In this document: piece by piece, positions 1 to 64,000 of the stretch | How positions within the stretch are numbered: the first letter of the stretch is position 1 | How the letters are laid out: every line of letters begins with the position of its first letter | From: Polyangium sp. 15x6 | GTDB taxonomy: Bacteria > Myxococcota_A > Polyangia > Polyangiales > Polyangiaceae | Direction: 5' to 3' | NCBI RefSeq assembly: GCF_029960785.1 | Contig: NZ_JASBQE010000010.1 | Span: 124,001 to 188,000, forward strand | DNA: 64,000 nucleotides | Notes under the pieces: generated by a model | Database searches by the model: none | Told to the model about the DNA's origin: nothing | What the model saw: only the letters and a program-made list of their open reading frames with translations | Position numbers and translations under genes: made by a program

Positions 1-178
1 CACCGATGCCGCCCTCGACGTTCGCATCCCAGGTCCAGAACGGAGCACGACGCTCTCGCGACGAGACGCCTCGTTTTTCGGCGGGCGTCGCAGGGGGTTC
101 GGCTGCGTTTGCCGTCGCCACCGTCGAAAGGAGCGACAGCACGAGCGCGCCGCCCACCCCGACGCGGGGTCGCTTCAC
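1..178 (-). CDS. Secreted protein, N-terminal part only (runs off the window)
   Basis: The reading frame opens with a GTG at 176-178 and stays open to the window edge. It gives a basic N-terminus (VKRPRVG), a hydrophobic stretch with Ala-rich end (ALVLSLLSTVATANAAEP) typical of a Sec signal peptide, then a basic linker and an aromatic start (FWTWDANVEGGIG) like the first strand of an outer-membrane beta-barrel. The GTG overlaps the TGA stop of the upstream lipoprotein gene (GTGA), so translation is probably coupled. The barrel idea is an inference from about 20 residues; the family cannot be named. Confidence 0.6.
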   Translation of the reverse strand, partial: MKRPRVGVGGALVLSLLSTVATANAAEPPATPAEKRGVSSRERRAPFWTWDANVEGGIG

Positions 179-633
179 GGCGTGCCCGTCGGAGCCGTCG
201 GAGCGGACGCCTCGGACGGGAAGCGGATCTGCGCGAGCACGGCGAGTTTGTCCGGCGCGGCGATGGGTTTCCCGCCGATCGCGCCCGCGACACACGTCGC
301 CTGGACCCCCTTCGTCTCGACCTTGCCGATCGCGCCCTGCTCCACGCGGAACCAGACGCCCACGCTCTCGCCGCGCTTTCCGGCTTGCACGATCTCCGGG
401 CAAAGCTCGACCGCCGCGTGCAAGGCCGCGCCGAGCGCCGGGACGAGCGGCGCGATGTCGGTCCCTTTGGACACGGCGACGGCGATTTCATAGTCCGGCA
501 TCCCGCGCTTCGTCGCCATCCGGAGCCCGACTGGCTCTCCGTATTCGATCGCGGGCTCCTGCGGCTCCGAGCGACACGCGGAGGCCAGAGCGAACACGAG
601 CGCGAGCCCCACCCACGAATTTCGGTGTTTCAT
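175..633 (-). CDS. Small lipoprotein, unknown function
   Basis: A 152-residue protein starting MKHRNSWVGLAL. The N-terminus is a type II signal peptide ending in a lipobox-like FALASAC, so it should be a membrane-anchored lipoprotein. The mature part is a compact alpha/beta sequence with two further Cys (ELCPEI, ATCVAG). The frame is open 13 codons further upstream, but the internal ATG at 631-633 directly precedes the signal peptide. The next gene starts inside its stop codon. No known domain recognised. Confidence 0.75.
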   Translation of the reverse strand: MKHRNSWVGLALVFALASACRSEPQEPAIEYGEPVGLRMATKRGMPDYEIAVAVSKGTDIAPLVPALGAALHAAVELCPEIVQAGKRGESVGVWFRVEQGAIGKVETKGVQATCVAGAIGGKPIAAPDKLAVLAQIRFPSEASAPTAPTGTP

Positions 634-644
634 GCGCAGGACGC

Positions 645-842
645 TCAGGGCGTCTCGCCGTCGGCGGCGCACTCGGTCAAGCCCCGGTCCGCCACCTTGC
701 AGACGTACACCTTGCGGAGCGCGCCGAAGAGGAAGAGGTCGTTCCGCGTGATCACGACCTTGTCGCCGACCGTCGCGATGCCGCCGTACGAGCAGCCGCT
801 GAGCACGCCCACCGCCATCAGAAAGCCGAGGGTCTTCTTCAT
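645..842 (-). CDS. Very small lipoprotein, unknown function
   Basis: A 65-residue protein starting MKKTLGFLMAVGVLSGCS, a clear lipoprotein signal with Cys at the end of the hydrophobic segment. The purine-rich AGAAGAGG lies just upstream of the ATG at 840-842 and decides this start over an earlier in-frame codon. The mature part has two Cys (YVCKV, LTECA) that could form a disulfide. It lies 11 bases upstream of the next lipoprotein gene and probably shares its transcript. Confidence 0.65.
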   Translation of the reverse strand: MKKTLGFLMAVGVLSGCSYGGIATVGDKVVITRNDLFLFGALRKVYVCKVADRGLTECAADGETP

Positions 843-920
843 CGCTCTACCTCTTCTCGTGGGATGGCCCGGAGCGCGCGAACGGCCGGGCGATCCGCAC
901 ATATCACAGACCCCGCGTGT

Positions 921-1499
921 TCAGGCCGAGCGATGTTCGAGCGCGGCGCCGGCCGGGGCGGCGAGGACGTCGGCGAAGGCGCGTTCGAACTCCTCGATCA
1001 ACGGGTGCGGCGGCAGGCGCACGATGCGCTCGTGGAGCGCGCGGAAGCCGGCGATTTGCGTCTCGCGGCCGCGGCGGAACATGGGCCAGGGGTCGCCGTG
1101 GGTGCTCGCGCAGACGACGATCGATTGGAAGTTGTCGATCTTGTCCGCAATGGTGATGGCCTGGGCGTCCCAGGGGTTTTTCGTGAATTGCTCGAGATAG
1201 CGCTGCTTCCGCTCCTCCCAGGCGAACGACTTCGCCGGCTCGGTCACGGCGAGCACGAGATCGGCGACGCGGCGCCCGAAGAGCCGGCCGATTTCCTCGG
1301 CTGTCGCGCCGGTGTCCTCGATGGCGTCGTGCAGCGCGCCTGCCGCGATGACCTCTTCGTCGAAGCCATGCTTGGCGAGGAGGATCGCGACGCCGGCCAG
1401 ATGGCTCACGTACGGCACGTCGACGCCGGGGTACTTGCGTTTCTGTCCCCGATGCCAAACCGCCGCCTGATCGAGCGCGCGCTTGAGGAGGGGCGTCAT
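921..1499 (-). CDS. HD-domain hydrolase, small (p)ppGpp hydrolase-like
   Basis: A 192-residue single-domain HD protein. The metal-binding pattern of the RelA/SpoT hydrolase branch is visible: H near residue 16 (AVWHRGQKRK), PYVSHLAGVA around 29-38, and ALHDAIEDTG around 55-64 with the diagnostic HD pair and ED. There is no synthetase domain, so it resembles stand-alone alarmone hydrolases (MESH1 type) in length. Expected activity: removal of the 3'-pyrophosphate of (p)ppGpp, or hydrolysis of a related nucleotide. The substrate is inferred from the family only. Confidence 0.8.
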   Translation of the reverse strand: MTPLLKRALDQAAVWHRGQKRKYPGVDVPYVSHLAGVAILLAKHGFDEEVIAAGALHDAIEDTGATAEEIGRLFGRRVADLVLAVTEPAKSFAWEERKQRYLEQFTKNPWDAQAITIADKIDNFQSIVVCASTHGDPWPMFRRGRETQIAGFRALHERIVRLPPHPLIEEFERAFADVLAAPAGAALEHRSA

Positions 1500-1599
1500 G
1501 CCTGGAATCTAGTGCCCAAGAGGCGCCTCGGCGAGGGCCGAGCGCGCGCGTCTCGCCAACGCCACGCCGCTGTCAAGCCGGCGCGGCTGCTTCGCTGCC

Positions 1600-1881
1600 T
1601 CAGTACATGTGCTGGGTCTGCTGCGCCGCGGTGATGCACCCGCGCAAAATCCCCCAGACGAACATGGACAGGACGGCGTACCCCAGCATTTTCCCGCCCC
1701 TGGGATCGCCTCGAAAGACGCGGATGAGCCCAACGATGGCCGCGGGGCAGGAGCAGAGGACGATGAAGGCCCAGTCCGACCCACTGAGCTCCGCGCTCTG
1801 GGTCCACGAAGTCTCCCATTTCTGGGGAGACGGCTCCTTCGGGGGCTCGTACGGGTTCGGCGCGGGCGCATCGTCACGCAT
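1600..1881 (-). CDS. Small two-helix membrane protein
   Basis: A 93-residue protein with a Pro-rich cytoplasmic-looking N-terminus (PNPYEPPKEPSP), then two hydrophobic segments at about 37-52 (WAFIVLCSCPAAIVGLI) and 65-85 (MLGYAVLSMFVWGILRG) separated by a charged loop (RVFRGDPRGGK). This layout is common in small membrane proteins of myxobacteria near regulatory genes. No motif allows a function to be assigned. Confidence 0.6.
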   Translation of the reverse strand: MRDDAPAPNPYEPPKEPSPQKWETSWTQSAELSGSDWAFIVLCSCPAAIVGLIRVFRGDPRGGKMLGYAVLSMFVWGILRGCITAAQQTQHMY

Positions 1882-1963
1882 GATCGAACCACTCCATCAG
1901 CGTGTAAGTAGGCCGTCAAGGTCAGCCTACAGTGGTTTTGCGCGCTGGCTCGTCCGTCCCATT

Positions 1964-4900
1964 TCAAACCCGCAACAAGATCGCCGCGCACGCCTCCCCG
2001 GTCGCCCGGGCGATCGCCGTCGCATACAGCGACACCTGCCGCCGATACACGGGCCCCGCGCGGACGATCTCGCGGTCCGTCTTGAAATCCACCACGGTCC
2101 AGCCGTTCGGCTCGCGAAACGCGAGGTCGACGATGCCCTCGATCAGCGTCCCGTCCTCGGCCATCAAGCTGAGCGGCGTCTCTCGCCGGCATTCGCCGCG
2201 CGCCTCGGCCGCGCGCGCCCTCTCGATCACCGGATGAGCGAGCGCGAGGACCACCGCGCGCACGGCCGCTGCCTCCTCGATCTCGGTCGCGCCGAAGAGC
2301 CGCGCCGCGAGCGCCGCCGCCTGCTCCACGACGTCCCGTTCGGCTGAGAGCGGCACCTGCGCGAGCACCGCATGCACGAGCTCGCCGAAGCGAGCTCCCC
2401 CCGGTCGGCCCGCCTCTCGACCGACGTCGAGGATCGGCACGTCGAGCGCGGGCGCTTCGTTCGAGGTCTCGGCCCGCTCGGTGACCGTCTGGACCTTGTA
2501 CAGCGGACGCGCGCCGCGCTCGCGATCGGCCGCGCGCTCCCGGACCCAGCGTCGATACGTCTCGAGGTCCTCTTCCACGCGGCCGACGGGCGCGTCCTTG
2601 CGCAGCATGTCCTCGCGGCGCACGCCGAACGCAGGCTCGCGTTCGAGGTCGAGGCGCGTCACGTCCCACCACACGACGTCGTGCCCCCCGGGCAAACGAT
2701 ATCCGCCCGGACAAACCGTCGCCGGCCCGCGTGAAATCCCCTCGGGCCGCGACAGAACCGTATCGTCGCCGAACGGCGGGCACCCCGGCGCCGCTTCGGC
2801 GGAAGGCACGGAGCCCGAAGGAGGCGCGATCGCCGCGTGGATCGGCCCGATCCACGATTGCTCGGGGAACCGCGGATCGTCGCCCACGGCCGGCACGATG
2901 ACGAGGTCACGCGCGCGGGTTGCAGCCACGTACACGAGCCGCGTGCCTTCGGCCTCGTCGCGGCGCATCTCGAGCGCCTCGTGCTCGACGAGATCCCATG
3001 GCGCGACGCTGCCGAGGCGAAGCGCGCAGAGCGAGCGCGAGGCGTCGACGTAGCGGCTCACGGCTTGCGCGCCGAGACGCGCGGTCACGTCGGCGAGCAC
3101 GACGACCGGGAATTCGAGGCCCTTGGCCCGGTGTGCCGTCATGATGCGCACGCCGTCGCCGCCTTCTTCGAGGATCGGCGCCTCGGGCGCGCGACCACGC
3201 TCTGCGTCCTCTTCCAGCTGCTCGACGAACGCGCGGAACGACGTACCTCCCGAAGCCTCGTACGCGCGCCCGAGCTCGGCGATGTGCAGCACGTTCGCGA
3301 GCGCGCGTTCGCCCGAGGGACGCAGGGCAAACCCCACGCAGGCGCGCGTCGCGTCGCAGAGCTCGGCGACCGTGGTCTCGATCGGCCGCGCGTTCCGCCC
3401 CTCGGAGAGCCGCGCGAGGAGCGAGAGCGCGGCGGCGATCGGCGCGAGGTGCGGCGGGAGCGGTGCTTCGGGGATTCGTTGGTGGTGCAACTTCCCGTAG
3501 GTGAAACGGTATTCGAGCAGCGCCTCGTCCCCGACGGCGAAGAGCGACCCGCGCAGCGTCGCGAAGACCGCGAGCTCGTCCTCGGGCCGCTCGATCGCGC
3601 GGAGCGCCGCGAGCATCGTCTCGACCTCCTCGCGGGCGTAAAACGACTTTCCACCGACGAGCACGTGCGGGATGCCGCGCGCTTCGAGGGCCTCGACGTA
3701 GGCGCGCGTGACGTCCTCGCCGTGGCTCTCGAAGCGCCGGAAGACCAGACAAACGTGCCGCGGCGCGACGGGGACGAGCTCGCCTGGTTGATCCCGCTCG
3801 GTCACCTTCCAGCCGCTCTCGTGCAGGAGCCAATCGAGGTACGCGCCCACCGCGGCCGGCACGCTCTCTTCGACCGCGGCCGAGGTGAGCCGCTGCTTGC
3901 CGTACGGCTCGGGCACGGGCACGCACACGATCGACGGCTGCCCCGCGATCGCCTTGCGCGCGGGCCGGAGCGGCACGTACCGCGCGGAGAGCGCCTCGTG
4001 ATCCCCCACCATCACCGGCGCGAACGCCGTGTTCACGAGCTTCTGGATGCTGGGGACCGATCGGAAGCTCGTGCTGAGCTCCACGAAGAGCGCGCCGCGC
4101 CGGACGACGAGCTCCTTGACCTCCTCGTAAACCGAGAGATCGGCCCGGCGAAACCGGTAGATCGCCTGCTTCGGATCGCCGACGAGGAAGAGCTTCCCGG
4201 GCACGGGCTGCACGTCGCGATACGCGCGGACGCTCGGATCGTCGGCCGCGAGCAGCATGAGGATCTCGGCCTGGAGCGGGTCCGTATCCTGGAACTCGTC
4301 GACGAAGATGCAGCGGTAACGCTCCTGAAAGCCGCGGCGCACCTCGCCCTGATCACGCACGAGGTCCCGCGTGCAGACGAGCAGATCCTCGAAGTCGAGC
4401 GCGCCCACCTCGGCCTTGCGCGCCTGGTACGTCGCGACGAGCGCGCCGAGCTCCTCCTGCAAGAGCGCCGCGAGATCGCCGTCGGCCTCGCGCTGGAATC
4501 GTTCGAGCGAGGCCACGAGCGCGCCGTGCGCTGCGAGCAGATCGGCCCGCGTCGTGTGCGCGCCGTAGCGGGATCCGGCGCCGCGGCGCGGACGCATGAA
4601 GTCGCGCTGCCTGCTGAGCGCGCAGAGCTCGGCCTCGATCTCGTCCCGATCCCAGCGATGCTCGCCCTCAGCGCGCAGGCGCATGACGAGCGCGCGGGCC
4701 GGCTCGGTGTCGCGGTGCAGCGGGTCATTCGCGTGGAGCGCGCCCTCGCTCGCCTCCGCGAACGCGGTCATCTCCGCGAGGATCGCGTCGACGGCGCGAT
4801 CCCGATCGAACGGAGGCCGCTGCCAGCGCGCGGTGAAATGCCGCCAGGCGATGAGCTCCTGCCCGGCGCGGCGCAGTCGCTCGATCGGCCCAGGGCCGTG

Positions 4901-5431
4901 CTCGCGCCGCCGCAAGAGCCTTCGAACGCCCTCGGGCGGGCGACCGAGGATCTGCTCGAGCCACCTGCTGAACGCCTCGCCGTAGCGTCGATCCGCCTCG
5001 GCCTCGGTCATCACGCGAAACGCCGGATCGACGCCCGCCTCCACGGGACGCTCGCGCAAGAGGTCCGCGCAGAACCCGTGGATCGTGCTGATCCGCGCCT
5101 CCTCCAGATGCGCGAGCGCGCGCTCCAGGTTCGCGCGTTGTGCCTCGTCTCGGGCGAGCCTGCGCGCGCGCTCGATCCCGCTGCGGAGCCGCAGCTTCAG
5201 CTCGCCGGCCGCTTTTTCGGTGAACGTGACCGCGACGATCTCCTCGATCTCCGCGCGCCCCTCGGCGAGCACGGCGACCATGCGCAGCACGAGCTCGGTC
5301 GTCTTGCCCGTGCCGGCCGCGGCTTCGACGATCATCGTGCGCCCGAGCGCGCCGCGGATGAGCGCGCGCGCCTCGGCGTCGGCGAGCCCCTCGCCTTGCG
5401 GCGCCTCGAACACGAGCGCGCCCTCGGTCAC
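1964..5431 (-). CDS. AddA-like UvrD/RecB-family helicase-nuclease
   Basis: An 1155-residue superfamily 1 helicase of the AddA/RecB type. Walker A is AAAGTGKT at 37-44, followed by VTFTEKAAGELKLRLR (motif Ia), FVDEFQDTDPLQAE (Walker B), VGDPKQAIYRFRRAD (motif III), MTAHRAKGLEFPVVVL (motif V) and LVYVAATRARD (motif VI). The C-terminal end carries a RecB-type nuclease core (GIVDLAFREP then TVVDFKTDRE). Together with the upstream gene it should process double-strand breaks for RecA loading. The GTG start overlaps the stop of the AddB-like gene (GTGA). AddAB and the AdnAB type differ in detail; this pair is closer to AddAB because only this subunit shows full helicase motifs. Confidence 0.88.
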   Translation of the reverse strand: MTEGALVFEAPQGEGLADAEARALIRGALGRTMIVEAAAGTGKTTELVLRMVAVLAEGRAEIEEIVAVTFTEKAAGELKLRLRSGIERARRLARDEAQRANLERALAHLEEARISTIHGFCADLLRERPVEAGVDPAFRVMTEAEADRRYGEAFSRWLEQILGRPPEGVRRLLRRREHGPGPIERLRRAGQELIAWRHFTARWQRPPFDRDRAVDAILAEMTAFAEASEGALHANDPLHRDTEPARALVMRLRAEGEHRWDRDEIEAELCALSRQRDFMRPRRGAGSRYGAHTTRADLLAAHGALVASLERFQREADGDLAALLQEELGALVATYQARKAEVGALDFEDLLVCTRDLVRDQGEVRRGFQERYRCIFVDEFQDTDPLQAEILMLLAADDPSVRAYRDVQPVPGKLFLVGDPKQAIYRFRRADLSVYEEVKELVVRRGALFVELSTSFRSVPSIQKLVNTAFAPVMVGDHEALSARYVPLRPARKAIAGQPSIVCVPVPEPYGKQRLTSAAVEESVPAAVGAYLDWLLHESGWKVTERDQPGELVPVAPRHVCLVFRRFESHGEDVTRAYVEALEARGIPHVLVGGKSFYAREEVETMLAALRAIERPEDELAVFATLRGSLFAVGDEALLEYRFTYGKLHHQRIPEAPLPPHLAPIAAALSLLARLSEGRNARPIETTVAELCDATRACVGFALRPSGERALANVLHIAELGRAYEASGGTSFRAFVEQLEEDAERGRAPEAPILEEGGDGVRIMTAHRAKGLEFPVVVLADVTARLGAQAVSRYVDASRSLCALRLGSVAPWDLVEHEALEMRRDEAEGTRLVYVAATRARDLVIVPAVGDDPRFPEQSWIGPIHAAIAPPSGSVPSAEAAPGCPPFGDDTVLSRPEGISRGPATVCPGGYRLPGGHDVVWWDVTRLDLEREPAFGVRREDMLRKDAPVGRVEEDLETYRRWVRERAADRERGARPLYKVQTVTERAETSNEAPALDVPILDVGREAGRPGGARFGELVHAVLAQVPLSAERDVVEQAAALAARLFGATEIEEAAAVRAVVLALAHPVIERARAAEARGECRRETPLSLMAEDGTLIEGIVDLAFREPNGWTVVDFKTDREIVRAGPVYRRQVSLYATAIARATGEACAAILLRV

Positions 5432-8400
5432 GGCTCACCTCGGAGCATCCGCAGACGCATGAACAGCGCGCCGCCGTCGAGCGAGGTCTCGTCCTTGCGC
5501 GCCGCGCGCCTCTCCTCGTGTGGCCCGCACACGAGCCTGTAGCCGCACGTGTCACACGCACCCGGCCTCGGCGCGGGCGGGAAAAACCCCTTGTCGATCG
5601 CGTCGTCCACGAGCGAGAGCACCTCGATCGCCTTCTCGCGTGCGGCCTCGTCGAGCTCGATCACGTGCTCTACATACCCGCCGCGCGTGGTGCAGAACGA
5701 CAAACTCGCGTCCGCCACCGGCTCCTTCCACACCGCCTCGTACGCGAGGCCGTAGAGCACCGGCTGCAGCACCTCGCCGCCGTCGATCACGAGCCCCGGC
5801 CGCGCGAAATTTGCCCCCGTCTTCACGTCGGTCACGCGCGCATGCCCCGTCGCCGCGTGCCGCTCGACCACGTCGATCGCGCCGTGCAGCAAATACTGTC
5901 CTTCGATCACCGCGGCCTCGGCCACGCTGCGCGGATCTTCGTGCTCGTGCGGCGGCAACCCGAACGCGAGGTCGTACCGCACCGGCCACACGAGCCAGCT
6001 CTGATCGGCCACGCGCGCGAGCCACGCGTGAAGCTCCACCCGCGCCCGCTCGATCTCGTCGCGGAACACGCTCTCCACCGGCGGCAGCGTGCGCTCCTCG
6101 TGCTCGCGCGCCGCCGCGTCGAGCCGCTCGTCGAGCACCGCCTGGGCCCGCGACAAACCTTCCGGCCCGAACGGCAAGGCCCCTTCGCGCTCCAGCGCCG
6201 CGAGCGTCTCGGCTTGCACGCGGTGAAAGAGCACGCCGCGCGAGATCGGATCGAGCCTGTCCGGCGAGCCACGCCGCTCCCGCGCCGGGAGCCGATGGAT
6301 CGCCGCCAGCAAGAATCGATACGGGCACGCCGCGAACTTCTCGAGCGCCGTCACCGCATACGGCCGCACGCGCAGCCGGTTCGCCGCGAGCACGGCCGCC
6401 GTGACCGCGGTCTTGCGCACGATGCCGTCGTGGTGCGTGACCGGTTTGTCCCACCGCGCCGACCGCGCGCGGAGCGATCGCGCGAGGTGCGGGTTCAGGT
6501 CGAGCAGATACTGCGCGCGCCCCGCCGCCTCGGCCTCCTCGCCTCCGTGCAAGAGCCGCCCCAGCATCGCGAGGTCGTGCTCGGCATCGTCGATCGCGTC
6601 CTCGGGCTCCGTCGGCGCGGGCCACGCGAGCCGCGCGCCCGCCGCGCTCGCCGCGTCTCGCTCGAGCGCGTCGTGATCGGGCAACGTACCCGTCGTCGCG
6701 CGCGTGACGTCGAGCCCGTAAAACGAAGGCACGCGCGGCCGTCCCGCCGCCACCTCGACACGCGGATACGAAAGATGCACCCGCTCCCGCGCGGCCCCCA
6801 CGGACAAACGCAGGAGCAACCTCTCGGTGCGGCTCCGATCCGCCTGCACCCGCAGCGCCTTCGAGATCGCGCGCCGGTCCGCGTCGAGCAGGATCGGATC
6901 CTCGCGCGGCGCCTCCGGGAACAGCCGCTCCGCGAGGCCCGGGACGAACACCACCGCGAACGACCGACCCCGCGCGAGCTCGGGCGTCCCGACGAACACC
7001 GCGCCGTACCTTCTCCCCGACGGCGGCGTCACGCGTGAGCCGAGCCGACCTTCGAGCACGCGCCGCACCTCGTCGAACGACACCGCCGGAAGCTCCGCCA
7101 TCGGCGCGAGCTCGCTGAGCGCGGAGAGCACATCCTCCGGCTGCTCCAGCGCCATGCGCGCGAGATTGCCGAGCTCCTCGATCCACACGCCCCAGCTCCC
7201 GTGCTCGGGCAGCGCCGCGAGCGCATCCACGAGCGGCAGCGCGAACCGCGTGAGCTCGCGGAGCGCCTCGATCTCGCGCTCCACCGTCTCGATCCGCGGC
7301 GAGCTCGGATCCCGCCGTCGCAGGAGCGCGAGCTCTCGCTCGAAGGCCTTCCCGAGCGCCGCGAGCCGCTCGGCCCATCGCTCCTTGCGCCCGACGATCG
7401 ACGCCTTCGTGAGCAGCCGCTCCCACCCGATCGGCGCGCTCCGCACGGGCACACGCGCGCCCTCGCTCGCCGCCGCTTGCTCTCTTCGAATCCGCTTCGC
7501 CGACGGCTCACCTTCGAGGAGCGCGCCGAAGAGATCGGCCCGCGGAAGCAAGGGCCGCGGCGCCGCCTCCACCGCGACGCTCTCCTTCGGCATCGGCGCG
7601 AGCGACAGGTACTCCGCGAAACGCCGAGGAGAAAGATCCTCTGCGCGACAGGCGAGCAGCGCGAGGAACGCGCGCCCCGAGGGATCCGGCCGCGCGGCTC
7701 CGATCGCGAAATGCGCCGGGATCTTCGCACGACGCAGCGCGCTCTCGAGCAGCGACGCGTACGTGTCCGGCGCCCGCAAGAACACCGCGATGTCGTCGAA
7801 CGGCACGCCTCGCCGCGCCTCCGCGAGGATCCGCCGCGTGATCTCCATGCACTCGCGCCCCTCACCCGGCGCCGAGAAAAACGACACGTCGTCGCCCGCC
7901 TCCGCGGCCGGAAGCTCCGCCGCGGCGAACAGATATTGATGCAGCCGCGAGAGCGACGAATGCGACCGCTCGCTCCGATCCGTCACGACCTCCGAAGCCA
8001 GCGCCGCAAGCGTCTCGACCGCGCGATCATCCCCCGTCGGCGCTGTCGCGAACGCGCTCTCCGCCGCGGCGACGAGCTGCGCGACGAACCTCTCTTCGAG
8101 CCGCGACGTGATCGGCACGTCGAGCAAAAGCAGCCGCGCCCTTCGAATCTCCTCCGCCTCGCGCACGGCCACCGTCGCCGCCGCGAGCACCTCCGCGCGA
8201 TCGGCGATCCGCGCTCGCTCTCGCTGCTCGTCGTAACGACGCGCGAGCTCACGCAGATCGCGGCTCCTCGGATCGTCCCCTCGGATCTCCGCGGGCCCGA
8301 TGCCCTCGATGCGCAGCTCGCTCAGCGTCGCCGCGAGCGTGCTCGCGAAGCTCGGCGTCCGCGCGACCGGCGCGAAATATCCCAGTGCGCCCGCTTCGAG

Positions 8401-8694
8401 CGCGCTCGCCACCGCGCGCGCCACCACCGCCTCCACCCCGAGCGGCGTGGCCGGCGCGAGCCTCCGCCGCGCGAGCTCCGGCGCGGCGAGGCGCGCCGCG
8501 AGTTGCCCGAGCGTCAGCCGATGCAGCCCGAAGATCGCGCCCCGCGACGATCCCACCCGCGCCGCGAGATCGAGCGCTGCTCCGCGCGACGGACCCACCA
8601 GGAGCGCGATCGCGTCGGCCTTCCCCTCCCCGAGGAAAACCTCCGCGGCCCGGAGCCGCTCCTCGCTTCGGGGGGACACGAGCAGACGCAGCAC
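5428..8694 (-). CDS. AddB-like PD-(D/E)XK nuclease subunit
   Basis: A 1088-residue partner of the AddA-like protein. The N-terminal part resembles a degenerate helicase (LLVGPSRGAALDLA) without a usable Walker A. The C-terminal PD-(D/E)XK domain has VTDVKTG as its catalytic core. One Cys at FAACPYRFLLA and three at ACDTCGYRLVCGP give the four-Cys arrangement that binds a 4Fe-4S cluster in AddB nucleases. The start is a GTG at 8692-8694. It overlaps the helicase gene by 4 bases, which fits a tight two-subunit complex. Confidence 0.85.
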   Translation of the reverse strand: MLRLLVSPRSEERLRAAEVFLGEGKADAIALLVGPSRGAALDLAARVGSSRGAIFGLHRLTLGQLAARLAAPELARRRLAPATPLGVEAVVARAVASALEAGALGYFAPVARTPSFASTLAATLSELRIEGIGPAEIRGDDPRSRDLRELARRYDEQRERARIADRAEVLAAATVAVREAEEIRRARLLLLDVPITSRLEERFVAQLVAAAESAFATAPTGDDRAVETLAALASEVVTDRSERSHSSLSRLHQYLFAAAELPAAEAGDDVSFFSAPGEGRECMEITRRILAEARRGVPFDDIAVFLRAPDTYASLLESALRRAKIPAHFAIGAARPDPSGRAFLALLACRAEDLSPRRFAEYLSLAPMPKESVAVEAAPRPLLPRADLFGALLEGEPSAKRIRREQAAASEGARVPVRSAPIGWERLLTKASIVGRKERWAERLAALGKAFERELALLRRRDPSSPRIETVEREIEALRELTRFALPLVDALAALPEHGSWGVWIEELGNLARMALEQPEDVLSALSELAPMAELPAVSFDEVRRVLEGRLGSRVTPPSGRRYGAVFVGTPELARGRSFAVVFVPGLAERLFPEAPREDPILLDADRRAISKALRVQADRSRTERLLLRLSVGAARERVHLSYPRVEVAAGRPRVPSFYGLDVTRATTGTLPDHDALERDAASAAGARLAWPAPTEPEDAIDDAEHDLAMLGRLLHGGEEAEAAGRAQYLLDLNPHLARSLRARSARWDKPVTHHDGIVRKTAVTAAVLAANRLRVRPYAVTALEKFAACPYRFLLAAIHRLPARERRGSPDRLDPISRGVLFHRVQAETLAALEREGALPFGPEGLSRAQAVLDERLDAAAREHEERTLPPVESVFRDEIERARVELHAWLARVADQSWLVWPVRYDLAFGLPPHEHEDPRSVAEAAVIEGQYLLHGAIDVVERHAATGHARVTDVKTGANFARPGLVIDGGEVLQPVLYGLAYEAVWKEPVADASLSFCTTRGGYVEHVIELDEAAREKAIEVLSLVDDAIDKGFFPPAPRPGACDTCGYRLVCGPHEERRAARKDETSLDGGALFMRLRMLRGEP

Positions 8695-8772
8695 GTGCCC
8701 GTCATGCCCGGGGACGGCCGCTTTGTCGAGCGTTCCCTTGCGTGACGAGCCCGAGCGCCTGTCCGCTCGCTC

Positions 8773-9801
8773 CTACCGCCTCGTCCCTTCCACTTCGATC
8801 ACACATTCCTCCGCGCTGCGCTCGTCCATCCGCACCTTCGTTCCGAGGAAGGTCCGGATCACCTCGACTTGCGTCCGCGTGTGACCCGACGGCGCGAGCG
8901 TACGAAACGCCCCGCCCTCGCCGAGCGCCATCGGCAAGAGCAGTTGATCCGCGAGATGCTCGCCCACGGGCACGCCCGCTGCGAGGTATCGCTTCACCTC
9001 CTTCGCGAGCTTCGAAGCCACCTCCTCCGCGCGCACCCCGCGCTCGCCGAACGCCGTGAAAACCTCGGTCACGTGCTCGCTCTCCACGTCGGCCACGAGC
9101 GCGTTCCCCGGCCCCGGGCTGTTCTTCACGACCTCGGGCCGCGCGCACGCGCGTTCCCACGGCACCTCCGCGAGGAACGCGTCGACCTCGCGCACCCCGA
9201 CCATGCCCGGGATCTGCGAAACGAGCGCGCGCAGCTGCGTCCTTCGCACCTCGCCCCGATCGAGCAGCGAGAGCGCCGCGAGCCGCGGACAGCCCTCCAC
9301 GGTCACCTCCACGCGACCCCCGCCGGCCGGGTAAAACCCATACGACACGAGCCGCGCGGAGACGCCCGCGCCCATGCGACGCACGATCGGCAAGAACGCG
9401 CGCTCCACGAAATCAAAGGGCGGCGCCATCGGGTTGTGCGTCCCGCCCTCGAACACGAGCGACGAGCTGCCCTCCGTCGCGAGCAGCGCCGGCAGCACCG
9501 TCTGCAAGACGAGCGTCGCGCTCCCCGCGCTCCCGATCGCGAACCGATACGACCCGTGCTTCACGGCGCCCGGCCTGAACACGATCTCGCGCGAGCCGAT
9601 CTCGTCCCCTGCGACCGCCGCATCGCTCAGCTCCGCGGCTGCGCGCACGGCCACGAGGTGTTGCCGCATGAGCCCCGGCTTCGACCGCTTCGCGCGGATC
9701 GAGTGCACCCGGAACGCCTGACCCGTCACCATCGACAAGGCCAGGGAGGAGCGCAGGATCTGCCCTCCGCCCTCGCCCGTCGCTCCATCCAGCGTCAGCA
9801 T
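8773..9801 (-). CDS. rtcA: RNA 3'-terminal phosphate cyclase RtcA
   Basis: A 342-residue RtcA. The family opening MLTLDGATGEGGGQILRSSL is at the N-terminus, and the C-terminal SGHTRTQVEVIRTFLG holds the conserved His expected to be adenylylated. The enzyme converts RNA 3'-phosphate to 2',3'-cyclic phosphate with ATP, the substrate form handled by RtcB. The ATG at 9799-9801 fits the family N-terminus; the open frame upstream runs into rtcB and is a shadow. It starts 5 bases after the rtcB stop, so the two form an rtcB-rtcA operon, probably sigma-54 driven. Confidence 0.95.
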   Translation of the reverse strand: MLTLDGATGEGGGQILRSSLALSMVTGQAFRVHSIRAKRSKPGLMRQHLVAVRAAAELSDAAVAGDEIGSREIVFRPGAVKHGSYRFAIGSAGSATLVLQTVLPALLATEGSSSLVFEGGTHNPMAPPFDFVERAFLPIVRRMGAGVSARLVSYGFYPAGGGRVEVTVEGCPRLAALSLLDRGEVRRTQLRALVSQIPGMVGVREVDAFLAEVPWERACARPEVVKNSPGPGNALVADVESEHVTEVFTAFGERGVRAEEVASKLAKEVKRYLAAGVPVGEHLADQLLLPMALGEGGAFRTLAPSGHTRTQVEVIRTFLGTKVRMDERSAEECVIEVEGTRR

Positions 9802-9806
9802 CGCCC

Positions 9807-11033
9807 TCACCCCTTCACGCACACCACTTGTCGCAGCGTGCGCACGACCTCGACGAGGTCGCGCTGCGCATACATCACATCGTCGATCGACTTGTACGCG
9901 CCGGGCGTCTCGTCGATCACGTCCTCGTCCTTGCGGCACTCGATCCCGGCCGTCATGCGCGCGTGGTCCTCGAGCGAGAACGCCCGCTTCGCCGCCGAGC
10001 GCGACATCTTCCGACCCGCGCCGTGGCTACACGAGCAGAACGACTCGCGGTTTCCCAATCCACGAACGATGAAACTCTTCGCGCCCATGCTCCCGGGAAT
10101 GATCCCGAGCTCGCCCTCGCCTGCGCGCACCGCGCCCTTGCGCGTCACCCACACGTCCTTGCCGTAGTGGTGCTCCTTCGACACGTAGTTGTGGTGGCAG
10201 TTCACGGCCTCGTTCACGAGCTCGAACGGCGGCAAGAGCCCCGTCTTTCGCACAGCCATGATCGTCGCCTCCATCATCAACGCGCGGTTCGTCCGCGCGA
10301 ACTCCTGCGCCCAGGCGAGCGCGCGCCAGTACTGGCCGAACGTCTCGCTCCCATCGGGGATGTAGGCGAGGTCCGCGTTCGGCAGGTTGATGAACCACCG
10401 CTTCATGTCCTTCTTCGCGAGGTCGATGAAGTGGCTCCCGATGCGGTTTCCCACGCCGCGCGAACCCGAGTGCAGCATGAACCATACGTGGTCGCGCTCA
10501 TCGAGGCAGACCTCGATGAAGTGGTTCCCCGTCCCGAGCGTCCCGAGGTGCCCGATCGCCGTCGCGCGCCCGATCGACGGGTTTTCCTTCACGATCGCCT
10601 CGTAGCCGGGCGCGAGCTCTGCCCACGCCTTCTGCACGCGCTCGGGCGCGTCACCCCACGCGCCGCGGTCGCCGGGCCCGCCGTTGTTCGTGCGCCCGTG
10701 CGGCACCGCCGCCTCGATCGCGCTGCGGATCTCCTTCAGGTCGTCGGGGAGCTGCGAGGCCGTGAGCGTCGTCTCCACCGCGATCATCCCGCAGCCGATG
10801 TCCACACCCACCGCCGCCGGGATGATCGCGCCGTTCGTCGCGATCACGCTCCCGACCGTCGCGCCCTTCCCGGCGTGCACGTCGGGCATCACGGCGACCC
10901 ACTTGTGGAGGAAGGGCAGCGTCGCCAGGCGCCGGACCTGCTCTTCGGCCTCGCTCTCGAACGGCACGCCGCGCGTCCAGGCCTTGATCGGCACGCCGTC
11001 GGTCTCGAACGTCTGGTGGGTCGTCTCGCTCAT
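9807..11033 (-). CDS. rtcB: RNA-splicing ligase RtcB
   Basis: A 408-residue RtcB, the usual size. Visible landmarks are MPDVHAGKGATVGSV, GVDIGCGM (metal-binding Cys), FMLHSGSRGVGN and NCHHNYVSKEH (metal-binding His), and CSCSHGAGRKMSR with the nucleophilic His that takes GMP. It joins RNA with 2',3'-cyclic phosphate or 3'-phosphate ends to 5'-OH ends using GTP and Mn2+, typically in tRNA or rRNA repair. It is divergent from rtcR and preceded by a good sigma-54 promoter, the arrangement known for the E. coli and Salmonella rtc systems. Confidence 0.96.
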   Translation of the reverse strand: MSETTHQTFETDGVPIKAWTRGVPFESEAEEQVRRLATLPFLHKWVAVMPDVHAGKGATVGSVIATNGAIIPAAVGVDIGCGMIAVETTLTASQLPDDLKEIRSAIEAAVPHGRTNNGGPGDRGAWGDAPERVQKAWAELAPGYEAIVKENPSIGRATAIGHLGTLGTGNHFIEVCLDERDHVWFMLHSGSRGVGNRIGSHFIDLAKKDMKRWFINLPNADLAYIPDGSETFGQYWRALAWAQEFARTNRALMMEATIMAVRKTGLLPPFELVNEAVNCHHNYVSKEHHYGKDVWVTRKGAVRAGEGELGIIPGSMGAKSFIVRGLGNRESFCSCSHGAGRKMSRSAAKRAFSLEDHARMTAGIECRKDEDVIDETPGAYKSIDDVMYAQRDLVEVVRTLRQVVCVKG

Positions 11034-11077
11034 GGTCGCCTTGCCTTTCAGGTCACGGGTGGGACGCGGACCGGAAG

Positions 11078-11094
11078 AGCACGCCCCGTGCCTG
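11078..11094 (-). promoter_or_regulatory. Sigma-54 promoter of rtcBA
   Basis: Read on the minus strand this is CAGGCACGGGGCGTGCT. Against the sigma-54 consensus YTGGCACG-N4-TTGCW it matches the -24 GGCACG and the -12 TGC, with the invariant GG and GC exactly 10 nt apart. The predicted transcription start is near 11067, about 34 nt before the rtcB ATG. The divergent gene encodes RtcR, a sigma-54 activator. Confidence 0.85.
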
Positions 11095-11101
11095 GCTCCC
11101 G

Positions 11102-11148
11102 GGGCCCTTTTCGGGCCCGCGCATAGATGCCTGGATAAATTGCGATAC
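11102..11148 (-). promoter_or_regulatory. Possible RtcR-binding region upstream of rtcBA
   Basis: Between the -24 box and the rtcR start lie two GGGCCC palindromes (11102-11107 and 11113-11118) and, at 11133-11148, GGATAAATTGCGATAC. The latter has one full GGATAA half like the inverted repeats upstream of the Y-RNA promoters, but its other half is poor, and it is centred only ~49 bp from the -24 GG instead of ~104. The assignment is tentative. Confidence 0.35.
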
Positions 11149-11187
11149 AGGGGACGAAGAACGTGCTATTCCGTCGCCCACATTACC

Positions 11188-12816
<1,629 letters not shown>

Positions 12817-12837
12817 GTCCAACCCGAGGACCCCCTC

Positions 12838-13632
12838 ATGCCGCTCGTCTCCCAGGACCTCGGTTTTTCCAGCCAGAACCCGCTCGCGCTCGCGGCCCTC
12901 TTCGTCTTGGGCTTCGTGGCATCGTCGATCAATGCCGTCGCCGGCGGCGGCTCCCTCCTCTCCTTTCCGGCCCTCGTCGCTTTCGGCGTCCCCCCGCTCG
13001 CCGCGAATGCCACGAACTCGGTCGCTCTCTGGCCCGGCGCGCTCGCCAGCGCCTTTGGCTTCCGCGACCAGCTCGCGCGCACGAAGTCCCATTTGCGTTA
13101 TCTCACGCCCCCCACGATCGTGGGCGCGCTCTTCGGCGCGTGGCTCCTCACGCACACGCCCGAGCGCCTCTTCGATTTCGTCGTCCCGCTCCTCGTCCTC
13201 ACCGCCACGCTCCTCCTCGCCTTCCAGGCGCGCATTCGCAAGGCCGTGCTCGGGAAGAAGGCCCGCGTCCCCGTCGCGCTCGGGATCGTCCTTCAGTTCC
13301 TGGTCAGCGTGTACGGCGGCTATTTCGGGGCCGGGATGGGCATCGTCATGCTCGCCGTCTTTGGCCTCTTCATCGAAGGGACGCTGCACGAGCTCAATGC
13401 GATGAAGGCCTGGCTCGGCGTGGCCATCAACCTCGTCGCTTCGATGTTTTTCCTCGGCGAAGGCCTGCTCTGGCTCGTCCCCGGCTTCGCCGTCATGGCC
13501 GGCGCCATCGCGGGCGGTTACTTCTCCGCGCGTTTCTCGCAACGCATCGACCCCGACAAACTGCGCCGGGGCATCGTGGTGCTGGGCCTCGCCATGACGG
13601 CCTGGTTTTCTCGGGCCGCCTTCTTCCCCTGA
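12838..13632 (+). CDS. TauE/SafE family membrane exporter
   Basis: A 264-residue integral membrane protein with about eight hydrophobic segments. The family signature in the first helix pair is clear (SSINAVAGGGSLLSFPAL, NATNSVALWPGA), and the repeat half has YGGYFGAGMGIVMLA. TauE/SafE proteins export sulfite, sulfoacetate or related organic anions; the substrate cannot be read from sequence. It starts 21 bases after rtcR, so cotranscription is possible, but a functional link is not shown. Its TGA is the first half of a TGATCA palindrome whose second half is the stop of the convergent gene. Confidence 0.88.
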   Translation: MPLVSQDLGFSSQNPLALAALFVLGFVASSINAVAGGGSLLSFPALVAFGVPPLAANATNSVALWPGALASAFGFRDQLARTKSHLRYLTPPTIVGALFGAWLLTHTPERLFDFVVPLLVLTATLLLAFQARIRKAVLGKKARVPVALGIVLQFLVSVYGGYFGAGMGIVMLAVFGLFIEGTLHELNAMKAWLGVAINLVASMFFLGEGLLWLVPGFAVMAGAIAGGYFSARFSQRIDPDKLRRGIVVLGLAMTAWFSRAAFFP

Positions 13633-15138
13633 TCAGGGCGCCTCGGCGGGCCTGCGCACGAGCCTCCGCTGGAGGCTCGAACCAGGCCCGTACCCCTCGG
13701 GCCCCACCGAGAGCTGCTCTTGATCGAAGAGCAAGACCACGTCGCCGCCCTCCGCCCACGCGACCGCCAGCCCAAAATCGTTTCCGGATCCGCCGAACGC
13801 CTTGGCCGAGCGCACCTCTCCCTCGGACGACAGCACCGAGAGCCACGCGTCGAGGGTGGCCCCGTCGAACGACGTTCCATGATGCCATGTGCGGCGAATC
13901 CGCTTCGCCTGGAGGGTCGTCCCGGAAACCTTCATCTCGGCCTCGAACGTCCCGAAGAGCGCGATACGGCCGCTCGGATCCACGTCCAGGGCCGATACTC
14001 CGTCATTCCTCGTCCCTCCGAAGGACTTCGCCCACAGGGCCGCGCCATTCCGATCGAGCTTCACGATCATCGCGTCGTTGCCCCCATTCGAACGAAGCGA
14101 CATTCCCGCGAGCTTGATCCCGCCGGTGAATCGACCGGCCGCGACGACCTCGCCGCCCGTCGTCGTCCGGAGCACTTCGACGCGCGCCTTGCCTTCGATC
14201 GGCGCCTCCCACGCCTTCTGCCCGAACGGCGCGAACGAGACGATCCGCGCGGCGCCGCAATCCGGCCTTTTGAATTCATCCTCGAGCCCACCCGCGACGT
14301 ACGCGACATGGACCGCCGATGACCCCTCGGTCGCAATCCGAGGCTCGCGCTCGTCCGTCGGGCCCCCCAGCCGGAGCGCATCGATCGGCTTTCCCTCGGA
14401 CGAAATGCGCGCGACGAACACGTCGAGCCCGCCCGCGCTTTCGAGCCTCTGCTTTCCTACCTTCACGGATCCCACGAACGTCCCCACGACGTAAATGTCC
14501 CCAGCCGCGTCCACAGCCACGTCCGTCGCCTTCAGCCCCCATTCGAACTGGAACACCCAAAGCGGGCCGCCCGACGCTCCGCGTTTCTCGACGTGGGCTC
14601 CCCCGACAACCACGATATCGGACGCTGCGTCGAAGACGACGGCCGTCGCGTTCCTCTTGTCCCCGGCCAGGTCCCAGGCCTTTTGCCCCTCGCGATCGAA
14701 CCGCTCGAGCCAGGCATCCTGGAGCCCGACCACGGCCCCGCCCCCGCCCTTGTCGAGCGCGACCGCGCGCGGCGACGAGACGAAAAAACGGCCGTCGCCG
14801 AGCGGCCGATCGTAACGCGCGGCCGCGTCGCTGAACGAGGCCGCGACCCAGCGCTGCCGATCGAACGGCAGGACGCACGGCATTCGCCCCGTGCACGGCC
14901 CGGAAAAACCATCGAACCGCGACCCCGGGTGCGGATGCCCGACGATCCGCAACGCCGCACCTTTCCCCATCACGTCCAGGCAATCGACCCCGCACCCTTC
15001 TTTCGGCATCGAGACCCGCATCTCGCCGCTCCCGATGCCGTTCGTCACAACGAACAACGCGGGCGCGGACGGGACCGTCGGCGCGGCGCAGCCCGCCGCG
15101 AACGCGAGCCATCCCGCGAGGAGTGCCACGTGCTTCAT
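13633..15138 (-). CDS. Lipoprotein with beta-propeller-like repeats
   Basis: A 501-residue protein starting MKHVALLAGWLAFAAGCAAP, a lipoprotein signal. The mature part has an Ig-like Cys-containing segment (PKEGCGVDCLDVMG), then repeats of the type GDIYVVGTFVGSVKVG, GEVVAAGRFTGGIKLAG and GRIALFGTFEAEMKVSG. This SBBP-like beta-propeller pattern is frequent in myxobacterial surface proteins. The start ATG overlaps the stop of the upstream HEAT-repeat gene (ATGA). Function unknown; it is probably exposed on the cell surface. Confidence 0.75.
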   Translation of the reverse strand: MKHVALLAGWLAFAAGCAAPTVPSAPALFVVTNGIGSGEMRVSMPKEGCGVDCLDVMGKGAALRIVGHPHPGSRFDGFSGPCTGRMPCVLPFDRQRWVAASFSDAAARYDRPLGDGRFFVSSPRAVALDKGGGGAVVGLQDAWLERFDREGQKAWDLAGDKRNATAVVFDAASDIVVVGGAHVEKRGASGGPLWVFQFEWGLKATDVAVDAAGDIYVVGTFVGSVKVGKQRLESAGGLDVFVARISSEGKPIDALRLGGPTDEREPRIATEGSSAVHVAYVAGGLEDEFKRPDCGAARIVSFAPFGQKAWEAPIEGKARVEVLRTTTGGEVVAAGRFTGGIKLAGMSLRSNGGNDAMIVKLDRNGAALWAKSFGGTRNDGVSALDVDPSGRIALFGTFEAEMKVSGTTLQAKRIRRTWHHGTSFDGATLDAWLSVLSSEGEVRSAKAFGGSGNDFGLAVAWAEGGDVVLLFDQEQLSVGPEGYGPGSSLQRRLVRRPAEAP

Positions 15139-15683
15139 TGCAAGGCCCGCAGAAGCGCCGCGGCCCGCGCTCGCACGTCTTCGTTCGGATCGTCTTCCGC
15201 CATCGGCTCGGCGATCCCGGCGAATTCGCGCCACCGCGCCTGCTCCATCGCGTAAATCGCCGCCCGCCGGACGCCCGCGTCCCGGTGATTCGCGAGATCC
15301 CCGAAGCAGCCGAAGAGCTCCGGATCGAACGTCGGCCCGGCCGTCACCGCGAGCTTGTACGCCGCCCAGATCCCCTCGGCCTCGGTCCGCGCTTCGCTGC
15401 AAAGCGTGATGATCTCGGCGCGCTCGTACACCGGCAGGCTCCGCCGGATGAGCTCGATCGTGGGCTCGCACCGCGGCCCGTCGAGGTCGAACCACTTGAG
15501 CCCGAGCCGGTGATCGTCCACGTATCGGATGCGGCAATCGCTCGCGGGCGTCGCCCACTCGTAGACGAGCGGCTGATGGTCGAGCGGCTCGATGCGGTTC
15601 CACAGGAACCAGTTCCCCTGGGCGAGCTGCCGGACCACCTCCGTCTGTACCCCATCCTTGAGCAGAAGCCGCCTCGCCTGCAT
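15135..15683 (-). CDS. HEAT-repeat-like cytoplasmic protein
   Basis: A 182-residue protein starting MQARRLLLKDGVQTEVV. The second half is helical with a HEAT-like rhythm (FGDLANHRDAGVRRAAIYAMEQ, AEDDPNEDVRARAAALLRAL). The first half has a strand-rich region with conserved Trp (GNWFLWNRIEP, WATPASDCRIRYVDD). There is no signal peptide. It is translationally coupled to the propeller lipoprotein through a 4-base overlap. Role unknown. Confidence 0.65.
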   Translation of the reverse strand: MQARRLLLKDGVQTEVVRQLAQGNWFLWNRIEPLDHQPLVYEWATPASDCRIRYVDDHRLGLKWFDLDGPRCEPTIELIRRSLPVYERAEIITLCSEARTEAEGIWAAYKLAVTAGPTFDPELFGCFGDLANHRDAGVRRAAIYAMEQARWREFAGIAEPMAEDDPNEDVRARAAALLRALQ

Positions 15684-15779
15684 CCCTCGCCTCCGAGCGC
15701 CGATGGTACAGGCCACACCCGGGACGTCAATCCCGTCGCGGGAGCCGCTTCCCGCGACGGCGCTGCGCTTGAGCGCTGG

Positions 15780-15813
15780 GGATAATCTTTATCCGATGGG
15801 ATAGTACCTCTCC
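15780..15813 (+). promoter_or_regulatory. Tandem inverted-repeat activator site upstream of Y-RNA cluster 1
   Basis: GGATAATCTTTATCC (15780-15794) is a perfect 6-3-6 inverted repeat. After 4 bases a second, weaker copy follows: GGATAGTACCTCTCC (15799-15813). The first repeat is centred ~105 bp upstream of the -24 GG of the sigma-54 promoter, the usual distance of an enhancer-type activator site. The same tandem layout with the same 4-base gap occurs upstream of cluster 2, and a single copy upstream of the YB3-rsr unit. RtcR is the likely binder (inference). Confidence 0.65.
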
Positions 15814-15889
15814 CGAGCATCGGGCCGTCCTTGGCGAACCAGTTCACCCGATCCGGCCGATAACGGACCGTCATGGGTTCCTGGCGGGC

Positions 15890-15906
15890 CTGGCACGGCG
15901 CCTGCT
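15890..15906 (+). promoter_or_regulatory. Sigma-54 promoter of Y-RNA cluster 1
   Basis: CTGGCACGGCGCCTGCT matches the sigma-54 consensus at all but one position (C for T before TGC), with the -24 GG and -12 GC exactly 10 nt apart. Predicted transcription start near 15916, about 10 nt before the tRNA-like 5' end. Confidence 0.87.
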
Positions 15907-15925
15907 TCAGGCGGAACACGAAGAC

Positions 15926-16050
15926 GCCAGGATAGCTCAGTGGTAGAGCACGTAAAACACCTTGGCCGGTTTTCTCCGGCGACGGCAGTGATGGCCAGGG
16001 TTACTTCCATTTCAAGGACGTGGTCGCGGGTTCGAATCCCGCTCCTGGTA
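15926..16050 (+). ncRNA. Candidate tRNA-mimic Y RNA, copy YA1
   Basis: A 125-nt RNA with all outer parts of a tRNA: acceptor stem GCCAGGA/UCCUGGU (G1-U72 wobble), D arm GCUC-AGUGGUA-GAGC, anticodon-like arm CUUCC-AUUUCAA-GGACG (16004-16020), 5-nt variable loop, T arm GCGGG-UUCGAAU-CCCGC, then A. About 54 nt sit between the D arm and the anticodon-like arm. They fold as stem CCUUGGCC/GGCCAGGG (15960-15967 with 15993-16000), an internal loop GGUUUUCU/CAGUGAU, and CCG-GCGA-CGG with a GNRA tetraloop. The internal loop is shared with the YB RNAs nearby. Bacterial Y RNAs near rsr and rtc genes are known to mimic tRNA; the permuted internal position of the Ro site is the unusual part. CC but not CCA is encoded after the A. 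Confidence 0.82.
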
Positions 16051-16051
16051 C

Positions 16052-16087
16052 CGCGAAGGGTTCGGGTTCCCCCTCGTTCCCTTCGCG
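16052..16087 (+). other. Hairpin between YA1 and YB1
   Basis: CGCGAAGGG and CCCTTCGCG form a perfect 9-bp inverted repeat with an 18-nt loop, placed directly after the tRNA-like RNA and before YB1. The same hairpin occurs in cluster 2. It has no T-run, so it is more likely a processing or spacer element than a terminator. Confidence 0.55.
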
Positions 16088-16092
16088 CGCTA

Positions 16093-16182
16093 GCTCCCCG
16101 GGCAGTGAGGCTCGCGGTTCCTTCGTTTTGGGTACGAATAAAGACCCCGCGGCCAGTTTTCTCCCGGGGAGCGAGCGTTTTT
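16093..16182 (+). ncRNA. Candidate simple Y RNA, copy YB1, with terminator
   Basis: The ends pair perfectly: GCUCCCCGGG (16093-16102) with CCCGGGGAGC (16163-16172). Next comes an internal loop CAGUGA (16103-16108) / AGUUUUCU (16155-16162), then an upper stem GGC-CGCGG/CCGCG-GCC with one bulged U, then a distal hairpin UUCGU/ACGAA. CAGUGA resembles the conserved GUAGUG-type strand of the Ro-binding helix of metazoan Y RNAs. The same core is found in YB2 and YB3. The terminal stem followed by TTTTT at 16178-16182 can act as a Rho-independent terminator of cluster 1. Confidence 0.8.
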
Positions 16183-16226
16183 CGTGCGAGCTGTCTCAAG
16201 AGCTCGCTACAGCGGTGCCCTCGATC

Positions 16227-16631
16227 TCAGTCGTCATCATCACCCCCGTAGTTGCCGCCGCTCTTCGGCGAGCAAGACAACTGGATATTGTAGAACACGT
16301 CCTTGCACTCCGCCACGCGATACGCCCCGGCCTCGGCGTCCGTGCACGAGAACTGCTGGAGCCGCTTCACGCACGCCTCCACATCCACCTTCGGACTGCA
16401 CCCGCCGGCGTCGTTGCACGCGTCGGTCTCGTAGCCGCAGACCTCGGAGTCCTCAACCGGGGGCAGGTTGCTGCATCCTGCGCGCACGCCGTTCACCGCG
16501 TCAACGAGCTTCTGGCAGGCGTCTTTGCCATTGAACTCGTCCTCGTCGCAGCTACAGCCCACGCCGATCAGGGCAGCGAGGGCAAAGGTGAACGTCAGAG
16601 CGAGCGCGCGGGTCAAGTTTTTCATTCGCAT
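16227..16631 (-). CDS. Small Cys-rich lipoprotein
   Basis: A 134-residue protein, MRMKNLTRALALTFTFALAAL then GVGCSC, a lipoprotein signal. The mature part has about ten Cys (KDACQKL, AGCSNLP, EVCGYETDACND, GCSPKV, EACVKRL, FSCTD, AECKD, LSCSP) and a Gly/Asp-rich tail. GGAG lies 5 nt before the first ATG, favouring 16631. Proteins of this type are common and functionally unknown in myxobacteria. Confidence 0.7.
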   Translation of the reverse strand: MRMKNLTRALALTFTFALAALIGVGCSCDEDEFNGKDACQKLVDAVNGVRAGCSNLPPVEDSEVCGYETDACNDAGGCSPKVDVEACVKRLQQFSCTDAEAGAYRVAECKDVFYNIQLSCSPKSGGNYGGDDDD

Positions 16632-16779
16632 TGAAGCTCCTTACCTAAGGCCGGACGAGCCGGTGCGCCGACCCTACCCAAGAAGCCTCCGTCGGTAAAG
16701 CACGGACGCACGAATCCATCGCCGGTCAGGAACACAAGTCCGACCCTCATTTCGACCCCAACCACGCCGGTTCGAACAC

Positions 16780-17563
16780 CTATCCCGGCGTGAGACAGAG
16801 AGCCAAGAGCTCGCTGCGGCTGGCCACGCCGAAATGGCGGTGCAGCGTCTTCACGTAATCGTGCACGGTGTACTGGCTCAGGCCGAGCTCCGCGGCGATC
16901 TGCTTCTCGCTGAGGCCCCGCGCGAGGACGCGCAGCGTTTCCTGCAGGCGCGGGGAGAGGCCTTTCAGCCGCGCGGCGGGCACGCCCGGCGGCTCGTGCA
17001 GGAAGCTGCATTCCTCGTGGAACACCGCGACGAGCTGGCGCTCGCGCTCGGAGAAGGCCCGCTCGCCCCAGGGGCGATGGAGCGAAATGACGCGCGCGGG
17101 CTCCCCGCTGCTTCGATGCATGCTGTAAATGAAATCGTCGCTGTCGCCTGGGCGGCGCAGCTCCTGCACGTGCGCCGAGCCATACCACGCGCGGTCCTCC
17201 ACGAGCTCTGCTCGCGTGAATGTGCAGACGGGCCCCTGCGCCCGCGCCGCGAGCTCGGGCAGTGAAGGGTCCTCCGCCGTCCGCTCCCCCGATTGCACAT
17301 ACGAGCGGAAAAGCTCGCGCGATCTGGAATCCGCGAATCCCACGTCGAGCAGATTCTCGATGGCGATGGCCCCCCGCGCCGCCCGTCACGTGGACGTTGC
17401 TCCACATCCCCACTTTTGCGCCCACCAGCGCACAGAGCCCTTCCAGCGCGTGCCGCCGCTGCGCCTCCGACCCTCGCGGCAAGTCGCGCAGCTCGTGGGT
17501 CAGCCGGAGCAGCCGTCGTAGCTCCTCGACCCGAACCATGTCCCTCGCGTTATCAGCGGGCAT
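16780..17563 (-). CDS. LuxR-family regulator, frameshifted in a six-base G run
   Basis: The N-terminal 64 residues (MPADNARDMVRVEELRR to WSNVHVTGGAGG) and the C-terminal part (from AIENLLDVGFADSRSRELF to the stop at 16780) lie in different frames. The switch falls at the run of six C at 17370-17375 (G on the coding strand); removing one base joins the two into one protein of about 260 residues. The C-terminus is a LuxR-type HTH (GLSPRLQETLRVLARGLSEKQIAAELG, then YTVHDYVKTLHRHFGV). The middle looks like a GAF-type sensor. Either the gene is inactivated, the run is a sequencing error, or it varies in phase. Confidence 0.72.
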
Positions 17564-17705
17564 GCGCGCACCTCGACCGTGCCCGCCGAGTCTACCTCAT
17601 CCGCCAGCGCCGTACCCCCTGTTCTGGGGGATGGGCCCGCGCCGCATCGCCCGCCATGATGCGACTCGTCGGGTGGGGCCACGCCCCGACAAACGAGGAG
17701 GACAT

Positions 17706-18056
17706 ATGCGCAAGCTTCAAGGTCTCATTCTTTCTCTCGCGAGCATCGTGATTCTGACCGCGTGCGGCGCCATTGCGGAGGGCGAGCAAGCCCCCGCCGA
17801 GCAGGACGAAGGTGCGGTGCTGGAAGCGGAACAGGCGCTCTGCGGATTGCCGTCCACCGCGGGGTGCGACGAGCCTGCGGTTCCGGTCCCGGAGGGGACC
17901 CTCTGCGAACTCCCGAACGGCTTCGATTTCAAGTATCACTGCGGCAACAAGGGCACGGCGGGCTGCAGGGTCTTCGACTGCACGGCCGGAGGGACTTGGT
18001 ACACGGCGACGGCCGGCCCCGCCTGCGAAGATCTCGTCGCGCTCTACTGCCATTGA
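17706..18056 (+). CDS. Small Cys-containing lipoprotein
   Basis: A 116-residue protein with a strong ribosome site (GGAGGAC 5 nt before the ATG). The signal peptide MRKLQGLILSLASIVILTACG has a clear lipobox. The mature part is acidic, then contains eight Cys (LCGLPS, GCDEP, TLCELP, YHCGN, GCRVFDC, ACEDL, LYCH), suggesting a disulfide-stabilised small domain. It is divergent from the LuxR-type gene; the intergenic hairpin CCCCC-TGTTCT-GGGGG at 17615-17630 could be an operator. Function unknown. Confidence 0.65.
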   Translation: MRKLQGLILSLASIVILTACGAIAEGEQAPAEQDEGAVLEAEQALCGLPSTAGCDEPAVPVPEGTLCELPNGFDFKYHCGNKGTAGCRVFDCTAGGTWYTATAGPACEDLVALYCH

Positions 18057-18128
18057 CACGCCGCGGCCGCTTCGGGCGAACCTTCGCCCCCGCCCGCTCC
18101 ATGCCCCGCCTCCGCGTATGAGCCTACA

Positions 18129-18162
18129 GGATAGGACTTATCCTCGTGGATAATTCTCCTCC
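18129..18162 (+). promoter_or_regulatory. Tandem inverted-repeat activator site upstream of Y-RNA cluster 2
   Basis: GGATAGGACTTATCC (18129-18143), 4 bases, then GGATAATTCTCCTCC (18148-18162). The first repeat is centred ~104 bp upstream of the -24 GG. Layout, spacing and distance match the site upstream of cluster 1, although most of the sequence between site and promoter has diverged. Confidence 0.62.
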
Positions 18163-18236
18163 CGGGCACCAGGCGTCCTTTCCGACCTGAACCACCAAAT
18201 CCGCTCCAAAACGGGCCTTGCGGGGTCCTGGCCGGC

Positions 18237-18253
18237 TTGGCACGCCGCCTGCT
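18237..18253 (+). promoter_or_regulatory. Sigma-54 promoter of Y-RNA cluster 2
   Basis: TTGGCACGCCGCCTGCT, with the same single deviation from consensus (C before TGC) as the cluster 1 promoter and the same 10-nt spacing of GG and GC. The distance to the tRNA-like 5' end (22 nt from the -12 GC) is within one base of that in cluster 1. Confidence 0.86.
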
Positions 18254-18273
18254 TCAAGGGGAAGCACGAAGAC

Positions 18274-18397
18274 GCCAGGATAGCTCAGTGGTAGAGCACG
18301 TAAAACACCTTGGCCGGTTTTCTCCGGTGACGGCAGTGATGGCCAGGGTTACTTCCATGAAAGGACGTGGTCGCGGGTTCGAATCCCGCTCCTGGTA
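18274..18397 (+). ncRNA. Candidate tRNA-mimic Y RNA, copy YA2
   Basis: Near-identical to YA1 (124 nt). The tetraloop changes from GCGA to GUGA, still a GNRA loop, and the anticodon-like loop is AUGAAA instead of AUUUCAA while the CUUCC/GGACG stem is kept. Acceptor, D arm, T arm, the CCUUGGCC/GGCCAGGG stem and the GGUUUUCU/CAGUGAU internal loop are unchanged. Changes confined to loops argue that the fold is under selection. The RNA is followed by A and encoded CC. Confidence 0.82.
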
Positions 18398-18398
18398 C

Positions 18399-18434
18399 CG
18401 CGAAGGGTTCGGGTTCCCCCTCGTTCCCTTCGCG
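18399..18434 (+). other. Hairpin between YA2 and YB2
   Basis: Same CGCGAAGGG / CCCTTCGCG 9-bp inverted repeat as in cluster 1, at the same place between the tRNA-like and the simple Y RNA. Confidence 0.55.
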
Positions 18435-18439
18435 CGCTA

Positions 18440-18527
18440 GCTCCCCGGGCAGTGAGGCTTGCGGTTCCTTCGTTTAGGGTACGAACAAGACCCCGCGGCC
18501 AATTTTCTCCCGAGGAGCGAGCGTTTT
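18440..18527 (+). ncRNA. Candidate simple Y RNA, copy YB2
   Basis: Terminal stem GCUCCCCGGG (18440-18449) with CCCGAGGAGC (18509-18518), one C-A mismatch. Internal loop CAGUGA / AAUUUUCU. Upper stem GGC-UGCGG/CCGCG-GCC keeps pairing through a U-G. Distal hairpin UUCGU/ACGAA. The T-run after the stem is only TTTT (18524-18527), weaker than in YB1, which fits read-through into YA3 22 bases later. Confidence 0.78.
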
Positions 18528-18548
18528 GGAAACAGAGAGACGATGAAT

Positions 18549-18673
18549 GCCAGGATAGCTCAGGGGTAGAGCGCGAAAAACACCTTGGTCGATATTCTCC
18601 GGCGACGGCAGTGATGATCAGGGTTACTCCGCTGTCAACGGCGAGGCCGCGGGTTCGAGTCCCGCTCCTGGCG
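18549..18673 (+). ncRNA. Candidate tRNA-mimic Y RNA, copy YA3 (diverged)
   Basis: A diverged 125-nt relative of YA1/YA2 that gives covariation evidence. Acceptor GCCAGGA/UCCUGGC now ends in G1-C72. The Ro stem is CCUUGGUC/GAUCAGGG, with a C-G pair replaced by U-A. The anticodon-like arm is CUCCG-CUGUCAA-CGGCG: two pairs change in a compensated way (U-A to C-G, C-G to G-C) and the U-C mismatch at the second position is kept. CCG-GCGA-CGG and CAGUGAU are unchanged. The other loop strand is GAUAUUCU. T arm GCGGG-UUCGAGU-CCCGC. No own promoter is seen, so it should be read from the cluster 2 promoter. Confidence 0.82.
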
Positions 18674-18699
18674 CTTGGAAGGCTCGGAAGGAGCTTTCT

Positions 18700-18730
18700 G
18701 CCCGATCCCCGAGAATGGGGATCGGGCTTT
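18700..18730 (+). terminator. Terminator of Y-RNA cluster 2
   Basis: GCCCGATCCCC and GGGGATCGGGC form an 11-bp perfect stem with a 6-nt loop, followed by TTT and a T-rich stretch. It lies 26 bases after YA3. Confidence 0.75.
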
Positions 18731-18751
18731 GCTGTTTCGAAGGGAAGCCCC

Positions 18752-19267
18752 TCAGAGGACTTTCCTCATTCGAATCATCTCCTCACCGAAGCCCTGCCGC
18801 ACATAAAGCGCGCGAGCGCGCGTGTTCGCGGGCCACACGTGGAGCGTCAACGCTGACAGCCCGCGGTCCCGCGCCCAATCTTCCGCCGCGGCCATGAGCG
18901 CGCCCCCCACGCCCTTCCCCTCATGCCCCGGCACCGTCGCGAGATCCTCGACGTGGCCCACCGGCTGCTGCGTGAAAGGGTCCACAGCCGTCCTCACCCA
19001 CACGAAGCCAATCGCCTCGCCGGCTGCCGTTTCCGCGATCAGCACGACCTCGCCCGGGATCGTTTGCAGCGGTGTCTCGGACAATGCCTGCCGCTCGAGC
19101 AGCGCCGCCGCGGTCTCGCGCTGGCGAAAGGCGAGCTCCTCGAGCGTGTACCACGCAGGAAAGCCGACACTCGTCGAGCGCTCGAAGAGGGCGAGCACGA
19201 GCCCGCGTTCGGCTTGGTTTTCGATTCGGAGAGGACGAATGGTCACGTCTGCCATGGGCTGAGCCAT
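18752..19267 (-). CDS. GNAT-family N-acetyltransferase
   Basis: A 171-residue GNAT enzyme. The acetyl-CoA loop is visible in VEDLATVPGHEGKGVGGALMAAAEDWARDRG (the R/Q-x-x-G-x-G/A element as HEGKGVGG), and the C-terminal ANTRARALYVRQGFGEEMIRM is the usual last strand-helix unit. Substrate unknown. Two in-frame ATGs, 19267 and 19255, are possible; neither has a strong ribosome site. Confidence 0.85.
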   Translation of the reverse strand: MAQPMADVTIRPLRIENQAERGLVLALFERSTSVGFPAWYTLEELAFRQRETAAALLERQALSETPLQTIPGEVVLIAETAAGEAIGFVWVRTAVDPFTQQPVGHVEDLATVPGHEGKGVGGALMAAAEDWARDRGLSALTLHVWPANTRARALYVRQGFGEEMIRMRKVL

Positions 19268-19338
19268 GCCGCCACGATACAACGTCGTGGGTGGGGTTTG
19301 GCAAGGCCGACGGCGAGGGGGACCGGAAGGAGCCGCCG

Positions 19339-19953
19339 TTACGGCCGCGTCGTGGCGATCGGCCCGCGGAGCGCGGCCCCCGCGCCGAGACCGATCAAGA
19401 TCATCGACGTCCCGCCGAGCAGCAAATCGATCCCGACCAGCATACCGAGCGCCCAGGCGGCCGTGCTCGGCCAGCCGACGCCAATCAGCACACCGAGCGC
19501 CAGGGAGATGATGCCGTCGAAAAAGAGCCATCCCCAGGCGGGGATCCGGCGGTTCTGCACGGCCCGTATGATCTTGACCACGCCATTGGCCGCGAAGAAG
19601 GCCGCGAGCGTGAGCGTCAGGGTAAGCGTGCCCGTCAGCGGGAAAGCCGCGACGAGCGCGCCGGCGACCACGAGCAGCGCCGAGCCCACGAGCGACCAGC
19701 CGGCGCCTTTCCAGCCGCGATTGCGGACCGCGTGAAACCCCTGGAAGATGCCGGCGATCACCATGACCCAGCCGATCACGACCGCCGTGGCCACCGAGGC
19801 GATCACGGGCATGAGGAGCAAGAGAACACCGAACACCATGAAAGCCACGCCGAGCCCGAAAAACCACGCGCGGTTTTTCCGCACCACATCCTCGATCTGC
19901 CCGACCACCGTTATGCGGGTCGTGTCGACCGGCCCTTCCGGAGGTTGCGTCAT
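19339..19953 (-). CDS. HdeD-family membrane protein
   Basis: A 204-residue protein with six hydrophobic segments arranged as three pairs (FFGLGVAFMVFGVLLLLMP, ATAVVIGWVMVIAGIFQG, and so on), the DUF308/HdeD pattern. HdeD proteins are linked to acid resistance in enterobacteria; the role here is unknown. AAAAGGAGG lies ~8 nt upstream of the ATG at 19951-19953 and decides the start over an earlier in-frame codon. Confidence 0.83.
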   Translation of the reverse strand: MTQPPEGPVDTTRITVVGQIEDVVRKNRAWFFGLGVAFMVFGVLLLLMPVIASVATAVVIGWVMVIAGIFQGFHAVRNRGWKGAGWSLVGSALLVVAGALVAAFPLTGTLTLTLTLAAFFAANGVVKIIRAVQNRRIPAWGWLFFDGIISLALGVLIGVGWPSTAAWALGMLVGIDLLLGGTSMILIGLGAGAALRGPIATTRP

Positions 19954-20077
19954 GGGAGTACCCTCCTTTTCCTGCGCGGAACAGGGTGCCATCCTCGGCG
20001 GGTGTCAAGGAGGTGGGCGCGCGTGAGGCGGCCCGGGCGATCGCAATGGCGTGCAGACGCTCGCGAGGCGAGCCGGC

Positions 20078-21031
20078 TCAGGGCCCCGGAGGCGGCCCGC
20101 CGCCCGGGCCTCCCATTCCACCCGGCGCCTGGCACAAGGCATTCGCGAGCGAGGAGCGAATCACGAGCGTCTTCCACGCGAGCAGCGCGCCGTCCGACAT
20201 CTTCTTCGTCTGGAGCGTGTAATCGGCGGCGGCGTCGGCCGCGATCACCGTGTCGTTCTCGTTCGTCGTGTCGCGCGCGCCGCGGTCCTTGTAAATCGGC
20301 TGCGTCGCGATGATCTCGTCGCTGAGATCGTCCGGGAAGAAGAGCTGGGACGTGACGTATTCGTTTCCGCCGACGCGCACCGTGAAGTGGATGTGGATCG
20401 TCCGGCTCGAATACCAGCCCGGGAAGCACGAATCGAAATCGACACGGCCGCTCGCGTCCGTGGTCTGCACGCCGCGGAACCAGCGGGCCGCGAGGGCCTC
20501 CGCGTCGTTGCCCGTGCACATCTCCACGGAGTCGTCGCCCGAATAGAGGCCCGTGGCGGACGTGTGCCAGACGTCGACCTCCGCGCCCTCGACCGGCTTG
20601 CACGACTCGTCGACGACACGCAGCGCGAGCCGCATCGGCAGGCCCGCCGATCCCTCGCTGATGTCTTTCCGGACGACCGTCTCGGCATAACAAGGCCCGA
20701 GCGTCATGGCGCAGACGAGCGCACACGTCGCGCCCGGATCGTCGGTGAACGGATCCGCGTAATCGCCGGACATCGAGGCTGTGCCGCCCGTGGCCCATTC
20801 GCCATTTCCGGCGCCGCCCGTGCCGCCGCTGCCACCCGCGCCTCCGGATCCGCCGGCGCCGCCGGCGCCGCCCGACCCGCCCGTCCCGCCGGAGCCGGTG
20901 TTTTCATTCGTTCCACCGCAACCGACGAACGCTGCGAGCGGCGCGGCGCAGAGGGCCGTGCCAATGCCGCGGAGCACGGATCGGCGCGTGATGGTTTCCT
21001 GGGAGCGGTCCTTCTTCGTATGGCGAGGCAT
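20078..21031 (-). CDS. Exported intradiol dioxygenase-like protein
   Basis: A 317-residue protein. The N-terminus has twin Arg and a hydrophobic stretch (TRRSVLRGIGTALCAAPLAAF) ending in VGCGG, so it is likely a Tat-exported lipoprotein. A Gly-Ser-Ala-Thr linker follows (about residues 46-76). The catalytic domain shows the intradiol iron ligands: Tyr in LGPCYAETVVRKD, Tyr and two His in WYSSRTIHIHFTV. Known relatives cleave catechols between the hydroxyls using Fe(III); the substrate of exported forms is unclear. AGGAGG precedes the ATG. Confidence 0.85.
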   Translation of the reverse strand: MPRHTKKDRSQETITRRSVLRGIGTALCAAPLAAFVGCGGTNENTGSGGTGGSGGAGGAGGSGGAGGSGGTGGAGNGEWATGGTASMSGDYADPFTDDPGATCALVCAMTLGPCYAETVVRKDISEGSAGLPMRLALRVVDESCKPVEGAEVDVWHTSATGLYSGDDSVEMCTGNDAEALAARWFRGVQTTDASGRVDFDSCFPGWYSSRTIHIHFTVRVGGNEYVTSQLFFPDDLSDEIIATQPIYKDRGARDTTNENDTVIAADAAADYTLQTKKMSDGALLAWKTLVIRSSLANALCQAPGGMGGPGGGPPPGP

Positions 21032-21158
21032 GCGCGTTCCTCCTGGACTGGTATGTAGATCCGAAATCTTACGAATTCCTTACGTGCCGGGACACGCCTT
21101 CCGTCCTCGGCTACGATGGGGCTCGCGCCGCCGGCGAAAGCGATCCACAAGAGGGACC

Positions 21159-21830
21159 ATGGGGAAGAGGGTGCTCGTCATCGAGGACGATCAAGAGCTA
21201 GGCGCGCAGATCGTCAAGCGACTCCGCGACGCCGGCTACGAGCCGACCTGGTGGAAGGAGGGGCGGCGTTTGTCTCGAGAGACCCTGCCCGATGTCGACC
21301 TCGTCGTGCTCGATCTGATGCTGCCCGGAACGTACGGAATGGACATCCTGAAGGACCTGCGCGTGTTCTCCGAGGTGCCGGTGCTCGTGCTCAGCGCGCG
21401 CAACGATACGGCCGACAAGGTCCGCGCGCTCCGGCTCGGCGCCGACGACTACATGACGAAACCATTCTGGCCCGAGGAGCTCGTCGAGCGCGTACGGGCG
21501 CGCCTGCGCAGGCCCACGCTCGGGCGCGGGGACGTCGTCGAGGTCGGCGCGCTCCGGATCGAGCGCGGGCGGCGCGAGGTCTCCGTGCGCGGCGAACGTG
21601 TGGAGCTCACGCGGCTCGAATTCGAGTTCCTCGCGGCGCTCGCCGAGCGGCCGGGTGAGGCCATGACGCGCAGCTCGCTCGCCGCGCGCGTGCTCGATCC
21701 GGAGCGCGACGGGACCGAGCGGACGCTCGACGTGCACGTCTCGAGGTTGCGCAAGAAGCTCGGGCGCGGCGCGTTCGTCGAGACGGTGTGGGGGATCGGC
21801 TATCGGCTGGGCGACGGGCGCGACGAATGA
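21159..21830 (+). CDS. OmpR/PhoB-family response regulator
   Basis: A 223-residue regulator. Receiver: acidic pair in VIEDDQE, phosphoacceptor Asp52 in VVLDLMLPG, Lys101 in YMTKPFWPEE. C-terminal winged helix: VELTRLEFEFLAALAERPGEAMTRSSLA and TLDVHVSRLRKKLG. GAGGGACC is directly upstream of the ATG. It overlaps the next gene, a histidine kinase, by 4 bases (ATGA), so the two form a two-component pair. Confidence 0.93.
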   Translation: MGKRVLVIEDDQELGAQIVKRLRDAGYEPTWWKEGRRLSRETLPDVDLVVLDLMLPGTYGMDILKDLRVFSEVPVLVLSARNDTADKVRALRLGADDYMTKPFWPEELVERVRARLRRPTLGRGDVVEVGALRIERGRREVSVRGERVELTRLEFEFLAALAERPGEAMTRSSLAARVLDPERDGTERTLDVHVSRLRKKLGRGAFVETVWGIGYRLGDGRDE

Positions 21831-23257
21831 AGCTTCGGGCGCGACTCGCGGTCGCCACCATTCTGGTGATGGTCCCGATGACGTTCGCCTTGTTCTGGTA
21901 CGACGGAGCGGCGAGGCATCGGGCCGCGGAGCAGAAGCTCACGGAATTCGTGCTCGGGCAAATGCCCACGGCGCGCGAGGCGTGCGAGGCCGCCCCGTCG
22001 TCGTTCGGGGGCGAACTGCGGCCGAGCCTGCCTCCGGGGCCTCCGCGCGGCGCTCGTCCTCCGCCGGGGCCTCCGCGGCCCCACGGCGCGCGGCCCGCGG
22101 TCGTGCATGCCTACGACGAATCGCTTCATTCGGCGAACCCCGACGCGCCCGTGATCCCCGAGGCGCTCGCGCGCGCCATCCACGAGCAAGACGTCGCCAT
22201 TGCATCGTATGTCTTGCCAACCTCTTCGGTCGAGCTCCTTGCGCGCATGCCCTGGGGCACGGGCCCGTGCGCGTACGTGCTCGCCCGCGGGACGACCGAT
22301 CCGACCTGGGGCGCGGTGCTCCCCGAATCGAACATCTGGCTCCTGCCCACGGTGGCCGTCTTCGCGGCCATGCTCCTCGCCCTGGGCCCGGTGGTCCGGC
22401 GCATTCGCAAGCTCACCGAGGCCGTCCTGCGCTCGGCGTCGGCCACGTACGCGGACGCCGTCCTGATCGAGGGCGACGACGAGATCGGCGTGCTCGCGCG
22501 AGCCTTCAATGCGGCGGGCCGCGAGATTCGATCCCAGCTCGAAGAGAAGGACCGGCGCGAGCAGGCGCTCCGCCATTTCCTGGCCAACACGACGCACGAC
22601 GTGATGATCCCGCTGACGGTGCTGCAGGGTCACCTCGCGACCTTGCGCGAGGACGCGGCCGCGGGAAAACCCGTCGACGTCGGCGCGCTCGTCTCGGCGA
22701 TGGACGAGGCGCATTACATGGCGTCGCTCGTGCACAACCTCGCGGCCACGGCGCGGCTCGAAGCGGCCGACGTAACGCTCCAGCGGTGCGAGGTCGATCT
22801 CGAAGCGCTCGTGAAGCGGGTCGTCGGCCGGCACAGGCCCATTGCGAAACAGCTCGGGGTATCGATCGAGACCGCCGTCCCCGGAGAGCCCGTCACCGTC
22901 TCGGCGGACGTGACGCTCCTCGAACAGGCGATCAGCAACGTCACCTACAACGCCGTCCGTTACAATCGCCCCGGCGGCCACGTCGCGGTCATCCTGGATC
23001 GCGTCGCGAACGAGCTTTTTCGATTGCGCGTGGTCGACGACGGCCCCGGCATCCCGGAGGCCGAGCTTTCACGGCTCGCGGAGCGCGGCTTTCGTGGCAA
23101 CGAGGCGCGCTCGCGTGCTCCGGACGGACAGGGGCTCGGGCTCCACATCACGTACCGCGCCGCGAAGCTGCACGGCTTCCGGCTGACGCTCCGGCCGTCC
23201 GAGTATGGCGGCCTCGAGGTCGAGCTCGAAGGCGAGCTCGATGCTCCTGTAGGATAA
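21827..23257 (+). CDS. Membrane sensor histidine kinase
   Basis: A 476-residue kinase. TM1 at about 8-25, a Pro-rich periplasmic segment (PSLPPGPPRGARPPPGPPRP), and TM2 at about 170-190 (NIWLLPTVAVFAAMLLALGPVV). HAMP-like and helical linker, then the phosphorylatable His257 in NTTHDVMIPLTVLQ (less canonical than HELRTP). The ATPase domain has SNVTYNAVRYNRP (N box), DDGPGIPEAEL and GQGLGLHITYRAAKLHG. It pairs with the upstream response regulator. Its TAA stop lies inside the GGATAA half of the activator site for the YB3-rsr promoter. Confidence 0.9.
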   Translation: MKLRARLAVATILVMVPMTFALFWYDGAARHRAAEQKLTEFVLGQMPTAREACEAAPSSFGGELRPSLPPGPPRGARPPPGPPRPHGARPAVVHAYDESLHSANPDAPVIPEALARAIHEQDVAIASYVLPTSSVELLARMPWGTGPCAYVLARGTTDPTWGAVLPESNIWLLPTVAVFAAMLLALGPVVRRIRKLTEAVLRSASATYADAVLIEGDDEIGVLARAFNAAGREIRSQLEEKDRREQALRHFLANTTHDVMIPLTVLQGHLATLREDAAAGKPVDVGALVSAMDEAHYMASLVHNLAATARLEAADVTLQRCEVDLEALVKRVVGRHRPIAKQLGVSIETAVPGEPVTVSADVTLLEQAISNVTYNAVRYNRPGGHVAVILDRVANELFRLRVVDDGPGIPEAELSRLAERGFRGNEARSRAPDGQGLGLHITYRAAKLHGFRLTLRPSEYGGLEVELEGELDAPVG

Positions 23258-23267
23258 ATCTTTATCC
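23252..23267 (+). promoter_or_regulatory. Inverted-repeat activator site upstream of the YB3-rsr unit
   Basis: GGATAAATCTTTATCC is a perfect 7-2-7 inverted repeat (GGATAAA/TTTATCC) centred ~105 bp upstream of the -24 GG of the sigma-54 promoter at 23362. This is the same motif and distance as at the two Y-RNA clusters. It overlaps the stop codon of the histidine kinase gene. Confidence 0.65.
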
Positions 23268-23361
23268 CATCGTCTACGCGCTGCGCTCCGCTACCCTCCC
23301 CGGCCGGCCGCATCCTCACGAAACCCGCACGAACGCCGGCCTCTCCGGGCCCCGCGGTGCG

Positions 23362-23378
23362 CTGGCACGACCGCTGCA
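23362..23378 (+). promoter_or_regulatory. Sigma-54 promoter of the YB3-rsr unit
   Basis: CTGGCACGACCGCTGCA fits YTGGCACG-N4-TTGCW with one deviation (C before TGC) and correct 10-nt GG-GC spacing. Predicted start near 23389, about 30 nt upstream of YB3. Confidence 0.85.
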
Positions 23379-23418
23379 ATGCCCTCTCCCCGAGCACCCT
23401 CCTCGCGAGGGCCGCTCC

Positions 23419-23512
23419 CCCGAGCCCCGGGCAGTGAGGGCGGCGGTTCCTTCGATTTCAACGAAACAAACCCGCCGCCCATGGTCCTCCCGGGCTCCTC
23501 GGGCGTTTTTTT
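23419..23512 (+). ncRNA. Candidate simple Y RNA, copy YB3, with terminator, upstream of rsr
   Basis: Same fold as YB1 with much sequence change. Terminal stem CCCGAG/CUCGGG then CCCGGG/CCCGGG with small bulges; internal loop CAGUGA / AUGGUCCU; upper stem GGGCGGCGG/CCGCCGCCC (9 perfect pairs, replacing the shorter stem of YB1); distal hairpin UUCG-AUUUCAA-CGAA. The terminal stem is followed by seven T (23506-23512), a strong Rho-independent terminator shape placed 44 bases before the rsr ATG. Expression of rsr would need read-through or another promoter. Confidence 0.8.
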
Positions 23513-23556
23513 CGATCCACGCGGCGCGTGCCGCGCGGAGAACCGGTAGGTTCGTC

Positions 23557-25191
23557 ATGGCGTTTTTCAGCTTCATCAAGAAGGAGAAGGCTCGCGCGAA
23601 GGCAGCGTCGCAGACGCCCCCGGCCTCGGGGCACCTGAATTTCATGGCCGGCGTGTCGTACGACCTCTCGTCGCCGCTCCTGCGCCTCCGCCTCGCGGCG
23701 TCGACGTGCTTCTTCGGCGAGCCGATGTATTACCATCGTGACGAGAAGGACGCGCGTCCCGTGAAGGCCGCGGCGAGCTCGTGCCGGCTGTCGAACAAGG
23801 AGGTCGATTATCTGCGCGCGACGCTCGACGCGGTCGACCCGCAGGCGTGGCGCAAGATGTCGCCCGCGGAGCTCATCGAGAGCGCGATCGACGAGGCGCT
23901 CGATCACGACGCCGAGGCGACGCTCGAGGAGGCGGCGCGATTGCGCAACGAGGAGCATATCCGCACGACGCCGCAGGTCATCCTCGTGCGCGCGGCGAAC
24001 CACCGCGCCGTGAAGGGCACGGGCCTCGTGCGCAAGTATGCGCCGCGCATCGTGAAGCGCGCGGACGAGCCGGCGGTCGGCCTCGCGTACCAGATGTTCC
24101 GGTACGGCAAGCCGATCCCGAATGCGCTGAAGAAGGCGTGGCGTGACGCGATCACGCGCTTCGATACGTACGGGCTCGCGAAGTACCGGCTCGAGGACCA
24201 CGCGGCGAAGACCGTGGACGTCGTGAACCTCGTGCACCCGAAGAGCGAGGCGGTTCATAAGCTCGTGAAGGGCGAGGCGAAGAACACGGGCCGCACGTGG
24301 GAGGCGATCGTGAGCGCGCGCGGCTCGAACCGCACGGCGTGGAAGAAGGCGATGGCGGTCATGGGCCACATGGCGATGCTGCGGAATCTCCGCAACATGC
24401 TGGAGGCGGGTATCAAGGCGGATGAGATCGTTCCGTCGCTCCTCGCGGGCGCGAAGGACGGCAAGCAATTGCCTTTCCGCTACTTCTCGGCCTACAAGGC
24501 CGTGGAGAACAAGGCGCCGGGGCCGCTGCTCGACGCGATCGAGAAGTGCCTCGTCACGTCGCTCGGTGAATTGCCCCATTTCCGCGGCCGCGTGATGGTG
24601 CTCGCGGACAACAGCGGCTCGGCGCAGGGGACGACGACGAGCGCGATGGGCACGATGAAGGTCTCGACGATCGGCAACCTGACGGGCGTGCTCGCGGGTA
24701 TGCGCGCGGACGAGGGTCACCTCGGCGTGTTCGGTGACAAGCTGGAGACGTTCGCGATCCGCAAGGGCGCGTCGATCTTCGATCAATTGAAGCGCGCCGA
24801 GGGGCTCGCGAAGGACATCGGTCAGTCCACGGAGAATGGTATCTGGCTCTTCCTCGACCGGGCGATCCGGATGAAGGAGCACTGGGACTCGATCTTCGTG
24901 ATGAGCGACATGCAGGCGGGCCACGGCGGGCTGTACGGTACGAACAAGGCGCATTACCGCGAGTACGGCTGGGGCGCGGGCGGGCAATACATCGACGTGG
25001 CGAAGCTCGTGTCGACGTATCGCAAGCGCGTGAACCCGAACGTGAAGGTGTTCTTGGTGCAGATCGCGGGCTACAAGGACACGCTCGTGCCGGAGTTCTA
25101 CGACCGTACGTACATCCTCGGCGGCTGGGGCGAGGGCCTGCTCCGCTTCGCCGCGGAGATGGAAAAGGCCTCCTCCGGGAAGGCGGCGTGA
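23557..25191 (+). CDS. rsr: Ro60 orthologue Rsr (TROVE and vWA domains)
   Basis: A 544-residue Ro60 family protein. Residues ~25-340 are the helical TROVE ring (HLNFMAGVSYDLSSPLLRLRLAASTCFFGE, VDYLRATLDAVDP, TGLVRKYAPRIVKRADEPA, NGIWLFLDRA further on). A vWA domain follows, with an intact MIDAS sequence DNSGS at 351-355 (VLADNSGSAQG) and VMSDMQAG. In bacteria Rsr binds Y RNAs and can work with PNPase in RNA decay or rRNA maturation. The ATG at 23557 is chosen because the frame upstream is the Y-RNA leader. The adjacent Y RNA and the sigma-54 promoter with activator site tie it to rtcBA and rtcR. Confidence 0.95.
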   Translation: MAFFSFIKKEKARAKAASQTPPASGHLNFMAGVSYDLSSPLLRLRLAASTCFFGEPMYYHRDEKDARPVKAAASSCRLSNKEVDYLRATLDAVDPQAWRKMSPAELIESAIDEALDHDAEATLEEAARLRNEEHIRTTPQVILVRAANHRAVKGTGLVRKYAPRIVKRADEPAVGLAYQMFRYGKPIPNALKKAWRDAITRFDTYGLAKYRLEDHAAKTVDVVNLVHPKSEAVHKLVKGEAKNTGRTWEAIVSARGSNRTAWKKAMAVMGHMAMLRNLRNMLEAGIKADEIVPSLLAGAKDGKQLPFRYFSAYKAVENKAPGPLLDAIEKCLVTSLGELPHFRGRVMVLADNSGSAQGTTTSAMGTMKVSTIGNLTGVLAGMRADEGHLGVFGDKLETFAIRKGASIFDQLKRAEGLAKDIGQSTENGIWLFLDRAIRMKEHWDSIFVMSDMQAGHGGLYGTNKAHYREYGWGAGGQYIDVAKLVSTYRKRVNPNVKVFLVQIAGYKDTLVPEFYDRTYILGGWGEGLLRFAAEMEKASSGKAA

Positions 25192-25247
25192 TCGCGGGGG
25201 CGGGGCGCATCTTGTGCCTCGCCCCCTGATCTGCTCTCCTCTTTCGC

Positions 25248-25913
25248 ATGGCTCCTCCGCAGGATCGAAGCTGCTACGTCCTCGAGCTCTCGGTCGGGCC
25301 CGGCGGTTCTCGCTGGGCCGAGCTCCACGCCTATTCCAATCTCGATCACATCCGCGCGTGCCTCGACGTCTTCCTCGAGAATGGCGGCGGAATGAGCGCG
25401 TACCACGCGATCTGGTATGGCGCGACGCTCGGTATCTGGACGGTCCAGCGTGGAAACGTGGTGGGCTTCCTCGACCTGCATTCCTTCCTTCAGGTTCGCC
25501 TCGGCGACGGACCTGCCGTGCCGCTTTCGGACACGGCTGCCGCGCGAGCCCTCGTATACGAGAGGCGCCGGCAGCGTTATCTCGACGATGGCGAGGACGA
25601 GGAGGACATCCCCGGCGAGGACGACCACGACGATGACGATTGGAACACATACGAGGCGATGACGTTGGCGGTCGATTGGGGCGCCGTCACCCCGCGCCTG
25701 CCCGCCCTCGAACCGCCGAGCCTCGCCCCTGGCGAGCGCGCGAAGCTCGATTACAGCAAGTGGAGGAAGTCGCCGAAACGCATGTATGCCGGTGAGGGGA
25801 GCATCCGGTTCGGTTCGTACGATCCCGAGAACGGCGAGCGGCTCGATCCCCCCTTCAAGATCGAGATGCCCGAGCCGGGCGACGAGGAAGAAGACGAGGA
25901 TGACGACGATTGA
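25248..25913 (+). CDS. Acidic protein of unknown function
   Basis: A 221-residue soluble protein. The first ~100 residues look folded (CYVLELSVGPGGSRWAELHAYSNL, WYGATLGIWTVQRGNVVGFLDLHSFLQV). The rest has acidic stretches (DDGEDEEDIPGEDDHDDDDW) and ends in EEEDEDDDD. It starts 56 bases after rsr on the same strand, so cotranscription is possible. I do not recognise a family. Confidence 0.6.
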   Translation: MAPPQDRSCYVLELSVGPGGSRWAELHAYSNLDHIRACLDVFLENGGGMSAYHAIWYGATLGIWTVQRGNVVGFLDLHSFLQVRLGDGPAVPLSDTAAARALVYERRRQRYLDDGEDEEDIPGEDDHDDDDWNTYEAMTLAVDWGAVTPRLPALEPPSLAPGERAKLDYSKWRKSPKRMYAGEGSIRFGSYDPENGERLDPPFKIEMPEPGDEEEDEDDDD

Positions 25914-25916
25914 GCG

Positions 25917-27266
25917 TCACTCCTCGCAGCGCGTCTGCTCCACGGAGGCGCATTTGCCGCCGATGCAGACGAGCGAGGCGCAGGCGAGGGTCAAGCCGTC
26001 GACGGGGCAAGGCTCGCCCGCGGCCGCAGGCAGCACGCAGGTGTAATCGGCGAGGATGTCGCAGAGGCCCTCGGCGCAGGCGAACGGGGTGACGTTCGCG
26101 AGCATTTGCTCCTGGCAACTCGCGCCGAGGCCCGGCGCGGGCAGGCAGCGCTTTTCGGTGCAGCCCTCGTTGTCGCAGGTGCAGGCCGTGCCGAGCGGGC
26201 AGGCGCCACTCTCGACGCAGCTCTCGCCCTCTTCGAGCAGCGGGAGCTCGGAGACGATCGGCTCCTCGCCCGCGCATTTCCCCTCGACGCACGTGAGCGG
26301 ATGCTGGCAGGCGCCGAGCGCATTGCCGCACGCCGCGCCGAGCCCGCCGCGCTTCGAGCAGCGGCCCTCGTCGTCGAAGTTGCAATAAAGGCCCGCGCCG
26401 CAATCGAGCGCCATGTTGCAAGGCTCGCCCTCGGCGCGCGCGGGGCGGCAAGCATAATCGGCGTCGCTCGTGCAATTCGCGGGGTCCGCGCAGAGGCAGG
26501 CCGCGCCTTCGCCGCACGCGTAGAGGTTTGCCCCGGCGCACGCTGCGCCCGCGTCGAGGTCGGCCACGCAGAAGGAGCCCGCGCAATGGGCGCCGGCGAC
26601 GCAGGGGTCGTCGCGCAGGTTCTCGAAGTCGAGGAGTGTCTCGTCGCACGCCGCGCCGATCGCCGCGCGGTCCTTGCAGGCGCCGTCCGAAGCGCAGAAC
26701 GCGTCCGGGCCGCAGGATCCCTCACTGCAACGCGCGGGCGCGCGCGCACAGGTGCCCGGGCACGTGTCGCCCTCGAACACGCAGGAAAGGCCCGCGGCGC
26801 AATCGGAGACGGTGCCTCCGCGGCAGCTCTCGCCCTCGGCGCGGGTGCCGACGACGTAATGCTCGCAAGAAGGATCGATGCCGAGGCCCTGCGCGGCGAG
26901 CGCTCCGCAGCTCGAGGCTTCGATCGCCGCGGCGCATTTCTCGACGGCGTCGGAGTCGACCACGACGTCGGGCGAGGTGAGCACGTCGGCGACCGATTCG
27001 CAGCGCTGCGCTTCGAGGCAAGCATCGACGCCGCCCGGCGTGTTGTTGACGAAAGGATGCCCGCACGCGACCTGTCGATCGCACGCGGCGCGCATGAGGT
27101 CGCAGACGAGCGCTACGGGATCGTTGGGTTTGTCAGGACTATCACCCGGGTACGGTTCACTGGGCCCGGGTCCCGACGAGCAGGCAGGGAGGAAAGACGC
27201 AAGAAAGAGAAAAGCAAGCGAAGTTCGCAAGGGTTTGGCTCCGCGAAAGGGTTCGTCCCGCCGCAT
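25917..27266 (-). CDS. Large Cys-rich lipoprotein
   Basis: A 449-residue protein with signal LRTSLAFLFLASFLPACSS (lipobox Cys). The mature part has more than 40 Cys in short repeats of the form GAACGNALGACQHPLTCVEGKC or GESCVESGACPLGTAC, resembling the Cys-rich repeats found in many myxobacterial surface lipoproteins. It is convergent with the acidic-protein gene. A role in the envelope or in adhesion is only a guess. Confidence 0.72.
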   Translation of the reverse strand: MRRDEPFRGAKPLRTSLAFLFLASFLPACSSGPGPSEPYPGDSPDKPNDPVALVCDLMRAACDRQVACGHPFVNNTPGGVDACLEAQRCESVADVLTSPDVVVDSDAVEKCAAAIEASSCGALAAQGLGIDPSCEHYVVGTRAEGESCRGGTVSDCAAGLSCVFEGDTCPGTCARAPARCSEGSCGPDAFCASDGACKDRAAIGAACDETLLDFENLRDDPCVAGAHCAGSFCVADLDAGAACAGANLYACGEGAACLCADPANCTSDADYACRPARAEGEPCNMALDCGAGLYCNFDDEGRCSKRGGLGAACGNALGACQHPLTCVEGKCAGEEPIVSELPLLEEGESCVESGACPLGTACTCDNEGCTEKRCLPAPGLGASCQEQMLANVTPFACAEGLCDILADYTCVLPAAAGEPCPVDGLTLACASLVCIGGKCASVEQTRCEE

Positions 27267-27506
27267 TGCAAAGGGAGGGCCAAGGTGGAATCGGCGGCGG
27301 GCCCCGGCATTCGAGGCCCCGGTTGCGCCGGGGCTGCTCGACTTGCGCAGGGGCGGCACCGTCGTTTCGTTCACACTCTCCCGAGCAGACGGATCCACCG
27401 CCACGGCGATACGGACGCCTCTGCACGCGATCGTGCGAGGCGCCTGTAAGGTCCGCCGAGCGGCGCCGTTTCCTTGGGCGAAACGCCACCCGGAGGAACT
27501 TCTGCC

Positions 27507-29276
27507 ATGTTGCGCTCCCGCCCCGTCGTCGCCCTCGTCGCCCTCGTCACGCTTGCCCAGACCCTCGCCGGTTGCAGCGCCAGCTCCGCCTCGTCGGGAG
27601 GCGCCGCCGAGCCGAGGACCACTGCGACGGCGGTCAGCGATTCCTCCTACCCGCAGGAATACACCGCCGCCGCGCCGGCGGCCGAGGACGAGGCCGCGCC
27701 CGTGGCCGCCGGCGCGGCCGCGCCGATGGCGCAGCAGCCCATTGTGAACCCCTCGCCCACCATGATGGCCCCGCCCCCGCCTCCGATCATGCCCACGGCG
27801 CCCATGAAGAAGGCCGAGGTCGAGCGCAAGGTCGCCGTCGCCACGCCAAAGCCGTCGCCGCAGCAGCCCGCCCCGATCGCGGTCGCGCCGCCCGAGCCGA
27901 AGGGCACCGAGGATTACAAGGATTACGGCGTGAACCCGGTCGTCGACACGGCGAAGGATCGGCTCTCGACGTTCGCCATCGACGTCGACACGGCGTCCTA
28001 TTCGATCGCGCGTCGAAAAATCATGGAGGGCACGCTGCCGCCGTTCGCCTCCGTCCGCGCCGAGGAGTTCTTGAACTACTTCGATTACACCTACGAGGGC
28101 CCGAAGAGCGGGCCGTTCGCCGTGCACTTCGCGGCCGCGCCGTCGCCGTTCACGAAGGGCCATCACCTCGTGCGCGTCGCCGTGCAAGGCAAGCGCGTGC
28201 CGGAGAGCGCGCGCAAGCCCGTGCACCTCGTGTATCTCGTCGACACGAGCGGCTCGATGGAATCGGCCGACAAGATCCCGCTCGCCAAGCGGAGCCTGAA
28301 GCTCCTCACGAATTCGCTGAAGAAGGGCGACACCGTGGCGCTCTGCACGTACGCCGGCAACGTGCGCGAGGTGCTCGCGCCGACCGGGATCGAGGAGAAG
28401 GACAAGATCTTCCGCGCGATCGACGACCTCAACGCCTCGGGCTCGACCGCGATGGCGAGCGGAATCGAGCTCGCGTACAAGCTCGCCGAGCGGACGTTCG
28501 TGAAGGGCCACGTCAATCGCGTCATCGTGCTCTCGGACGGCGACGCGAACGTGGGCGCGACGTCGCACGAGCAGATCCTCGACATGATCGGCCGTTACAA
28601 GGACAAGGGCATCACGCTGAGCACGGTGGGCTTCGGCATGGGCAATTACAAGGACACGATGATGGAGCGCCTCGCCGACAAGGGCGACGGGAATTACGCG
28701 TACATCGACAGCGAGGTGCAGGCGAAGCGCGTATTCCAGGACCAGCTCTCCGGCATGCTCGAGGTCATCGCGCGCGACGTGAAGATCCAGGTGGAGTTCG
28801 ACCCGAAGGTGGTGAAGGAGTATCGGCTCATCGGCTACGAGAACCGGGACATCGCGGACAAGGATTTCCGCAATGACAAGGTCGACGCGGGCGAGATCGG
28901 CAACGGCCACGCGGTGACGGCGATCTACGACGTGGTCCTCAAGGACACGAAGGCCTCGCCGATCGTGCTGCGCCTGCGCCACAAGCAGCCGCTCGCCGGC
29001 GATACGGCGACGGAGAGCGAGTTCAAGATGGATCCCGGGGCGATCGCGGCCTCGTTCGACGCGGCGGGGCGCGATTTCCGGTTCGCCGCGACGGTCGCGG
29101 CGTTCGCCGAGGTGCTGCGGCAGAGCCCGCACGCGCGGGATTGGTCGATGAAGGACATCGCGCGGCTCGCCGATCAGGCCGCGACGACGCAATCCGATCA
29201 GCAGGAGTTCGTGAGCCTCGTGCACCGCGCGGAGAAGCTCGCGACGGGCAATCAGGGCCCGGCCGTGGCGCGCTGA
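27507..29276 (+). CDS. vWA-domain lipoprotein (YfbK-like)
   Basis: A 589-residue lipoprotein (signal MLRSRPVVALVALVTLAQTL then AGCSA). After a Pro/Ala-rich linker a conserved N-terminal region (DRLSTFAIDVDTASYSIARR, VRAEEFLNYFDYTY) precedes a vWA domain with intact MIDAS, Asp246 in VDTSGSM, and DGDANVGAT. The C-terminus (FRFAATVAAFAEVLRQS, HRAEKLA) matches the DUF3520-type end of YfbK proteins. GGAGG lies ~11 nt before the ATG. Function in the envelope unknown. Confidence 0.85.
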   Translation: MLRSRPVVALVALVTLAQTLAGCSASSASSGGAAEPRTTATAVSDSSYPQEYTAAAPAAEDEAAPVAAGAAAPMAQQPIVNPSPTMMAPPPPPIMPTAPMKKAEVERKVAVATPKPSPQQPAPIAVAPPEPKGTEDYKDYGVNPVVDTAKDRLSTFAIDVDTASYSIARRKIMEGTLPPFASVRAEEFLNYFDYTYEGPKSGPFAVHFAAAPSPFTKGHHLVRVAVQGKRVPESARKPVHLVYLVDTSGSMESADKIPLAKRSLKLLTNSLKKGDTVALCTYAGNVREVLAPTGIEEKDKIFRAIDDLNASGSTAMASGIELAYKLAERTFVKGHVNRVIVLSDGDANVGATSHEQILDMIGRYKDKGITLSTVGFGMGNYKDTMMERLADKGDGNYAYIDSEVQAKRVFQDQLSGMLEVIARDVKIQVEFDPKVVKEYRLIGYENRDIADKDFRNDKVDAGEIGNGHAVTAIYDVVLKDTKASPIVLRLRHKQPLAGDTATESEFKMDPGAIAASFDAAGRDFRFAATVAAFAEVLRQSPHARDWSMKDIARLADQAATTQSDQQEFVSLVHRAEKLATGNQGPAVAR

Positions 29277-29335
29277 AAAAGAGCGCCGGGACCTCGACGA
29301 ACGACTTCGATCCTTCTATTCTGGGCGCGACTCCG

Positions 29336-30583
29336 ATGTCGCGCCTCGCCTTCCCCCTCGCCGCCTCGCTCCTCGCCCTCGCGGGTTGTCCCCACGAACC
29401 GGCCCCACAAACCCCCGCGCCCACGCCCACGCCCGCGCAGCCGATCGCCGCGGTGCCGCCGATCGAGCTCGTCGAGACCCCGCCGACCGAGACCACGCTC
29501 GACCACCCCGACGTGCCGAACGCCGCCGACGTTTGGCTCGCGATGATCCAGGGCGCAAAACGTTCGATCGACATCGAGCATTTTTACATCAGCAATGCGC
29601 CCGGCGGAAAACTCGAGCCGGTGCTCGCGGCGATCGAGGAGGCCGCCTCGCGCGGCGTGCGCGTGCGGCTCCTCGTCGACATCAAGTTTTACCTGCGATA
29701 CCCCGAATCCGTCGATCGGCTGGCCTCGCGCAAGGTGATCGTCCGCAAGATGGATCTTCGAGCGCGCGACGGCGTGCAGCACGCGAAATACATGGTCGTC
29801 GACGATTCGGACGCGTACGTCGGCAGCCAGAACATGGATTACCGCTCCCTCGAGCACATCCAGGAAATCGGAGCGCGGGTGCGCGTGCCCGAGGTCGTCG
29901 CGGCATTCGCGCGGGTCTTCGAGCAAGATTGGGGGGCATCCGGCGACGAGCCGAATGCCGAGCCGCCGAAAACGACGCCGCTCCAGATCCCCGCAAAGGT
30001 CACGCTCGGCGGCGAGGAGGCGCGGATCCTGCCCACGGCGAGCCCCAAGGATCTCCTGCCCGCAGGCGTACCGTGGGAGCTGCCCGAGCTGCTCGCGCGG
30101 ATCGACGGCGCCGAGCGTACGCTCGATCTGCAGGTCCTCACGTACCGCACGAAGATGCGAAACGGCACGCCGTGGACGGACCTCGACGACGCACTCCGGC
30201 GCGCGGCGAAGCGCGGCGTGCGCGTGCGTTTGCTCGTCGCGGATTGGAGCAAACGCGAGGCGTCGCTCGAAGGGCTGCGCGAGCTCGCGCGCGCGCCGGG
30301 GATCTCCATCAAGTTCATCGTGATCCCGCAGAGCTCGTCCGGCTTCATCCCGTTCGCGCGCGTGGCCCACGCGAAATACATGGTCGTCGACGGCAAGAGC
30401 GCCTGGATCGGCACGAGCAACTGGGAGGGCGACTATTTCACGGTGAGCCGGAACGTCGGCCTGTTCATCGATGGCAAGACGATCGCGGAGCGGCTCGGGC
30501 GCATCTTCGAGGACGGGTTCGGCAGCACGTACACCGAGGCGCTCGATCCCGATCGGAAGTACGAGCCGCCGCGCATCGAATGA
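29336..30583 (+). CDS. Phospholipase D-like lipoprotein
   Basis: A 415-residue lipoprotein (MSRLAFPLAASLLALAGCPH). It has two HKD motifs of the PLD superfamily: His149 in HAKYMVVDDSDAYVGSQN and His345 in HAKYMVVDGKSAWIGTSN. The pair is typical of cardiolipin synthases, phospholipases D and phosphatidylserine synthases. The lipoprotein signal makes a surface or periplasmic enzyme likely. The next gene starts inside its stop codon (ATGA). Confidence 0.87.
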   Translation: MSRLAFPLAASLLALAGCPHEPAPQTPAPTPTPAQPIAAVPPIELVETPPTETTLDHPDVPNAADVWLAMIQGAKRSIDIEHFYISNAPGGKLEPVLAAIEEAASRGVRVRLLVDIKFYLRYPESVDRLASRKVIVRKMDLRARDGVQHAKYMVVDDSDAYVGSQNMDYRSLEHIQEIGARVRVPEVVAAFARVFEQDWGASGDEPNAEPPKTTPLQIPAKVTLGGEEARILPTASPKDLLPAGVPWELPELLARIDGAERTLDLQVLTYRTKMRNGTPWTDLDDALRRAAKRGVRVRLLVADWSKREASLEGLRELARAPGISIKFIVIPQSSSGFIPFARVAHAKYMVVDGKSAWIGTSNWEGDYFTVSRNVGLFIDGKTIAERLGRIFEDGFGSTYTEALDPDRKYEPPRIE

Positions 30584-32160
30584 GATTGACGGGCGGGGGC
30601 ATTTCGTTTTCTCATCGGCGCGTGCACGACTTCCGCCGCGTAGCCCCGCTCCTTCCCCTCGTCCTCGTCGCCGCGTGTGACCGCGGTTCGAACGACATCA
30701 AGCCTACCCCGACGCCCGCGCCCTCAGCCGCCGCAGCGACTTCGGCGGCACCGCAGGGCTCGACCACGCCCGCCGTCGCGGCCGCGACCAGCACGGCCGC
30801 GCCGATCAAGCCCCCGGAGGGGCCGCCCGCGTGCAAGGCGGGCGAAAAGAAGGTGTGGGGCGCGGGCGCGAACAAGCTGACGGGCCTTTCGGTCGTGAAC
30901 CTCGGCGAAGGCCGGCACGGCGTGGGCCTGGCGATGGGCTACGACCCGTACGTGCTCGTCGTCGAGAAGTCGGGCGAGGGCCGGCTCGTGAAGGTCGCCG
31001 TGGGCAAAACCTCGCCCCTCGCAAAGCCGCCGAAGGCCGAGGAAGGGACGCGCAAGGTCATGCGCGTGACGCCGTCGAAGGCCGACGGCGACAAGGTCTA
31101 CGCGTTCGTTGATTACCACGACGAATACAAGGACAAGCGGCGCCGCGTCGCCTGCGGCCCGGCCGACACGAGCGACGCCTGGAACCATTTCGACGGCACG
31201 CCCTGGCTCGATCGTCCGGAAAAACCCGCTGGCGAGGAGCGGGCGAAGCTGCTCAAGGGCCACGATTACGATCGGGGCCACGCCGAGGACGACGCGAAGG
31301 CCAAGGTCGACGAGGCCGAGGACGAGAAGGGCTATCACGAGCTCAGGGATTGCCGCACGTTCTCGGACGGCGGCGGCAGGGCGTGGATCGTGGGCTCCGA
31401 GCTCGAAGCGGACGAGAAGGCCGAAGGCGCGCTCGAATGGAAGAGCACGCTGATGGTGGACACGGGGAACAAGGAGAACGAGGTCCACCTGCACGAGATC
31501 GTGCTCAAGGGGGATCCGCCCGCGCTCGCCTCGTTCGAGGTGCCGATCTCGCGCGCGTTCGACGACGGCTCGCTCCTGCTCGCGACGCGGTTCAGCTCGA
31601 CGCTCCGCGTGGGGATCCTCGGGAAAAACAAGCGCCTGAAGAGCAAGCTCGTGAGCTATCCGGGATTCCCGACGATCCCGTACGCCGCGGAGGACGGCGA
31701 GGACGTCGTGATCGTGACGTCCGTGGCCAAGGAGAAGGGCCATTTCGCGCTGCGGGCGCTCCGGGTGCCGAAGAGCCAGGAGCTGCCGAAGAAGCTCGTC
31801 GCAATCGACACGCACATGGGCGACGCGGGCCACGATCACGCGCACGGGCACGACGACGAGGCCGACCACCACGACCATTCCGAGACGGATCCGACCTTCC
31901 TGCGCGACACGCAGGGGCGGCGCTGGCTCGCGTTCATCGAGGGCAAGCGCGGCAGCGGCGACCTCGAGCTCGTGCCGATCGACGAGAAGTTCCAGGCGAT
32001 CGGCAAGCGCTTCTCGGTGCTCGACGACAAAGCCCTGGCCTCGGAGGTGCGCCTCTTGCCGCTTCCCGACGGGAAGATCCTCGTGGTCTCGCTGCGCGAG
32101 GGCACGGGCGGCACCGAGCTCGTCTCCGAGGAGCTCACGTGCGATATCGTGAAGGAGTGA
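30580..32160 (+). CDS. Lipoprotein with His/Asp-rich segment
   Basis: A 526-residue protein; the N-terminus contains VAPLLPLVLVAACDRGS, a lipobox after a longer basic leader, then an Ala/Pro/Thr linker. The folded part has a charged stretch (DYDRGHAEDDAKAKVDEAEDEKGYHEL) and a probable metal-binding run (GHDHAHGHDDEADHHDH) at about residue 417. Translation is coupled to the PLD-like gene. An alternative start at the internal GTG before HDFRRV would give a shorter signal. Function unknown. Confidence 0.68.
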   Translation: MRLTGGGISFSHRRVHDFRRVAPLLPLVLVAACDRGSNDIKPTPTPAPSAAAATSAAPQGSTTPAVAAATSTAAPIKPPEGPPACKAGEKKVWGAGANKLTGLSVVNLGEGRHGVGLAMGYDPYVLVVEKSGEGRLVKVAVGKTSPLAKPPKAEEGTRKVMRVTPSKADGDKVYAFVDYHDEYKDKRRRVACGPADTSDAWNHFDGTPWLDRPEKPAGEERAKLLKGHDYDRGHAEDDAKAKVDEAEDEKGYHELRDCRTFSDGGGRAWIVGSELEADEKAEGALEWKSTLMVDTGNKENEVHLHEIVLKGDPPALASFEVPISRAFDDGSLLLATRFSSTLRVGILGKNKRLKSKLVSYPGFPTIPYAAEDGEDVVIVTSVAKEKGHFALRALRVPKSQELPKKLVAIDTHMGDAGHDHAHGHDDEADHHDHSETDPTFLRDTQGRRWLAFIEGKRGSGDLELVPIDEKFQAIGKRFSVLDDKALASEVRLLPLPDGKILVVSLREGTGGTELVSEELTCDIVKE

Positions 32161-32164
32161 GGGG

Positions 32165-34096
32165 TTAGGCCCCCGCCTGCTTCTGTTCGAGCTCTTCCCA
32201 CCGCGCGAGCAACGTCGCGGCGCGGGCCTTCGCCTCGTCGAGGCGCTTTCCGAGCACCGGGACGTCCGCGCCGCGTGACGAATACAGCGCCGGATCCGCG
32301 AGATCCTTTTCGAGCGCCGCGACCTCGCTCTCCGCCTCCTCGATCCGACCCATGATCCCTTCGAGCTCGCGCTGCTCGGCCCAGGTGAGCCCCTTCGATT
32401 TCGGCGCGGTGGGCTTCGCGGCGGCGGGTTTGTCCTTGCTGGTCATTTTCGCCGCTGCCGCCGCGGCCTTGGCCGCCTCCTCCTTCGCGGCTTCCGCGGC
32501 CGCCTTTTGCACCAGATAATCCTGGTGCCCGCCCGCATACCGCACGACACGGCCGTCGCCCTCGAACACGAGGAGCGAGGTCGCGACGCGATCGAGGAAC
32601 CACCGATCGTGCGTCACGACGAGCGCGCTGCCGCCGTATTCGGTGAGCATCTCCTCCAGCGCCGAGAGCGTGGGCAGGTCGAGGTCGTTCGTGGGCTCGT
32701 CGAGGATCAGCAGGCTATGGCTCTGCGATAACATCTTCGCCAAGACGACCCGCGCCCGCTCGCCGCCGGAGAGGGATTTCACGGGTTGACGCTGCGCATG
32801 TCCGTCGAAGAGGAACCGTTCGAGGAACGAGCGGACCTCGATCGGCTGGCCGCCGAGCTCGATCTTGTTGCCCGCCGCCGCGACGTTGTCATAGATCGAT
32901 TTGTCCTCGTCGAGCCCACCACGGTGCTGATCGAAATACCCTACGCGGGTGTTTTTCCCGACCACCACTTCGCCGCGCGCCGGCGCGACCTCGCCCAGGA
33001 TCGCCCGGAGCAGCGTGGTTTTTCCCGTGCCGTTCCGCCCCACGATCCCCACGCGCTCGCCGGCCGCGAGCACGAAATCGAGGTCCTTGACGAGCGTGCG
33101 GCCCCCCATGTCGAGGGTGAGCTTGCGCAATTCGAGGACGGTTTTCCCCGTAAAACTCGATTCCGCCAGGAGCTTCGCGGTCTGCTCGGCGCGCGCGGGG
33201 ACGGCCGCCTTCGCAGCCTCGGCCCTCTGGATCCGCGCCTTCTGCTTCGTCGTGCGCGCCTTCGGCTGGCGCCGCAGCCATTCGAGCTCGGTCCGGAGCA
33301 AATTCTGCCGGTTTTGCTCGGTGCGCGCCTCGAGCGCGAGCCGCTCCGCCTTCGCTTCGAGGTAGTCCTCGTAGCCGCCCTCGTACGAATACACCTTGCC
33401 GCGGTGGAGCTCGATCGTCCGATCGACGACGCGGTCGAGCAAATACCGATCGTGCGTGACGATGAGCAGCGCGCCCTTGTACTCCTCGACGAGCCAGCGC
33501 TCGAGCCAGTCGATCGTCTCGGTGTCGAGGTGGTTCGAAGGCTCGTCGAGCACGAGCAGCGAAGGCGGCGCGATGAGCAAGCAAGCGAGCGCGACGCGGC
33601 GTTTGTCCCCGCCCGAGAGCTCGGTCGTGGGCGCGTCGGGGCGCGTGACGCCGACGTGGCCGAGGATCTCGTCGACCTTGTGGAGCTGATCCCAACCGCC
33701 GAGCCGCTCGATCTGCGCAGCCGCCTCCGCCTGCTCGGCGAGGAGGGCGTCCTGATCGCCGTCGCCATGGCCGAGGCGCGCCGAGATCGCCTCGTATCGC
33801 GCCTTCGCCGCGGCCCACGGGCCGAGGCCCTCTACGACCAGCTCGCGGCCCGTTTTCGCCGGGTCGAGCGCGGGCTCCTGCGCGAGATACGCGACGTCCG
33901 CGCCGCGCCGCTGCGCGACCGTGCCCGTGTCGGGCTTGTCGAGACCCGCGAGGATACGCGCGAGCGTGCTCTTGCCGCTCCCATTGGCTCCGACGAGCCC
34001 GACGCGTTCTCCGCTGTGGATGGAAAGCGAGACGGCATCGAGGATGCGCCTCTCACCAAAGGACTTCGTTAACTCCTGCGCAACGAGGACGGGCAC
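32165..34096 (-). CDS. ABC-F family ATPase (Uup-like)
   Basis: A 643-residue duplicated ABC ATPase without membrane segments. First cassette: Walker A GANGSGKST at 36-44, signature LSGGDKRRVALA, Walker B LLVLDEPSNHLD. Linker with LRRQPKARTTKQKARI. Second cassette: GRNGTGKTT, LSGGERARVVLA, LLILDEPTNDLD. A C-terminal coiled coil (MGRIEEAESEVAALEKDLAD) places it nearest Uup. ABC-F proteins act on the ribosome; Uup is linked to DNA and ribosome functions. The start is a GTG at 34094-34096. Confidence 0.9.
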   Translation of the reverse strand: MPVLVAQELTKSFGERRILDAVSLSIHSGERVGLVGANGSGKSTLARILAGLDKPDTGTVAQRRGADVAYLAQEPALDPAKTGRELVVEGLGPWAAAKARYEAISARLGHGDGDQDALLAEQAEAAAQIERLGGWDQLHKVDEILGHVGVTRPDAPTTELSGGDKRRVALACLLIAPPSLLVLDEPSNHLDTETIDWLERWLVEEYKGALLIVTHDRYLLDRVVDRTIELHRGKVYSYEGGYEDYLEAKAERLALEARTEQNRQNLLRTELEWLRRQPKARTTKQKARIQRAEAAKAAVPARAEQTAKLLAESSFTGKTVLELRKLTLDMGGRTLVKDLDFVLAAGERVGIVGRNGTGKTTLLRAILGEVAPARGEVVVGKNTRVGYFDQHRGGLDEDKSIYDNVAAAGNKIELGGQPIEVRSFLERFLFDGHAQRQPVKSLSGGERARVVLAKMLSQSHSLLILDEPTNDLDLPTLSALEEMLTEYGGSALVVTHDRWFLDRVATSLLVFEGDGRVVRYAGGHQDYLVQKAAAEAAKEEAAKAAAAAAKMTSKDKPAAAKPTAPKSKGLTWAEQRELEGIMGRIEEAESEVAALEKDLADPALYSSRGADVPVLGKRLDEAKARAATLLARWEELEQKQAGA

Positions 34097-34219
34097 GGAA
34101 CCGAGCGTAGCACTGCGGCGAACTTCTGGTGCGACGGGAACGACAGACCTTCCGTCATGGAGCCTCGAACGGCGCGTTGACGGCGCGAGGGACCATCGGC
34201 TAGAGTCGGGAAAATCCTC

Positions 34220-36223
34220 ATGTCCCAGCGCTTCATCGCCGGCAAATACGAGCTCGTGCGGCAGATCGGGCGTGGGGCCATGGGCTACATCTGGGAGGCG
34301 CTCGATCAACATCTGCGCCGGCGCGTGGCGCTGAAGCTCATGTCGCCGGACCACGTGGCCTCGCCCACGGCGCGGGCCCGGTTCGACCGGGAGGCGAAGG
34401 CGATTGCGCAGCTTCGGAATCAGCACGTGGTGCAGATTTACGATTACGGCATTGACGAGGGTTCGCCGTACATCGTGATGGAGCTGCTCGAGGGCGAGGA
34501 CTTCGAGAGCCGGCTCGAACGGATCGAGCGGATCCCGCTCGGCGCGCTCGTGCCAATCGTGACGCAGGCGGCGATCGGCCTCGCCGCGGCGCACGCGAAG
34601 GGCATCGTGCACCGCGATTTCAAGCCCGCGAACGTGTTCATGGCGCGCGGTGAAGCCGACGAGACGGTCAAGATCCTCGATTTCGGCGTGGTGTCGATGC
34701 TGACGAGCGAGGACGATCCGACGGAGGACGAGCTTCAGCTCACGTCGGCGGGCAGCATCGTGGGGACGCCGCTCTACATGAGCCCCGAGCAGATCCGCTG
34801 CGGCGCCGTGGATCTGCGGAGCGATCTGTGGTCGCTCGCGGTCCTCGCCTATCGGGCCCTGACGGGGCAGCACCCATTCCCAGGGCAATGGCTGGGAATG
34901 CTGATGGTGCGCATTTGCACCGATCCGTTCCCGGCGCCGTCGACCATTCTGAAGGAGCTGCCGCCGGAGGTCGATCGATTCTTCGAGCGGGCGCTGGCGA
35001 AGGACCCGGACAAGCGTTTCCGCTCGGCGCGGGAGTTCGCCAGCGCATTCGCGGCGCTCGCCGAGCGCAAGGAGCAGGGGACGGCGAAGATCCTCGTCGT
35101 CGACGACGAGCCGGACGTCCCGCACCTCATCAAGCAGCGCTTTCGTCAGCAGATCAAGAAAGAGATTTACACGTTCGTCTTCGCGACGAACGGCGAGAGC
35201 GCGCTCGAGGAGCTGCGCAAACACGGCGACATCGACGTCGTCCTGACCGACATCAACATGCCGGGCATGGACGGGCTCACGTTCCTCTCGCGCGTGGGCG
35301 ACGTGAACCCGCTCGTCCGGACGATCATCGTCTCGGCCTACGGCGACATGAGCAACATTCGCACCGCGATGAACCGCGGCGCGTTCGATTTCCTGGTCAA
35401 ACCGATCGATTTCAAGGACCTCGAGGTCACGATCGAGAAGACACTGAAGCACGTGACCGAGCTCAGGTCGAACGCACGTTCGACCGAGGAAAACAGCGTG
35501 CTGCGCATGTTCGTGAGCCCGAGCCTGGTCGACCGGCTGCGCTCGGCGTCGCCGTTCGCCGCGATCGATACCTGGCAAGGCACGGTCGTGTTCATCGACG
35601 TGGCAGGCTTCCACGCGAATTCGAAGACGCAGGCGCCGAATGAACGCGTGCGCACGCTGAACGCGAATTTCGAGGTGATCGTGCCGGCCGTGACGAACCG
35701 CGGCGGCGTGGTCGACAAGTTCCTCGGCGACGCGGTGATGGCGACGTTCCGGGGCGACCATCACGTGGCGCGCGCGCTCGAAGCGAGCCTCGACGTGCGC
35801 ATGCAGCTCCGGACGCTAGCATTACGCGCCGGTCAGGATTCGCCGTTCGCGCTCGGCGTATCGATCGGCGTGGCGACGGGGGAAATGCTGTCCGGCGAGA
35901 TCGGGTCGAAGGCGTTCGGCCGCCTCGATTACACGATCCTCGGCGAGGTGCCGCGCGCGGCGGCGATGCTGCAGGGGGCGGCCACGAAGAATCAGATCTT
36001 GATGAATCGAGGCGCGTTCGACGTCGCGCGAGATTCATTCGATTGCGTGCCCATGCACCCGAATACGAGCGAGCCGATGGAAGCGTTCGAGCTCGTGCGT
36101 CGGGCGGGCGGAGATCTGATCGGCGGCAGGGGTGGGCCGAATTCGATGGCCGAGACGATCGACCTGTCGGGCGGCCCGTCGGGCGGGAACGCGGCGACCG
36201 GGGGCGGGTCGCCGCTGATCTGA
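34220..36223 (+). CDS. Ser/Thr kinase - receiver - adenylate/guanylate cyclase fusion
   Basis: A 667-residue protein with three signalling domains. Kinase (~10-275): Lys39 in VALKLMSP, H131-R132-D133 in HRDFKPANVF, D154-F155-G156. Receiver (~290-410): VVDDEPD, phosphoacceptor Asp344 in TDINMPGMDG, Lys in FLVKPIDF. Class III nucleotide cyclase (~435-600): metal Asp460 in FIDVAGFH and Asp504 in FLGDAVMATF. There is no membrane segment. It lies 123 bases from the divergent ABC-F gene. The combination suggests that phosphorylation controls cyclic-nucleotide synthesis, or that the cyclase domain only senses. Confidence 0.88.
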   Translation: MSQRFIAGKYELVRQIGRGAMGYIWEALDQHLRRRVALKLMSPDHVASPTARARFDREAKAIAQLRNQHVVQIYDYGIDEGSPYIVMELLEGEDFESRLERIERIPLGALVPIVTQAAIGLAAAHAKGIVHRDFKPANVFMARGEADETVKILDFGVVSMLTSEDDPTEDELQLTSAGSIVGTPLYMSPEQIRCGAVDLRSDLWSLAVLAYRALTGQHPFPGQWLGMLMVRICTDPFPAPSTILKELPPEVDRFFERALAKDPDKRFRSAREFASAFAALAERKEQGTAKILVVDDEPDVPHLIKQRFRQQIKKEIYTFVFATNGESALEELRKHGDIDVVLTDINMPGMDGLTFLSRVGDVNPLVRTIIVSAYGDMSNIRTAMNRGAFDFLVKPIDFKDLEVTIEKTLKHVTELRSNARSTEENSVLRMFVSPSLVDRLRSASPFAAIDTWQGTVVFIDVAGFHANSKTQAPNERVRTLNANFEVIVPAVTNRGGVVDKFLGDAVMATFRGDHHVARALEASLDVRMQLRTLALRAGQDSPFALGVSIGVATGEMLSGEIGSKAFGRLDYTILGEVPRAAAMLQGAATKNQILMNRGAFDVARDSFDCVPMHPNTSEPMEAFELVRRAGGDLIGGRGGPNSMAETIDLSGGPSGGNAATGGGSPLI

Positions 36224-36224
36224 T

Positions 36225-37526
36225 TCACGGATGCTGGCTGCGCGCCGCCTCGCGCTCCTGGCGCATGCGGCGGTGCTTGAGCTCGGGCGACTCGGCGACG
36301 GCCATGCCGATGAGGCGGAAGGCCTCGAGGAAGTGCTTGAGGCCGATCCGGATGAGCTCGGGGCTCACCTCGCCGACGTCGGGGTAGCCGCGGCCCTCGG
36401 CGTCGGGCGCTACCTTGCCCCAGTTCGCGAAGAGCCGGCCCCACTCGCTCGCGAGCACGCGCTGCACGTTCTTCTGCGCGTACATCGGGTACCAGAACGC
36501 GTCGTGGTACGCGACGGACGCGACGTAGGCCCACGGCGCGAGCCACGTCTTCAGCGACCACTCGACCGGCTTCTTCAACGGGCCCCAGTAGATCCGGTGC
36601 TGGTTGCGCGAGGCGAAGGTCATCTCCTTGAACGGGCCCTGGAAGTCCCACTTGTCGTTCAGCGCGTCGACGTCGCCGACGATCTCGATGTCGCGCACGT
36701 CGCCGCAGCCGAGGCCGAGGTCGTGCGCGAGGCGGACGAACTTGAGGTCCTTGAGCGGGTCGAAGCCCATGAGCTTGCCCGCGACCGCGTCGATCGCGAC
36801 CTGATCGGCCGACGCGAGGATCACGTTCTTCACGTGCGGGATCATGCAGCGCGGCCCCGGGCCGTCGCCGGCGAAGGTCCCGTCCATCACGGCGAAGACG
36901 CCGCGGTGGATCTTCTTCTGGATCATCAGGAGATCGACGAGCGTCTCGTGGATGACCGGGTGCGTCCAGTGGCGGTGCTCGTTCAAGAGGCCGCCGAACG
37001 CGTTCTTCATCGCGCCCGTGGTCGTGGTGAAGATGTGCGTCTTCACCGTGGGCAGGTGGATGATGTTCTCGCCGATGAAGCGCTTCGGGATGCTGAAGCC
37101 CTTCGGGTAGACCTCGTTCAAGCAGAGGAACTTCTTCGTCAGGTCACCGACGGCGTCGCGCACGTCGATCCACTCCTCGCCTTCGTAGAGGTGGACGTTG
37201 CGCAAGCCGTGGGCCTGGACGACGTCGATCTGCTTGTTCTCGCGCTCGCCGAGGTGCGCGTCGATCACGACCGTGCGGTTGTGGCAGGCGTGGATCAGGT
37301 CCTTCGCGTAGCCGTCCCGCTGCATCGCGCGGATGACGCCCTCGAGCTGCCAGGGCACGGTGGACGAGCCCGGGAAGAAGAAATGCCAGGAGATGTTGAC
37401 CTTGAGGGCCGTGTCCGCGTCCTTGGCGACGACGTCCTGGTAGCCCGCCAAGTTCATCAAGCGGTGGTAGTCCTCGAGGACGGTCGCGGGGGACGTCCGC
37501 AAGATCGCGACTTTCGACTTGCTCAT
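36225..37526 (-). CDS. DUF362 domain protein
   Basis: A 433-residue protein with the DUF362 pattern: VAILRTSPATVLEDYHRLM at the start, NISWHFFFPGSSTVPWQLEGVIRAM, ENIIHLPTVKTHIFTTTTGAMKNAFGGLL and ADQVAIDAVAGKLMGFDP. Many DUF362 proteins have ferredoxin modules; none is seen here. Its biochemical role is unknown. The end of the gene nearly touches the convergent kinase-cyclase gene. Confidence 0.8.
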   Translation of the reverse strand: MSKSKVAILRTSPATVLEDYHRLMNLAGYQDVVAKDADTALKVNISWHFFFPGSSTVPWQLEGVIRAMQRDGYAKDLIHACHNRTVVIDAHLGERENKQIDVVQAHGLRNVHLYEGEEWIDVRDAVGDLTKKFLCLNEVYPKGFSIPKRFIGENIIHLPTVKTHIFTTTTGAMKNAFGGLLNEHRHWTHPVIHETLVDLLMIQKKIHRGVFAVMDGTFAGDGPGPRCMIPHVKNVILASADQVAIDAVAGKLMGFDPLKDLKFVRLAHDLGLGCGDVRDIEIVGDVDALNDKWDFQGPFKEMTFASRNQHRIYWGPLKKPVEWSLKTWLAPWAYVASVAYHDAFWYPMYAQKNVQRVLASEWGRLFANWGKVAPDAEGRGYPDVGEVSPELIRIGLKHFLEAFRLIGMAVAESPELKHRRMRQEREAARSQHP

Positions 37527-37640
37527 CTAGACCTCGGCGCTTTCGGGCCTGCATATAGCATGGGAGGCGCAGGGGGCCGCCGATGCCGCCTCGGGCGTTG
37601 CAGATCGCCGCCAGGATGGGTAGGATCCGGTCCAAGACGA

Positions 37641-37723
37641 GCCGAAGTGGCGGAATGGCAAACGCGGTGGATTCAAAATCCACTGTCCTCACGGGCTTGT
37701 GGGTTCGAGTCCCACCTTCGGTA
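37641..37723 (+). tRNA. tRNA-Leu(CAA)
   Basis: An 83-nt class II tRNA. Acceptor GCCGAAG/CUUCGGU with G1-U72, D stem GCG/CGC, anticodon arm GUGGA-UUCAAAA-UCCAC with anticodon CAA at 37674-37676, long variable arm (TGTCCTCACGGGCTT), T arm GUGGG-UUCGAGU-CCCAC, discriminator A. CC but not A of the CCA end is encoded. It reads UUG codons, which are rare in this GC-rich genome. Confidence 0.95.
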
Positions 37724-37798
37724 CCGAGTTCGTCGCCGCAAAGCAGGCAGTAGCAGCGCGAAGAGGCGAGTTTGAAGCGGGCAAGGGCGCGTTCGGGG

Positions 37799-38398
37799 AT
37801 GGAGCCGCTCGTCGCGGTGCTCGCCCGGGAGCACGGGATCACGCCGCCGTCGGACACGGCGCGCTCGCCCGTCCACGCACGAGACTGGGAGGCCGCCGTA
37901 GGTTCGCGCATCGCGGCGCGCGCGCGGCCGGTCAAGCTGGAGCGCGGCGTGCTTCACGTGCGCGCGGCGAGCGCGACGTGGGCGCAGGAGCTCTCGATGC
38001 TGTGCGAGCCGATCCTCGCGCAGCTCAAGGCGAGGGGCATCCAGGTCGAGTCGCTGCGCTTCCGCGTGGGGCCCGTCGACCCGCCCGAGCGGGCGAAGAC
38101 ACGGAACGACGTGCGCATCGCGCCGCCGGCCGTGAAGCTGCCCGAGCCGCTCGCCGCGCAGATCGAGCACGTGGCCGATGAAGCGCTGCGCGAGGCGATC
38201 CGACGCGCGGCGTCGAAGAACCTCGGATGGCAACGCATGCGCGCGAGCCGCAAGAGGACGGCGGCGCCCGAGGCCGATGCGGCTACGACGACGCGAGCCG
38301 CTCGAGGCCCTCGACCCGCTGCACCAGAAAACGCTCCGCAGGACCGAGCTGGGGCGCAATCTTCTGCAGCTCCGCGACGTACGCGCGGATCAACCTGA
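37799..38398 (+). CDS. DUF721 (DciA-like) protein
   Basis: A 199-residue protein. Residues ~20-95 match the DUF721/DciA core (ARDWEAAVGSRIAARARPVKLERGVLHVRAASATWAQELSMLCEPIL). DciA helps load the replicative helicase in bacteria without DnaC. The C-terminal tail is basic and Ala-rich and overlaps the end of the convergent FHA gene by 116 bases, which is unusually long, so the true end could be questioned. A TTG at 37772 with GAGG upstream is an alternative start. Confidence 0.72.
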   Translation: MEPLVAVLAREHGITPPSDTARSPVHARDWEAAVGSRIAARARPVKLERGVLHVRAASATWAQELSMLCEPILAQLKARGIQVESLRFRVGPVDPPERAKTRNDVRIAPPAVKLPEPLAAQIEHVADEALREAIRRAASKNLGWQRMRASRKRTAAPEADAATTTRAARGPRPAAPENAPQDRAGAQSSAAPRRTRGST

Positions 38399-39149
38399 TG
38401 TCGTAGCCCTTGGCCTTGCGCACGATCGTGTAGAGCTCGTCGATCACGGAGCCGGGCAAGGGCGCGCTGATCGTCGTGTAGAGATCGAAGACGTAGTCGA
38501 TCCACGAGCCCTTCGTCGTCGCCGCGGCGAGGCGCGCGGCGTAGAGCGCGGCGTACTCGGCGACGCCTCCCTTCGGACGCTGGCCCGTCTTGGCGCGCTT
38601 CAGGATGCCCTGCAGGAGCGAGGCGAGGATGCGCTCGGCCTCGTCGGCGCGGCCCATCGCGAGCGCCTTGTCCGCGACGCCGCAGAGCAGGCGCACCGAC
38701 TGGAAACGTCGCGACGTCTCCGATCGACCGCCGAGCCGGATGTCGACCTCGCCCTTCGAGTCGATCGCCGCGGCCTCGATGGAGGCATGGATCTCGGCGA
38801 CCTGCATGCCGCCGATCGTCTGCATCGCGCGGCGATGTTCTTCGTCCGCGAGCGGGCCCGAGCGCGGCTCGTCGGTCTTGTAGATGATGATCTCCTGGTT
38901 GCCGATGCGGATCTTGTCGCCCGGCACGAGCTCGCGCGGACCATCGATGCGCACGCCGTTGACGAGCACGCCGTTGCGGCTGCCGAGGTCCTTCGCGACG
39001 ACGCCGTTCGAGCCCACGACGAGCGCGGCGTGCTTGCGCGACACGAGCGGATCATCGACCGCGAGCTGGCACTCGGGCCCGCGCCCGACGACGAACTCCC
39101 CGAACGGGAGTTCGAGGTCATGCGCGAGGTAGCGGATCCTGAACGGCAT
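38283..39149 (-). CDS. FHA-domain protein, copy 1
   Basis: A 288-residue protein. The FHA domain (~1-95) has VVGRGPECQLAVDDPLVSRKHAALVV and DLGSRNGVLVNGVRI, with the Arg, Ser-Arg-x-His and Asn-Gly residues that bind phosphothreonine. The C-terminal ~190 residues are helical. It is a paralogue of the gene 9 bases upstream (same order, similar C-terminus). It probably docks on targets of the many Ser/Thr kinases. Confidence 0.88.
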   Translation of the reverse strand: MPFRIRYLAHDLELPFGEFVVGRGPECQLAVDDPLVSRKHAALVVGSNGVVAKDLGSRNGVLVNGVRIDGPRELVPGDKIRIGNQEIIIYKTDEPRSGPLADEEHRRAMQTIGGMQVAEIHASIEAAAIDSKGEVDIRLGGRSETSRRFQSVRLLCGVADKALAMGRADEAERILASLLQGILKRAKTGQRPKGGVAEYAALYAARLAAATTKGSWIDYVFDLYTTISAPLPGSVIDELYTIVRKAKGYDIRLIRAYVAELQKIAPQLGPAERFLVQRVEGLERLASS

Positions 39150-39158
39150 GTCGCAACC

Positions 39159-40097
39159 TCACTTGAGCCCGCCGAGGCGCTCGAGGCCCTCGAGTCGTTG
39201 CTGCACGAAACGCTCGCTGGGGCTGAAGCTCGAAGAGCGGCTCCGCAGCGACTCCGTGTACGCCCGCATCTTGCCCATGTCGAGCGTCTTGACCTTGCGC
39301 ACCGCCGAGTAGAGCTCGTCGACGACCGTGCCCGGCACGAGCTGATCGATGCGCGTGTAGAGATCGAAGATGTAGTCGATCCAGATGCCCCTGCCCGTGG
39401 CCGACGCGAGCTTCGCCGCGTAGATGGCGGCCGTCGACGCGAGGTCGACCGGCGGCGGCTGACCGTCGCGCGCCTTCTGCAGCACGTCGTTCAGCGAGCG
39501 AAGCAAGATGCGCTCGGCCTCCTCGGCGCGGCCCATCGCGAGCGCTTTGTCCGCGACGCTGCCGATGAGCGAGAGCGCGTTGACGTGCCGATCGGGCTGC
39601 GCGTTCGCCGCGAGCGTGGCGAGGTTCGCGCTGTTCACGCTCGGCGTCGGGGCCGTGTTGTGCTGCGACGCGACGCCGGGCGCCGTGTAGTCGGTCCAGA
39701 AGTCCTCGCGCGTGTCGAAGCCCTCGTGGCCCGCCACGGTCGGCATGCGCGCCGAGCGCGCGACGCTGCGCGGATGGCCGAACGCGATCGACTCGGGCAC
39801 ACTCGAGAGGCCCTCCTCGGGGATGTTCTCGAGCACCATCTCCTGACCGCCGATGGTGATGTGATCACCGTGCGAGAGCTTCTGCGGTCCCTCGATCTTC
39901 GTGCCGTTCAAGCTCACGCCGTTGCGGCTGCCGAGGTCCTCGATCGTGACGCTGTCGCCGCGCACGGTGAGGAGCGCGTGCCTGCGTGATACCAGCGGAT
40001 CGTCGAGCGCGAGCTGGCAGTCGGCGCTGCGGCCGATCACGAACTGGCCCAGCGGCACTTCGAGCTCGTGCGACAGATACCGCAGTCGGACCGCCAT
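39159..40097 (-). CDS. FHA-domain protein, copy 2
   Basis: A 312-residue paralogue of the next gene: VIGRSADCQLALDDPLVSRRHALLTV, DLGSRNGVSLNGTKI. A linker of ~50 residues (IPEEGLSSVPESIAF) separates the FHA from a helical C-terminus that resembles copy 1 (SVADKALAMGRAEEAERILLRSLNDVL against GVADKALAMGRADEAERILASLL). Tandem duplication with linker divergence is the simplest explanation. Confidence 0.88.
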   Translation of the reverse strand: MAVRLRYLSHELEVPLGQFVIGRSADCQLALDDPLVSRRHALLTVRGDSVTIEDLGSRNGVSLNGTKIEGPQKLSHGDHITIGGQEMVLENIPEEGLSSVPESIAFGHPRSVARSARMPTVAGHEGFDTREDFWTDYTAPGVASQHNTAPTPSVNSANLATLAANAQPDRHVNALSLIGSVADKALAMGRAEEAERILLRSLNDVLQKARDGQPPPVDLASTAAIYAAKLASATGRGIWIDYIFDLYTRIDQLVPGTVVDELYSAVRKVKTLDMGKMRAYTESLRSRSSSFSPSERFVQQRLEGLERLGGLK

Positions 40098-40176
40098 GTT
40101 CGAGCCATACCAATGGCGCAGAACGCCGTCAAAGCGGCTCTTTTCGGTCCGGCCGAAGGCCCCCCCGAAAGACGGG

Positions 40177-40683
40177 CTACCCTCGGCCCGCGCCCTCCTC
40201 GGACAGAACCCGCAAGAGGAAGACGAGCAGCCGCGGATGCGAGAGGAGCCCGTAAATCGTGAGCTTTTCGTCCGTCATCGCACGCGCCATGTCCCACAAT
40301 GTCGCACCACCCTCCGGCGTACGCATGAACACCTTCGGGAGGCGCAACCAGCGGGACAGGCCGACGTTCGCGAGGCGCCGCAGGACGGCTTCGTCGCCGC
40401 AAAGAGTCACCGAGGGGATGCCCACGGTGCCGTCGTGGATCGTCAGGCGACCGTGATCGAAGCGCATCGTGAGCGTCTGCGTCGTGTCCTGCGCCACGAT
40501 GAGCACGGAGCCACGAAGGGCGCGAAAGTCCTGCATTTTCCGGGCGGAGCGGGTGACGTTCTGCCGGATCCGGTCGGCGAGCAGGATCGCGAGTGTGTTT
40601 TCTTCCGTGCCTTCGGCGAGGTCGATGATCGGGTCCACGGTGCCGCTCGTCCCGGGCTTTGACGCGCCGGGTGAGAGGAGCAT
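40177..40683 (-). CDS. Conserved hypothetical, possibly SCP2-like
   Basis: A 168-residue soluble protein. The segment TTQTLTMRFDHGRLTIHDGTVGIPSVTLCGDEAVLRRL resembles the strand order of SCP2 sterol-carrier-like proteins (acyl-binding), but the similarity is judged by eye and weak. The C-terminus ends in FLLRVLSEEG. It lies between the FHA pair and purD on the same strand. Confidence 0.55.
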   Translation of the reverse strand: MLLSPGASKPGTSGTVDPIIDLAEGTEENTLAILLADRIRQNVTRSARKMQDFRALRGSVLIVAQDTTQTLTMRFDHGRLTIHDGTVGIPSVTLCGDEAVLRRLANVGLSRWLRLPKVFMRTPEGGATLWDMARAMTDEKLTIYGLLSHPRLLVFLLRVLSEEGAGRG

Positions 40684-40710
40684 GACGAAGGCGCGCCGCG
40701 CGGTCGAGCG

Positions 40711-42054
40711 CTACCGCGCGCCGGGGAGGGCCGAGGCGCCGATGTCGGCGCGGAAGTGCGCGCCCGCGAAGGAGATACGCCGCGCCGCCTCGTAGGCACG
40801 CTCCCGCGCCTCGAAGATCGAAGTCCCGACGGCCGTGATGGCGAGCACGCGCCCGCCCGCGGTGACGATCCCCTCGGCGGTCCTCTTCGTGCCCGCATGA
40901 AATACGACCACGCCGGGCACGTTCGCAGCCTCGTCGAGCCCGCGGATCACGTCGCCCGCGCGCGGCGTGCCCGGATATCCGGCCGCCGCGAGCACCACGA
41001 CGACCGCGCTTCGCTCCGGCGCGACGCGGACCGACGTGGGATCGAGCTTGCCGCTCGCGACCGACGCGCACATCGCGGCGAGGTCGCCGTCGAGGAGCGC
41101 GACGAGCGCCTCGCACTCGGGATCCCCGAAGCGGACATTATGTTCGAGCAGCAACGGATCGCCGGCGGGCGTGATCATGAGCCCCGCGAAGAGCACGCCG
41201 CGGAAGGGACGGCCCTCGGCGCGCATGCCATCGATCGTCGGTCGCAAGATCTCCCGCTCGATGCGCGCGAGCAACTCGGGCCCGACGTGCGGCGACGGCG
41301 CGAACACGCCCATGCCGCCCGTGTTCGGGCCTCGGTCGCCGTCGAAGACACGCTTGTGATCCCGGGCGACGGGCAGCACGAGGAGCGACGTCCCATCGGT
41401 GACCGCGAGGACGCTCGCCTCCTCGCCGACGAGCGCCTCCTCGATCACGACCGTGCGCCCCGCGTCGCCGAAGCGACGCTCGACGAGCATCGCGCGCGCC
41501 GCCTCGATCGCCTCCGCCTCGGTCTGCGCCACGACCACGCCCTTGCCCGCGCAGAGGCCATCGGCCTTCACGACCACGGGCGCGCCGCGCCGACGGATCT
41601 CCGCCTCGGCCGCGGCCATGTCCGTCACGATCTCGAAGTCCGCCGTGGGGATCCGGTGCCGCGCGGCGAACTGCTTCATGAACGCCTTCGACCCTTCGAG
41701 CCGCGCCGCCTCCGCGCTCGGCCCGAAGACCCGGATCCCCGCCGCTTCGAGCGCGTCCGACACGCCCGCGCAGAGCGGACCTTCCGGGCCCACGACCACG
41801 AGGTCCACCGCCTCGCGCCGCGCGAGCTCGACGACGTCGGCGGCATCGAGCCGCGCGCCTGCGATGGAGCGAATCGGCGCCGTGCCCGCCCCGCCCTCGT
41901 CCACGGTGCCTGCGTTGCCCGGCGCCACGAGGACCTCGGCCGTCGTGTTCGACCTCGCAAGCGCCCTGGCCAGGGCGTGCTCTCGCGCACCCGAGCCAAG
42001 CACGAGCACCCGCCGCCCCGACGACCGCTCCGATCCGGAAGCCCGCTGATTCAC
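40711..42054 (-). CDS. purD: Phosphoribosylamine-glycine ligase PurD
   Basis: A 447-residue PurD, step 2 of purine synthesis, joining 5-phosphoribosylamine and glycine with ATP. N-terminal VLVLGSGAREHALARAL, VVVGPEGPLCAGVSD, ATP-grasp region VVVKADGLCAGKGVVVA and EEALVGEEASVLAVTDG, metal site LLEHNVRFGDPECEAL. The GTG start at 42052-42054 fits the family; the frame upstream is a shadow over the SRP RNA region. Confidence 0.95.
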   Translation of the reverse strand: MNQRASGSERSSGRRVLVLGSGAREHALARALARSNTTAEVLVAPGNAGTVDEGGAGTAPIRSIAGARLDAADVVELARREAVDLVVVGPEGPLCAGVSDALEAAGIRVFGPSAEAARLEGSKAFMKQFAARHRIPTADFEIVTDMAAAEAEIRRRGAPVVVKADGLCAGKGVVVAQTEAEAIEAARAMLVERRFGDAGRTVVIEEALVGEEASVLAVTDGTSLLVLPVARDHKRVFDGDRGPNTGGMGVFAPSPHVGPELLARIEREILRPTIDGMRAEGRPFRGVLFAGLMITPAGDPLLLEHNVRFGDPECEALVALLDGDLAAMCASVASGKLDPTSVRVAPERSAVVVVLAAAGYPGTPRAGDVIRGLDEAANVPGVVVFHAGTKRTAEGIVTAGGRVLAITAVGTSIFEARERAYEAARRISFAGAHFRADIGASALPGAR

Positions 42055-42230
42055 GGTGCGCCGGCTACCACGCGCCCCGACCTCGCGCGAACGAAAAGTG
42101 GCCCCGCGCGCCGAACGAGCAGGGACGTTCGACCGCGCCCGAAGCGCAGCCCGATCTTTTTTCGGACGGGCGCTCGACAGGCGCGTTTCGATGAAGTACG
42201 ACTGTGGCCGTTCGGGACTCGTCCCGTTGT

Positions 42231-42313
<83 letters not shown>

Positions 42314-42379
42314 GCTTTTTGTCCTCGGAAGTCCCGCGGGGGTTGCTCTCCCGACGCTTGGCCGTACGCTACGGTCGTC

Positions 42380-43171
42380 GTGGATTTTCTGTCCCCGGGC
42401 AACGGCGAGCCGCGCGAGAGCCGCGTCTTCCGGTGGGTCGCGTTCGTCGCGTCCGCCGCCCTGGTCGCTGCAGGTCTGCGGTTTGCCCTGCACGAACCGC
42501 TCGTCGCCGCCGTCGTGATCGGCATCCTGCTCGCGGCGCTGGTCGGCCGTTGGCTCTCGCGAAGGCGGCTCCGGCGCGTGCTGCGATCGGGCGACGTGAT
42601 CGCGGTCCTGCGGAGCTGGGCGGGTGCGCTCGAGCGGATCCCCTACCCGGCCACGATGGCGCCGCTCATGGCGGCCACGGCGTTCGCCGCGTGCGGCTGG
42701 ATCGACAAGGCGCGCGCCGCGCTCGCCTCCGCCGAGCGAGGGCCCGTGTGGGAAGCGGCGCTCGAACATCGCCTCTTCCTCGACACGCTCCTCCTCACGT
42801 TCGAGGGCGACCGCGACGCCGCGCTCGAAAAAGCTCGTCGCCTCGTGCGCTTGCCCTTGCCGCGTGGCGAAGGCGCGCTGCGCGATCGTGTCCTCGCGTT
42901 GCGCTCCGCGGCGTTCGCGCTCGCGCGCGCCTTCGCGCATCAGAGCGAGCCCGGCGACGACGAGCTCCTCGAACGGGCGAGCGAGAACAGCCCGCTCGTC
43001 TTCTGGGCGATGCGGTATGCCGCGGCGGTCATCGCGATCGACCGCGGCGACAACGACAAGGCCACGCGCCTGCTCGCCGGCGCCCCGCCCTGGCCGGAGG
43101 AGTCGATCTTCCGCGCCTTCCACCTGGAGATCGAGGAGCGCGCGCGGCTCTCGCCGTCCCCTTGTTCGTGA
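42380..43171 (+). CDS. Membrane-anchored TPR-like protein
   Basis: A 263-residue protein with two hydrophobic segments near the start (WVAFVASAALVAAGLRFAL and PLVAAVVIGILLAALVG), then a helical region with a TPR-like rhythm (MAATAFAACGWIDKARAALASAE, AAAVIAIDRGDNDKATRLLAGAP). GTG 42380 is chosen because the longer open frame overlaps the SRP RNA. Function unknown. Confidence 0.68.
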   Translation: MDFLSPGNGEPRESRVFRWVAFVASAALVAAGLRFALHEPLVAAVVIGILLAALVGRWLSRRRLRRVLRSGDVIAVLRSWAGALERIPYPATMAPLMAATAFAACGWIDKARAALASAERGPVWEAALEHRLFLDTLLLTFEGDRDAALEKARRLVRLPLPRGEGALRDRVLALRSAAFALARAFAHQSEPGDDELLERASENSPLVFWAMRYAAAVIAIDRGDNDKATRLLAGAPPWPEESIFRAFHLEIEERARLSPSPCS

Positions 43172-43235
43172 ACGAACGATGGATGCACGAGGTCGTTCGG
43201 CAGCCGAACGGCGGCCGTGCTAGAGCGAGCGCCTG

Positions 43236-43997
43236 ATGTCCGGCCTCGAAGTCTTCAAGCATGCCGACAGCTGGGCGAGCCTCGCGACGCTCACGGGTCT
43301 CGAGGTCGTGCTCGGGATCGACAACATCGTCTTCCTGACGCTCACGACGAACAAGCTGCCGCCGAAGCAGCAGCCCGCGGCGCGCTCGCTCGGCCTCGCG
43401 CTCGCGCTCTTCATGCGCCTCGGCCTGCTCTTCGGGCTGACGTGGGTGATGAGCTTGACGAGTGATCTCTTCTCGCTCTTCGGCCATGCGTTCTCCACGC
43501 GCGACCTCATCCTTCTCGGCGGCGGCCTCTTCTTGATCGCGAAGAGCACGCACGAGATGTTCGAGCGCCTCGAGGTCGAAGGCGGGAAGGACGGCAAGCC
43601 CGTCAAGCACATCTCGTTCGCCTTTGCGGTCGCGCAGATCGTCTTGCTCGACATCGTCTTCTCACTCGACTCGGTCATCACCGCGGTCGGCATGGCGCAG
43701 CACCTGAGCATCATGGCCACGGCCGTCGTCATCGCCGTCTTCGTGATGCTGCTCTTCGCGGGGGCGATCGGCCGCTTCGTCAACCGTCACCCGAGCATGC
43801 GGATCCTCGCGCTGAGCTTCCTCCTGCTCATCGGCGTGCTCCTCGTGGCCGAGGGCATGCGCCAGCACATCAACAAGGGCTACGTCTACTTCGCCATGGC
43901 CTTTTCGCTCGGCGTCGAGCTCATCAACATGAAGCTGCGCGTGCGCCAGCAGGCGCCCGTTTCGCTGCACAACCCGTACGAGGATCGCGCGCAGTGA
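43236..43997 (+). CDS. TerC family integral membrane protein
   Basis: A 253-residue membrane protein with seven or eight segments. The TerC motifs are present: EVVLGIDNIVFLTL in the first helices and IVLLDIVFSLDSVITAVG in the middle, the paired acidic helices thought to move metal ions such as Mn2+. The next gene's GTG overlaps its stop (GTGA). Known relatives include Alx and TerC; substrate inferred only. Confidence 0.9.
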   Translation: MSGLEVFKHADSWASLATLTGLEVVLGIDNIVFLTLTTNKLPPKQQPAARSLGLALALFMRLGLLFGLTWVMSLTSDLFSLFGHAFSTRDLILLGGGLFLIAKSTHEMFERLEVEGGKDGKPVKHISFAFAVAQIVLLDIVFSLDSVITAVGMAQHLSIMATAVVIAVFVMLLFAGAIGRFVNRHPSMRILALSFLLLIGVLLVAEGMRQHINKGYVYFAMAFSLGVELINMKLRVRQQAPVSLHNPYEDRAQ

Positions 43998-44539
43998 CAC
44001 GCGTCCTTTCCCTCGCCGCGCTCGCCGCATCGATGTTCGCCCTCGCGGGTTGTCCCGAGGGCTCCGCCGTCGCGCAAAGCGCAGACGCAGGAGCGCCCGT
44101 CGACGCGGGCGTCGCGGACGCACAGGGCACGATCCCCTGGCACGCGTCGTCGTCCACGCCGTCGTCCCCGCCTGCCGAGCCGACGAGCGAGCGTGCCTCG
44201 CTCGAGTTGCTTCAGCTCACGCTCACGTCCGACGTGCAGAAGAAAGAGCCCGTCGACACGCTCGACGTCGCGCCTCCGGGGACGCGCGTCTACGCGCACC
44301 TCAAGCTGCGCAACCGCTCGCAGGACAAGCGCAAGGTGCACGTCGACTTCCTCGTGAACGGCAAGCTCCGCACGCCGCTCGACCTCACCGTCGAGCCGTC
44401 GTGGTCGTTCCGCACGTGGGGCTACAACACGATGCAAGCCGGCGACACCGGCGAGCTCGAAGTGCGCGTGCTCGACGACGGCGGCGCGACGCTCGCCACG
44501 GCGCGGCTGCCCATCAAGGCCAAGGGGAAGGCCAAGTAG
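43994..44539 (+). CDS. DUF2914-like lipoprotein
   Basis: A 181-residue lipoprotein (MTRVLSLAALAASMFALAGCPE). After an Ala/Ser/Pro linker the C-terminal domain has the DUF2914 rhythm: RVYAHLKLRNRSQDKRKVHVDFLVNGK, WSFRTWGYNTMQAGDTGELEVRVLDDGGATLATA. The role of this domain is unknown. Translation is coupled to terC. Confidence 0.68.
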   Translation: MTRVLSLAALAASMFALAGCPEGSAVAQSADAGAPVDAGVADAQGTIPWHASSSTPSSPPAEPTSERASLELLQLTLTSDVQKKEPVDTLDVAPPGTRVYAHLKLRNRSQDKRKVHVDFLVNGKLRTPLDLTVEPSWSFRTWGYNTMQAGDTGELEVRVLDDGGATLATARLPIKAKGKAK

Positions 44540-44567
44540 GCGCCGCGCGCGTGGCGCGCTTCTTCGG

Positions 44568-45188
44568 TCAGCCGCAACGCCTCCAGTGGAGGCGCAACAT
44601 CTGCACGCCCCACGCCGGCGTGAGCCGGATGTGGCCCGCACCGGAAGGGTTCCCGAGCCTGCTCAACGCCACGGCGGTGCGGATGTTGAGCGGCCGCTGC
44701 GCTCCGCACGGCGAGAACGGACCCACGGCGCTTTGCGGCTCGCGCACCACGAAGCGATCCGCGAACGGTCCGCGCAGCGTCGTCTGGATCGGGTTCTCGC
44801 CGAGCTCGCCCGTGAAGTACCGCTCGACGTCGAGCGTCGCGGTCACACCGTCGTCGAGCTCCGCGTAGCCGCGAAAGCCGTACTCGTTCGTCACGGCGAA
44901 CGAATAGCCGGGCGTGTGCGCGAGATCGAGGATCACCTGGCAAAACACGCGTTGCTCCGAGGGTGACACGCCGGGCCCCGCGGAGGCCGAGAGCGCGCCG
45001 TCGGCGAGGACGATGTGCTGACCGTTGCTCGCGAGGATCGCCCGCACCGTACCCGACGGGCATCCGGTGCCGAGCGCCGTGACCGAGCGGAGGGAGACCT
45101 CGGGCGGCACCTGAGCCTCTGCGACTGCGGGCGCGAACAGCGCCGAGAGCCCGAGCCCGAAGAACACCCGAGCCAACGTCTTTTTCAT
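44568..45188 (-). CDS. Secreted DUF4360-like protein
   Basis: A 206-residue exported protein (signal MKKTLARVFFGLGLSALFAPAVAEAQ). The mature part matches the DUF4360 pattern: GTGCPSGTVRAILASNGQHIVLADGALSASAGPG, CQVILDLAHTPGYSFAVTNEYGFRGYAELDDGVTATL, and a second Cys pair (SPCGAQRPLNI, WRRCG). Function unknown. AGGATTCC upstream of the ATG gives an acceptable ribosome site. Confidence 0.78.
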   Translation of the reverse strand: MKKTLARVFFGLGLSALFAPAVAEAQVPPEVSLRSVTALGTGCPSGTVRAILASNGQHIVLADGALSASAGPGVSPSEQRVFCQVILDLAHTPGYSFAVTNEYGFRGYAELDDGVTATLDVERYFTGELGENPIQTTLRGPFADRFVVREPQSAVGPFSPCGAQRPLNIRTAVALSRLGNPSGAGHIRLTPAWGVQMLRLHWRRCG

Positions 45189-45395
45189 GGAATCCTCCCC
45201 TGGGGCCCGCGCCCCGGTATCGATGTGGGCGGCGCAAGCGTGGTGCGCCGGTCGTGAGCACCTCGAGCCGATCGAGCTCGACGGCAAGGCGATCCGCGCT
45301 GGACTCGTTCGCTCTGTTCGCCACGGATTCCCGGGGAAAACCGATTCGCCCGTTCCCCGTCATCTTCGTCTTCGGCTCGGCGTACACTCCGTTGC

Positions 45396-48128
45396 ATGAG
45401 CCGCGAGGTCGACGCTCCGCTCCGCTCCGACGTCCGTTTCCTCGGTCGCCTGCTCGGCGAGGTGCTCGTCGAGCAAGAGGGCGAGGCGCTCTTCTCCGTG
45501 GAAGAGGTGATCCGCAAGCTCTCGATCCGCAGACGGCGAGGGCCGCGCGCGGGGAGGTCCGAGGCGCAGAAGGAGCTCGTGCGGCTGCTCGAAGCGCTGC
45601 CGATCGAGCAAGCCGAGCCCGTGCTCCGCGCCTTCGCGATGTACTTCCGCCTCGTCAACATCGCCGAGCAGCATCACCGCATCCGGCGCGCGCGTGCGCA
45701 CGCGAGTAGCCCCGGCGAACCGCCGCAACGCGGCTCGCTCGCGGCCGTGATGATCGCCGCGAAGAACGCGGGCGTCTCGGCCGAGACCATGCGCGAGGCG
45801 CTCGCGCGGCTCGAAGTCACGCTCACGCTGACCGCGCATCCGACGGAGGCGGCGCGGCGCACGGTGCTCGAGAAGCTCTACCGCATCGCGCGTCGCCTCG
45901 AAGAGCGCGACCGGTGCCGCCTCTTGCCGCGCGAGGAGGAGGAAGCACGCGCGGCCATCCGCGAGGAGATCACCCTGCTCTGGCAGACGGACGAGGTGCG
46001 TCGAGAAAAACCGACCGTCGGCGACGAGGTGAAGAACGTCCTCTGGTACGTCGAGGAGATCCTCTGGGACCTCTTGCCCGAGCTGCCGCAGGAACTCGGG
46101 CGCGCGTTCGAGCGCGCGTACGGCGAGCCGCTCGACACGCTCCCGATGCCGCTGCGCATCCACGCGTGGCCCGGCGGCGACATGGACGGCAACCCCAACG
46201 TCACGCCCGACGTCGTCGAGGACGCGATCCGCGCGTATCGCGTCCGCGGCCTTCGGCGCTGGCTCGGCGCGGTGCGCGAGCTCGGCGGATCGCTCTCGCA
46301 GTCGGCGCGGCACGTGCGCGTGCCGAACGCGCTGATCGCTTCGCTCGCGGCCGACGCGGTGGTGATGCCCGGCGTCGCGGCGCAGGAGAGCGTGCAGACC
46401 GAGGGCGAGCCGTGGCGGCGCAAGCTGCGTTTCGTGGAGGCGCGGCTCGCGGCGGCGCTCGAAGCCGTGGAGACGGAGCGGCAGGTGGCGCGGCAACGCG
46501 CGCCGCGCGTGGGCAGCGTGCCGCCGCCGGCGCGGGGCCTCGCGGGCGCGATCGGCAGTCACGCCGAGCTCGGCGTCGCGTACAGGACGAGCGACGAGCT
46601 GCATCGCGACCTCCTGCTCGTCGCCGACACGTTGCGCGAGGCGAACGCCTCGAACGCGGGCGAAAAGCGGGCGCGTGCGCTCGCCGAGCGGGTGCGTGTC
46701 CTCGGCCTCTCGATCGCCGAGCTCGAGCTCCGCGCGCCCGCGGAGGACGCGACGGCCGCGGCGGCGTGGCTCGCGGGCGGCGGCGAGGAGACGCCCGGCG
46801 CCGCGCGCCTGCTCGCCGCGCTCCGCAAGCTCGGCGAGGCCCAGCGCCAGTACGGCGAGCGCTCGGCCCGCACGTTGATCCTCTCCATGACCCAGCGCGC
46901 GGAGGACCTCCTCGCGGCGCTCACCCTGACGCGAGCCGCGGGATTGTACGACGTCGACAAACAAGCGGTCACGATCGACATCGTCCCGCTCTTCGAGACA
47001 CACGACGCGCTCGTCTCCGCGCCGACCATTCTGCGCACGCTGCTCGCACACCCCGAATATCGGCGCCACCTCGCAGCTCGCGGCGCGCAGGAGGTCATGG
47101 TCGGCTACAGCGATTCCGGCAAGGAAGTGGGCCTCCTTTCGGCGGCGTTCGCGCTCCGCAAAGCGCAGGCCGAGCTGACGAAGGTCTCGCGCGAGGCGGG
47201 CATTCCGCTGCGCGTCTTTCACGGCCGCGGCGAATCCGTCGCGCGCGGCGGAGGCCCCGCGCAGCAAGCCATTCTCGCGCTCCCGGCGGGGAGCGTGGCG
47301 GGACGGTACAAGGCGACCGAGCAGGGCGAGGCGCTCGACCACAAATATGCGCGCCCCGAGCTCGCCCTGCGCACGCTCGAGCTCGTGATCGGCGGCGCCC
47401 TCTTGCATACCCTCGACGCCGAGGAAAAACCTTCCGAGGAGGACGAGCGTCGTTATGCCGAGGCCTTCGAGGAGCTCGCCGAGGAGGGGCGGCGCGTCTA
47501 TCGCGCGCTCGTCTGGGAAAACCCTCGCTTCGTCGATTTCTTCACCACCGCGACCCCGGTCGACGAGATCGCGCGATTGCCGATCGGCTCCCGCCCGAGC
47601 AAACGCAAGGCCGGCGGACTCGAAGCGCTCCGCGCGATCCCCTGGGTCTTCGGCTGGACGCAGACGCGCGCCATCCTGCCCGGCTGGTATGGCGTCGGCA
47701 GCGCGCTCGACGCGTTCGCCCGGCGCGAGGGCGGCGCCGAGCAGCTCGTCGAAATGACGAAGCGCTGGCCCTTCTTCCGGACCGTGCTCGACAACGTGCA
47801 AATGGTGCTGGCGAAGAGCGACATGGAGATCGCCGCCCGGTATGCCGCCCTCGCCTCGCCCGCGACGCGCAAGGCCGTCTGGCCCGCCATCGAGGAAGAG
47901 CACGCGCGCACGGTGGAATGGATCAAGCGCCTCTTCGGCGTGAAGCGATTGCTCGACGGCAACCCCACGCTCCAGAGGTCGATCGACCTCCGCAACCCGT
48001 ACGTGGACCCGATGTCGTTCTTGCAGGTGGCGCTGCTTCGGCGGAAGCGGGCGGGGGATGGGTGCTGCGACCGGGCGATCCTGCTCTCCATCAACGGGAT
48101 CGCCGCGGGAATGCGAAATACCGGCTAG
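45396..48128 (+). CDS. ppc: Phosphoenolpyruvate carboxylase
   Basis: A 910-residue PEP carboxylase, making oxaloacetate from PEP and bicarbonate to refill the TCA cycle. Catalytic landmarks: TLTAHPTEAARR (His), GGDMDGNPNVTPD, EVMVGYSDSGKEVGLLSAAF, FHGRGESVARGGGPA (Arg and Gly loop). It ends one residue beyond an RNTG-like tail (GMRNTG), the expected C-terminus. Its TAG stop shares a CTAG with the stop of the convergent gene. Confidence 0.95.
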   Translation: MSREVDAPLRSDVRFLGRLLGEVLVEQEGEALFSVEEVIRKLSIRRRRGPRAGRSEAQKELVRLLEALPIEQAEPVLRAFAMYFRLVNIAEQHHRIRRARAHASSPGEPPQRGSLAAVMIAAKNAGVSAETMREALARLEVTLTLTAHPTEAARRTVLEKLYRIARRLEERDRCRLLPREEEEARAAIREEITLLWQTDEVRREKPTVGDEVKNVLWYVEEILWDLLPELPQELGRAFERAYGEPLDTLPMPLRIHAWPGGDMDGNPNVTPDVVEDAIRAYRVRGLRRWLGAVRELGGSLSQSARHVRVPNALIASLAADAVVMPGVAAQESVQTEGEPWRRKLRFVEARLAAALEAVETERQVARQRAPRVGSVPPPARGLAGAIGSHAELGVAYRTSDELHRDLLLVADTLREANASNAGEKRARALAERVRVLGLSIAELELRAPAEDATAAAAWLAGGGEETPGAARLLAALRKLGEAQRQYGERSARTLILSMTQRAEDLLAALTLTRAAGLYDVDKQAVTIDIVPLFETHDALVSAPTILRTLLAHPEYRRHLAARGAQEVMVGYSDSGKEVGLLSAAFALRKAQAELTKVSREAGIPLRVFHGRGESVARGGGPAQQAILALPAGSVAGRYKATEQGEALDHKYARPELALRTLELVIGGALLHTLDAEEKPSEEDERRYAEAFEELAEEGRRVYRALVWENPRFVDFFTTATPVDEIARLPIGSRPSKRKAGGLEALRAIPWVFGWTQTRAILPGWYGVGSALDAFARREGGAEQLVEMTKRWPFFRTVLDNVQMVLAKSDMEIAARYAALASPATRKAVWPAIEEEHARTVEWIKRLFGVKRLLDGNPTLQRSIDLRNPYVDPMSFLQVALLRRKRAGDGCCDRAILLSINGIAAGMRNTG

Positions 48129-48886
48129 AAGAGGCGATTACCGTCGAGATCGCAGCCGGGCTCGCCGGGCAGGCACTTGCCGCCCTGCTTCGGGCCCTCG
48201 TTCTGCTTCGGCGCCGTCCACGAACGCCCGCCGGGACGCGTCGCCGGGGCCTCGTTTGCCGCGTTCTTCGCCTCTTCGAGCTCGCGCGCCCGGCGCTTCT
48301 CCTCTTCGAGCCGCGCCGCGGTCTCGTCGAGCCGCTTTCCATTCGCGTCGAGCTTCGCGCGCAGCCGCGCCGCCTCCTCGCGCGTCGCCTCGACCTCGGC
48401 CGACTGGTACGCCAGGGACGCGTCCTGGTCCGGCTTGATCTTGCCGAAGTACAGGCCCATCCCGCCGCCGATCAACGCCGCTGCGCCGATCACGCTCGAG
48501 ACCAGGGCGCGCTTCAGCTTCTTCTTCTTCTCGTCCTCGCGCAGCGCCGCGAGCGCCCGCTCGTGCTCGTCGGCCTTGCGCATCATCTCCATTCGCGCCT
48601 GCGCCTCGACCTCGGCGCGCGCGCGCTCCACCTCCGCGAGCCGCAGCGCCTCGAGCCGCGCCGCCTCCTCGCGCCGCGCCGCCTCTTCCCGGGCGATACG
48701 CTCGGCCTCGGCCCGCGCCTTTTGCTCGAGCGCCTCTGCCTCGCGCCGCGCCGCCTCTTCCCGGGCGACGCGCGCGGCAGAGGCCCGCGCCCGCGCGGCC
48801 TCTTCTTCCTCGCGCAGGGTCTGGTCGTGCAGAGAAAGAAGCTGGTTCAGCGAAAACAGGACGGAGTTGTCACGCGTGGCGGACAT
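48125..48886 (-). CDS. Coiled-coil membrane protein
   Basis: A 253-residue protein. Residues ~25-125 are a highly charged Glu/Arg/Ala helix (AREEAARREAEALEQKARAE), then one TM segment (ALVSSVIGAAALIGGGMGLYF), a second coiled coil (ATREEAARLRAKLDANGKRLDETAARLEEEKR) and a short Cys-containing tail (KCLPGEPGCDLDGNRLF). The start MSATRDNSVLFSL is taken at 48884-48886. Likely a structural or scaffolding protein. Confidence 0.72.
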   Translation of the reverse strand: MSATRDNSVLFSLNQLLSLHDQTLREEEEAARARASAARVAREEAARREAEALEQKARAEAERIAREEAARREEAARLEALRLAEVERARAEVEAQARMEMMRKADEHERALAALREDEKKKKLKRALVSSVIGAAALIGGGMGLYFGKIKPDQDASLAYQSAEVEATREEAARLRAKLDANGKRLDETAARLEEEKRRARELEEAKNAANEAPATRPGGRSWTAPKQNEGPKQGGKCLPGEPGCDLDGNRLF

Positions 48887-48995
48887 GGGGGAATGCCTCC
48901 CGATAGAGCAAAGGATCACGACACCGACGGGCACCGCCGAGGGCGGCCATCACGTCGTGCGCATGGATTGGACGCGCATCACCCATGGAACTTTG

Positions 48996-49028
48996 AACCC
49001 ACCCGGTAAATTTTTCGCCGGGTGGGTT
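48996..49028. repeat. 11-bp inverted repeat between two minus-strand genes
   Basis: AACCCACCCGG and CCGGGTGGGTT with an 11-nt loop. It lies after the stop of the lipoprotein gene at 49057 and before the coiled-coil gene at 48886. It may terminate the former; the T-run is weak, so an operator is also possible. Confidence 0.5.
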
Positions 49029-49056
49029 CGTGTGCGCTGGGCGCCCTGGAGCGTCC

Positions 49057-49458
49057 TCAGTGGAGGCACATGTCGCTCGAGCGACAGGCGGCCATCTGGC
49101 TCAACGCGTCAAAGGCGGAGTCGCAATCGGCCGTGTTGATCTCGTTCAGGCACTCGGAGAGCTCCTTCTGATCGATGCCCCCGGCGCATTCGTACAGGTT
49201 GATGTCCTCGCGCTCCGATTGGCGCACGGACTGAACACACGCGTCGCGGCTCGCATAACGTTGTCCGCCGCCGATCTGGTTGCAGCGCATGGCGCGGTCG
49301 CAGCGCGCGTCGGCCAGCGATTGCAGGGCGCGGTTGACGTCGCTGCGGGGCGACTCGCCGAGGGCGCGGTTCTCTCGGCTGCACGCGCCGAGCGCGACGC
49401 CCGTGCCGAGGACGACGAACAGGAGAGCCGGAGCGTAGCGGGTGCTGGTCTTCTTCAT
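49057..49458 (-). CDS. Small Cys-containing lipoprotein
   Basis: A 133-residue protein: signal MKKTSTRYAPALLFVVLGTGVALGACSRE (lipobox). The mature part has eight further Cys (ARCDRAMRCNQ, DACVQSV, YECAGG, SECLNE, ADCDSAF, AACRSSDMCLH). Similar in style to the lipoprotein at 16227. Function unknown. Confidence 0.7.
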   Translation of the reverse strand: MKKTSTRYAPALLFVVLGTGVALGACSRENRALGESPRSDVNRALQSLADARCDRAMRCNQIGGGQRYASRDACVQSVRQSEREDINLYECAGGIDQKELSECLNEINTADCDSAFDALSQMAACRSSDMCLH

Positions 49459-49612
49459 GCCGCGAGCTCCGTGCAATCGGAGCGCCAGGACGGGACCGCG
49501 CCGGACGGCACGGGATGTAACGGGCGGACGGTGCGAACGAGTGTGGACGGAACGAGCGAGCCCGACCACGGATCTCTTGAATGCGCAGCGTTTCGCCGCT
49601 ACGGGTGGGAAC

Positions 49613-50398
49613 ATGCCCGACATCCTTGCCCAGGCCTCCTTGCCCGAGCTTTCGTTGATCGTGCTCGCCTTCTTCGTGGGTTTGACGATCTTCAACGTGC
49701 CGATCGGGTTCGCGCTCGAACGCCTGCTCCAGCACCGCCGCATTTACGACGTGCCCCTCGCGGAGGGCCAGTACCGCTTCGAGCTCCTGGGGAACCTCGT
49801 CTTTCTCGCCGTCACCGTGACGACGTTCACGGCGGTCCTTTCCTCGGGCCTCGTGCGCTTCGGCGAGACCTCGCTCCTGCGCGACGGACTCACGTTCTTC
49901 GCGATGAGCGCGGGTTTTCAGGTGTATTATTACTTCCTGCACCGGGCCATGCACCACCGGGCGCTCGTGCGGTTTCATCGCTGGCACCATCGCTCGCACG
50001 TGACGACGCCGCTCACGGGCCAATCCATGAGCTTCGTCGAGTCGTGCGCCTGGATGATCGGGTATGCCGGGATGCCGCTCGCCATGTCGTACGTCGCGCC
50101 GATCGGCTTCTGGGGCTGGGCCGCGTATCTCGTGGTCAACATCGGCGGCAACATCGTCGGGCACTCGAACGTGGAGCTCACGCGCTCCATCAAGGGTATC
50201 CGGTGGCGCTCCATCAACGCGAATCCGTTCGTGTATCACGCGCTCCATCACGCCCGATGGACCGGCCATTACAGCTTCCAGTCCGCGATCATGGATCGGC
50301 TCTGCGGCACCGAATGGAAGGACTGGCCGGTCCTCCTCAAGCGCGTCATGGACGGCCAGCCGCTCCGGAGCCTCAAGGAGCGCGCCGACCCCTCTTGA
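49613..50398 (+). CDS. Sterol desaturase/fatty acid hydroxylase family protein
   Basis: A 261-residue membrane protein with four or five hydrophobic segments and the His boxes of the di-iron hydroxylase superfamily: FLHRAMHH, FHRWHHRSH and YHALHHARW. Relatives hydroxylate or desaturate lipids; the substrate is not readable. The start ATG at 49613 follows GGTGGGAAC and is divergent from the lipoprotein gene. Confidence 0.86.
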   Translation: MPDILAQASLPELSLIVLAFFVGLTIFNVPIGFALERLLQHRRIYDVPLAEGQYRFELLGNLVFLAVTVTTFTAVLSSGLVRFGETSLLRDGLTFFAMSAGFQVYYYFLHRAMHHRALVRFHRWHHRSHVTTPLTGQSMSFVESCAWMIGYAGMPLAMSYVAPIGFWGWAAYLVVNIGGNIVGHSNVELTRSIKGIRWRSINANPFVYHALHHARWTGHYSFQSAIMDRLCGTEWKDWPVLLKRVMDGQPLRSLKERADPS

Positions 50399-50493
50399 CC
50401 CGGGCGTCCGGAACCTCCCAGGGGCGGAAAAAGCACGACCACGCCGCTCCGCTCCCTCGTGCCGGCCAAACGCAAATCGGATAGTCTGCCCCC

Positions 50494-53400
50494 GTGCCGG
50501 AAAGCTCTCCCCTCGACAGGAACTCCATCGAAGAGCTCGAGATCTCGGACGCGGAGATCGCCTCCCTCCGGAACGCGCCTCCTCCGCCGCCTCCGCCCGC
50601 GGTGCGCCCCGCGCTCACCCCCGCGTCGCTCCCCGTCGTCCAGCGCACGGCCTACGCCGTGAGCGGCGTCTTCGCCGAGGGTGGGATCGGCCGCATCATG
50701 AAGGCGCGCGACACGCGGCTCGACCGCACGGTCGCCATCAAGGAGCTGCTCTCCACGGACGCGGCCGAGGCCGAGCGCTTCGTGTACGAGGCGATCATCA
50801 CGGCGCGCCTCCAGCACCCCTCGATCGTCCCCGTGCACGAGGCCGGCCGCTGGCCAACGGGCGAGCCGTTCTACGCGATGAAGCTCATCACGGGCAAGCC
50901 CCTCGGCGACGTGATGAACGACGCGCAGACGCTCGAACAGCGCCTCGCCCTGCTCCCGCACCTGCTCGCCGTGGCCGACGCGATGGCGTATGCGCATAGC
51001 CAGCGGATCGTCCATCGCGACCTCAAGCCGGCGAACGTCCTCGTGGGTCGGTTCGGCGAGACCGTCGTCATCGATTGGGGCCTCGCGAAGGACCTGAACG
51101 ACGAGTCCTCCGAGCCGCTCTCCGGCAAACCCCGGCCGCCGGCGTCCGAGGAGAAATCGGTCAGCAGGAGCGCGCATTTGACGTCCGTCGGCGCGATCAT
51201 GGGCACGCCCGCATACATGCCCCCGGAGCAGGCCATGGCCAAACCCGTGGACGAGCGTGCGGACGTGTATGCGATCGGCGCCCTGCTTTATCGCGCGCTC
51301 TCCGGCGTGGCCCCGTACGACGTCCCGGGCGGGGACGTGCTCGACGTGGCCCTCAAGGTCCTCGAAGCGCCGCCCGTGCCGCTCGCCGAGCGGCAAAAAG
51401 GGATCCCCGAGGACCTCCTCGCCATCGTGGAGAAAGCGATGGCCCGCGACGCGTCGAAGCGATATCCGACGGCGAAGGAGCTGGCGGACGACCTGCGCCG
51501 TTTCCAGATGGGCCAGTTCGTCGCGGCACACACGTATTCGCGCGGCGAGATCGTACGCCGCTTCATCAAGCGCCGCCGCACGCCGCTCCTCGTGGGCCTG
51601 GTCGGCGTCGTGGCCCTCTCCGTCGTCGGCATCCTGAGCCTCACGCGCATCATCCAGGAGCGCAATCGCGCGCAGGCGAACGAGGTGGAGGCGCAGCGGC
51701 AGAAGGCCGAGGCCCAGGCGCAGCGCCTCGAAGCCCAGCAAAAGCAGACCGAGGCCACGAAACGCGCGGACGAGCTCACGATCTCGCAAGCCCGCGGCCT
51801 CATGGATCGGGACCCGAGCCAGGCCATTGCGTGGCTGAAGACGCTCTCGCCGAACAGCCCACGTTTCCCCGCCGCGCGCACGCTCGCGGCCGACGCGCTC
51901 TCGCGCGGCATCGGGAGGGTCTTCCGGGCGCACGCCGGCGGCATCAACGCGGTCACGTTCGCGCCCGACGGCCGCACCGTTGCCACGGCGAGCGACGATC
52001 GCACCGTGCGGGTCTGGGACCTCGAAACGGGCACGCACAAGGTCCTCGCGGGCCACGGCGACGAGGTCTGGGCCGCGGCCTTCTCGCCCGACGGAAGACT
52101 CCTCGCCACGGGCGGCAAGGACAAATCCGTCCGGATCTGGGACGTCGCGACGGGCACCTCGCGTGTCCTCGCGGGCCACGAGAAATGGATCACGAGCATC
52201 CGTTTCTCCGCCAATGGCCAATGGCTCACCTCGCAGGGCTTCGGCGACGGCGTCTTCCTCTGGAACGTCGCGGCCGGCACGGGGAAGCGGGTCGCCGTGA
52301 ACAGCGGCACCGAATTGAGCCGCGGCGCGGTCTTTTCGGGGGACGGCCGCACGCTCGTCCTCGTCGAGAAGGGAAAACTCGTCGTCTGGGACCTCGCGAC
52401 CGACAAGAGCCGTGATTTTTCCGGCCAAACCTCGACCTGCTCCAGCATCGCGGTCTCCTTCGACGGCATGTTCGTGGTCACGGGCGGCGTCGACGGCTCG
52501 ATCAAGCTGTGGAACAGCTCGAAAGGCGCGCTCCGCACGTTCCCCGGCCACACGAAGGAGGTCACGGCGCTCGCGTTCTTGCCGAATGGCACCGCGTTCG
52601 TGTCCGGCGCGAAGGACCGCGCCGTTCGTTATGCCGATCTCTCGAACGGCGCGACCCGGCTCCTCGGCCAGTATGGCGGCGAGGTCAAGACGCTCGCGGT
52701 CTCGTCCGACGGGAGCCGCGTCGCCGTCGTCGGACAGGATCGCAACGTCGTCATGTGGTACGTCGGCAATGGCCAGCGCCGCACGCTCGGCGGATTCCAG
52801 GACTGGCTCGGTCTCCACGGCGTCGCATTCTCGCCCGATGGAAAACGCCTCGCGGCGGCGGGATTCGACCAGACGATGCGGGTCTGGGAGCTCGGCACGC
52901 AGGTCGATCGTGTGGTCGGCGAGCACGACGGCGCGTCGACGGTCGCGGCCTTCCTGCCCGACGGAAAACGTGTCGTTTCGGCCGCGGAAGACGGCACGGT
53001 GCGCCTCTTCGACCTCGCCTCCGGCGCGCCGCAGATCGTCGATCGGCATGGCGCCAAGGTCAGCGACCTGCGGGTTTTTCCGGATGGAACGGCCGTCGCC
53101 TCCGCCAGCGAGGACGGCGCCGTGCGGATCGCCTCGCTCGCGGGCGAACCGCCCAAGGTCTTCCGGGGCCATAAGGGGCGCGTGGCACGTCTTGCCATTT
53201 CGCCCGACGGAAAACACCTCGCCTCCGGTGGCGCCGATAAAAAGGTCCGGCTCTGGGACGTGGCCACGGGGCAAGCCGAGGTCCTCTTCGAGCACGAAAA
53301 ACCCGTCGAGACGCTCGCCTTCTCGCCCGACGGCGCGGTCCTTGCGACGGGCAGCGCCGACAAGACCGTGCGCACCTATCGATTCGCGACGAAAGAAGCG

Positions 53401-53985
53401 AAGACGCTCGGCACCTACGAGCTCCCGGTCCGCGCCGTCGCGTTTTCGCCGGATGGAAAGACGCTCGCGTCGGGCAGCGCCGACCATACGATCGGGCTCT
53501 GGGACCTCGCGACGGGCCAGGGTCGGGTGATCGACGCGAGCGGCAATGGCGTCACGCAGATCGTGTTTTTCCCGGACGGCGCCACGTTCGCCTCGCTCGG
53601 CTCGGAACCGTCGGTGCGTCTCTGGGAGACGGCGACGGGCAAGCCCCGCGACATCCTGCGCGGGCACGGCAAAACCGTGGCGAGCATTTCCGTCTCCTCC
53701 GATGGAAAACGGATCGCCTCGGCGAGCCTCGACGGCAGCGTCCGCATCTGGGACCTCGAGAGCCACGAGGATCGGCCGCTCGCCGGGCATGCGGGCGGCG
53801 TCTCGTTCGTCGCGTTCTCGCCGGACGGCCACGCGCTCGTCTCGACGGGCCAGGACCGGACGGTGCGGCTCTGGGGCGACGACCTTCCCGCGGACGAGGC
53901 GGGCCTGCGGGCCTGGCTCGACACGGCAACGAAGGACGTCGTGCACCTGGACGATCGCCCGGCGTCGCCCGAACCCACGCGCTGA
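50494..53985 (+). CDS. Ser/Thr kinase with WD40 propeller
   Basis: An 1163-residue protein. Kinase (~55-335): Lys83 in VAIKELLS, H174-R175-D176 in HRDLKPANVL, D194-W195-G196 (DWG in place of DFG, seen in a subgroup of bacterial kinases). TM at ~364-384 (LVGLVGVVALSVVGILSL), then a coiled coil (AQANEVEAQRQKAEAQAQRLEAQQ). About 14 WD40 repeats follow from ~475 (repeats ending in VRVWDL, VRIWDV, VRLWDV, VRIWDL), enough for two seven-bladed propellers. The propellers should be extracytoplasmic. The start is a GTG. Confidence 0.9.
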   Translation: MPESSPLDRNSIEELEISDAEIASLRNAPPPPPPPAVRPALTPASLPVVQRTAYAVSGVFAEGGIGRIMKARDTRLDRTVAIKELLSTDAAEAERFVYEAIITARLQHPSIVPVHEAGRWPTGEPFYAMKLITGKPLGDVMNDAQTLEQRLALLPHLLAVADAMAYAHSQRIVHRDLKPANVLVGRFGETVVIDWGLAKDLNDESSEPLSGKPRPPASEEKSVSRSAHLTSVGAIMGTPAYMPPEQAMAKPVDERADVYAIGALLYRALSGVAPYDVPGGDVLDVALKVLEAPPVPLAERQKGIPEDLLAIVEKAMARDASKRYPTAKELADDLRRFQMGQFVAAHTYSRGEIVRRFIKRRRTPLLVGLVGVVALSVVGILSLTRIIQERNRAQANEVEAQRQKAEAQAQRLEAQQKQTEATKRADELTISQARGLMDRDPSQAIAWLKTLSPNSPRFPAARTLAADALSRGIGRVFRAHAGGINAVTFAPDGRTVATASDDRTVRVWDLETGTHKVLAGHGDEVWAAAFSPDGRLLATGGKDKSVRIWDVATGTSRVLAGHEKWITSIRFSANGQWLTSQGFGDGVFLWNVAAGTGKRVAVNSGTELSRGAVFSGDGRTLVLVEKGKLVVWDLATDKSRDFSGQTSTCSSIAVSFDGMFVVTGGVDGSIKLWNSSKGALRTFPGHTKEVTALAFLPNGTAFVSGAKDRAVRYADLSNGATRLLGQYGGEVKTLAVSSDGSRVAVVGQDRNVVMWYVGNGQRRTLGGFQDWLGLHGVAFSPDGKRLAAAGFDQTMRVWELGTQVDRVVGEHDGASTVAAFLPDGKRVVSAAEDGTVRLFDLASGAPQIVDRHGAKVSDLRVFPDGTAVASASEDGAVRIASLAGEPPKVFRGHKGRVARLAISPDGKHLASGGADKKVRLWDVATGQAEVLFEHEKPVETLAFSPDGAVLATGSADKTVRTYRFATKEAKTLGTYELPVRAVAFSPDGKTLASGSADHTIGLWDLATGQGRVIDASGNGVTQIVFFPDGATFASLGSEPSVRLWETATGKPRDILRGHGKTVASISVSSDGKRIASASLDGSVRIWDLESHEDRPLAGHAGGVSFVAFSPDGHALVSTGQDRTVRLWGDDLPADEAGLRAWLDTATKDVVHLDDRPASPEPTR

Positions 53986-54039
53986 CATCCTCCCCTACCG
54001 CCGCGCCCCGGGAGCCCTAGCCTCAAAGCGGGGGTTTTC

Positions 54040-55416
54040 GTGGCGCATCGCGGTCCGTCTCGACGTCGCGTCTGGGTCCTCGTGCTCGCTTTCTGGGCCA
54101 TGCTGCTTTGCGCGTTCGCGCGCGGGCAAGCGGCGCGGCCCATCGTGTTTGTCGCGCCCATTCGCGGGGAGATCGACAATGGCCTCGCGCCTTACGTGCA
54201 GCGCGCCGTGCGCACGGCCGAGCAAGCCGGCGCGGCCGCGCTCGTCTTGCCCATCGATACCCTCGGCGGACGCGTGGACGCGGCGCTCGTCATTCGTGAC
54301 GCTCTGCTCGACGCGAAGATCCCCACGATTGCCTTCGTCGATCCGCGGGCGATCTCGGCAGGCGCGCTCATCGCGCTCGCGGCCGAGGACATCGTGATGG
54401 CCCCGGGCGCGACGATCGGCGCGGCCGCGCCCGTCATCGCCGGGCCCGAGGGGCGCGCGGAGCCCGCCGGGGAGAAGGCGACCTCGTTCGTACGCAAAGA
54501 ATTCCGCGCCACGGCCGAAGCGCGCGGCCGCCCGCCCGCGCTCTTCGAGGCCATGGTCGACGCGGACGTGGACATCCCGGGCGTCGTGGCGAAAGGCAAG
54601 CTGCTCACGCTGACCACCGAGGAGGCGCTCGCGCTCGGCGCCGTGGGTCATCGCGCCGAAACCCTGGACGACATCCTGGCGAACCGTGGTTTGTCCGGCG
54701 CGGAGATTCGCACGCTCGCTCCGAACTGGGCGGAAAAGCTCGTGCGGTTCGCGACCTCGCCCATCGTCAGCTCGCTCCTGCTCGGGCTCGGCTTGATGGG
54801 GCTCTTCGTGGAGATCCGCACGCCCGGGTTTGGCGCGCCAGGCATCGTCGGGCTCGTTTGCCTCGCGCTGTTCTTCTGGTCGCACGCGATCCTCGCGCTC
54901 GTGGGCTGGGAGGAGCTCGTGCTCGTGGGCGGCGGGGTCGCGCTCCTGCTCCTCGAAATCTTCGTGATTCCAGGGTTTGGCCTGGCAGGCGTCCTCGGCG
55001 TCGCGGCCATTCTCGCGGGGCTCGGGATGAGCTTCATCGGGCCGGGCGTGACCGCGGCGGGCGCGGTCCAGGCCGCGGCCGAGGTCGCCATTGCGCTCGT
55101 GGTCACGCTCGTCGGGGCGGCCCTCGTTTTGCGGTTTCTCCCCCGATTGCCGTTCGCTCGCAGCCTCATCCTCGAAAACGGGCGTCCCGAGCGCGCGCTC
55201 CCGTTTTCAGCCTCGCCGCTCGACGCGATCCTGCCCGGCGACCTCGGCAAGGCGGCCTCGCCGCTCCGGCCCTCGGGCATCGCGGAGATCACGGGCGCGC
55301 GGGTCGATGCGCTGTCCGAGGGGGAATACATCCCGGCCGGCACGCCGCTCGAGGTTTTGCGCGTGGAGCGCAGCTACGTGGTCGTGCGGCCGGCTGCGGA
55401 AAAGGAAAAAGGGTGA
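54040..55416 (+). CDS. NfeD-family membrane serine protease-like protein
   Basis: A 458-residue NfeD. Signal peptide (VWVLVLAFWAMLLCAFA), then a ClpP-fold protease domain (IDTLGGRVDAALVIRDALL, DPRAISAGALIALAAEDIVMAPGATIGAAAPV), where Ser and Lys act in the archaeal relatives. Several TM segments follow (SSLLLGLGLMGLFVE, and on), then a C-terminal OB-fold domain. NfeD genes pair with flotillin genes; the next gene is one, starting directly after this stop. GTG start. Confidence 0.9.
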   Translation: MAHRGPSRRRVWVLVLAFWAMLLCAFARGQAARPIVFVAPIRGEIDNGLAPYVQRAVRTAEQAGAAALVLPIDTLGGRVDAALVIRDALLDAKIPTIAFVDPRAISAGALIALAAEDIVMAPGATIGAAAPVIAGPEGRAEPAGEKATSFVRKEFRATAEARGRPPALFEAMVDADVDIPGVVAKGKLLTLTTEEALALGAVGHRAETLDDILANRGLSGAEIRTLAPNWAEKLVRFATSPIVSSLLLGLGLMGLFVEIRTPGFGAPGIVGLVCLALFFWSHAILALVGWEELVLVGGGVALLLLEIFVIPGFGLAGVLGVAAILAGLGMSFIGPGVTAAGAVQAAAEVAIALVVTLVGAALVLRFLPRLPFARSLILENGRPERALPFSASPLDAILPGDLGKAASPLRPSGIAEITGARVDALSEGEYIPAGTPLEVLRVERSYVVVRPAAEKEKG

Positions 55417-56406
55417 ATGGCCATGTTCGGCGTGGAGCTCGGGATCATCGGGATCGTCGGCCTCGTGCTCGTGGGGCTGTTCGTGGTGCTCTATCTGATC
55501 CCCGTGCCGCTCTGGATCGCGGCGTGGGCCTCGGGGGCGTACGTGGGGCTGTCGTCGCTCGTGGGCATGCGGTTTCGCCGGGTGCCGCCGGGTGTCGTCG
55601 TGAACGGGCGCATCAGCGCGGTAAAAGCCGGGCTCGACGTGTCGACGAACGACCTCGAAGCGCATTACCTCGCCGGCGGCAACGTGACACGCGTGGTCAA
55701 TGCGCTGATCTCAGCCGACAAGGCGAACATCCATCTCCCGCTCAAGCGCGCCGCCGCGATCGATCTCGCCGGACGCGACGTGCTCGACGCGGTCAAAATG
55801 TCCGTGTTGCCCAAGGTGATCGAGACGCCGCGGGTCGCCGCGGTCGCGAAGGATGGCATCCAGCTCATCGCGATCGCGCGCGTCACGGTGCGGGCGAACC
55901 TCGATCGGCTCGTCGGCGGCGCCGGGGAGGAGACGATCATCGCGCGCGTCGGCGAGGGCATGGTGAGCACGATCGGCTCGGCCGCGAACCACAAGGAGGT
56001 CCTCGAAAATCCCGATCACATCTCGAAGAACATCCTCGCGCGGGGGCTCGACGCGGGGACGGCGTTCGAGATCCTGTCGATCGACATCGCGGACGTGGAC
56101 GTCGGCGCGAACATCGGGGCGAAGCTCCAGATCGACCAGGCGAACGCGGACAAACAGATCGCGCAGGCGAAGGCGGAGGAGCGCCGCGCGATGGCCGTGG
56201 CGCTGGAGCAAGAGATGCGCGCGCGGGTCGTCGAGGCGGAGGCGGACGTGCCGCGCGCGATGGCCGAGGCGTTCCGGTCAGGTAACCTCGGCATTCTGGA
56301 TTATTATCGGATGCGGAACATCGAGGCGGACACGGCCATGCGGCATTCGGTCGCGAACGACGTCTCGACCGACGTGAGGCCGGCGATCGGGCAAGGACGA
56401 AGGTGA
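55417..56406 (+). CDS. floA: Flotillin-like protein FloA
   Basis: A 329-residue SPFH protein of the FloA/YqfA group. N-terminal membrane segment ([29 protein letters not shown]), SPFH domain ([47 protein letters not shown]), a heptad-rich region ([44 protein letters not shown]) and the conserved end [19 protein letters not shown]. It organises membrane microdomains. It forms an operon with the NfeD gene. Confidence 0.93.
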
Positions 56407-56410
56407 GGCC

Positions 56411-56815
56411 GTGGAGGGTTTCGTCTCCCTGCTCGTCGTGATCTTCTTTTTGATGATGCCGGTCGTCCCAACGCTTCTCGATCGGGCCGCCCGCAAAGCT
56501 CAACAGCGCGCCGCGCTGAAGCTCGCGGAGCGTCGGCGCGCGCTCGTCGGAATGGCGCCGATGGGGACGGTCCCCCCGCCGCCGCGCCCGCTGCCCGATC
56601 GTCGTTTCCCGGTGGAATATCGCTCGCTGGAGGAAATCCCCGCGCGCCCGATCTCGCTCGAAGAGGCGCTCCCCGTGCTCCCGAGCCCGCTCGAAACCTC
56701 ACCCGCCGCGCCGCGCCCCCGACGCGCGTCCCGGGTTCTTTTCGAAAAACCCGAGGACGTGCGTCGTGCGATCCTGCTCGGTACCCTGCTAGGTCCGCCG
56801 CGCGGCGCCGATTGA
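56411..56815 (+). CDS. Small membrane protein downstream of floA
   Basis: A 134-residue protein with one N-terminal TM segment (FVSLLVVIFFLMMPVVPTLL), a basic helix and a Pro-rich tail ending RAILLGTLLGPPRGAD. It begins 4 bases after floA with a GTG, so it is part of the nfeD-floA operon. No known family. Confidence 0.62.
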   Translation: MEGFVSLLVVIFFLMMPVVPTLLDRAARKAQQRAALKLAERRRALVGMAPMGTVPPPPRPLPDRRFPVEYRSLEEIPARPISLEEALPVLPSPLETSPAAPRPRRASRVLFEKPEDVRRAILLGTLLGPPRGAD

Positions 56816-56817
56816 GA

Positions 56818-57693
56818 TCACTCCGCCGGGGGCGGCTCGGGCGCCTTCTTGATGCCGAAGATGACCTCGATCGAGGTCGAGTACGTCACCTCGCCCATCG
56901 AGAGCGGCGGGCCGCCGCCGCCCCATTTCGCTTCGGCCGTGGCCATCATCGGCATCGGGCCGATCGGGCCGCGCCCGATGACCTCGCTCACGCTGATCAC
57001 CGGCCCGAGCTCGAGCCCCGAGAGCTTCGCCAGCACCTCGGCCCGCGCCTTCGCGTCCGCGACCGCCTTCTCCCGCGCCGTCGCTTCGAGCGCCTTCGTG
57101 TCGTCGATCCCGAAGTTCACGTTCCACACGTTGTTCGCGCCGGCGTCGACCGCCGCCTGCACGACGCGGCTCGCCTTCGACACGTCGCGGATCGTGACCT
57201 CCACGGTGTTGCTCACCCGGTATTTCAAGGACGGCGGCGGCGGCACCGCGGGGGCCGCCGCGCCCGCCGTCGTGGCCGCCGCGGCCTTTCCGCCCTTCGC
57301 GGGCGCGGGGGGCGCCTCGGGCATGGGCATGGCCATGGGCACGGGCACCGGACTCTCGAAGGGCCGCTCGATCGAGATCGAGAAATTCGCCGTCTGGATG
57401 TCCTTCTCCTCGAGGCCGAGCTTCTTCAGCGCGTCGAGGATGGCCTTCATCCGCGCGTTCGTCTGGTTCATCGCCTCTTCGACCGTCGACGCCGAGGCCT
57501 CGACGCCGAGGCTCGTCCGGGCGATGTCGGGTTTGCCCTGGGCCTCGCCGTGGCCGACGACCGTGATGTGACGGACCGCCTCCTGCGAGGCGCGCGCCCC
57601 CCAGCCGCCCCCATGATGCGGACCACCGCAGCCGATGAGCCCAAACGAGGCGGGGACGAGCAAAACGAACGCGAGCACGGAACCGAAGCGCAT
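56818..57693 (-). CDS. SIMPL (DUF541) lipoprotein
   Basis: A 291-residue lipoprotein (FLIGCGG-like end of signal, GLIGCGGPHHGGG). The SIMPL/DUF541 domain is split in two halves by a Pro/Ala linker (~125-155): ITVVGHGEAQGKPDIARTSLGVEASASTVEEAM and TVEVTIRDVSKASRVVQAAVDAGAN. Relatives include YggE, linked to oxidative stress. Function here unknown. It is convergent with the floA operon. Confidence 0.85.
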   Translation of the reverse strand: MRFGSVLAFVLLVPASFGLIGCGGPHHGGGWGARASQEAVRHITVVGHGEAQGKPDIARTSLGVEASASTVEEAMNQTNARMKAILDALKKLGLEEKDIQTANFSISIERPFESPVPVPMAMPMPEAPPAPAKGGKAAAATTAGAAAPAVPPPPSLKYRVSNTVEVTIRDVSKASRVVQAAVDAGANNVWNVNFGIDDTKALEATAREKAVADAKARAEVLAKLSGLELGPVISVSEVIGRGPIGPMPMMATAEAKWGGGGPPLSMGEVTYSTSIEVIFGIKKAPEPPPAE

Positions 57694-57932
57694 ACGAAAG
57701 ATCCTCCTGACGAAGAAGATAACGCCGAACCTCCGCCCAACTTACAGGCGGCCGCCCCGACTCTGGCAGATGGTCCGGCGGGTGTCGAGTTCTCCCATTG
57801 TTCCCGAGACCGCTCGATCCGAGTGGAAGGGATCATGCAACAGGATTGAATCGTACCCCCCGCGCGCAATGTTCGTACCCGACACGCACGGGGGCGCCGA
57901 TCGACGAAACACGAGCGTCGCCAAACTGCACC

Positions 57933-60900
57933 ATGTTAGGGCGATCCAAGCAACACGAGCGAAGGCAGCACCCGCGCGCGTGCGCCGACGGGCGGAACGG
58001 CGCATCCTGCCCGCCCACCGCCTCCCGGACGAGCGAGCCCGATTTCCGCGCGCTCTTCGAGTCCGCGCCCGAGAGTTACCTCGTGGTCGACCCGAGCTTC
58101 ACCCTCGTCGCCGCGAGCGACGCTTTCCTGCGCACGAGGCTGGTCTCGCGCGAGGCGATCCTCGGCCGCAACCTGTTCGAAGTCTTTCCCGATAACCCGG
58201 ACGATCCGAACGCCACGGGGTCACGCAACCTCCGCGCCTCGCTCGAGCGCGTCTTCGCAACGGGGGTCGCCGACACGATGGCCGTGCAGAAGTACGACAT
58301 TCGCCGGCCCGCGTCGGAGGGCGGGGGCTTCACCGAGCGGTACTACAGCCCGACGAATACCCCGGTCCTCGACGAGAACGGGACGGTCACGCACGTCATT
58401 CACCGCGGCGAGGACGTGACGGAGTTCGTGCTCCTGAAGAAGCTCGGCGGCGAGCAGAGCCGGCTCGTCGAGGAGGAGCGGACGCGCGCGGAGCGGATGG
58501 AGTCGGAGCTCTACCATCGCGCGCAGGAGATCCAGGGAGCCAACGAGCAGCTACGCGTCGCGAACGAAAAGTTGAGCCGCCTCGACGAGCTCAAGACCCG
58601 CTTCTTCTCCAACGTGAGCCACGAGTTCCGCACGCCGCTCACGCTCATGCTGGGCCCGGTCGAGGAGCTGCTCCGCGGCGCGCACGGCCCGCTCGGCGAC
58701 GAGCAACGGCGCGAAATCGAGGTCGTGCGGCGCAATGCGAGGCGCCTGCTCAAGCTCGTCAATACGCTGCTCGATTTCTCTCGGATCGAGTCTGCGCGCC
58801 TGCAGGTGGCCTACGAGCCGACGGATCTCGCGACGTTCACCGCGGAGCTCGTCAATACGTTCCGCTCGGTCGTCGAGCGGGCAGGCCTCGGTCTCGTCGT
58901 CGATTGCCCCAAGCTCCCGGAGCCGGTCTACGTCGACCGCGAGATGTGGGAGAAGATCGTCCTGAACCTCGTTTCGAACGCCTTCAAGTTCACGTTCGAG
59001 GGGGCGATCGAGGTCTCGCTGCGCTGGGACGGCGATCGCGTGGCGCTCTCGATCCACGACACCGGCACGGGCATTCCCGAGGAGGAGCTGCCGCGGCTCT
59101 TCGAGCGTTTTCATCGCGTGCAGCGCGCCCGCGGGCGCACGTTCGAGGGCTCCGGCATCGGCCTCGCGCTCGTCCGCGAGCTCGTGGGGTTTCACAAAGG
59201 AACGGTCTCCGTCACGAGCACCGTCGGTCAGGGCAGCACGTTCACGGTCAGCATTCCCGCCGGCGCAGCGCACCTACCCCCCGAGCGCATCGGCGCCGAG
59301 CGCGAGCTCGGGCTCTCGGCGACGAACGCAGCGGCTTTCGTGGAGGAGGCGGAGCATTGGACCGAGGCGCCCGCGCGGGTCGCGAGCGAGGGCGCGCCCT
59401 CCCCGCACCCCGCGCACGCGGACGTCCGCGCCCGCGTGCTGCTCGCCGAGGACAACGCCGACATGCAGCACTACATCCGCCGCCTGCTCGAGCCGTACCA
59501 CGACGTCGAGGCGGTCTCGGACGGGATCGAGGCGCTCGCCCACGCCCGCGCCCACGTGCCCGATCTGATCCTCACCGACGTGATGATGCCGGGCCTCGAC
59601 GGCTTCGCCCTCGTCCGTGAGCTACGCGCCGACCCGCGGACGCAGACCGTACCCATCGTGATGCTCTCGGCCCGCGCCAGCGAGTCGGCGCGCGTGGAGG
59701 GCGTCGCGTTCGGCGCGGACGATTACCTGGTCAAACCCTTCTCGCCGCGGGAGCTCCTGGCGCGGGTCGAGGCGCGGATCGAGCTCTCGCGGCTGCGCCG
59801 GCAGGTGGCGAAGGAGACCGAGCGCCTGCGCGAGAGCGAGAAGCGCTTCCGCACGCTGGCCGACAACGCTCCGGTCATCATCTGGGTGACGGACGCGACC
59901 GGCTCGTGTGATTACGTCAATGCGACCTGGCAGCGGCTCACGGGCCAATCGGAGGAAGAGGCGCTGGGCAGCGGCTGGCTCGAACCGTTTCACCCCGAAG
60001 ATCGCCCGCGGGTCGGGAAGATCTTCGAGACGGCCGTGGCCGCCCACGAGCCCTTCACCTTCGAGTATCGCCTGCGGATGCCGGACGGCTCGTACCGGTG
60101 GTTCCTCGATTATGGCGTCCCGCGGCTCGGCGAGGACGGCACGTTCCTCGGCCACATCGGCTCGTGCACCGACATCACCGAGCGCAAGCAGGCCGAGGAG
60201 ATGCAGACCGAGGCGGACCGCCGCAAAGACGAGTTTCTGGCCATGCTCGCGCACGAGCTCCGCAATCCCCTCGCGCCGATGCGCATCGCGCTGCACATCA
60301 TCCGGGCGCGGCACGCGAATGCGGGGACGGATCGGCATCTCCAGATCCTGGAGCGCCAGACCGACAACCTCGCGCGCCTCGTCGACGACCTGCTCGACGT
60401 CTCGCGCCTGACCCGCGGCAAGATCGAGCTCCGCAAGGAGCGGCTCGACGTCGCGACCGTGGTCTCGCGCGCCGTCGACGCGACGCGCGGGCTCATCGAG
60501 GGGCGGCACCACACGCTCACGCTCGAGCTTCCGGGCGAACCCGTGCCCGTCTTCGCGGACGCCGTTCGCCTGGAGCAAATCCTCGTCAATTTGCTCACGA
60601 ATGCGGCGAAATACACCGATCCGGGAGGGCACATCACCCTTTGCGTGGCGCGGGTCGGGGGGCGGGTGGAGCTCCGCGTGCACGACGATGGCGTGGGGAT
60701 CGCGCCGCAGATGCTCGACCGGGTGTGGCACATCTTCGAGCAAGCGGAGCGCACGCTCGATCGGGCCCAGGGCGGGCTCGGGATCGGGCTCTCCATCGTG
60801 CGCCACCTGGTCGAGATGCACGGCGGCACGGTGGAGGCGCGGAGCCCGGGCCTCGGGCACGGCAGCACGTTCTTCGTGTGGCTGCCCCTCGCGCCGGAGG

Positions 60901-61343
60901 AGCCGGCGCTCGCCGAGGCCAAGCCTTCGCCGCCGGAGAGGATTGGCTCGCCAAACCATGCACATGCAGGCCGGAGGCTCCGTGTCCTCGTGGTGGACGA
61001 CAACGTCGACGCCGCGTACATGATCGGCGAGCTCGTACGAGAGCAGGGCCACGAGGTGCGGATCGTCCACGATGGGCTCAGCGCGCTCACGGCCGCGGGC
61101 GAGCAGCGCCCCGAGGTCGTGTTCCTCGACATCGGATTGCCCGGCATGGATGGCTACGAGGTCGCCCGGCGCCTGCGCGCCTCGGGGCACAGGCCGGCCA
61201 GGCTCGTCGCATTGACGGGGTATGGGCAGGAGTCGGATCGCCGTCTGACCGCGGCGGCCGGCTTCACGCAGCACCTCGTGAAACCGGCCCAGCCCGACGT
61301 GGTCCTCGGACTGCTCGACGCGGTCTCGGCCGCCGCCGCTTGA
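57933..61343 (+). CDS. Hybrid histidine kinase with duplicated kinase and receiver modules
   Basis: A 1136-residue cytoplasmic kinase. PAS (~40-165), coiled coil, HisKA/HATPase 1 with His230 in SHEFRTPLTLM, receiver 1 with Asp549 in LTDVMMPGLDG, second PAS/PAC (~635-755), HisKA/HATPase 2 with His774 in AHELRNPLAPM, receiver 2 with Asp1066 in FLDIGLPGMDG. All catalytic residues are present. Two complete kinase-receiver units in one chain suggest an intramolecular phosphorelay. ATG 57933 is taken as start; the open frame upstream is short and not kinase-like. Confidence 0.88.
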   Translation: MLGRSKQHERRQHPRACADGRNGASCPPTASRTSEPDFRALFESAPESYLVVDPSFTLVAASDAFLRTRLVSREAILGRNLFEVFPDNPDDPNATGSRNLRASLERVFATGVADTMAVQKYDIRRPASEGGGFTERYYSPTNTPVLDENGTVTHVIHRGEDVTEFVLLKKLGGEQSRLVEEERTRAERMESELYHRAQEIQGANEQLRVANEKLSRLDELKTRFFSNVSHEFRTPLTLMLGPVEELLRGAHGPLGDEQRREIEVVRRNARRLLKLVNTLLDFSRIESARLQVAYEPTDLATFTAELVNTFRSVVERAGLGLVVDCPKLPEPVYVDREMWEKIVLNLVSNAFKFTFEGAIEVSLRWDGDRVALSIHDTGTGIPEEELPRLFERFHRVQRARGRTFEGSGIGLALVRELVGFHKGTVSVTSTVGQGSTFTVSIPAGAAHLPPERIGAERELGLSATNAAAFVEEAEHWTEAPARVASEGAPSPHPAHADVRARVLLAEDNADMQHYIRRLLEPYHDVEAVSDGIEALAHARAHVPDLILTDVMMPGLDGFALVRELRADPRTQTVPIVMLSARASESARVEGVAFGADDYLVKPFSPRELLARVEARIELSRLRRQVAKETERLRESEKRFRTLADNAPVIIWVTDATGSCDYVNATWQRLTGQSEEEALGSGWLEPFHPEDRPRVGKIFETAVAAHEPFTFEYRLRMPDGSYRWFLDYGVPRLGEDGTFLGHIGSCTDITERKQAEEMQTEADRRKDEFLAMLAHELRNPLAPMRIALHIIRARHANAGTDRHLQILERQTDNLARLVDDLLDVSRLTRGKIELRKERLDVATVVSRAVDATRGLIEGRHHTLTLELPGEPVPVFADAVRLEQILVNLLTNAAKYTDPGGHITLCVARVGGRVELRVHDDGVGIAPQMLDRVWHIFEQAERTLDRAQGGLGIGLSIVRHLVEMHGGTVEARSPGLGHGSTFFVWLPLAPEEPALAEAKPSPPERIGSPNHAHAGRRLRVLVVDDNVDAAYMIGELVREQGHEVRIVHDGLSALTAAGEQRPEVVFLDIGLPGMDGYEVARRLRASGHRPARLVALTGYGQESDRRLTAAAGFTQHLVKPAQPDVVLGLLDAVSAAAA

Positions 61344-61346
61344 AGC

Positions 61347-63743
61347 TTACTTCGGCGAATTGCAGGCGCCGCTCGCCGGAGCGGACACGTTGTTGTCGGT
61401 GCGGCACTCGGTCCAGGCCGGGTGCGGGACGCTCGTGTCGTCGACGACGGCGTAAATCGGCGCGGTCCCGTTCGTGACGTCGCCCGGCGCGCCGGCGAGC
61501 GGGAGCAGGACGGACTCGGACTCCGCGGGATAAAGGACCTTCGAGGTCGTGCCCTGCCCGAGGAGCTCGCCATTGGGGTGGTTTCCCTTGTAAAACCCGA
61601 CGACGACGCCCGCGGGCAAGGACGCCTCGCCCACGTTGCGCACGACCGCGACGAGCCCGTAAGGCCCGAAGCAGACGGGCGCGAGCGAGACGACGGCGTC
61701 CGGCGCGGCGAACTCGCTGCCCGGCTGCTTGTTCTGGCGGAAATTGTTGAGGCCAGGCTGGAGGTAATTCGGCAATTCCTTCGTGGGGATCGTCCCGTCC
61801 TCCTCGACGTTCGTGATGTGGTAGGCGTGCTCGTTCCACACCCGCCGCGTGCGCACCCATTTGCCCGAGGTGTCGCCGAAGATCCGCACGCCCGATTGCG
61901 CGATGCTCACGCCGTCGTCGCATTGCAAGCTCGCGCTCGCCTGCCCGTAGGCGTTCGACACGGCCACGATGTCGGCGTGTCCGTCGTTGTCCACGTCCGC
62001 CACGACGGGATTCTCGATCAAGGTCGCGGTCGTGTTGCACCGCTCCCAGAGCACGTTCCCCGTCGGCCCCTCGTACACGCGGAGCCGCTGCTGATCCGAA
62101 TAGACGACCTCGGCCTTGCCGTCACCGTCGAAATCGAAGACCGTGCTGCCCGTCGAGGCGCTCGAGCAATCGGACGTCTGCTTGATCCACAAGAACGCCT
62201 CGGGCCCGGGCACGGCCGCGTCGACGAGCTTCTTGCCGTCGAGCACCGCATACCCCACGCCGCCCGCCATCGCCACGTCCGGCGTCCCATCCCCATTGAA
62301 ATCGGCGATCGTGGGCGGGCCGCCGCCGTGGGTGTTGCCCCAGCTCCCCGCGGGGCAAAGCGAGGGCGAGAGCGTGCCATTGATGTCGAGCGCGGGGCGC
62401 ACGATCGTGAACTTGCCCGGCGCCGCCGCGTCGTACCGCCACACGACGAGCGCGTGGTTCAGGTTGTCGACGACCACCACCTCGGGTTTGCCGTCGGCGT
62501 CGAAATCGGCGACCGCCGGCCAGGGGCTCTTCCAGTCCTGCGTCGCGTAGAAGTTGCTCTGGTTTGCCGTGCCCGTGTCGAGCACGAGCATGCCGTTCGC
62601 GTCGAAGACCTGGCTGCCCGTCACGATGTCGAGCACGCCGTCGCCCGTCACGTCGCTCACGACGAACGAGCTCGAAAGCTCCGTCGAGAACGAGGCCTTC
62701 ACCGCGCCCGTCACACCGTCGAGGATGCCGCCCTCGACCACGACCTCCACCGTCCCGTCGCCGTCGAGGTCCGCGACCGTGGGCATGAAGCAACGCATCG
62801 GCGGCGTCGCCCAGAGCTGGCTCCCGTCACCCTTCAGCGCGCGCACGCCCGCGTCCGCGCCCTCGGCGCACGCGACGACCTCGTTGCCCGCCGCGCCATC
62901 GATGTTGCCCGCCGCGAGTTGCTTCGTCGGGTGAATGCCGGCCACGGTCCACTTCTCCACGACCTGCCCGCCCACGATGCTGATCGCGTGCAGGACCCCG
63001 GCGCCCTGGTAGGCGCCGCTCGTGAAGGTCGCGAACACGATCTCCGGGATGTCCTTCGCCGTGACCTTCCCGTCGCAGTCGTCGTCGTCGAGCTCGATCA
63101 CGATCGGCGACATCATCACGTCGGTCGTGAAAGGCGCCGAGAGCTGCCCACCCCAGGCGAACTTGAGCTCGGGCGCGAACGTCGACGCCGCGGGCTTGTA
63201 TTGGCAAGACTCGAGGCACGTGAGCGGATCGCCCGGGTTCGGCGGGGGCATGCCAGGCGCGCACGTCGGCGGCTTCGGGAGACACTTGCCCGAGGGCACC
63301 TGCGCGCCGCCCATGCACCCCGCGTCCACGCCGCCGTCCATGACCTGCGGATCGCCGAGCGAGAACTCGCAATACTCGCCGGCCGCGCAGTCGCCCGACT
63401 CGGCGCAGCTCGCCCCCGGCGTCACGCACTTCTGGAACGAGCAGACCTGGCCCCCGCCGCAACACGCGTCGCCGCACGCGAGCTCCACCGCGCAGCACAC
63501 GCCGCCCGCGCAGACGCCGCCGTCACACGCCTCGCCGGTCGGGCAGCTCCCCGCGTCGAAGAGCGTGTCGTCGCCGCCCGTCCCCGTCGACGACGATCCG
63601 CCCATGCCACCCGTGCCGGTCGTGCTGCCTGCGCCCGTTCCGCCCGCGGACGACGATCCGCCGTCACCGCACCCTTGGCCCAGCGCCGCGAGCAGCGCCG
63701 CGGCCGATGAAGAAAGCACCAGGAACGCAAACCGTCGTCGCAT
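61347..63743 (-). CDS. FG-GAP/VCBS repeat lipoprotein
   Basis: A 798-residue lipoprotein (MRRRFAFLVLSSSAAALLAALGQGCGD). A Gly/Ser/Thr-rich linker, a Cys-rich region (CPTGEACDGGVCAGGVCCAVELACGDACCGG), then FG-GAP-type repeats with Ca-binding Asp (VADLDGDGTVEVVVEG, VADFDADGKPEVVVVD, IADFNGDGTPDVAMAG, VFDFDGDGKAEVVYSD, VADVDNDGHADIVAVS). A beta-propeller with integrin-like repeats is expected on the cell surface. The Cys-rich part is of the type seen in other lipoproteins here. Confidence 0.82.
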   Translation of the reverse strand: MRRRFAFLVLSSSAAALLAALGQGCGDGGSSSAGGTGAGSTTGTGGMGGSSSTGTGGDDTLFDAGSCPTGEACDGGVCAGGVCCAVELACGDACCGGGQVCSFQKCVTPGASCAESGDCAAGEYCEFSLGDPQVMDGGVDAGCMGGAQVPSGKCLPKPPTCAPGMPPPNPGDPLTCLESCQYKPAASTFAPELKFAWGGQLSAPFTTDVMMSPIVIELDDDDCDGKVTAKDIPEIVFATFTSGAYQGAGVLHAISIVGGQVVEKWTVAGIHPTKQLAAGNIDGAAGNEVVACAEGADAGVRALKGDGSQLWATPPMRCFMPTVADLDGDGTVEVVVEGGILDGVTGAVKASFSTELSSSFVVSDVTGDGVLDIVTGSQVFDANGMLVLDTGTANQSNFYATQDWKSPWPAVADFDADGKPEVVVVDNLNHALVVWRYDAAAPGKFTIVRPALDINGTLSPSLCPAGSWGNTHGGGPPTIADFNGDGTPDVAMAGGVGYAVLDGKKLVDAAVPGPEAFLWIKQTSDCSSASTGSTVFDFDGDGKAEVVYSDQQRLRVYEGPTGNVLWERCNTTATLIENPVVADVDNDGHADIVAVSNAYGQASASLQCDDGVSIAQSGVRIFGDTSGKWVRTRRVWNEHAYHITNVEEDGTIPTKELPNYLQPGLNNFRQNKQPGSEFAAPDAVVSLAPVCFGPYGLVAVVRNVGEASLPAGVVVGFYKGNHPNGELLGQGTTSKVLYPAESESVLLPLAGAPGDVTNGTAPIYAVVDDTSVPHPAWTECRTDNNVSAPASGACNSPK

Positions 63744-63903
63744 CCCTGGAGGAATGGCACTGCGACGCACGGGCGTGAAGGACAAATCTCTGGCGCTCCC
63801 CCTTCCAGGCTCCGGTGATGCCCGAGATCCTCGTCGGGGTTCGCTTGACCAACCTCGTCGCCCCAGCCTAGGCTCGTGGTCCCGGATCGTCGGGGGGAAC
63901 TCC

Positions 63904-64000
63904 ATGCCTCAAGCCGAGCGGATCAGAACCGCGCTTTTCGTCGATTTCGACAACATTTACCTCGGGCTCCATCGGGTCGATCCGGAAGCGGCAGAGGTCT
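63904..64000 (+). CDS. NYN-domain protein, N-terminal part only
   Basis: The last 97 bases encode MPQAERIRTALFVDFDNIYLGL..., the start of a NYN (PIN-like) domain: the FVDFDNIY motif carries the Asp residues that bind metal in this nuclease superfamily. Many NYN proteins act on RNA. The ribosome site GGGGGGAAC is directly upstream of the ATG. The rest is outside the window. Confidence 0.75.
   Translation, partial: MPQAERIRTALFVDFDNIYLGLHRVDPEAAEV

What the first reader, a model, noticed from the sequence alone, without database searches (positions are those of the whole stretch)
15926..18673. Three tRNA-shaped Y RNAs with the Ro site inserted between the D arm and the anticodon-like arm
YA1 (15926-16050), YA2 (18274-18397) and YA3 (18549-18673) have complete acceptor, D and T arms and an anticodon-like arm (5 positions with the second pair mismatched). 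A ~54-nt insert folds as stem, internal loop, CCG-GNRA-CGG. Copy differences support it: C-G to U-A in the inner stem, U-A to C-G and C-G to G-C in the anticodon-like stem, GCGA to GUGA in the tetraloop. tRNA mimicry by bacterial Y RNAs is established; this position, and the capping of the Ro helix by a GNRA loop, may be new.
Basis: partly seen in the sequence, partly recalled or inferred. Interest (0 to 1): 0.92.

Follow-up and report, generated by a model that had tools for sequence, protein, structure and literature searches.

The report
Y RNAs built like intact tRNAs
A soil bacterium makes three small RNAs shaped like a complete transfer RNA with an extra hairpin, probably the docking site for the Ro60-like protein encoded nearby, and the same design turns up beside Ro60-family genes in many other bacteria, where the known bacterial Y RNA has the same parts in a rotated order.

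Summary
The three RNAs are real: acceptor, D, anticodon-like and T arms, with a 54-nt hairpin between the D and anticodon-like arms. They lie between rtcB/rtcR and a divergent TROVE (Ro60-family) gene. YA1, YA2 and that gene each have a sigma-54-type promoter with a palindrome 109-111 bp upstream, a pair found only three times in the 13.4-Mb genome. A strict scan finds this un-permuted order in 30 of 80 named TROVE loci and the rotated, YrlA-like order in 29 (3 have both, 24 neither); 0 in 3.1 Mb shuffled and 0.4 Mb other DNA. On 51 selected relatives 23 of 29 pairs change on both sides. Among 235 genomes, insert-length matches occur in 10, all among the 18 with TROVE. The published bacterial Y RNA structure is a circularly permuted tRNA mimic (PMC11472068, passages); these are the same parts in native tRNA order, and a Ro60-family tree needs at least five switches of order. 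The GNRA cap is not conserved, and the window inserts lack the classical Ro60 core, so binding to the window's TROVE protein is inferred. New variant of a known kind; key primary papers could not be read.

The parts
15926..16050 (+). YA1, native-order tRNA-like RNA: acceptor 15926-15932/16043-16049, D arm 15935-15949, insert 15950-16003, anticodon-like arm 16004-16020, T arm 16026-16042
   Evidence: (R2 75.0 bits)
15950..16003 (+). YA1 insert (proposed TROVE-binding hairpin): outer helix 15960-15967/15993-16000, inner helix 15977-15979/15984-15986, GCGA cap
18274..18397 (+). YA2, native-order tRNA-like RNA
   Evidence: 76.1 bits
18549..18673 (+). YA3, native-order tRNA-like RNA without a promoter/box pair of its own, 151 nt after YA2
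   Evidence: (73.8 bits)
15891..15907 (+). sigma-54-type promoter of YA1 (TGGCACN6TGCTT), ends 18 nt before YA1
18238..18254 (+). sigma-54-type promoter of YA2, ends 19 nt before YA2
23363..23379 (+). sigma-54-type promoter upstream of the TROVE gene (TGGCACN6TGCAA; 2 mismatches to the YA1/YA2 pattern)
15780..15794 (+). palindrome GGATAATCTTTATCC, proposed RtcR site, 111 bp upstream of the YA1 promoter
18129..18143 (+). palindrome-like GGATAGGACTTATCC, 109 bp upstream of the YA2 promoter
23252..23267 (+). palindrome GGATAAATCTTTATCC, 111 bp upstream of the promoter of the TROVE gene
16084..16180 (+). E1: hairpin RNA element whose terminal stem holds the insert's loop with the strands in opposite order; ends in a T run
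18431..18525 (+). E2, same element between YA2 and YA3
23413..23510 (+). E3, same element in the presumed leader of the TROVE mRNA (fold weak: z -1.62)
18700..18727 (+). 12-bp terminator-like stem after YA3 (the scan's total of 3 is near the 2.3 expected by chance)
23557..25191 (+). TROVE gene (divergent Rsr), 544 aa
11188..12816 (+). rtcR (CARF plus sigma-54 activator domains)
9807..11033 (-). rtcB, RNA ligase

Best explanation
YA1-3 are Y RNAs of the locus's own TROVE protein in native tRNA order: the RNA begins and ends in an open acceptor stem and carries, in order, D arm, protein-binding hairpin, anticodon-like arm and T arm. They are the circularly rotated counterpart of the YrlA-type Y RNA, whose ends lie in the Ro stem and whose acceptor is closed by a loop. 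Proposed working: broken tRNAs activate RtcR, which with sigma-54 switches on Y RNAs and TROVE gene together; the insert docks on the TROVE ring and the tRNA body either recruits a tRNA-recognising partner (nuclease, modification or repair enzyme) or decoys the tRNA-cutting enzyme. Shown here by sequence: anatomy, covariation, co-occurrence with TROVE, rotation relative to YrlA, shared promoter/palindrome pair. Inferred: transcript ends, TROVE binding, RtcR binding, partner and decoy roles.
For: R2, built from 51 RNAs that do not include the window's, scores YA1-3 at 73.8-76.1 bits; ordinary tRNAs in the ten held sources reach at most 57.4, and 60-68 in whole genomes. A4: 93.4% of cells paired against 74.9% in shuffles (0/500 as high), 23 of 29 pairs with two-sided change, 38-49% when slid. 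A5: acceptor 4 of 7 and outer insert helix 4 of 8 pairs with two-sided change. Native order in 30 of 80 named TROVE loci (27 alone, 3 with permuted), 16 of 80 viral TROVE loci; 0 in 3.13 Mb shuffled and 0.4 Mb other DNA at looser thresholds. Insert-length matches in 10 of 235 phylum genomes, all among the 18 with TROVE (Fisher 3.8e-13, genomes not independent), and in 11 of 59 relatives, all among the 19 with TROVE. Promoter/palindrome pair: 3 in the own genome, 9 in 5 of 6 genus genomes, each at a Y RNA or TROVE promoter; reversed control 1. The loop recurs in E1-E3. GRUUAYC precedes the T arm in 34 of 35 permuted loci; GGUUAYC is in 39 of 51 native RNAs. The promoters end 18-19 nt before the acceptor strand, as native order requires.
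Against: No expression or binding data. The window inserts have GCAGUGA/UUCUC instead of the GGNCCG core of the relatives. A4 was drawn from matches to the window model, and 14 of the 53 matches shown were dropped by eye, mostly for unpaired acceptors or readings between permuted units; a count on such a set leans to the structure. In A5 the inner helix scored 7% because the alignment splits it. Whole-genome searches scored only the best 14 (phylum) or 59 (relatives) first-look candidates per genome, so absences are not proven. YA2 and YA3 acceptors also pair across units, 7/7, so acceptor pairing fixes the order only for the lone YA1. One native RNA (L057) lies about 160 kb from its genome's TROVE gene. 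The sigma-54 pattern alone is weak: 14 matches with up to 2 mismatches against 7.7 expected.
Confidence: 0.8

Rival explanations
1. They are tRNA genes whose insert is an intron or spacer, cut out and resealed by the neighbouring RtcB ligase to give an ordinary tRNA.
For: All tRNA arms are present and in order; rtcB is nearby; the anticodon-like loop of YA3 is 7 nt with U at its second position.
Against: The second pair of the anticodon-like stem is mismatched in 14 of 14 copies; the loop is 6 nt in YA2 and several relatives and its middle letters vary; no CCA follows; the insert has its own covarying helix and invariant loop letters; matches of this kind were found only in TROVE genomes.
Confidence: 0.06
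2. They are tRNA decoys or sensors for tRNA-cutting enzymes that act without binding the TROVE protein; the insert serves stability only.
For: Control together with rtcR and an RNA-repair locus; the decoy idea was raised for YrlA's tRNA-like domain (PMC7790460, passage); the classical Ro60 core is missing from the window inserts.
Against: The TROVE gene has the same promoter/palindrome pair, the loop recurs in E3 ahead of the TROVE gene, and the class follows TROVE genes in other phyla and phages.
Confidence: 0.1
3. The native order is a reading artefact between tandem permuted (YrlA-type) units.
For: In Verrucomicrobia loci (for example L143, L138) Rfam's tRNA model and R1 match just such stretches between permuted units; tandem units occur, and 7 of 18 neighbouring native pairs would also pair 7/7 across units, among them YA2/YA3.
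Against: YA1 stands alone with its promoter 18 nt upstream; no permuted unit is found in the window; in native tandems with spacers up to 21 nt the acceptors pair 7/7 within units and 3-6 across (6 pairs); in permuted tandems the native reading gives 2-5 in 6 of 7 pairs, 7 in L186.
Confidence: 0.03

Closest known systems
YrlA (Rfam RF02553), tRNA-mimicking bacterial Y RNA; structure 6CU1
   Same: T, D and acceptor arms plus a TROVE-binding stem, beside a TROVE gene; same module neighbours when read as a circle
   Different: YrlA's ends lie in the Ro stem and its acceptor is closed; here the acceptor is open and the Ro stem is capped. Rfam's YrlA model does not reach its cut-off on the window RNAs or on the 12 loci tested at gathering
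Salmonella rsr-yrlBA-rtcBA RNA-repair operon under RtcR (PMC7790460, passages)
   Same: TROVE gene, Y RNAs and rtcB with an adjacent rtcR; RtcR is a sigma-54 activator
   Different: Separate transcription units about 13 kb apart instead of one operon; Y RNAs in native order; rtcA was not looked for
Vertebrate Y RNA / Ro60
   Same: Native-order RNAs beside Ro60-type genes carry GGNCYG (47 of 51), GGNCCGA in 21 of 51, like GGUCCGA (PMC11277228, passage)
   Different: No tRNA body; window inserts lack the core; the window's protein finds no Ro60 chain at E up to 1 by phmmer
tRNA
   Same: Arms and strand order
   Different: 54-nt insert, mismatched anticodon-like stem, no encoded CCA, not called by ARAGORN

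Membership tests
Bacterial Y RNA (RNA partner of a Ro60/TROVE protein) | encoded close to a TROVE gene | tested here: met
   Window: YA3 ends 4.9 kb before the TROVE gene; relatives: 49 of 162 labelled TROVE genes have a native-order RNA within 2.5 kb, 35 a permuted one, 78 neither
Bacterial Y RNA (RNA partner of a Ro60/TROVE protein) | tRNA-like domain | tested here: met
Bacterial Y RNA (RNA partner of a Ro60/TROVE protein) | bound by the TROVE protein in the cell | not testable with these tools
   no binding data
Bacterial Y RNA (RNA partner of a Ro60/TROVE protein) | Ro60 core sequence GGUCCGA or near form in the protein-binding stem | tested here: not met
   Window type has GCAGUGA/UUCUC in 14 of 14; GGNCYG in 47 of 51 relatives beside Ro60-type genes. 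Core described for vertebrate Y RNAs; the window's TROVE protein is of another clade
YrlA (RF02553) as described: large stem formed by the RNA's own 5' and 3' ends plus tRNA-like domain | 5' and 3' ends pair to form the protein-binding stem | tested here: not met
   Ends pair as an acceptor stem; the hairpin is internal. Definition from PMC8394870, passage
YrlA (RF02553) as described: large stem formed by the RNA's own 5' and 3' ends plus tRNA-like domain | score over Rfam's gathering cut-off | tested here: not met
   best match 16.8 bits against 69, partial
tRNA | regular anticodon arm directly after the D arm, recognised by a tRNA gene finder | tested here: not met
   insert of 54 nt, mismatched stem, no ARAGORN call
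RtcR regulon | sigma-54-type promoter with a fixed-distance upstream palindrome, rtcR nearby | tested here: met
   that RtcR binds the palindrome is untested

The most novel reading that the evidence does not exclude
Ro60-family proteins in at least eight phyla (by record titles) and in phages use one tRNA-mimicking RNA that exists in two circular orders, native tRNA order and YrlA order, exchanged at least five times. The native order leaves a free acceptor end, so tRNA end processing, CCA addition or even charging could act on a Ro60-bound RNA; in tRNA arrays, cutting of the neighbouring tRNAs may supply the ends of either form.
Probability: 0.55. Interest if true: 0.88.

Novelty: new variant of a known kind. 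Interest (0 to 1): 0.8.

Why it matters
In the passages I could read, bacterial Y RNAs are described as a stem made by the RNA's own two ends plus a tRNA-like domain (PMC8394870). A second, un-permuted order, which standard annotation files as tRNA or misses, would enlarge the set of Ro60 RNAs and give a natural series in which one RNA was circularly permuted several times. The open acceptor end makes an old question testable: why do Ro60 partners mimic tRNA, and do tRNA enzymes act on them? The window also ties these RNAs and their TROVE gene to a likely tRNA-damage switch (RtcR) in a myxobacterium.

Tried and rejected
Model R1 (three window copies) was too tRNA-like for genome searches: 58 of 59 genomes matched, largely with ordinary tRNAs, and its 171-190-nt matches in G043, G050, G056, G034 and G028 were pairs of adjacent tRNAs. 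It was replaced by R2. The GNRA cap as a defining feature was rejected. Intron and tandem-artefact readings: see rivals. A scan for the anticodon-like arm without an anchor was inconclusive: in 65 RNAs the second pair alone was mismatched in 17, other patterns in 41, no arm in 7, and it mis-registered the window's own YA1; so this arm is established only for the window type. Trees were quick ones; the 23-protein tree warns of long branches, so the relation of the window's TROVE clade to the YrlA-associated clade is open. A third model slot, structure prediction and fold search were not used.

Literature: ten searches listed no paper on a native-order Y RNA. PMC4201824, PMC6281776, PMC6047535 and PMC10870794, the likely places for a prior description, are not held. 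For PMC7790460, PMC8394870, PMC11472068, PMC9569102, PMC7824862, PMC4702372, PMC4726728 and PMC11277228 I saw passages only.

Own errors and dropped rows: one search used wrong frames (redone); one search chose wrong frames for some TROVE genes (only clear ones were used; all redone); one search used a misplaced structure string and showed no support (redone with a computed string). Of 53 R1 matches shown, 14 were left out of A4 by eye. One search dropped permuted hits that overlap a native unit or share a T arm with an ordinary tRNA, so its '0 both' is partly by rule; 12 of 174 loci gave no usable protein. The scanner misses some true cases (YrlA matches in L068-L070).
Full report
WHAT IS THERE. 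The window holds rtcB (minus strand), rtcR (plus), three tRNA-like RNAs and a TROVE gene. The genus is very likely Polyangium: two genus mates lie on contigs of the same length as records of Polyangium sp. 6x1 and y55x31. A scanner asking for a D arm (4/4), a T arm (at least 4/5) and an acceptor (at least 6/7), written after seeing these RNAs, returns only these three in 64 kb. A DNA search of the genome finds these three copies; model R1 adds one distant copy on contig C242.

ANATOMY. Order: acceptor 5' strand, D arm, linker, insert hairpin, UUA, anticodon-like arm, linker, T arm, acceptor 3' strand. The insert has an outer 8-bp helix, an internal loop and a 3-bp inner helix with a tetraloop. 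In 14 window-type copies from 8 genomes UUCUC and GCAGUGA are invariant. On that alignment 87.5% of cells pair (shuffles 81.7%, 0 of 500 as high); 10 of 32 pairs change on both sides; the inner helix scores only 7% because the alignment splits it. The second pair of the anticodon-like stem is mismatched in all 14. The GNRA cap holds only within the genus.

TRANSCRIPTION. Sigma-54-type promoters end 18 and 19 nt before YA1 and YA2, so the transcripts should begin just before the acceptor strand (inference). A palindrome GGATA..TATCC lies 111, 109 and 111 bp upstream of the promoters of YA1, YA2 and the TROVE gene. The composite pattern occurs 3 times in this genome and 9 times in 5 of 6 genus genomes, each at a Y RNA or TROVE promoter; one genome (G002) has no exact match, and the reversed control pattern occurs once. 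RtcR, a sigma-54 activator, is encoded in the window and is the natural candidate to bind the palindrome (inference). [quoted passage not shown] YA3 has no such pair and lies 151 nt after YA2.

E ELEMENTS. After YA1 and YA2, and between promoter and start codon of the TROVE gene, lies a ~95-nt hairpin whose terminal stem holds the same loop with the strands in opposite order (GGGCAGUGA first, UUUUCUCCC or a variant last); 13 copies from the genus align, GGGCAGUGA being invariant. Folds of E1 and E2 with their upstream hairpin are strong (z -4.63, -3.12), that of E3 is not (z -1.62). The recurrence is the best local argument that this loop is a protein site.

RELATIVES. A scan of named genomes with a TROVE alignment built from members of this order kept the best 80 of 337 relatives. 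Strict thresholds (7/7 acceptor, gap 60-90) give 27 loci with native-order RNAs only, 26 with permuted only, 3 with both, 24 with neither; looser thresholds give 0 of either kind in 3.13 Mb of shuffles and in 400 kb of other Polyangium DNA. Of 80 viral loci (best 80 of 222) 16 have native, 10 permuted, 54 neither. By record titles native-order loci fall in Myxococcota, Chloroflexota, Abditibacteriota, Armatimonadota, Gemmatimonadota, Pseudomonadota, Planctomycetota and Actinomycetota; many are metagenome bins, so single assignments may be wrong.

COVARIATION AND SPECIFICITY. For 51 native-order RNAs near Ro60-type genes (A4; selection described under Tried and rejected) 93.4% of cells pair (shuffles 74.9%, 0 of 500 as high), 23 of 29 pairs change on both sides, all 7 acceptor and all 9 insert-helix pairs among them, and sliding one strand lowers pairing to 38-49%. 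Model R2 from these rows gives the window RNAs 73.8-76.1 bits; they were not among the rows. Ordinary tRNAs reach at most 57.4 bits in the ten sources. In 235 genomes of the phylum 74 match at E up to 1e-12: 10 with insert-length matches of at least 70 bits, all among the 18 genomes with TROVE, and 64 only with 73-75-nt matches of 60-68 bits, that is, tRNAs. In 59 relatives 16 match: 11 with insert-length matches, all among 19 TROVE genomes, 5 only with tRNA-length ones. Many positive genomes supplied training rows; G132 (two matches), further copies in G082 and G261, G008, G041 and the window did not. Only the best 14 or 59 first-look candidates per genome were scored, so absence is not proven.

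SAME PARTS, ROTATED. YrlA-type RNAs of this order read Ro strand, GACUACAUC-like linker, T arm, acceptor, loop, acceptor, D arm, Ro strand. Opened at the acceptor loop and closed at the Ro stem, that is the window's order. Permuted RNAs beside Ro60-type genes share the linker: GRUUAYC within 45 nt before the T arm in 34 of 35 loci, GGUUAYC in 39 of 51 native RNAs; GGNCYG occurs in 47 of 51 native RNAs, both motif strands in strict form and order in 31 of 51 (0.02 expected per RNA from control DNA), and both in loose form in 23 of 35 permuted loci. GGUCCGA is described as the conserved Ro60 sequence of vertebrate Y RNAs (PMC11277228, passage). That the Y RNA structure 6CU1 is circularly permuted relative to tRNA is published (PMC11472068, passages). 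A Mycobacterium phage Y RNA region reads permuted with 6/7 acceptor pairs. On a quick tree of 80 Ro60-type proteins the RNA order needs 7 changes, at least 5 forced by well-supported branches, against 25.6 in shuffles. Tandem duplication and a shift of register is a plausible route (inference).

TWO SYSTEMS IN ONE GENOME. A second TROVE gene lies on contig C242 inside an array of 26 ARAGORN tRNAs in 15 kb with its own native-order RNA. Its G008 relative matches human RO60 at E 3.7e-127. The window's protein matches only two TROVE chains (9kop, 9l5y; E 6e-14) and no Ro60 chain at E up to 1, and forms a clade with G001, G003, G004, G023 and G041. The insert loops differ in step with the proteins, which fits co-evolution but is no binding test.

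VERDICT. Observation confirmed; interpretation right in its core, too narrow in scope, wrong on the cap. Best explanation at 0.8; partner and decoy steps are inference. Novelty is limited by papers that I could not read.

Noticed in passing
L043 (G000:C242:25000-40000); also L046, L048, L050, L052, L056, L065, L066, L069, L070, L072, L080: TROVE genes of these genomes lie inside dense tRNA arrays (13 to 35 ARAGORN tRNAs per stretch); 36 of 80 named TROVE loci have at least 5 tRNAs, 12 of 80 viral ones. No paper with both 'tRNA array' and 'Ro60' was listed.
   Followed up: partly
L065 6936-7051, L066 6137-6250, L069 7050-7164, L070 6692-6813: YrlA-type RNAs abut tRNA genes with 0-3 nt between on at least one side, so cutting of the neighbouring tRNAs could make the Y RNA ends.
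   Followed up: no
window 16052-16087 and 18399-18434: A strong GC-rich hairpin without a T run lies between YA1 and E1 and between YA2 and E2, perhaps a processing signal.
   Followed up: no
L143 1899-1969, L138 7862-7934: Rfam's nematode sRNA family ceN72-3_ceN74-2 (RF01656) scores above its gathering cut-off beside Verrucomicrobia TROVE genes (44.9 and 39.4 bits against 38).
   Followed up: no
L143, L142, L149, L155, L161, L186: Permuted Y RNA units stand in tandem, so that a tRNA-like reading appears between them: a possible intermediate for circular permutation.
   Followed up: partly
L317 (Mycobacterium phage Alice NC_028986.1), 3540-3990: Annotated small ORFs gp218 and gp219 overlap a stretch that folds as permuted Y RNA upstream of the Ro-like gene; 341 phage records hold a TROVE relative.
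   Followed up: partly
window 42228-42315 and 37641-37725: Small SRP RNA (54 bits) and a tRNA-Leu (CAA) gene lie elsewhere in the window.
   Followed up: no
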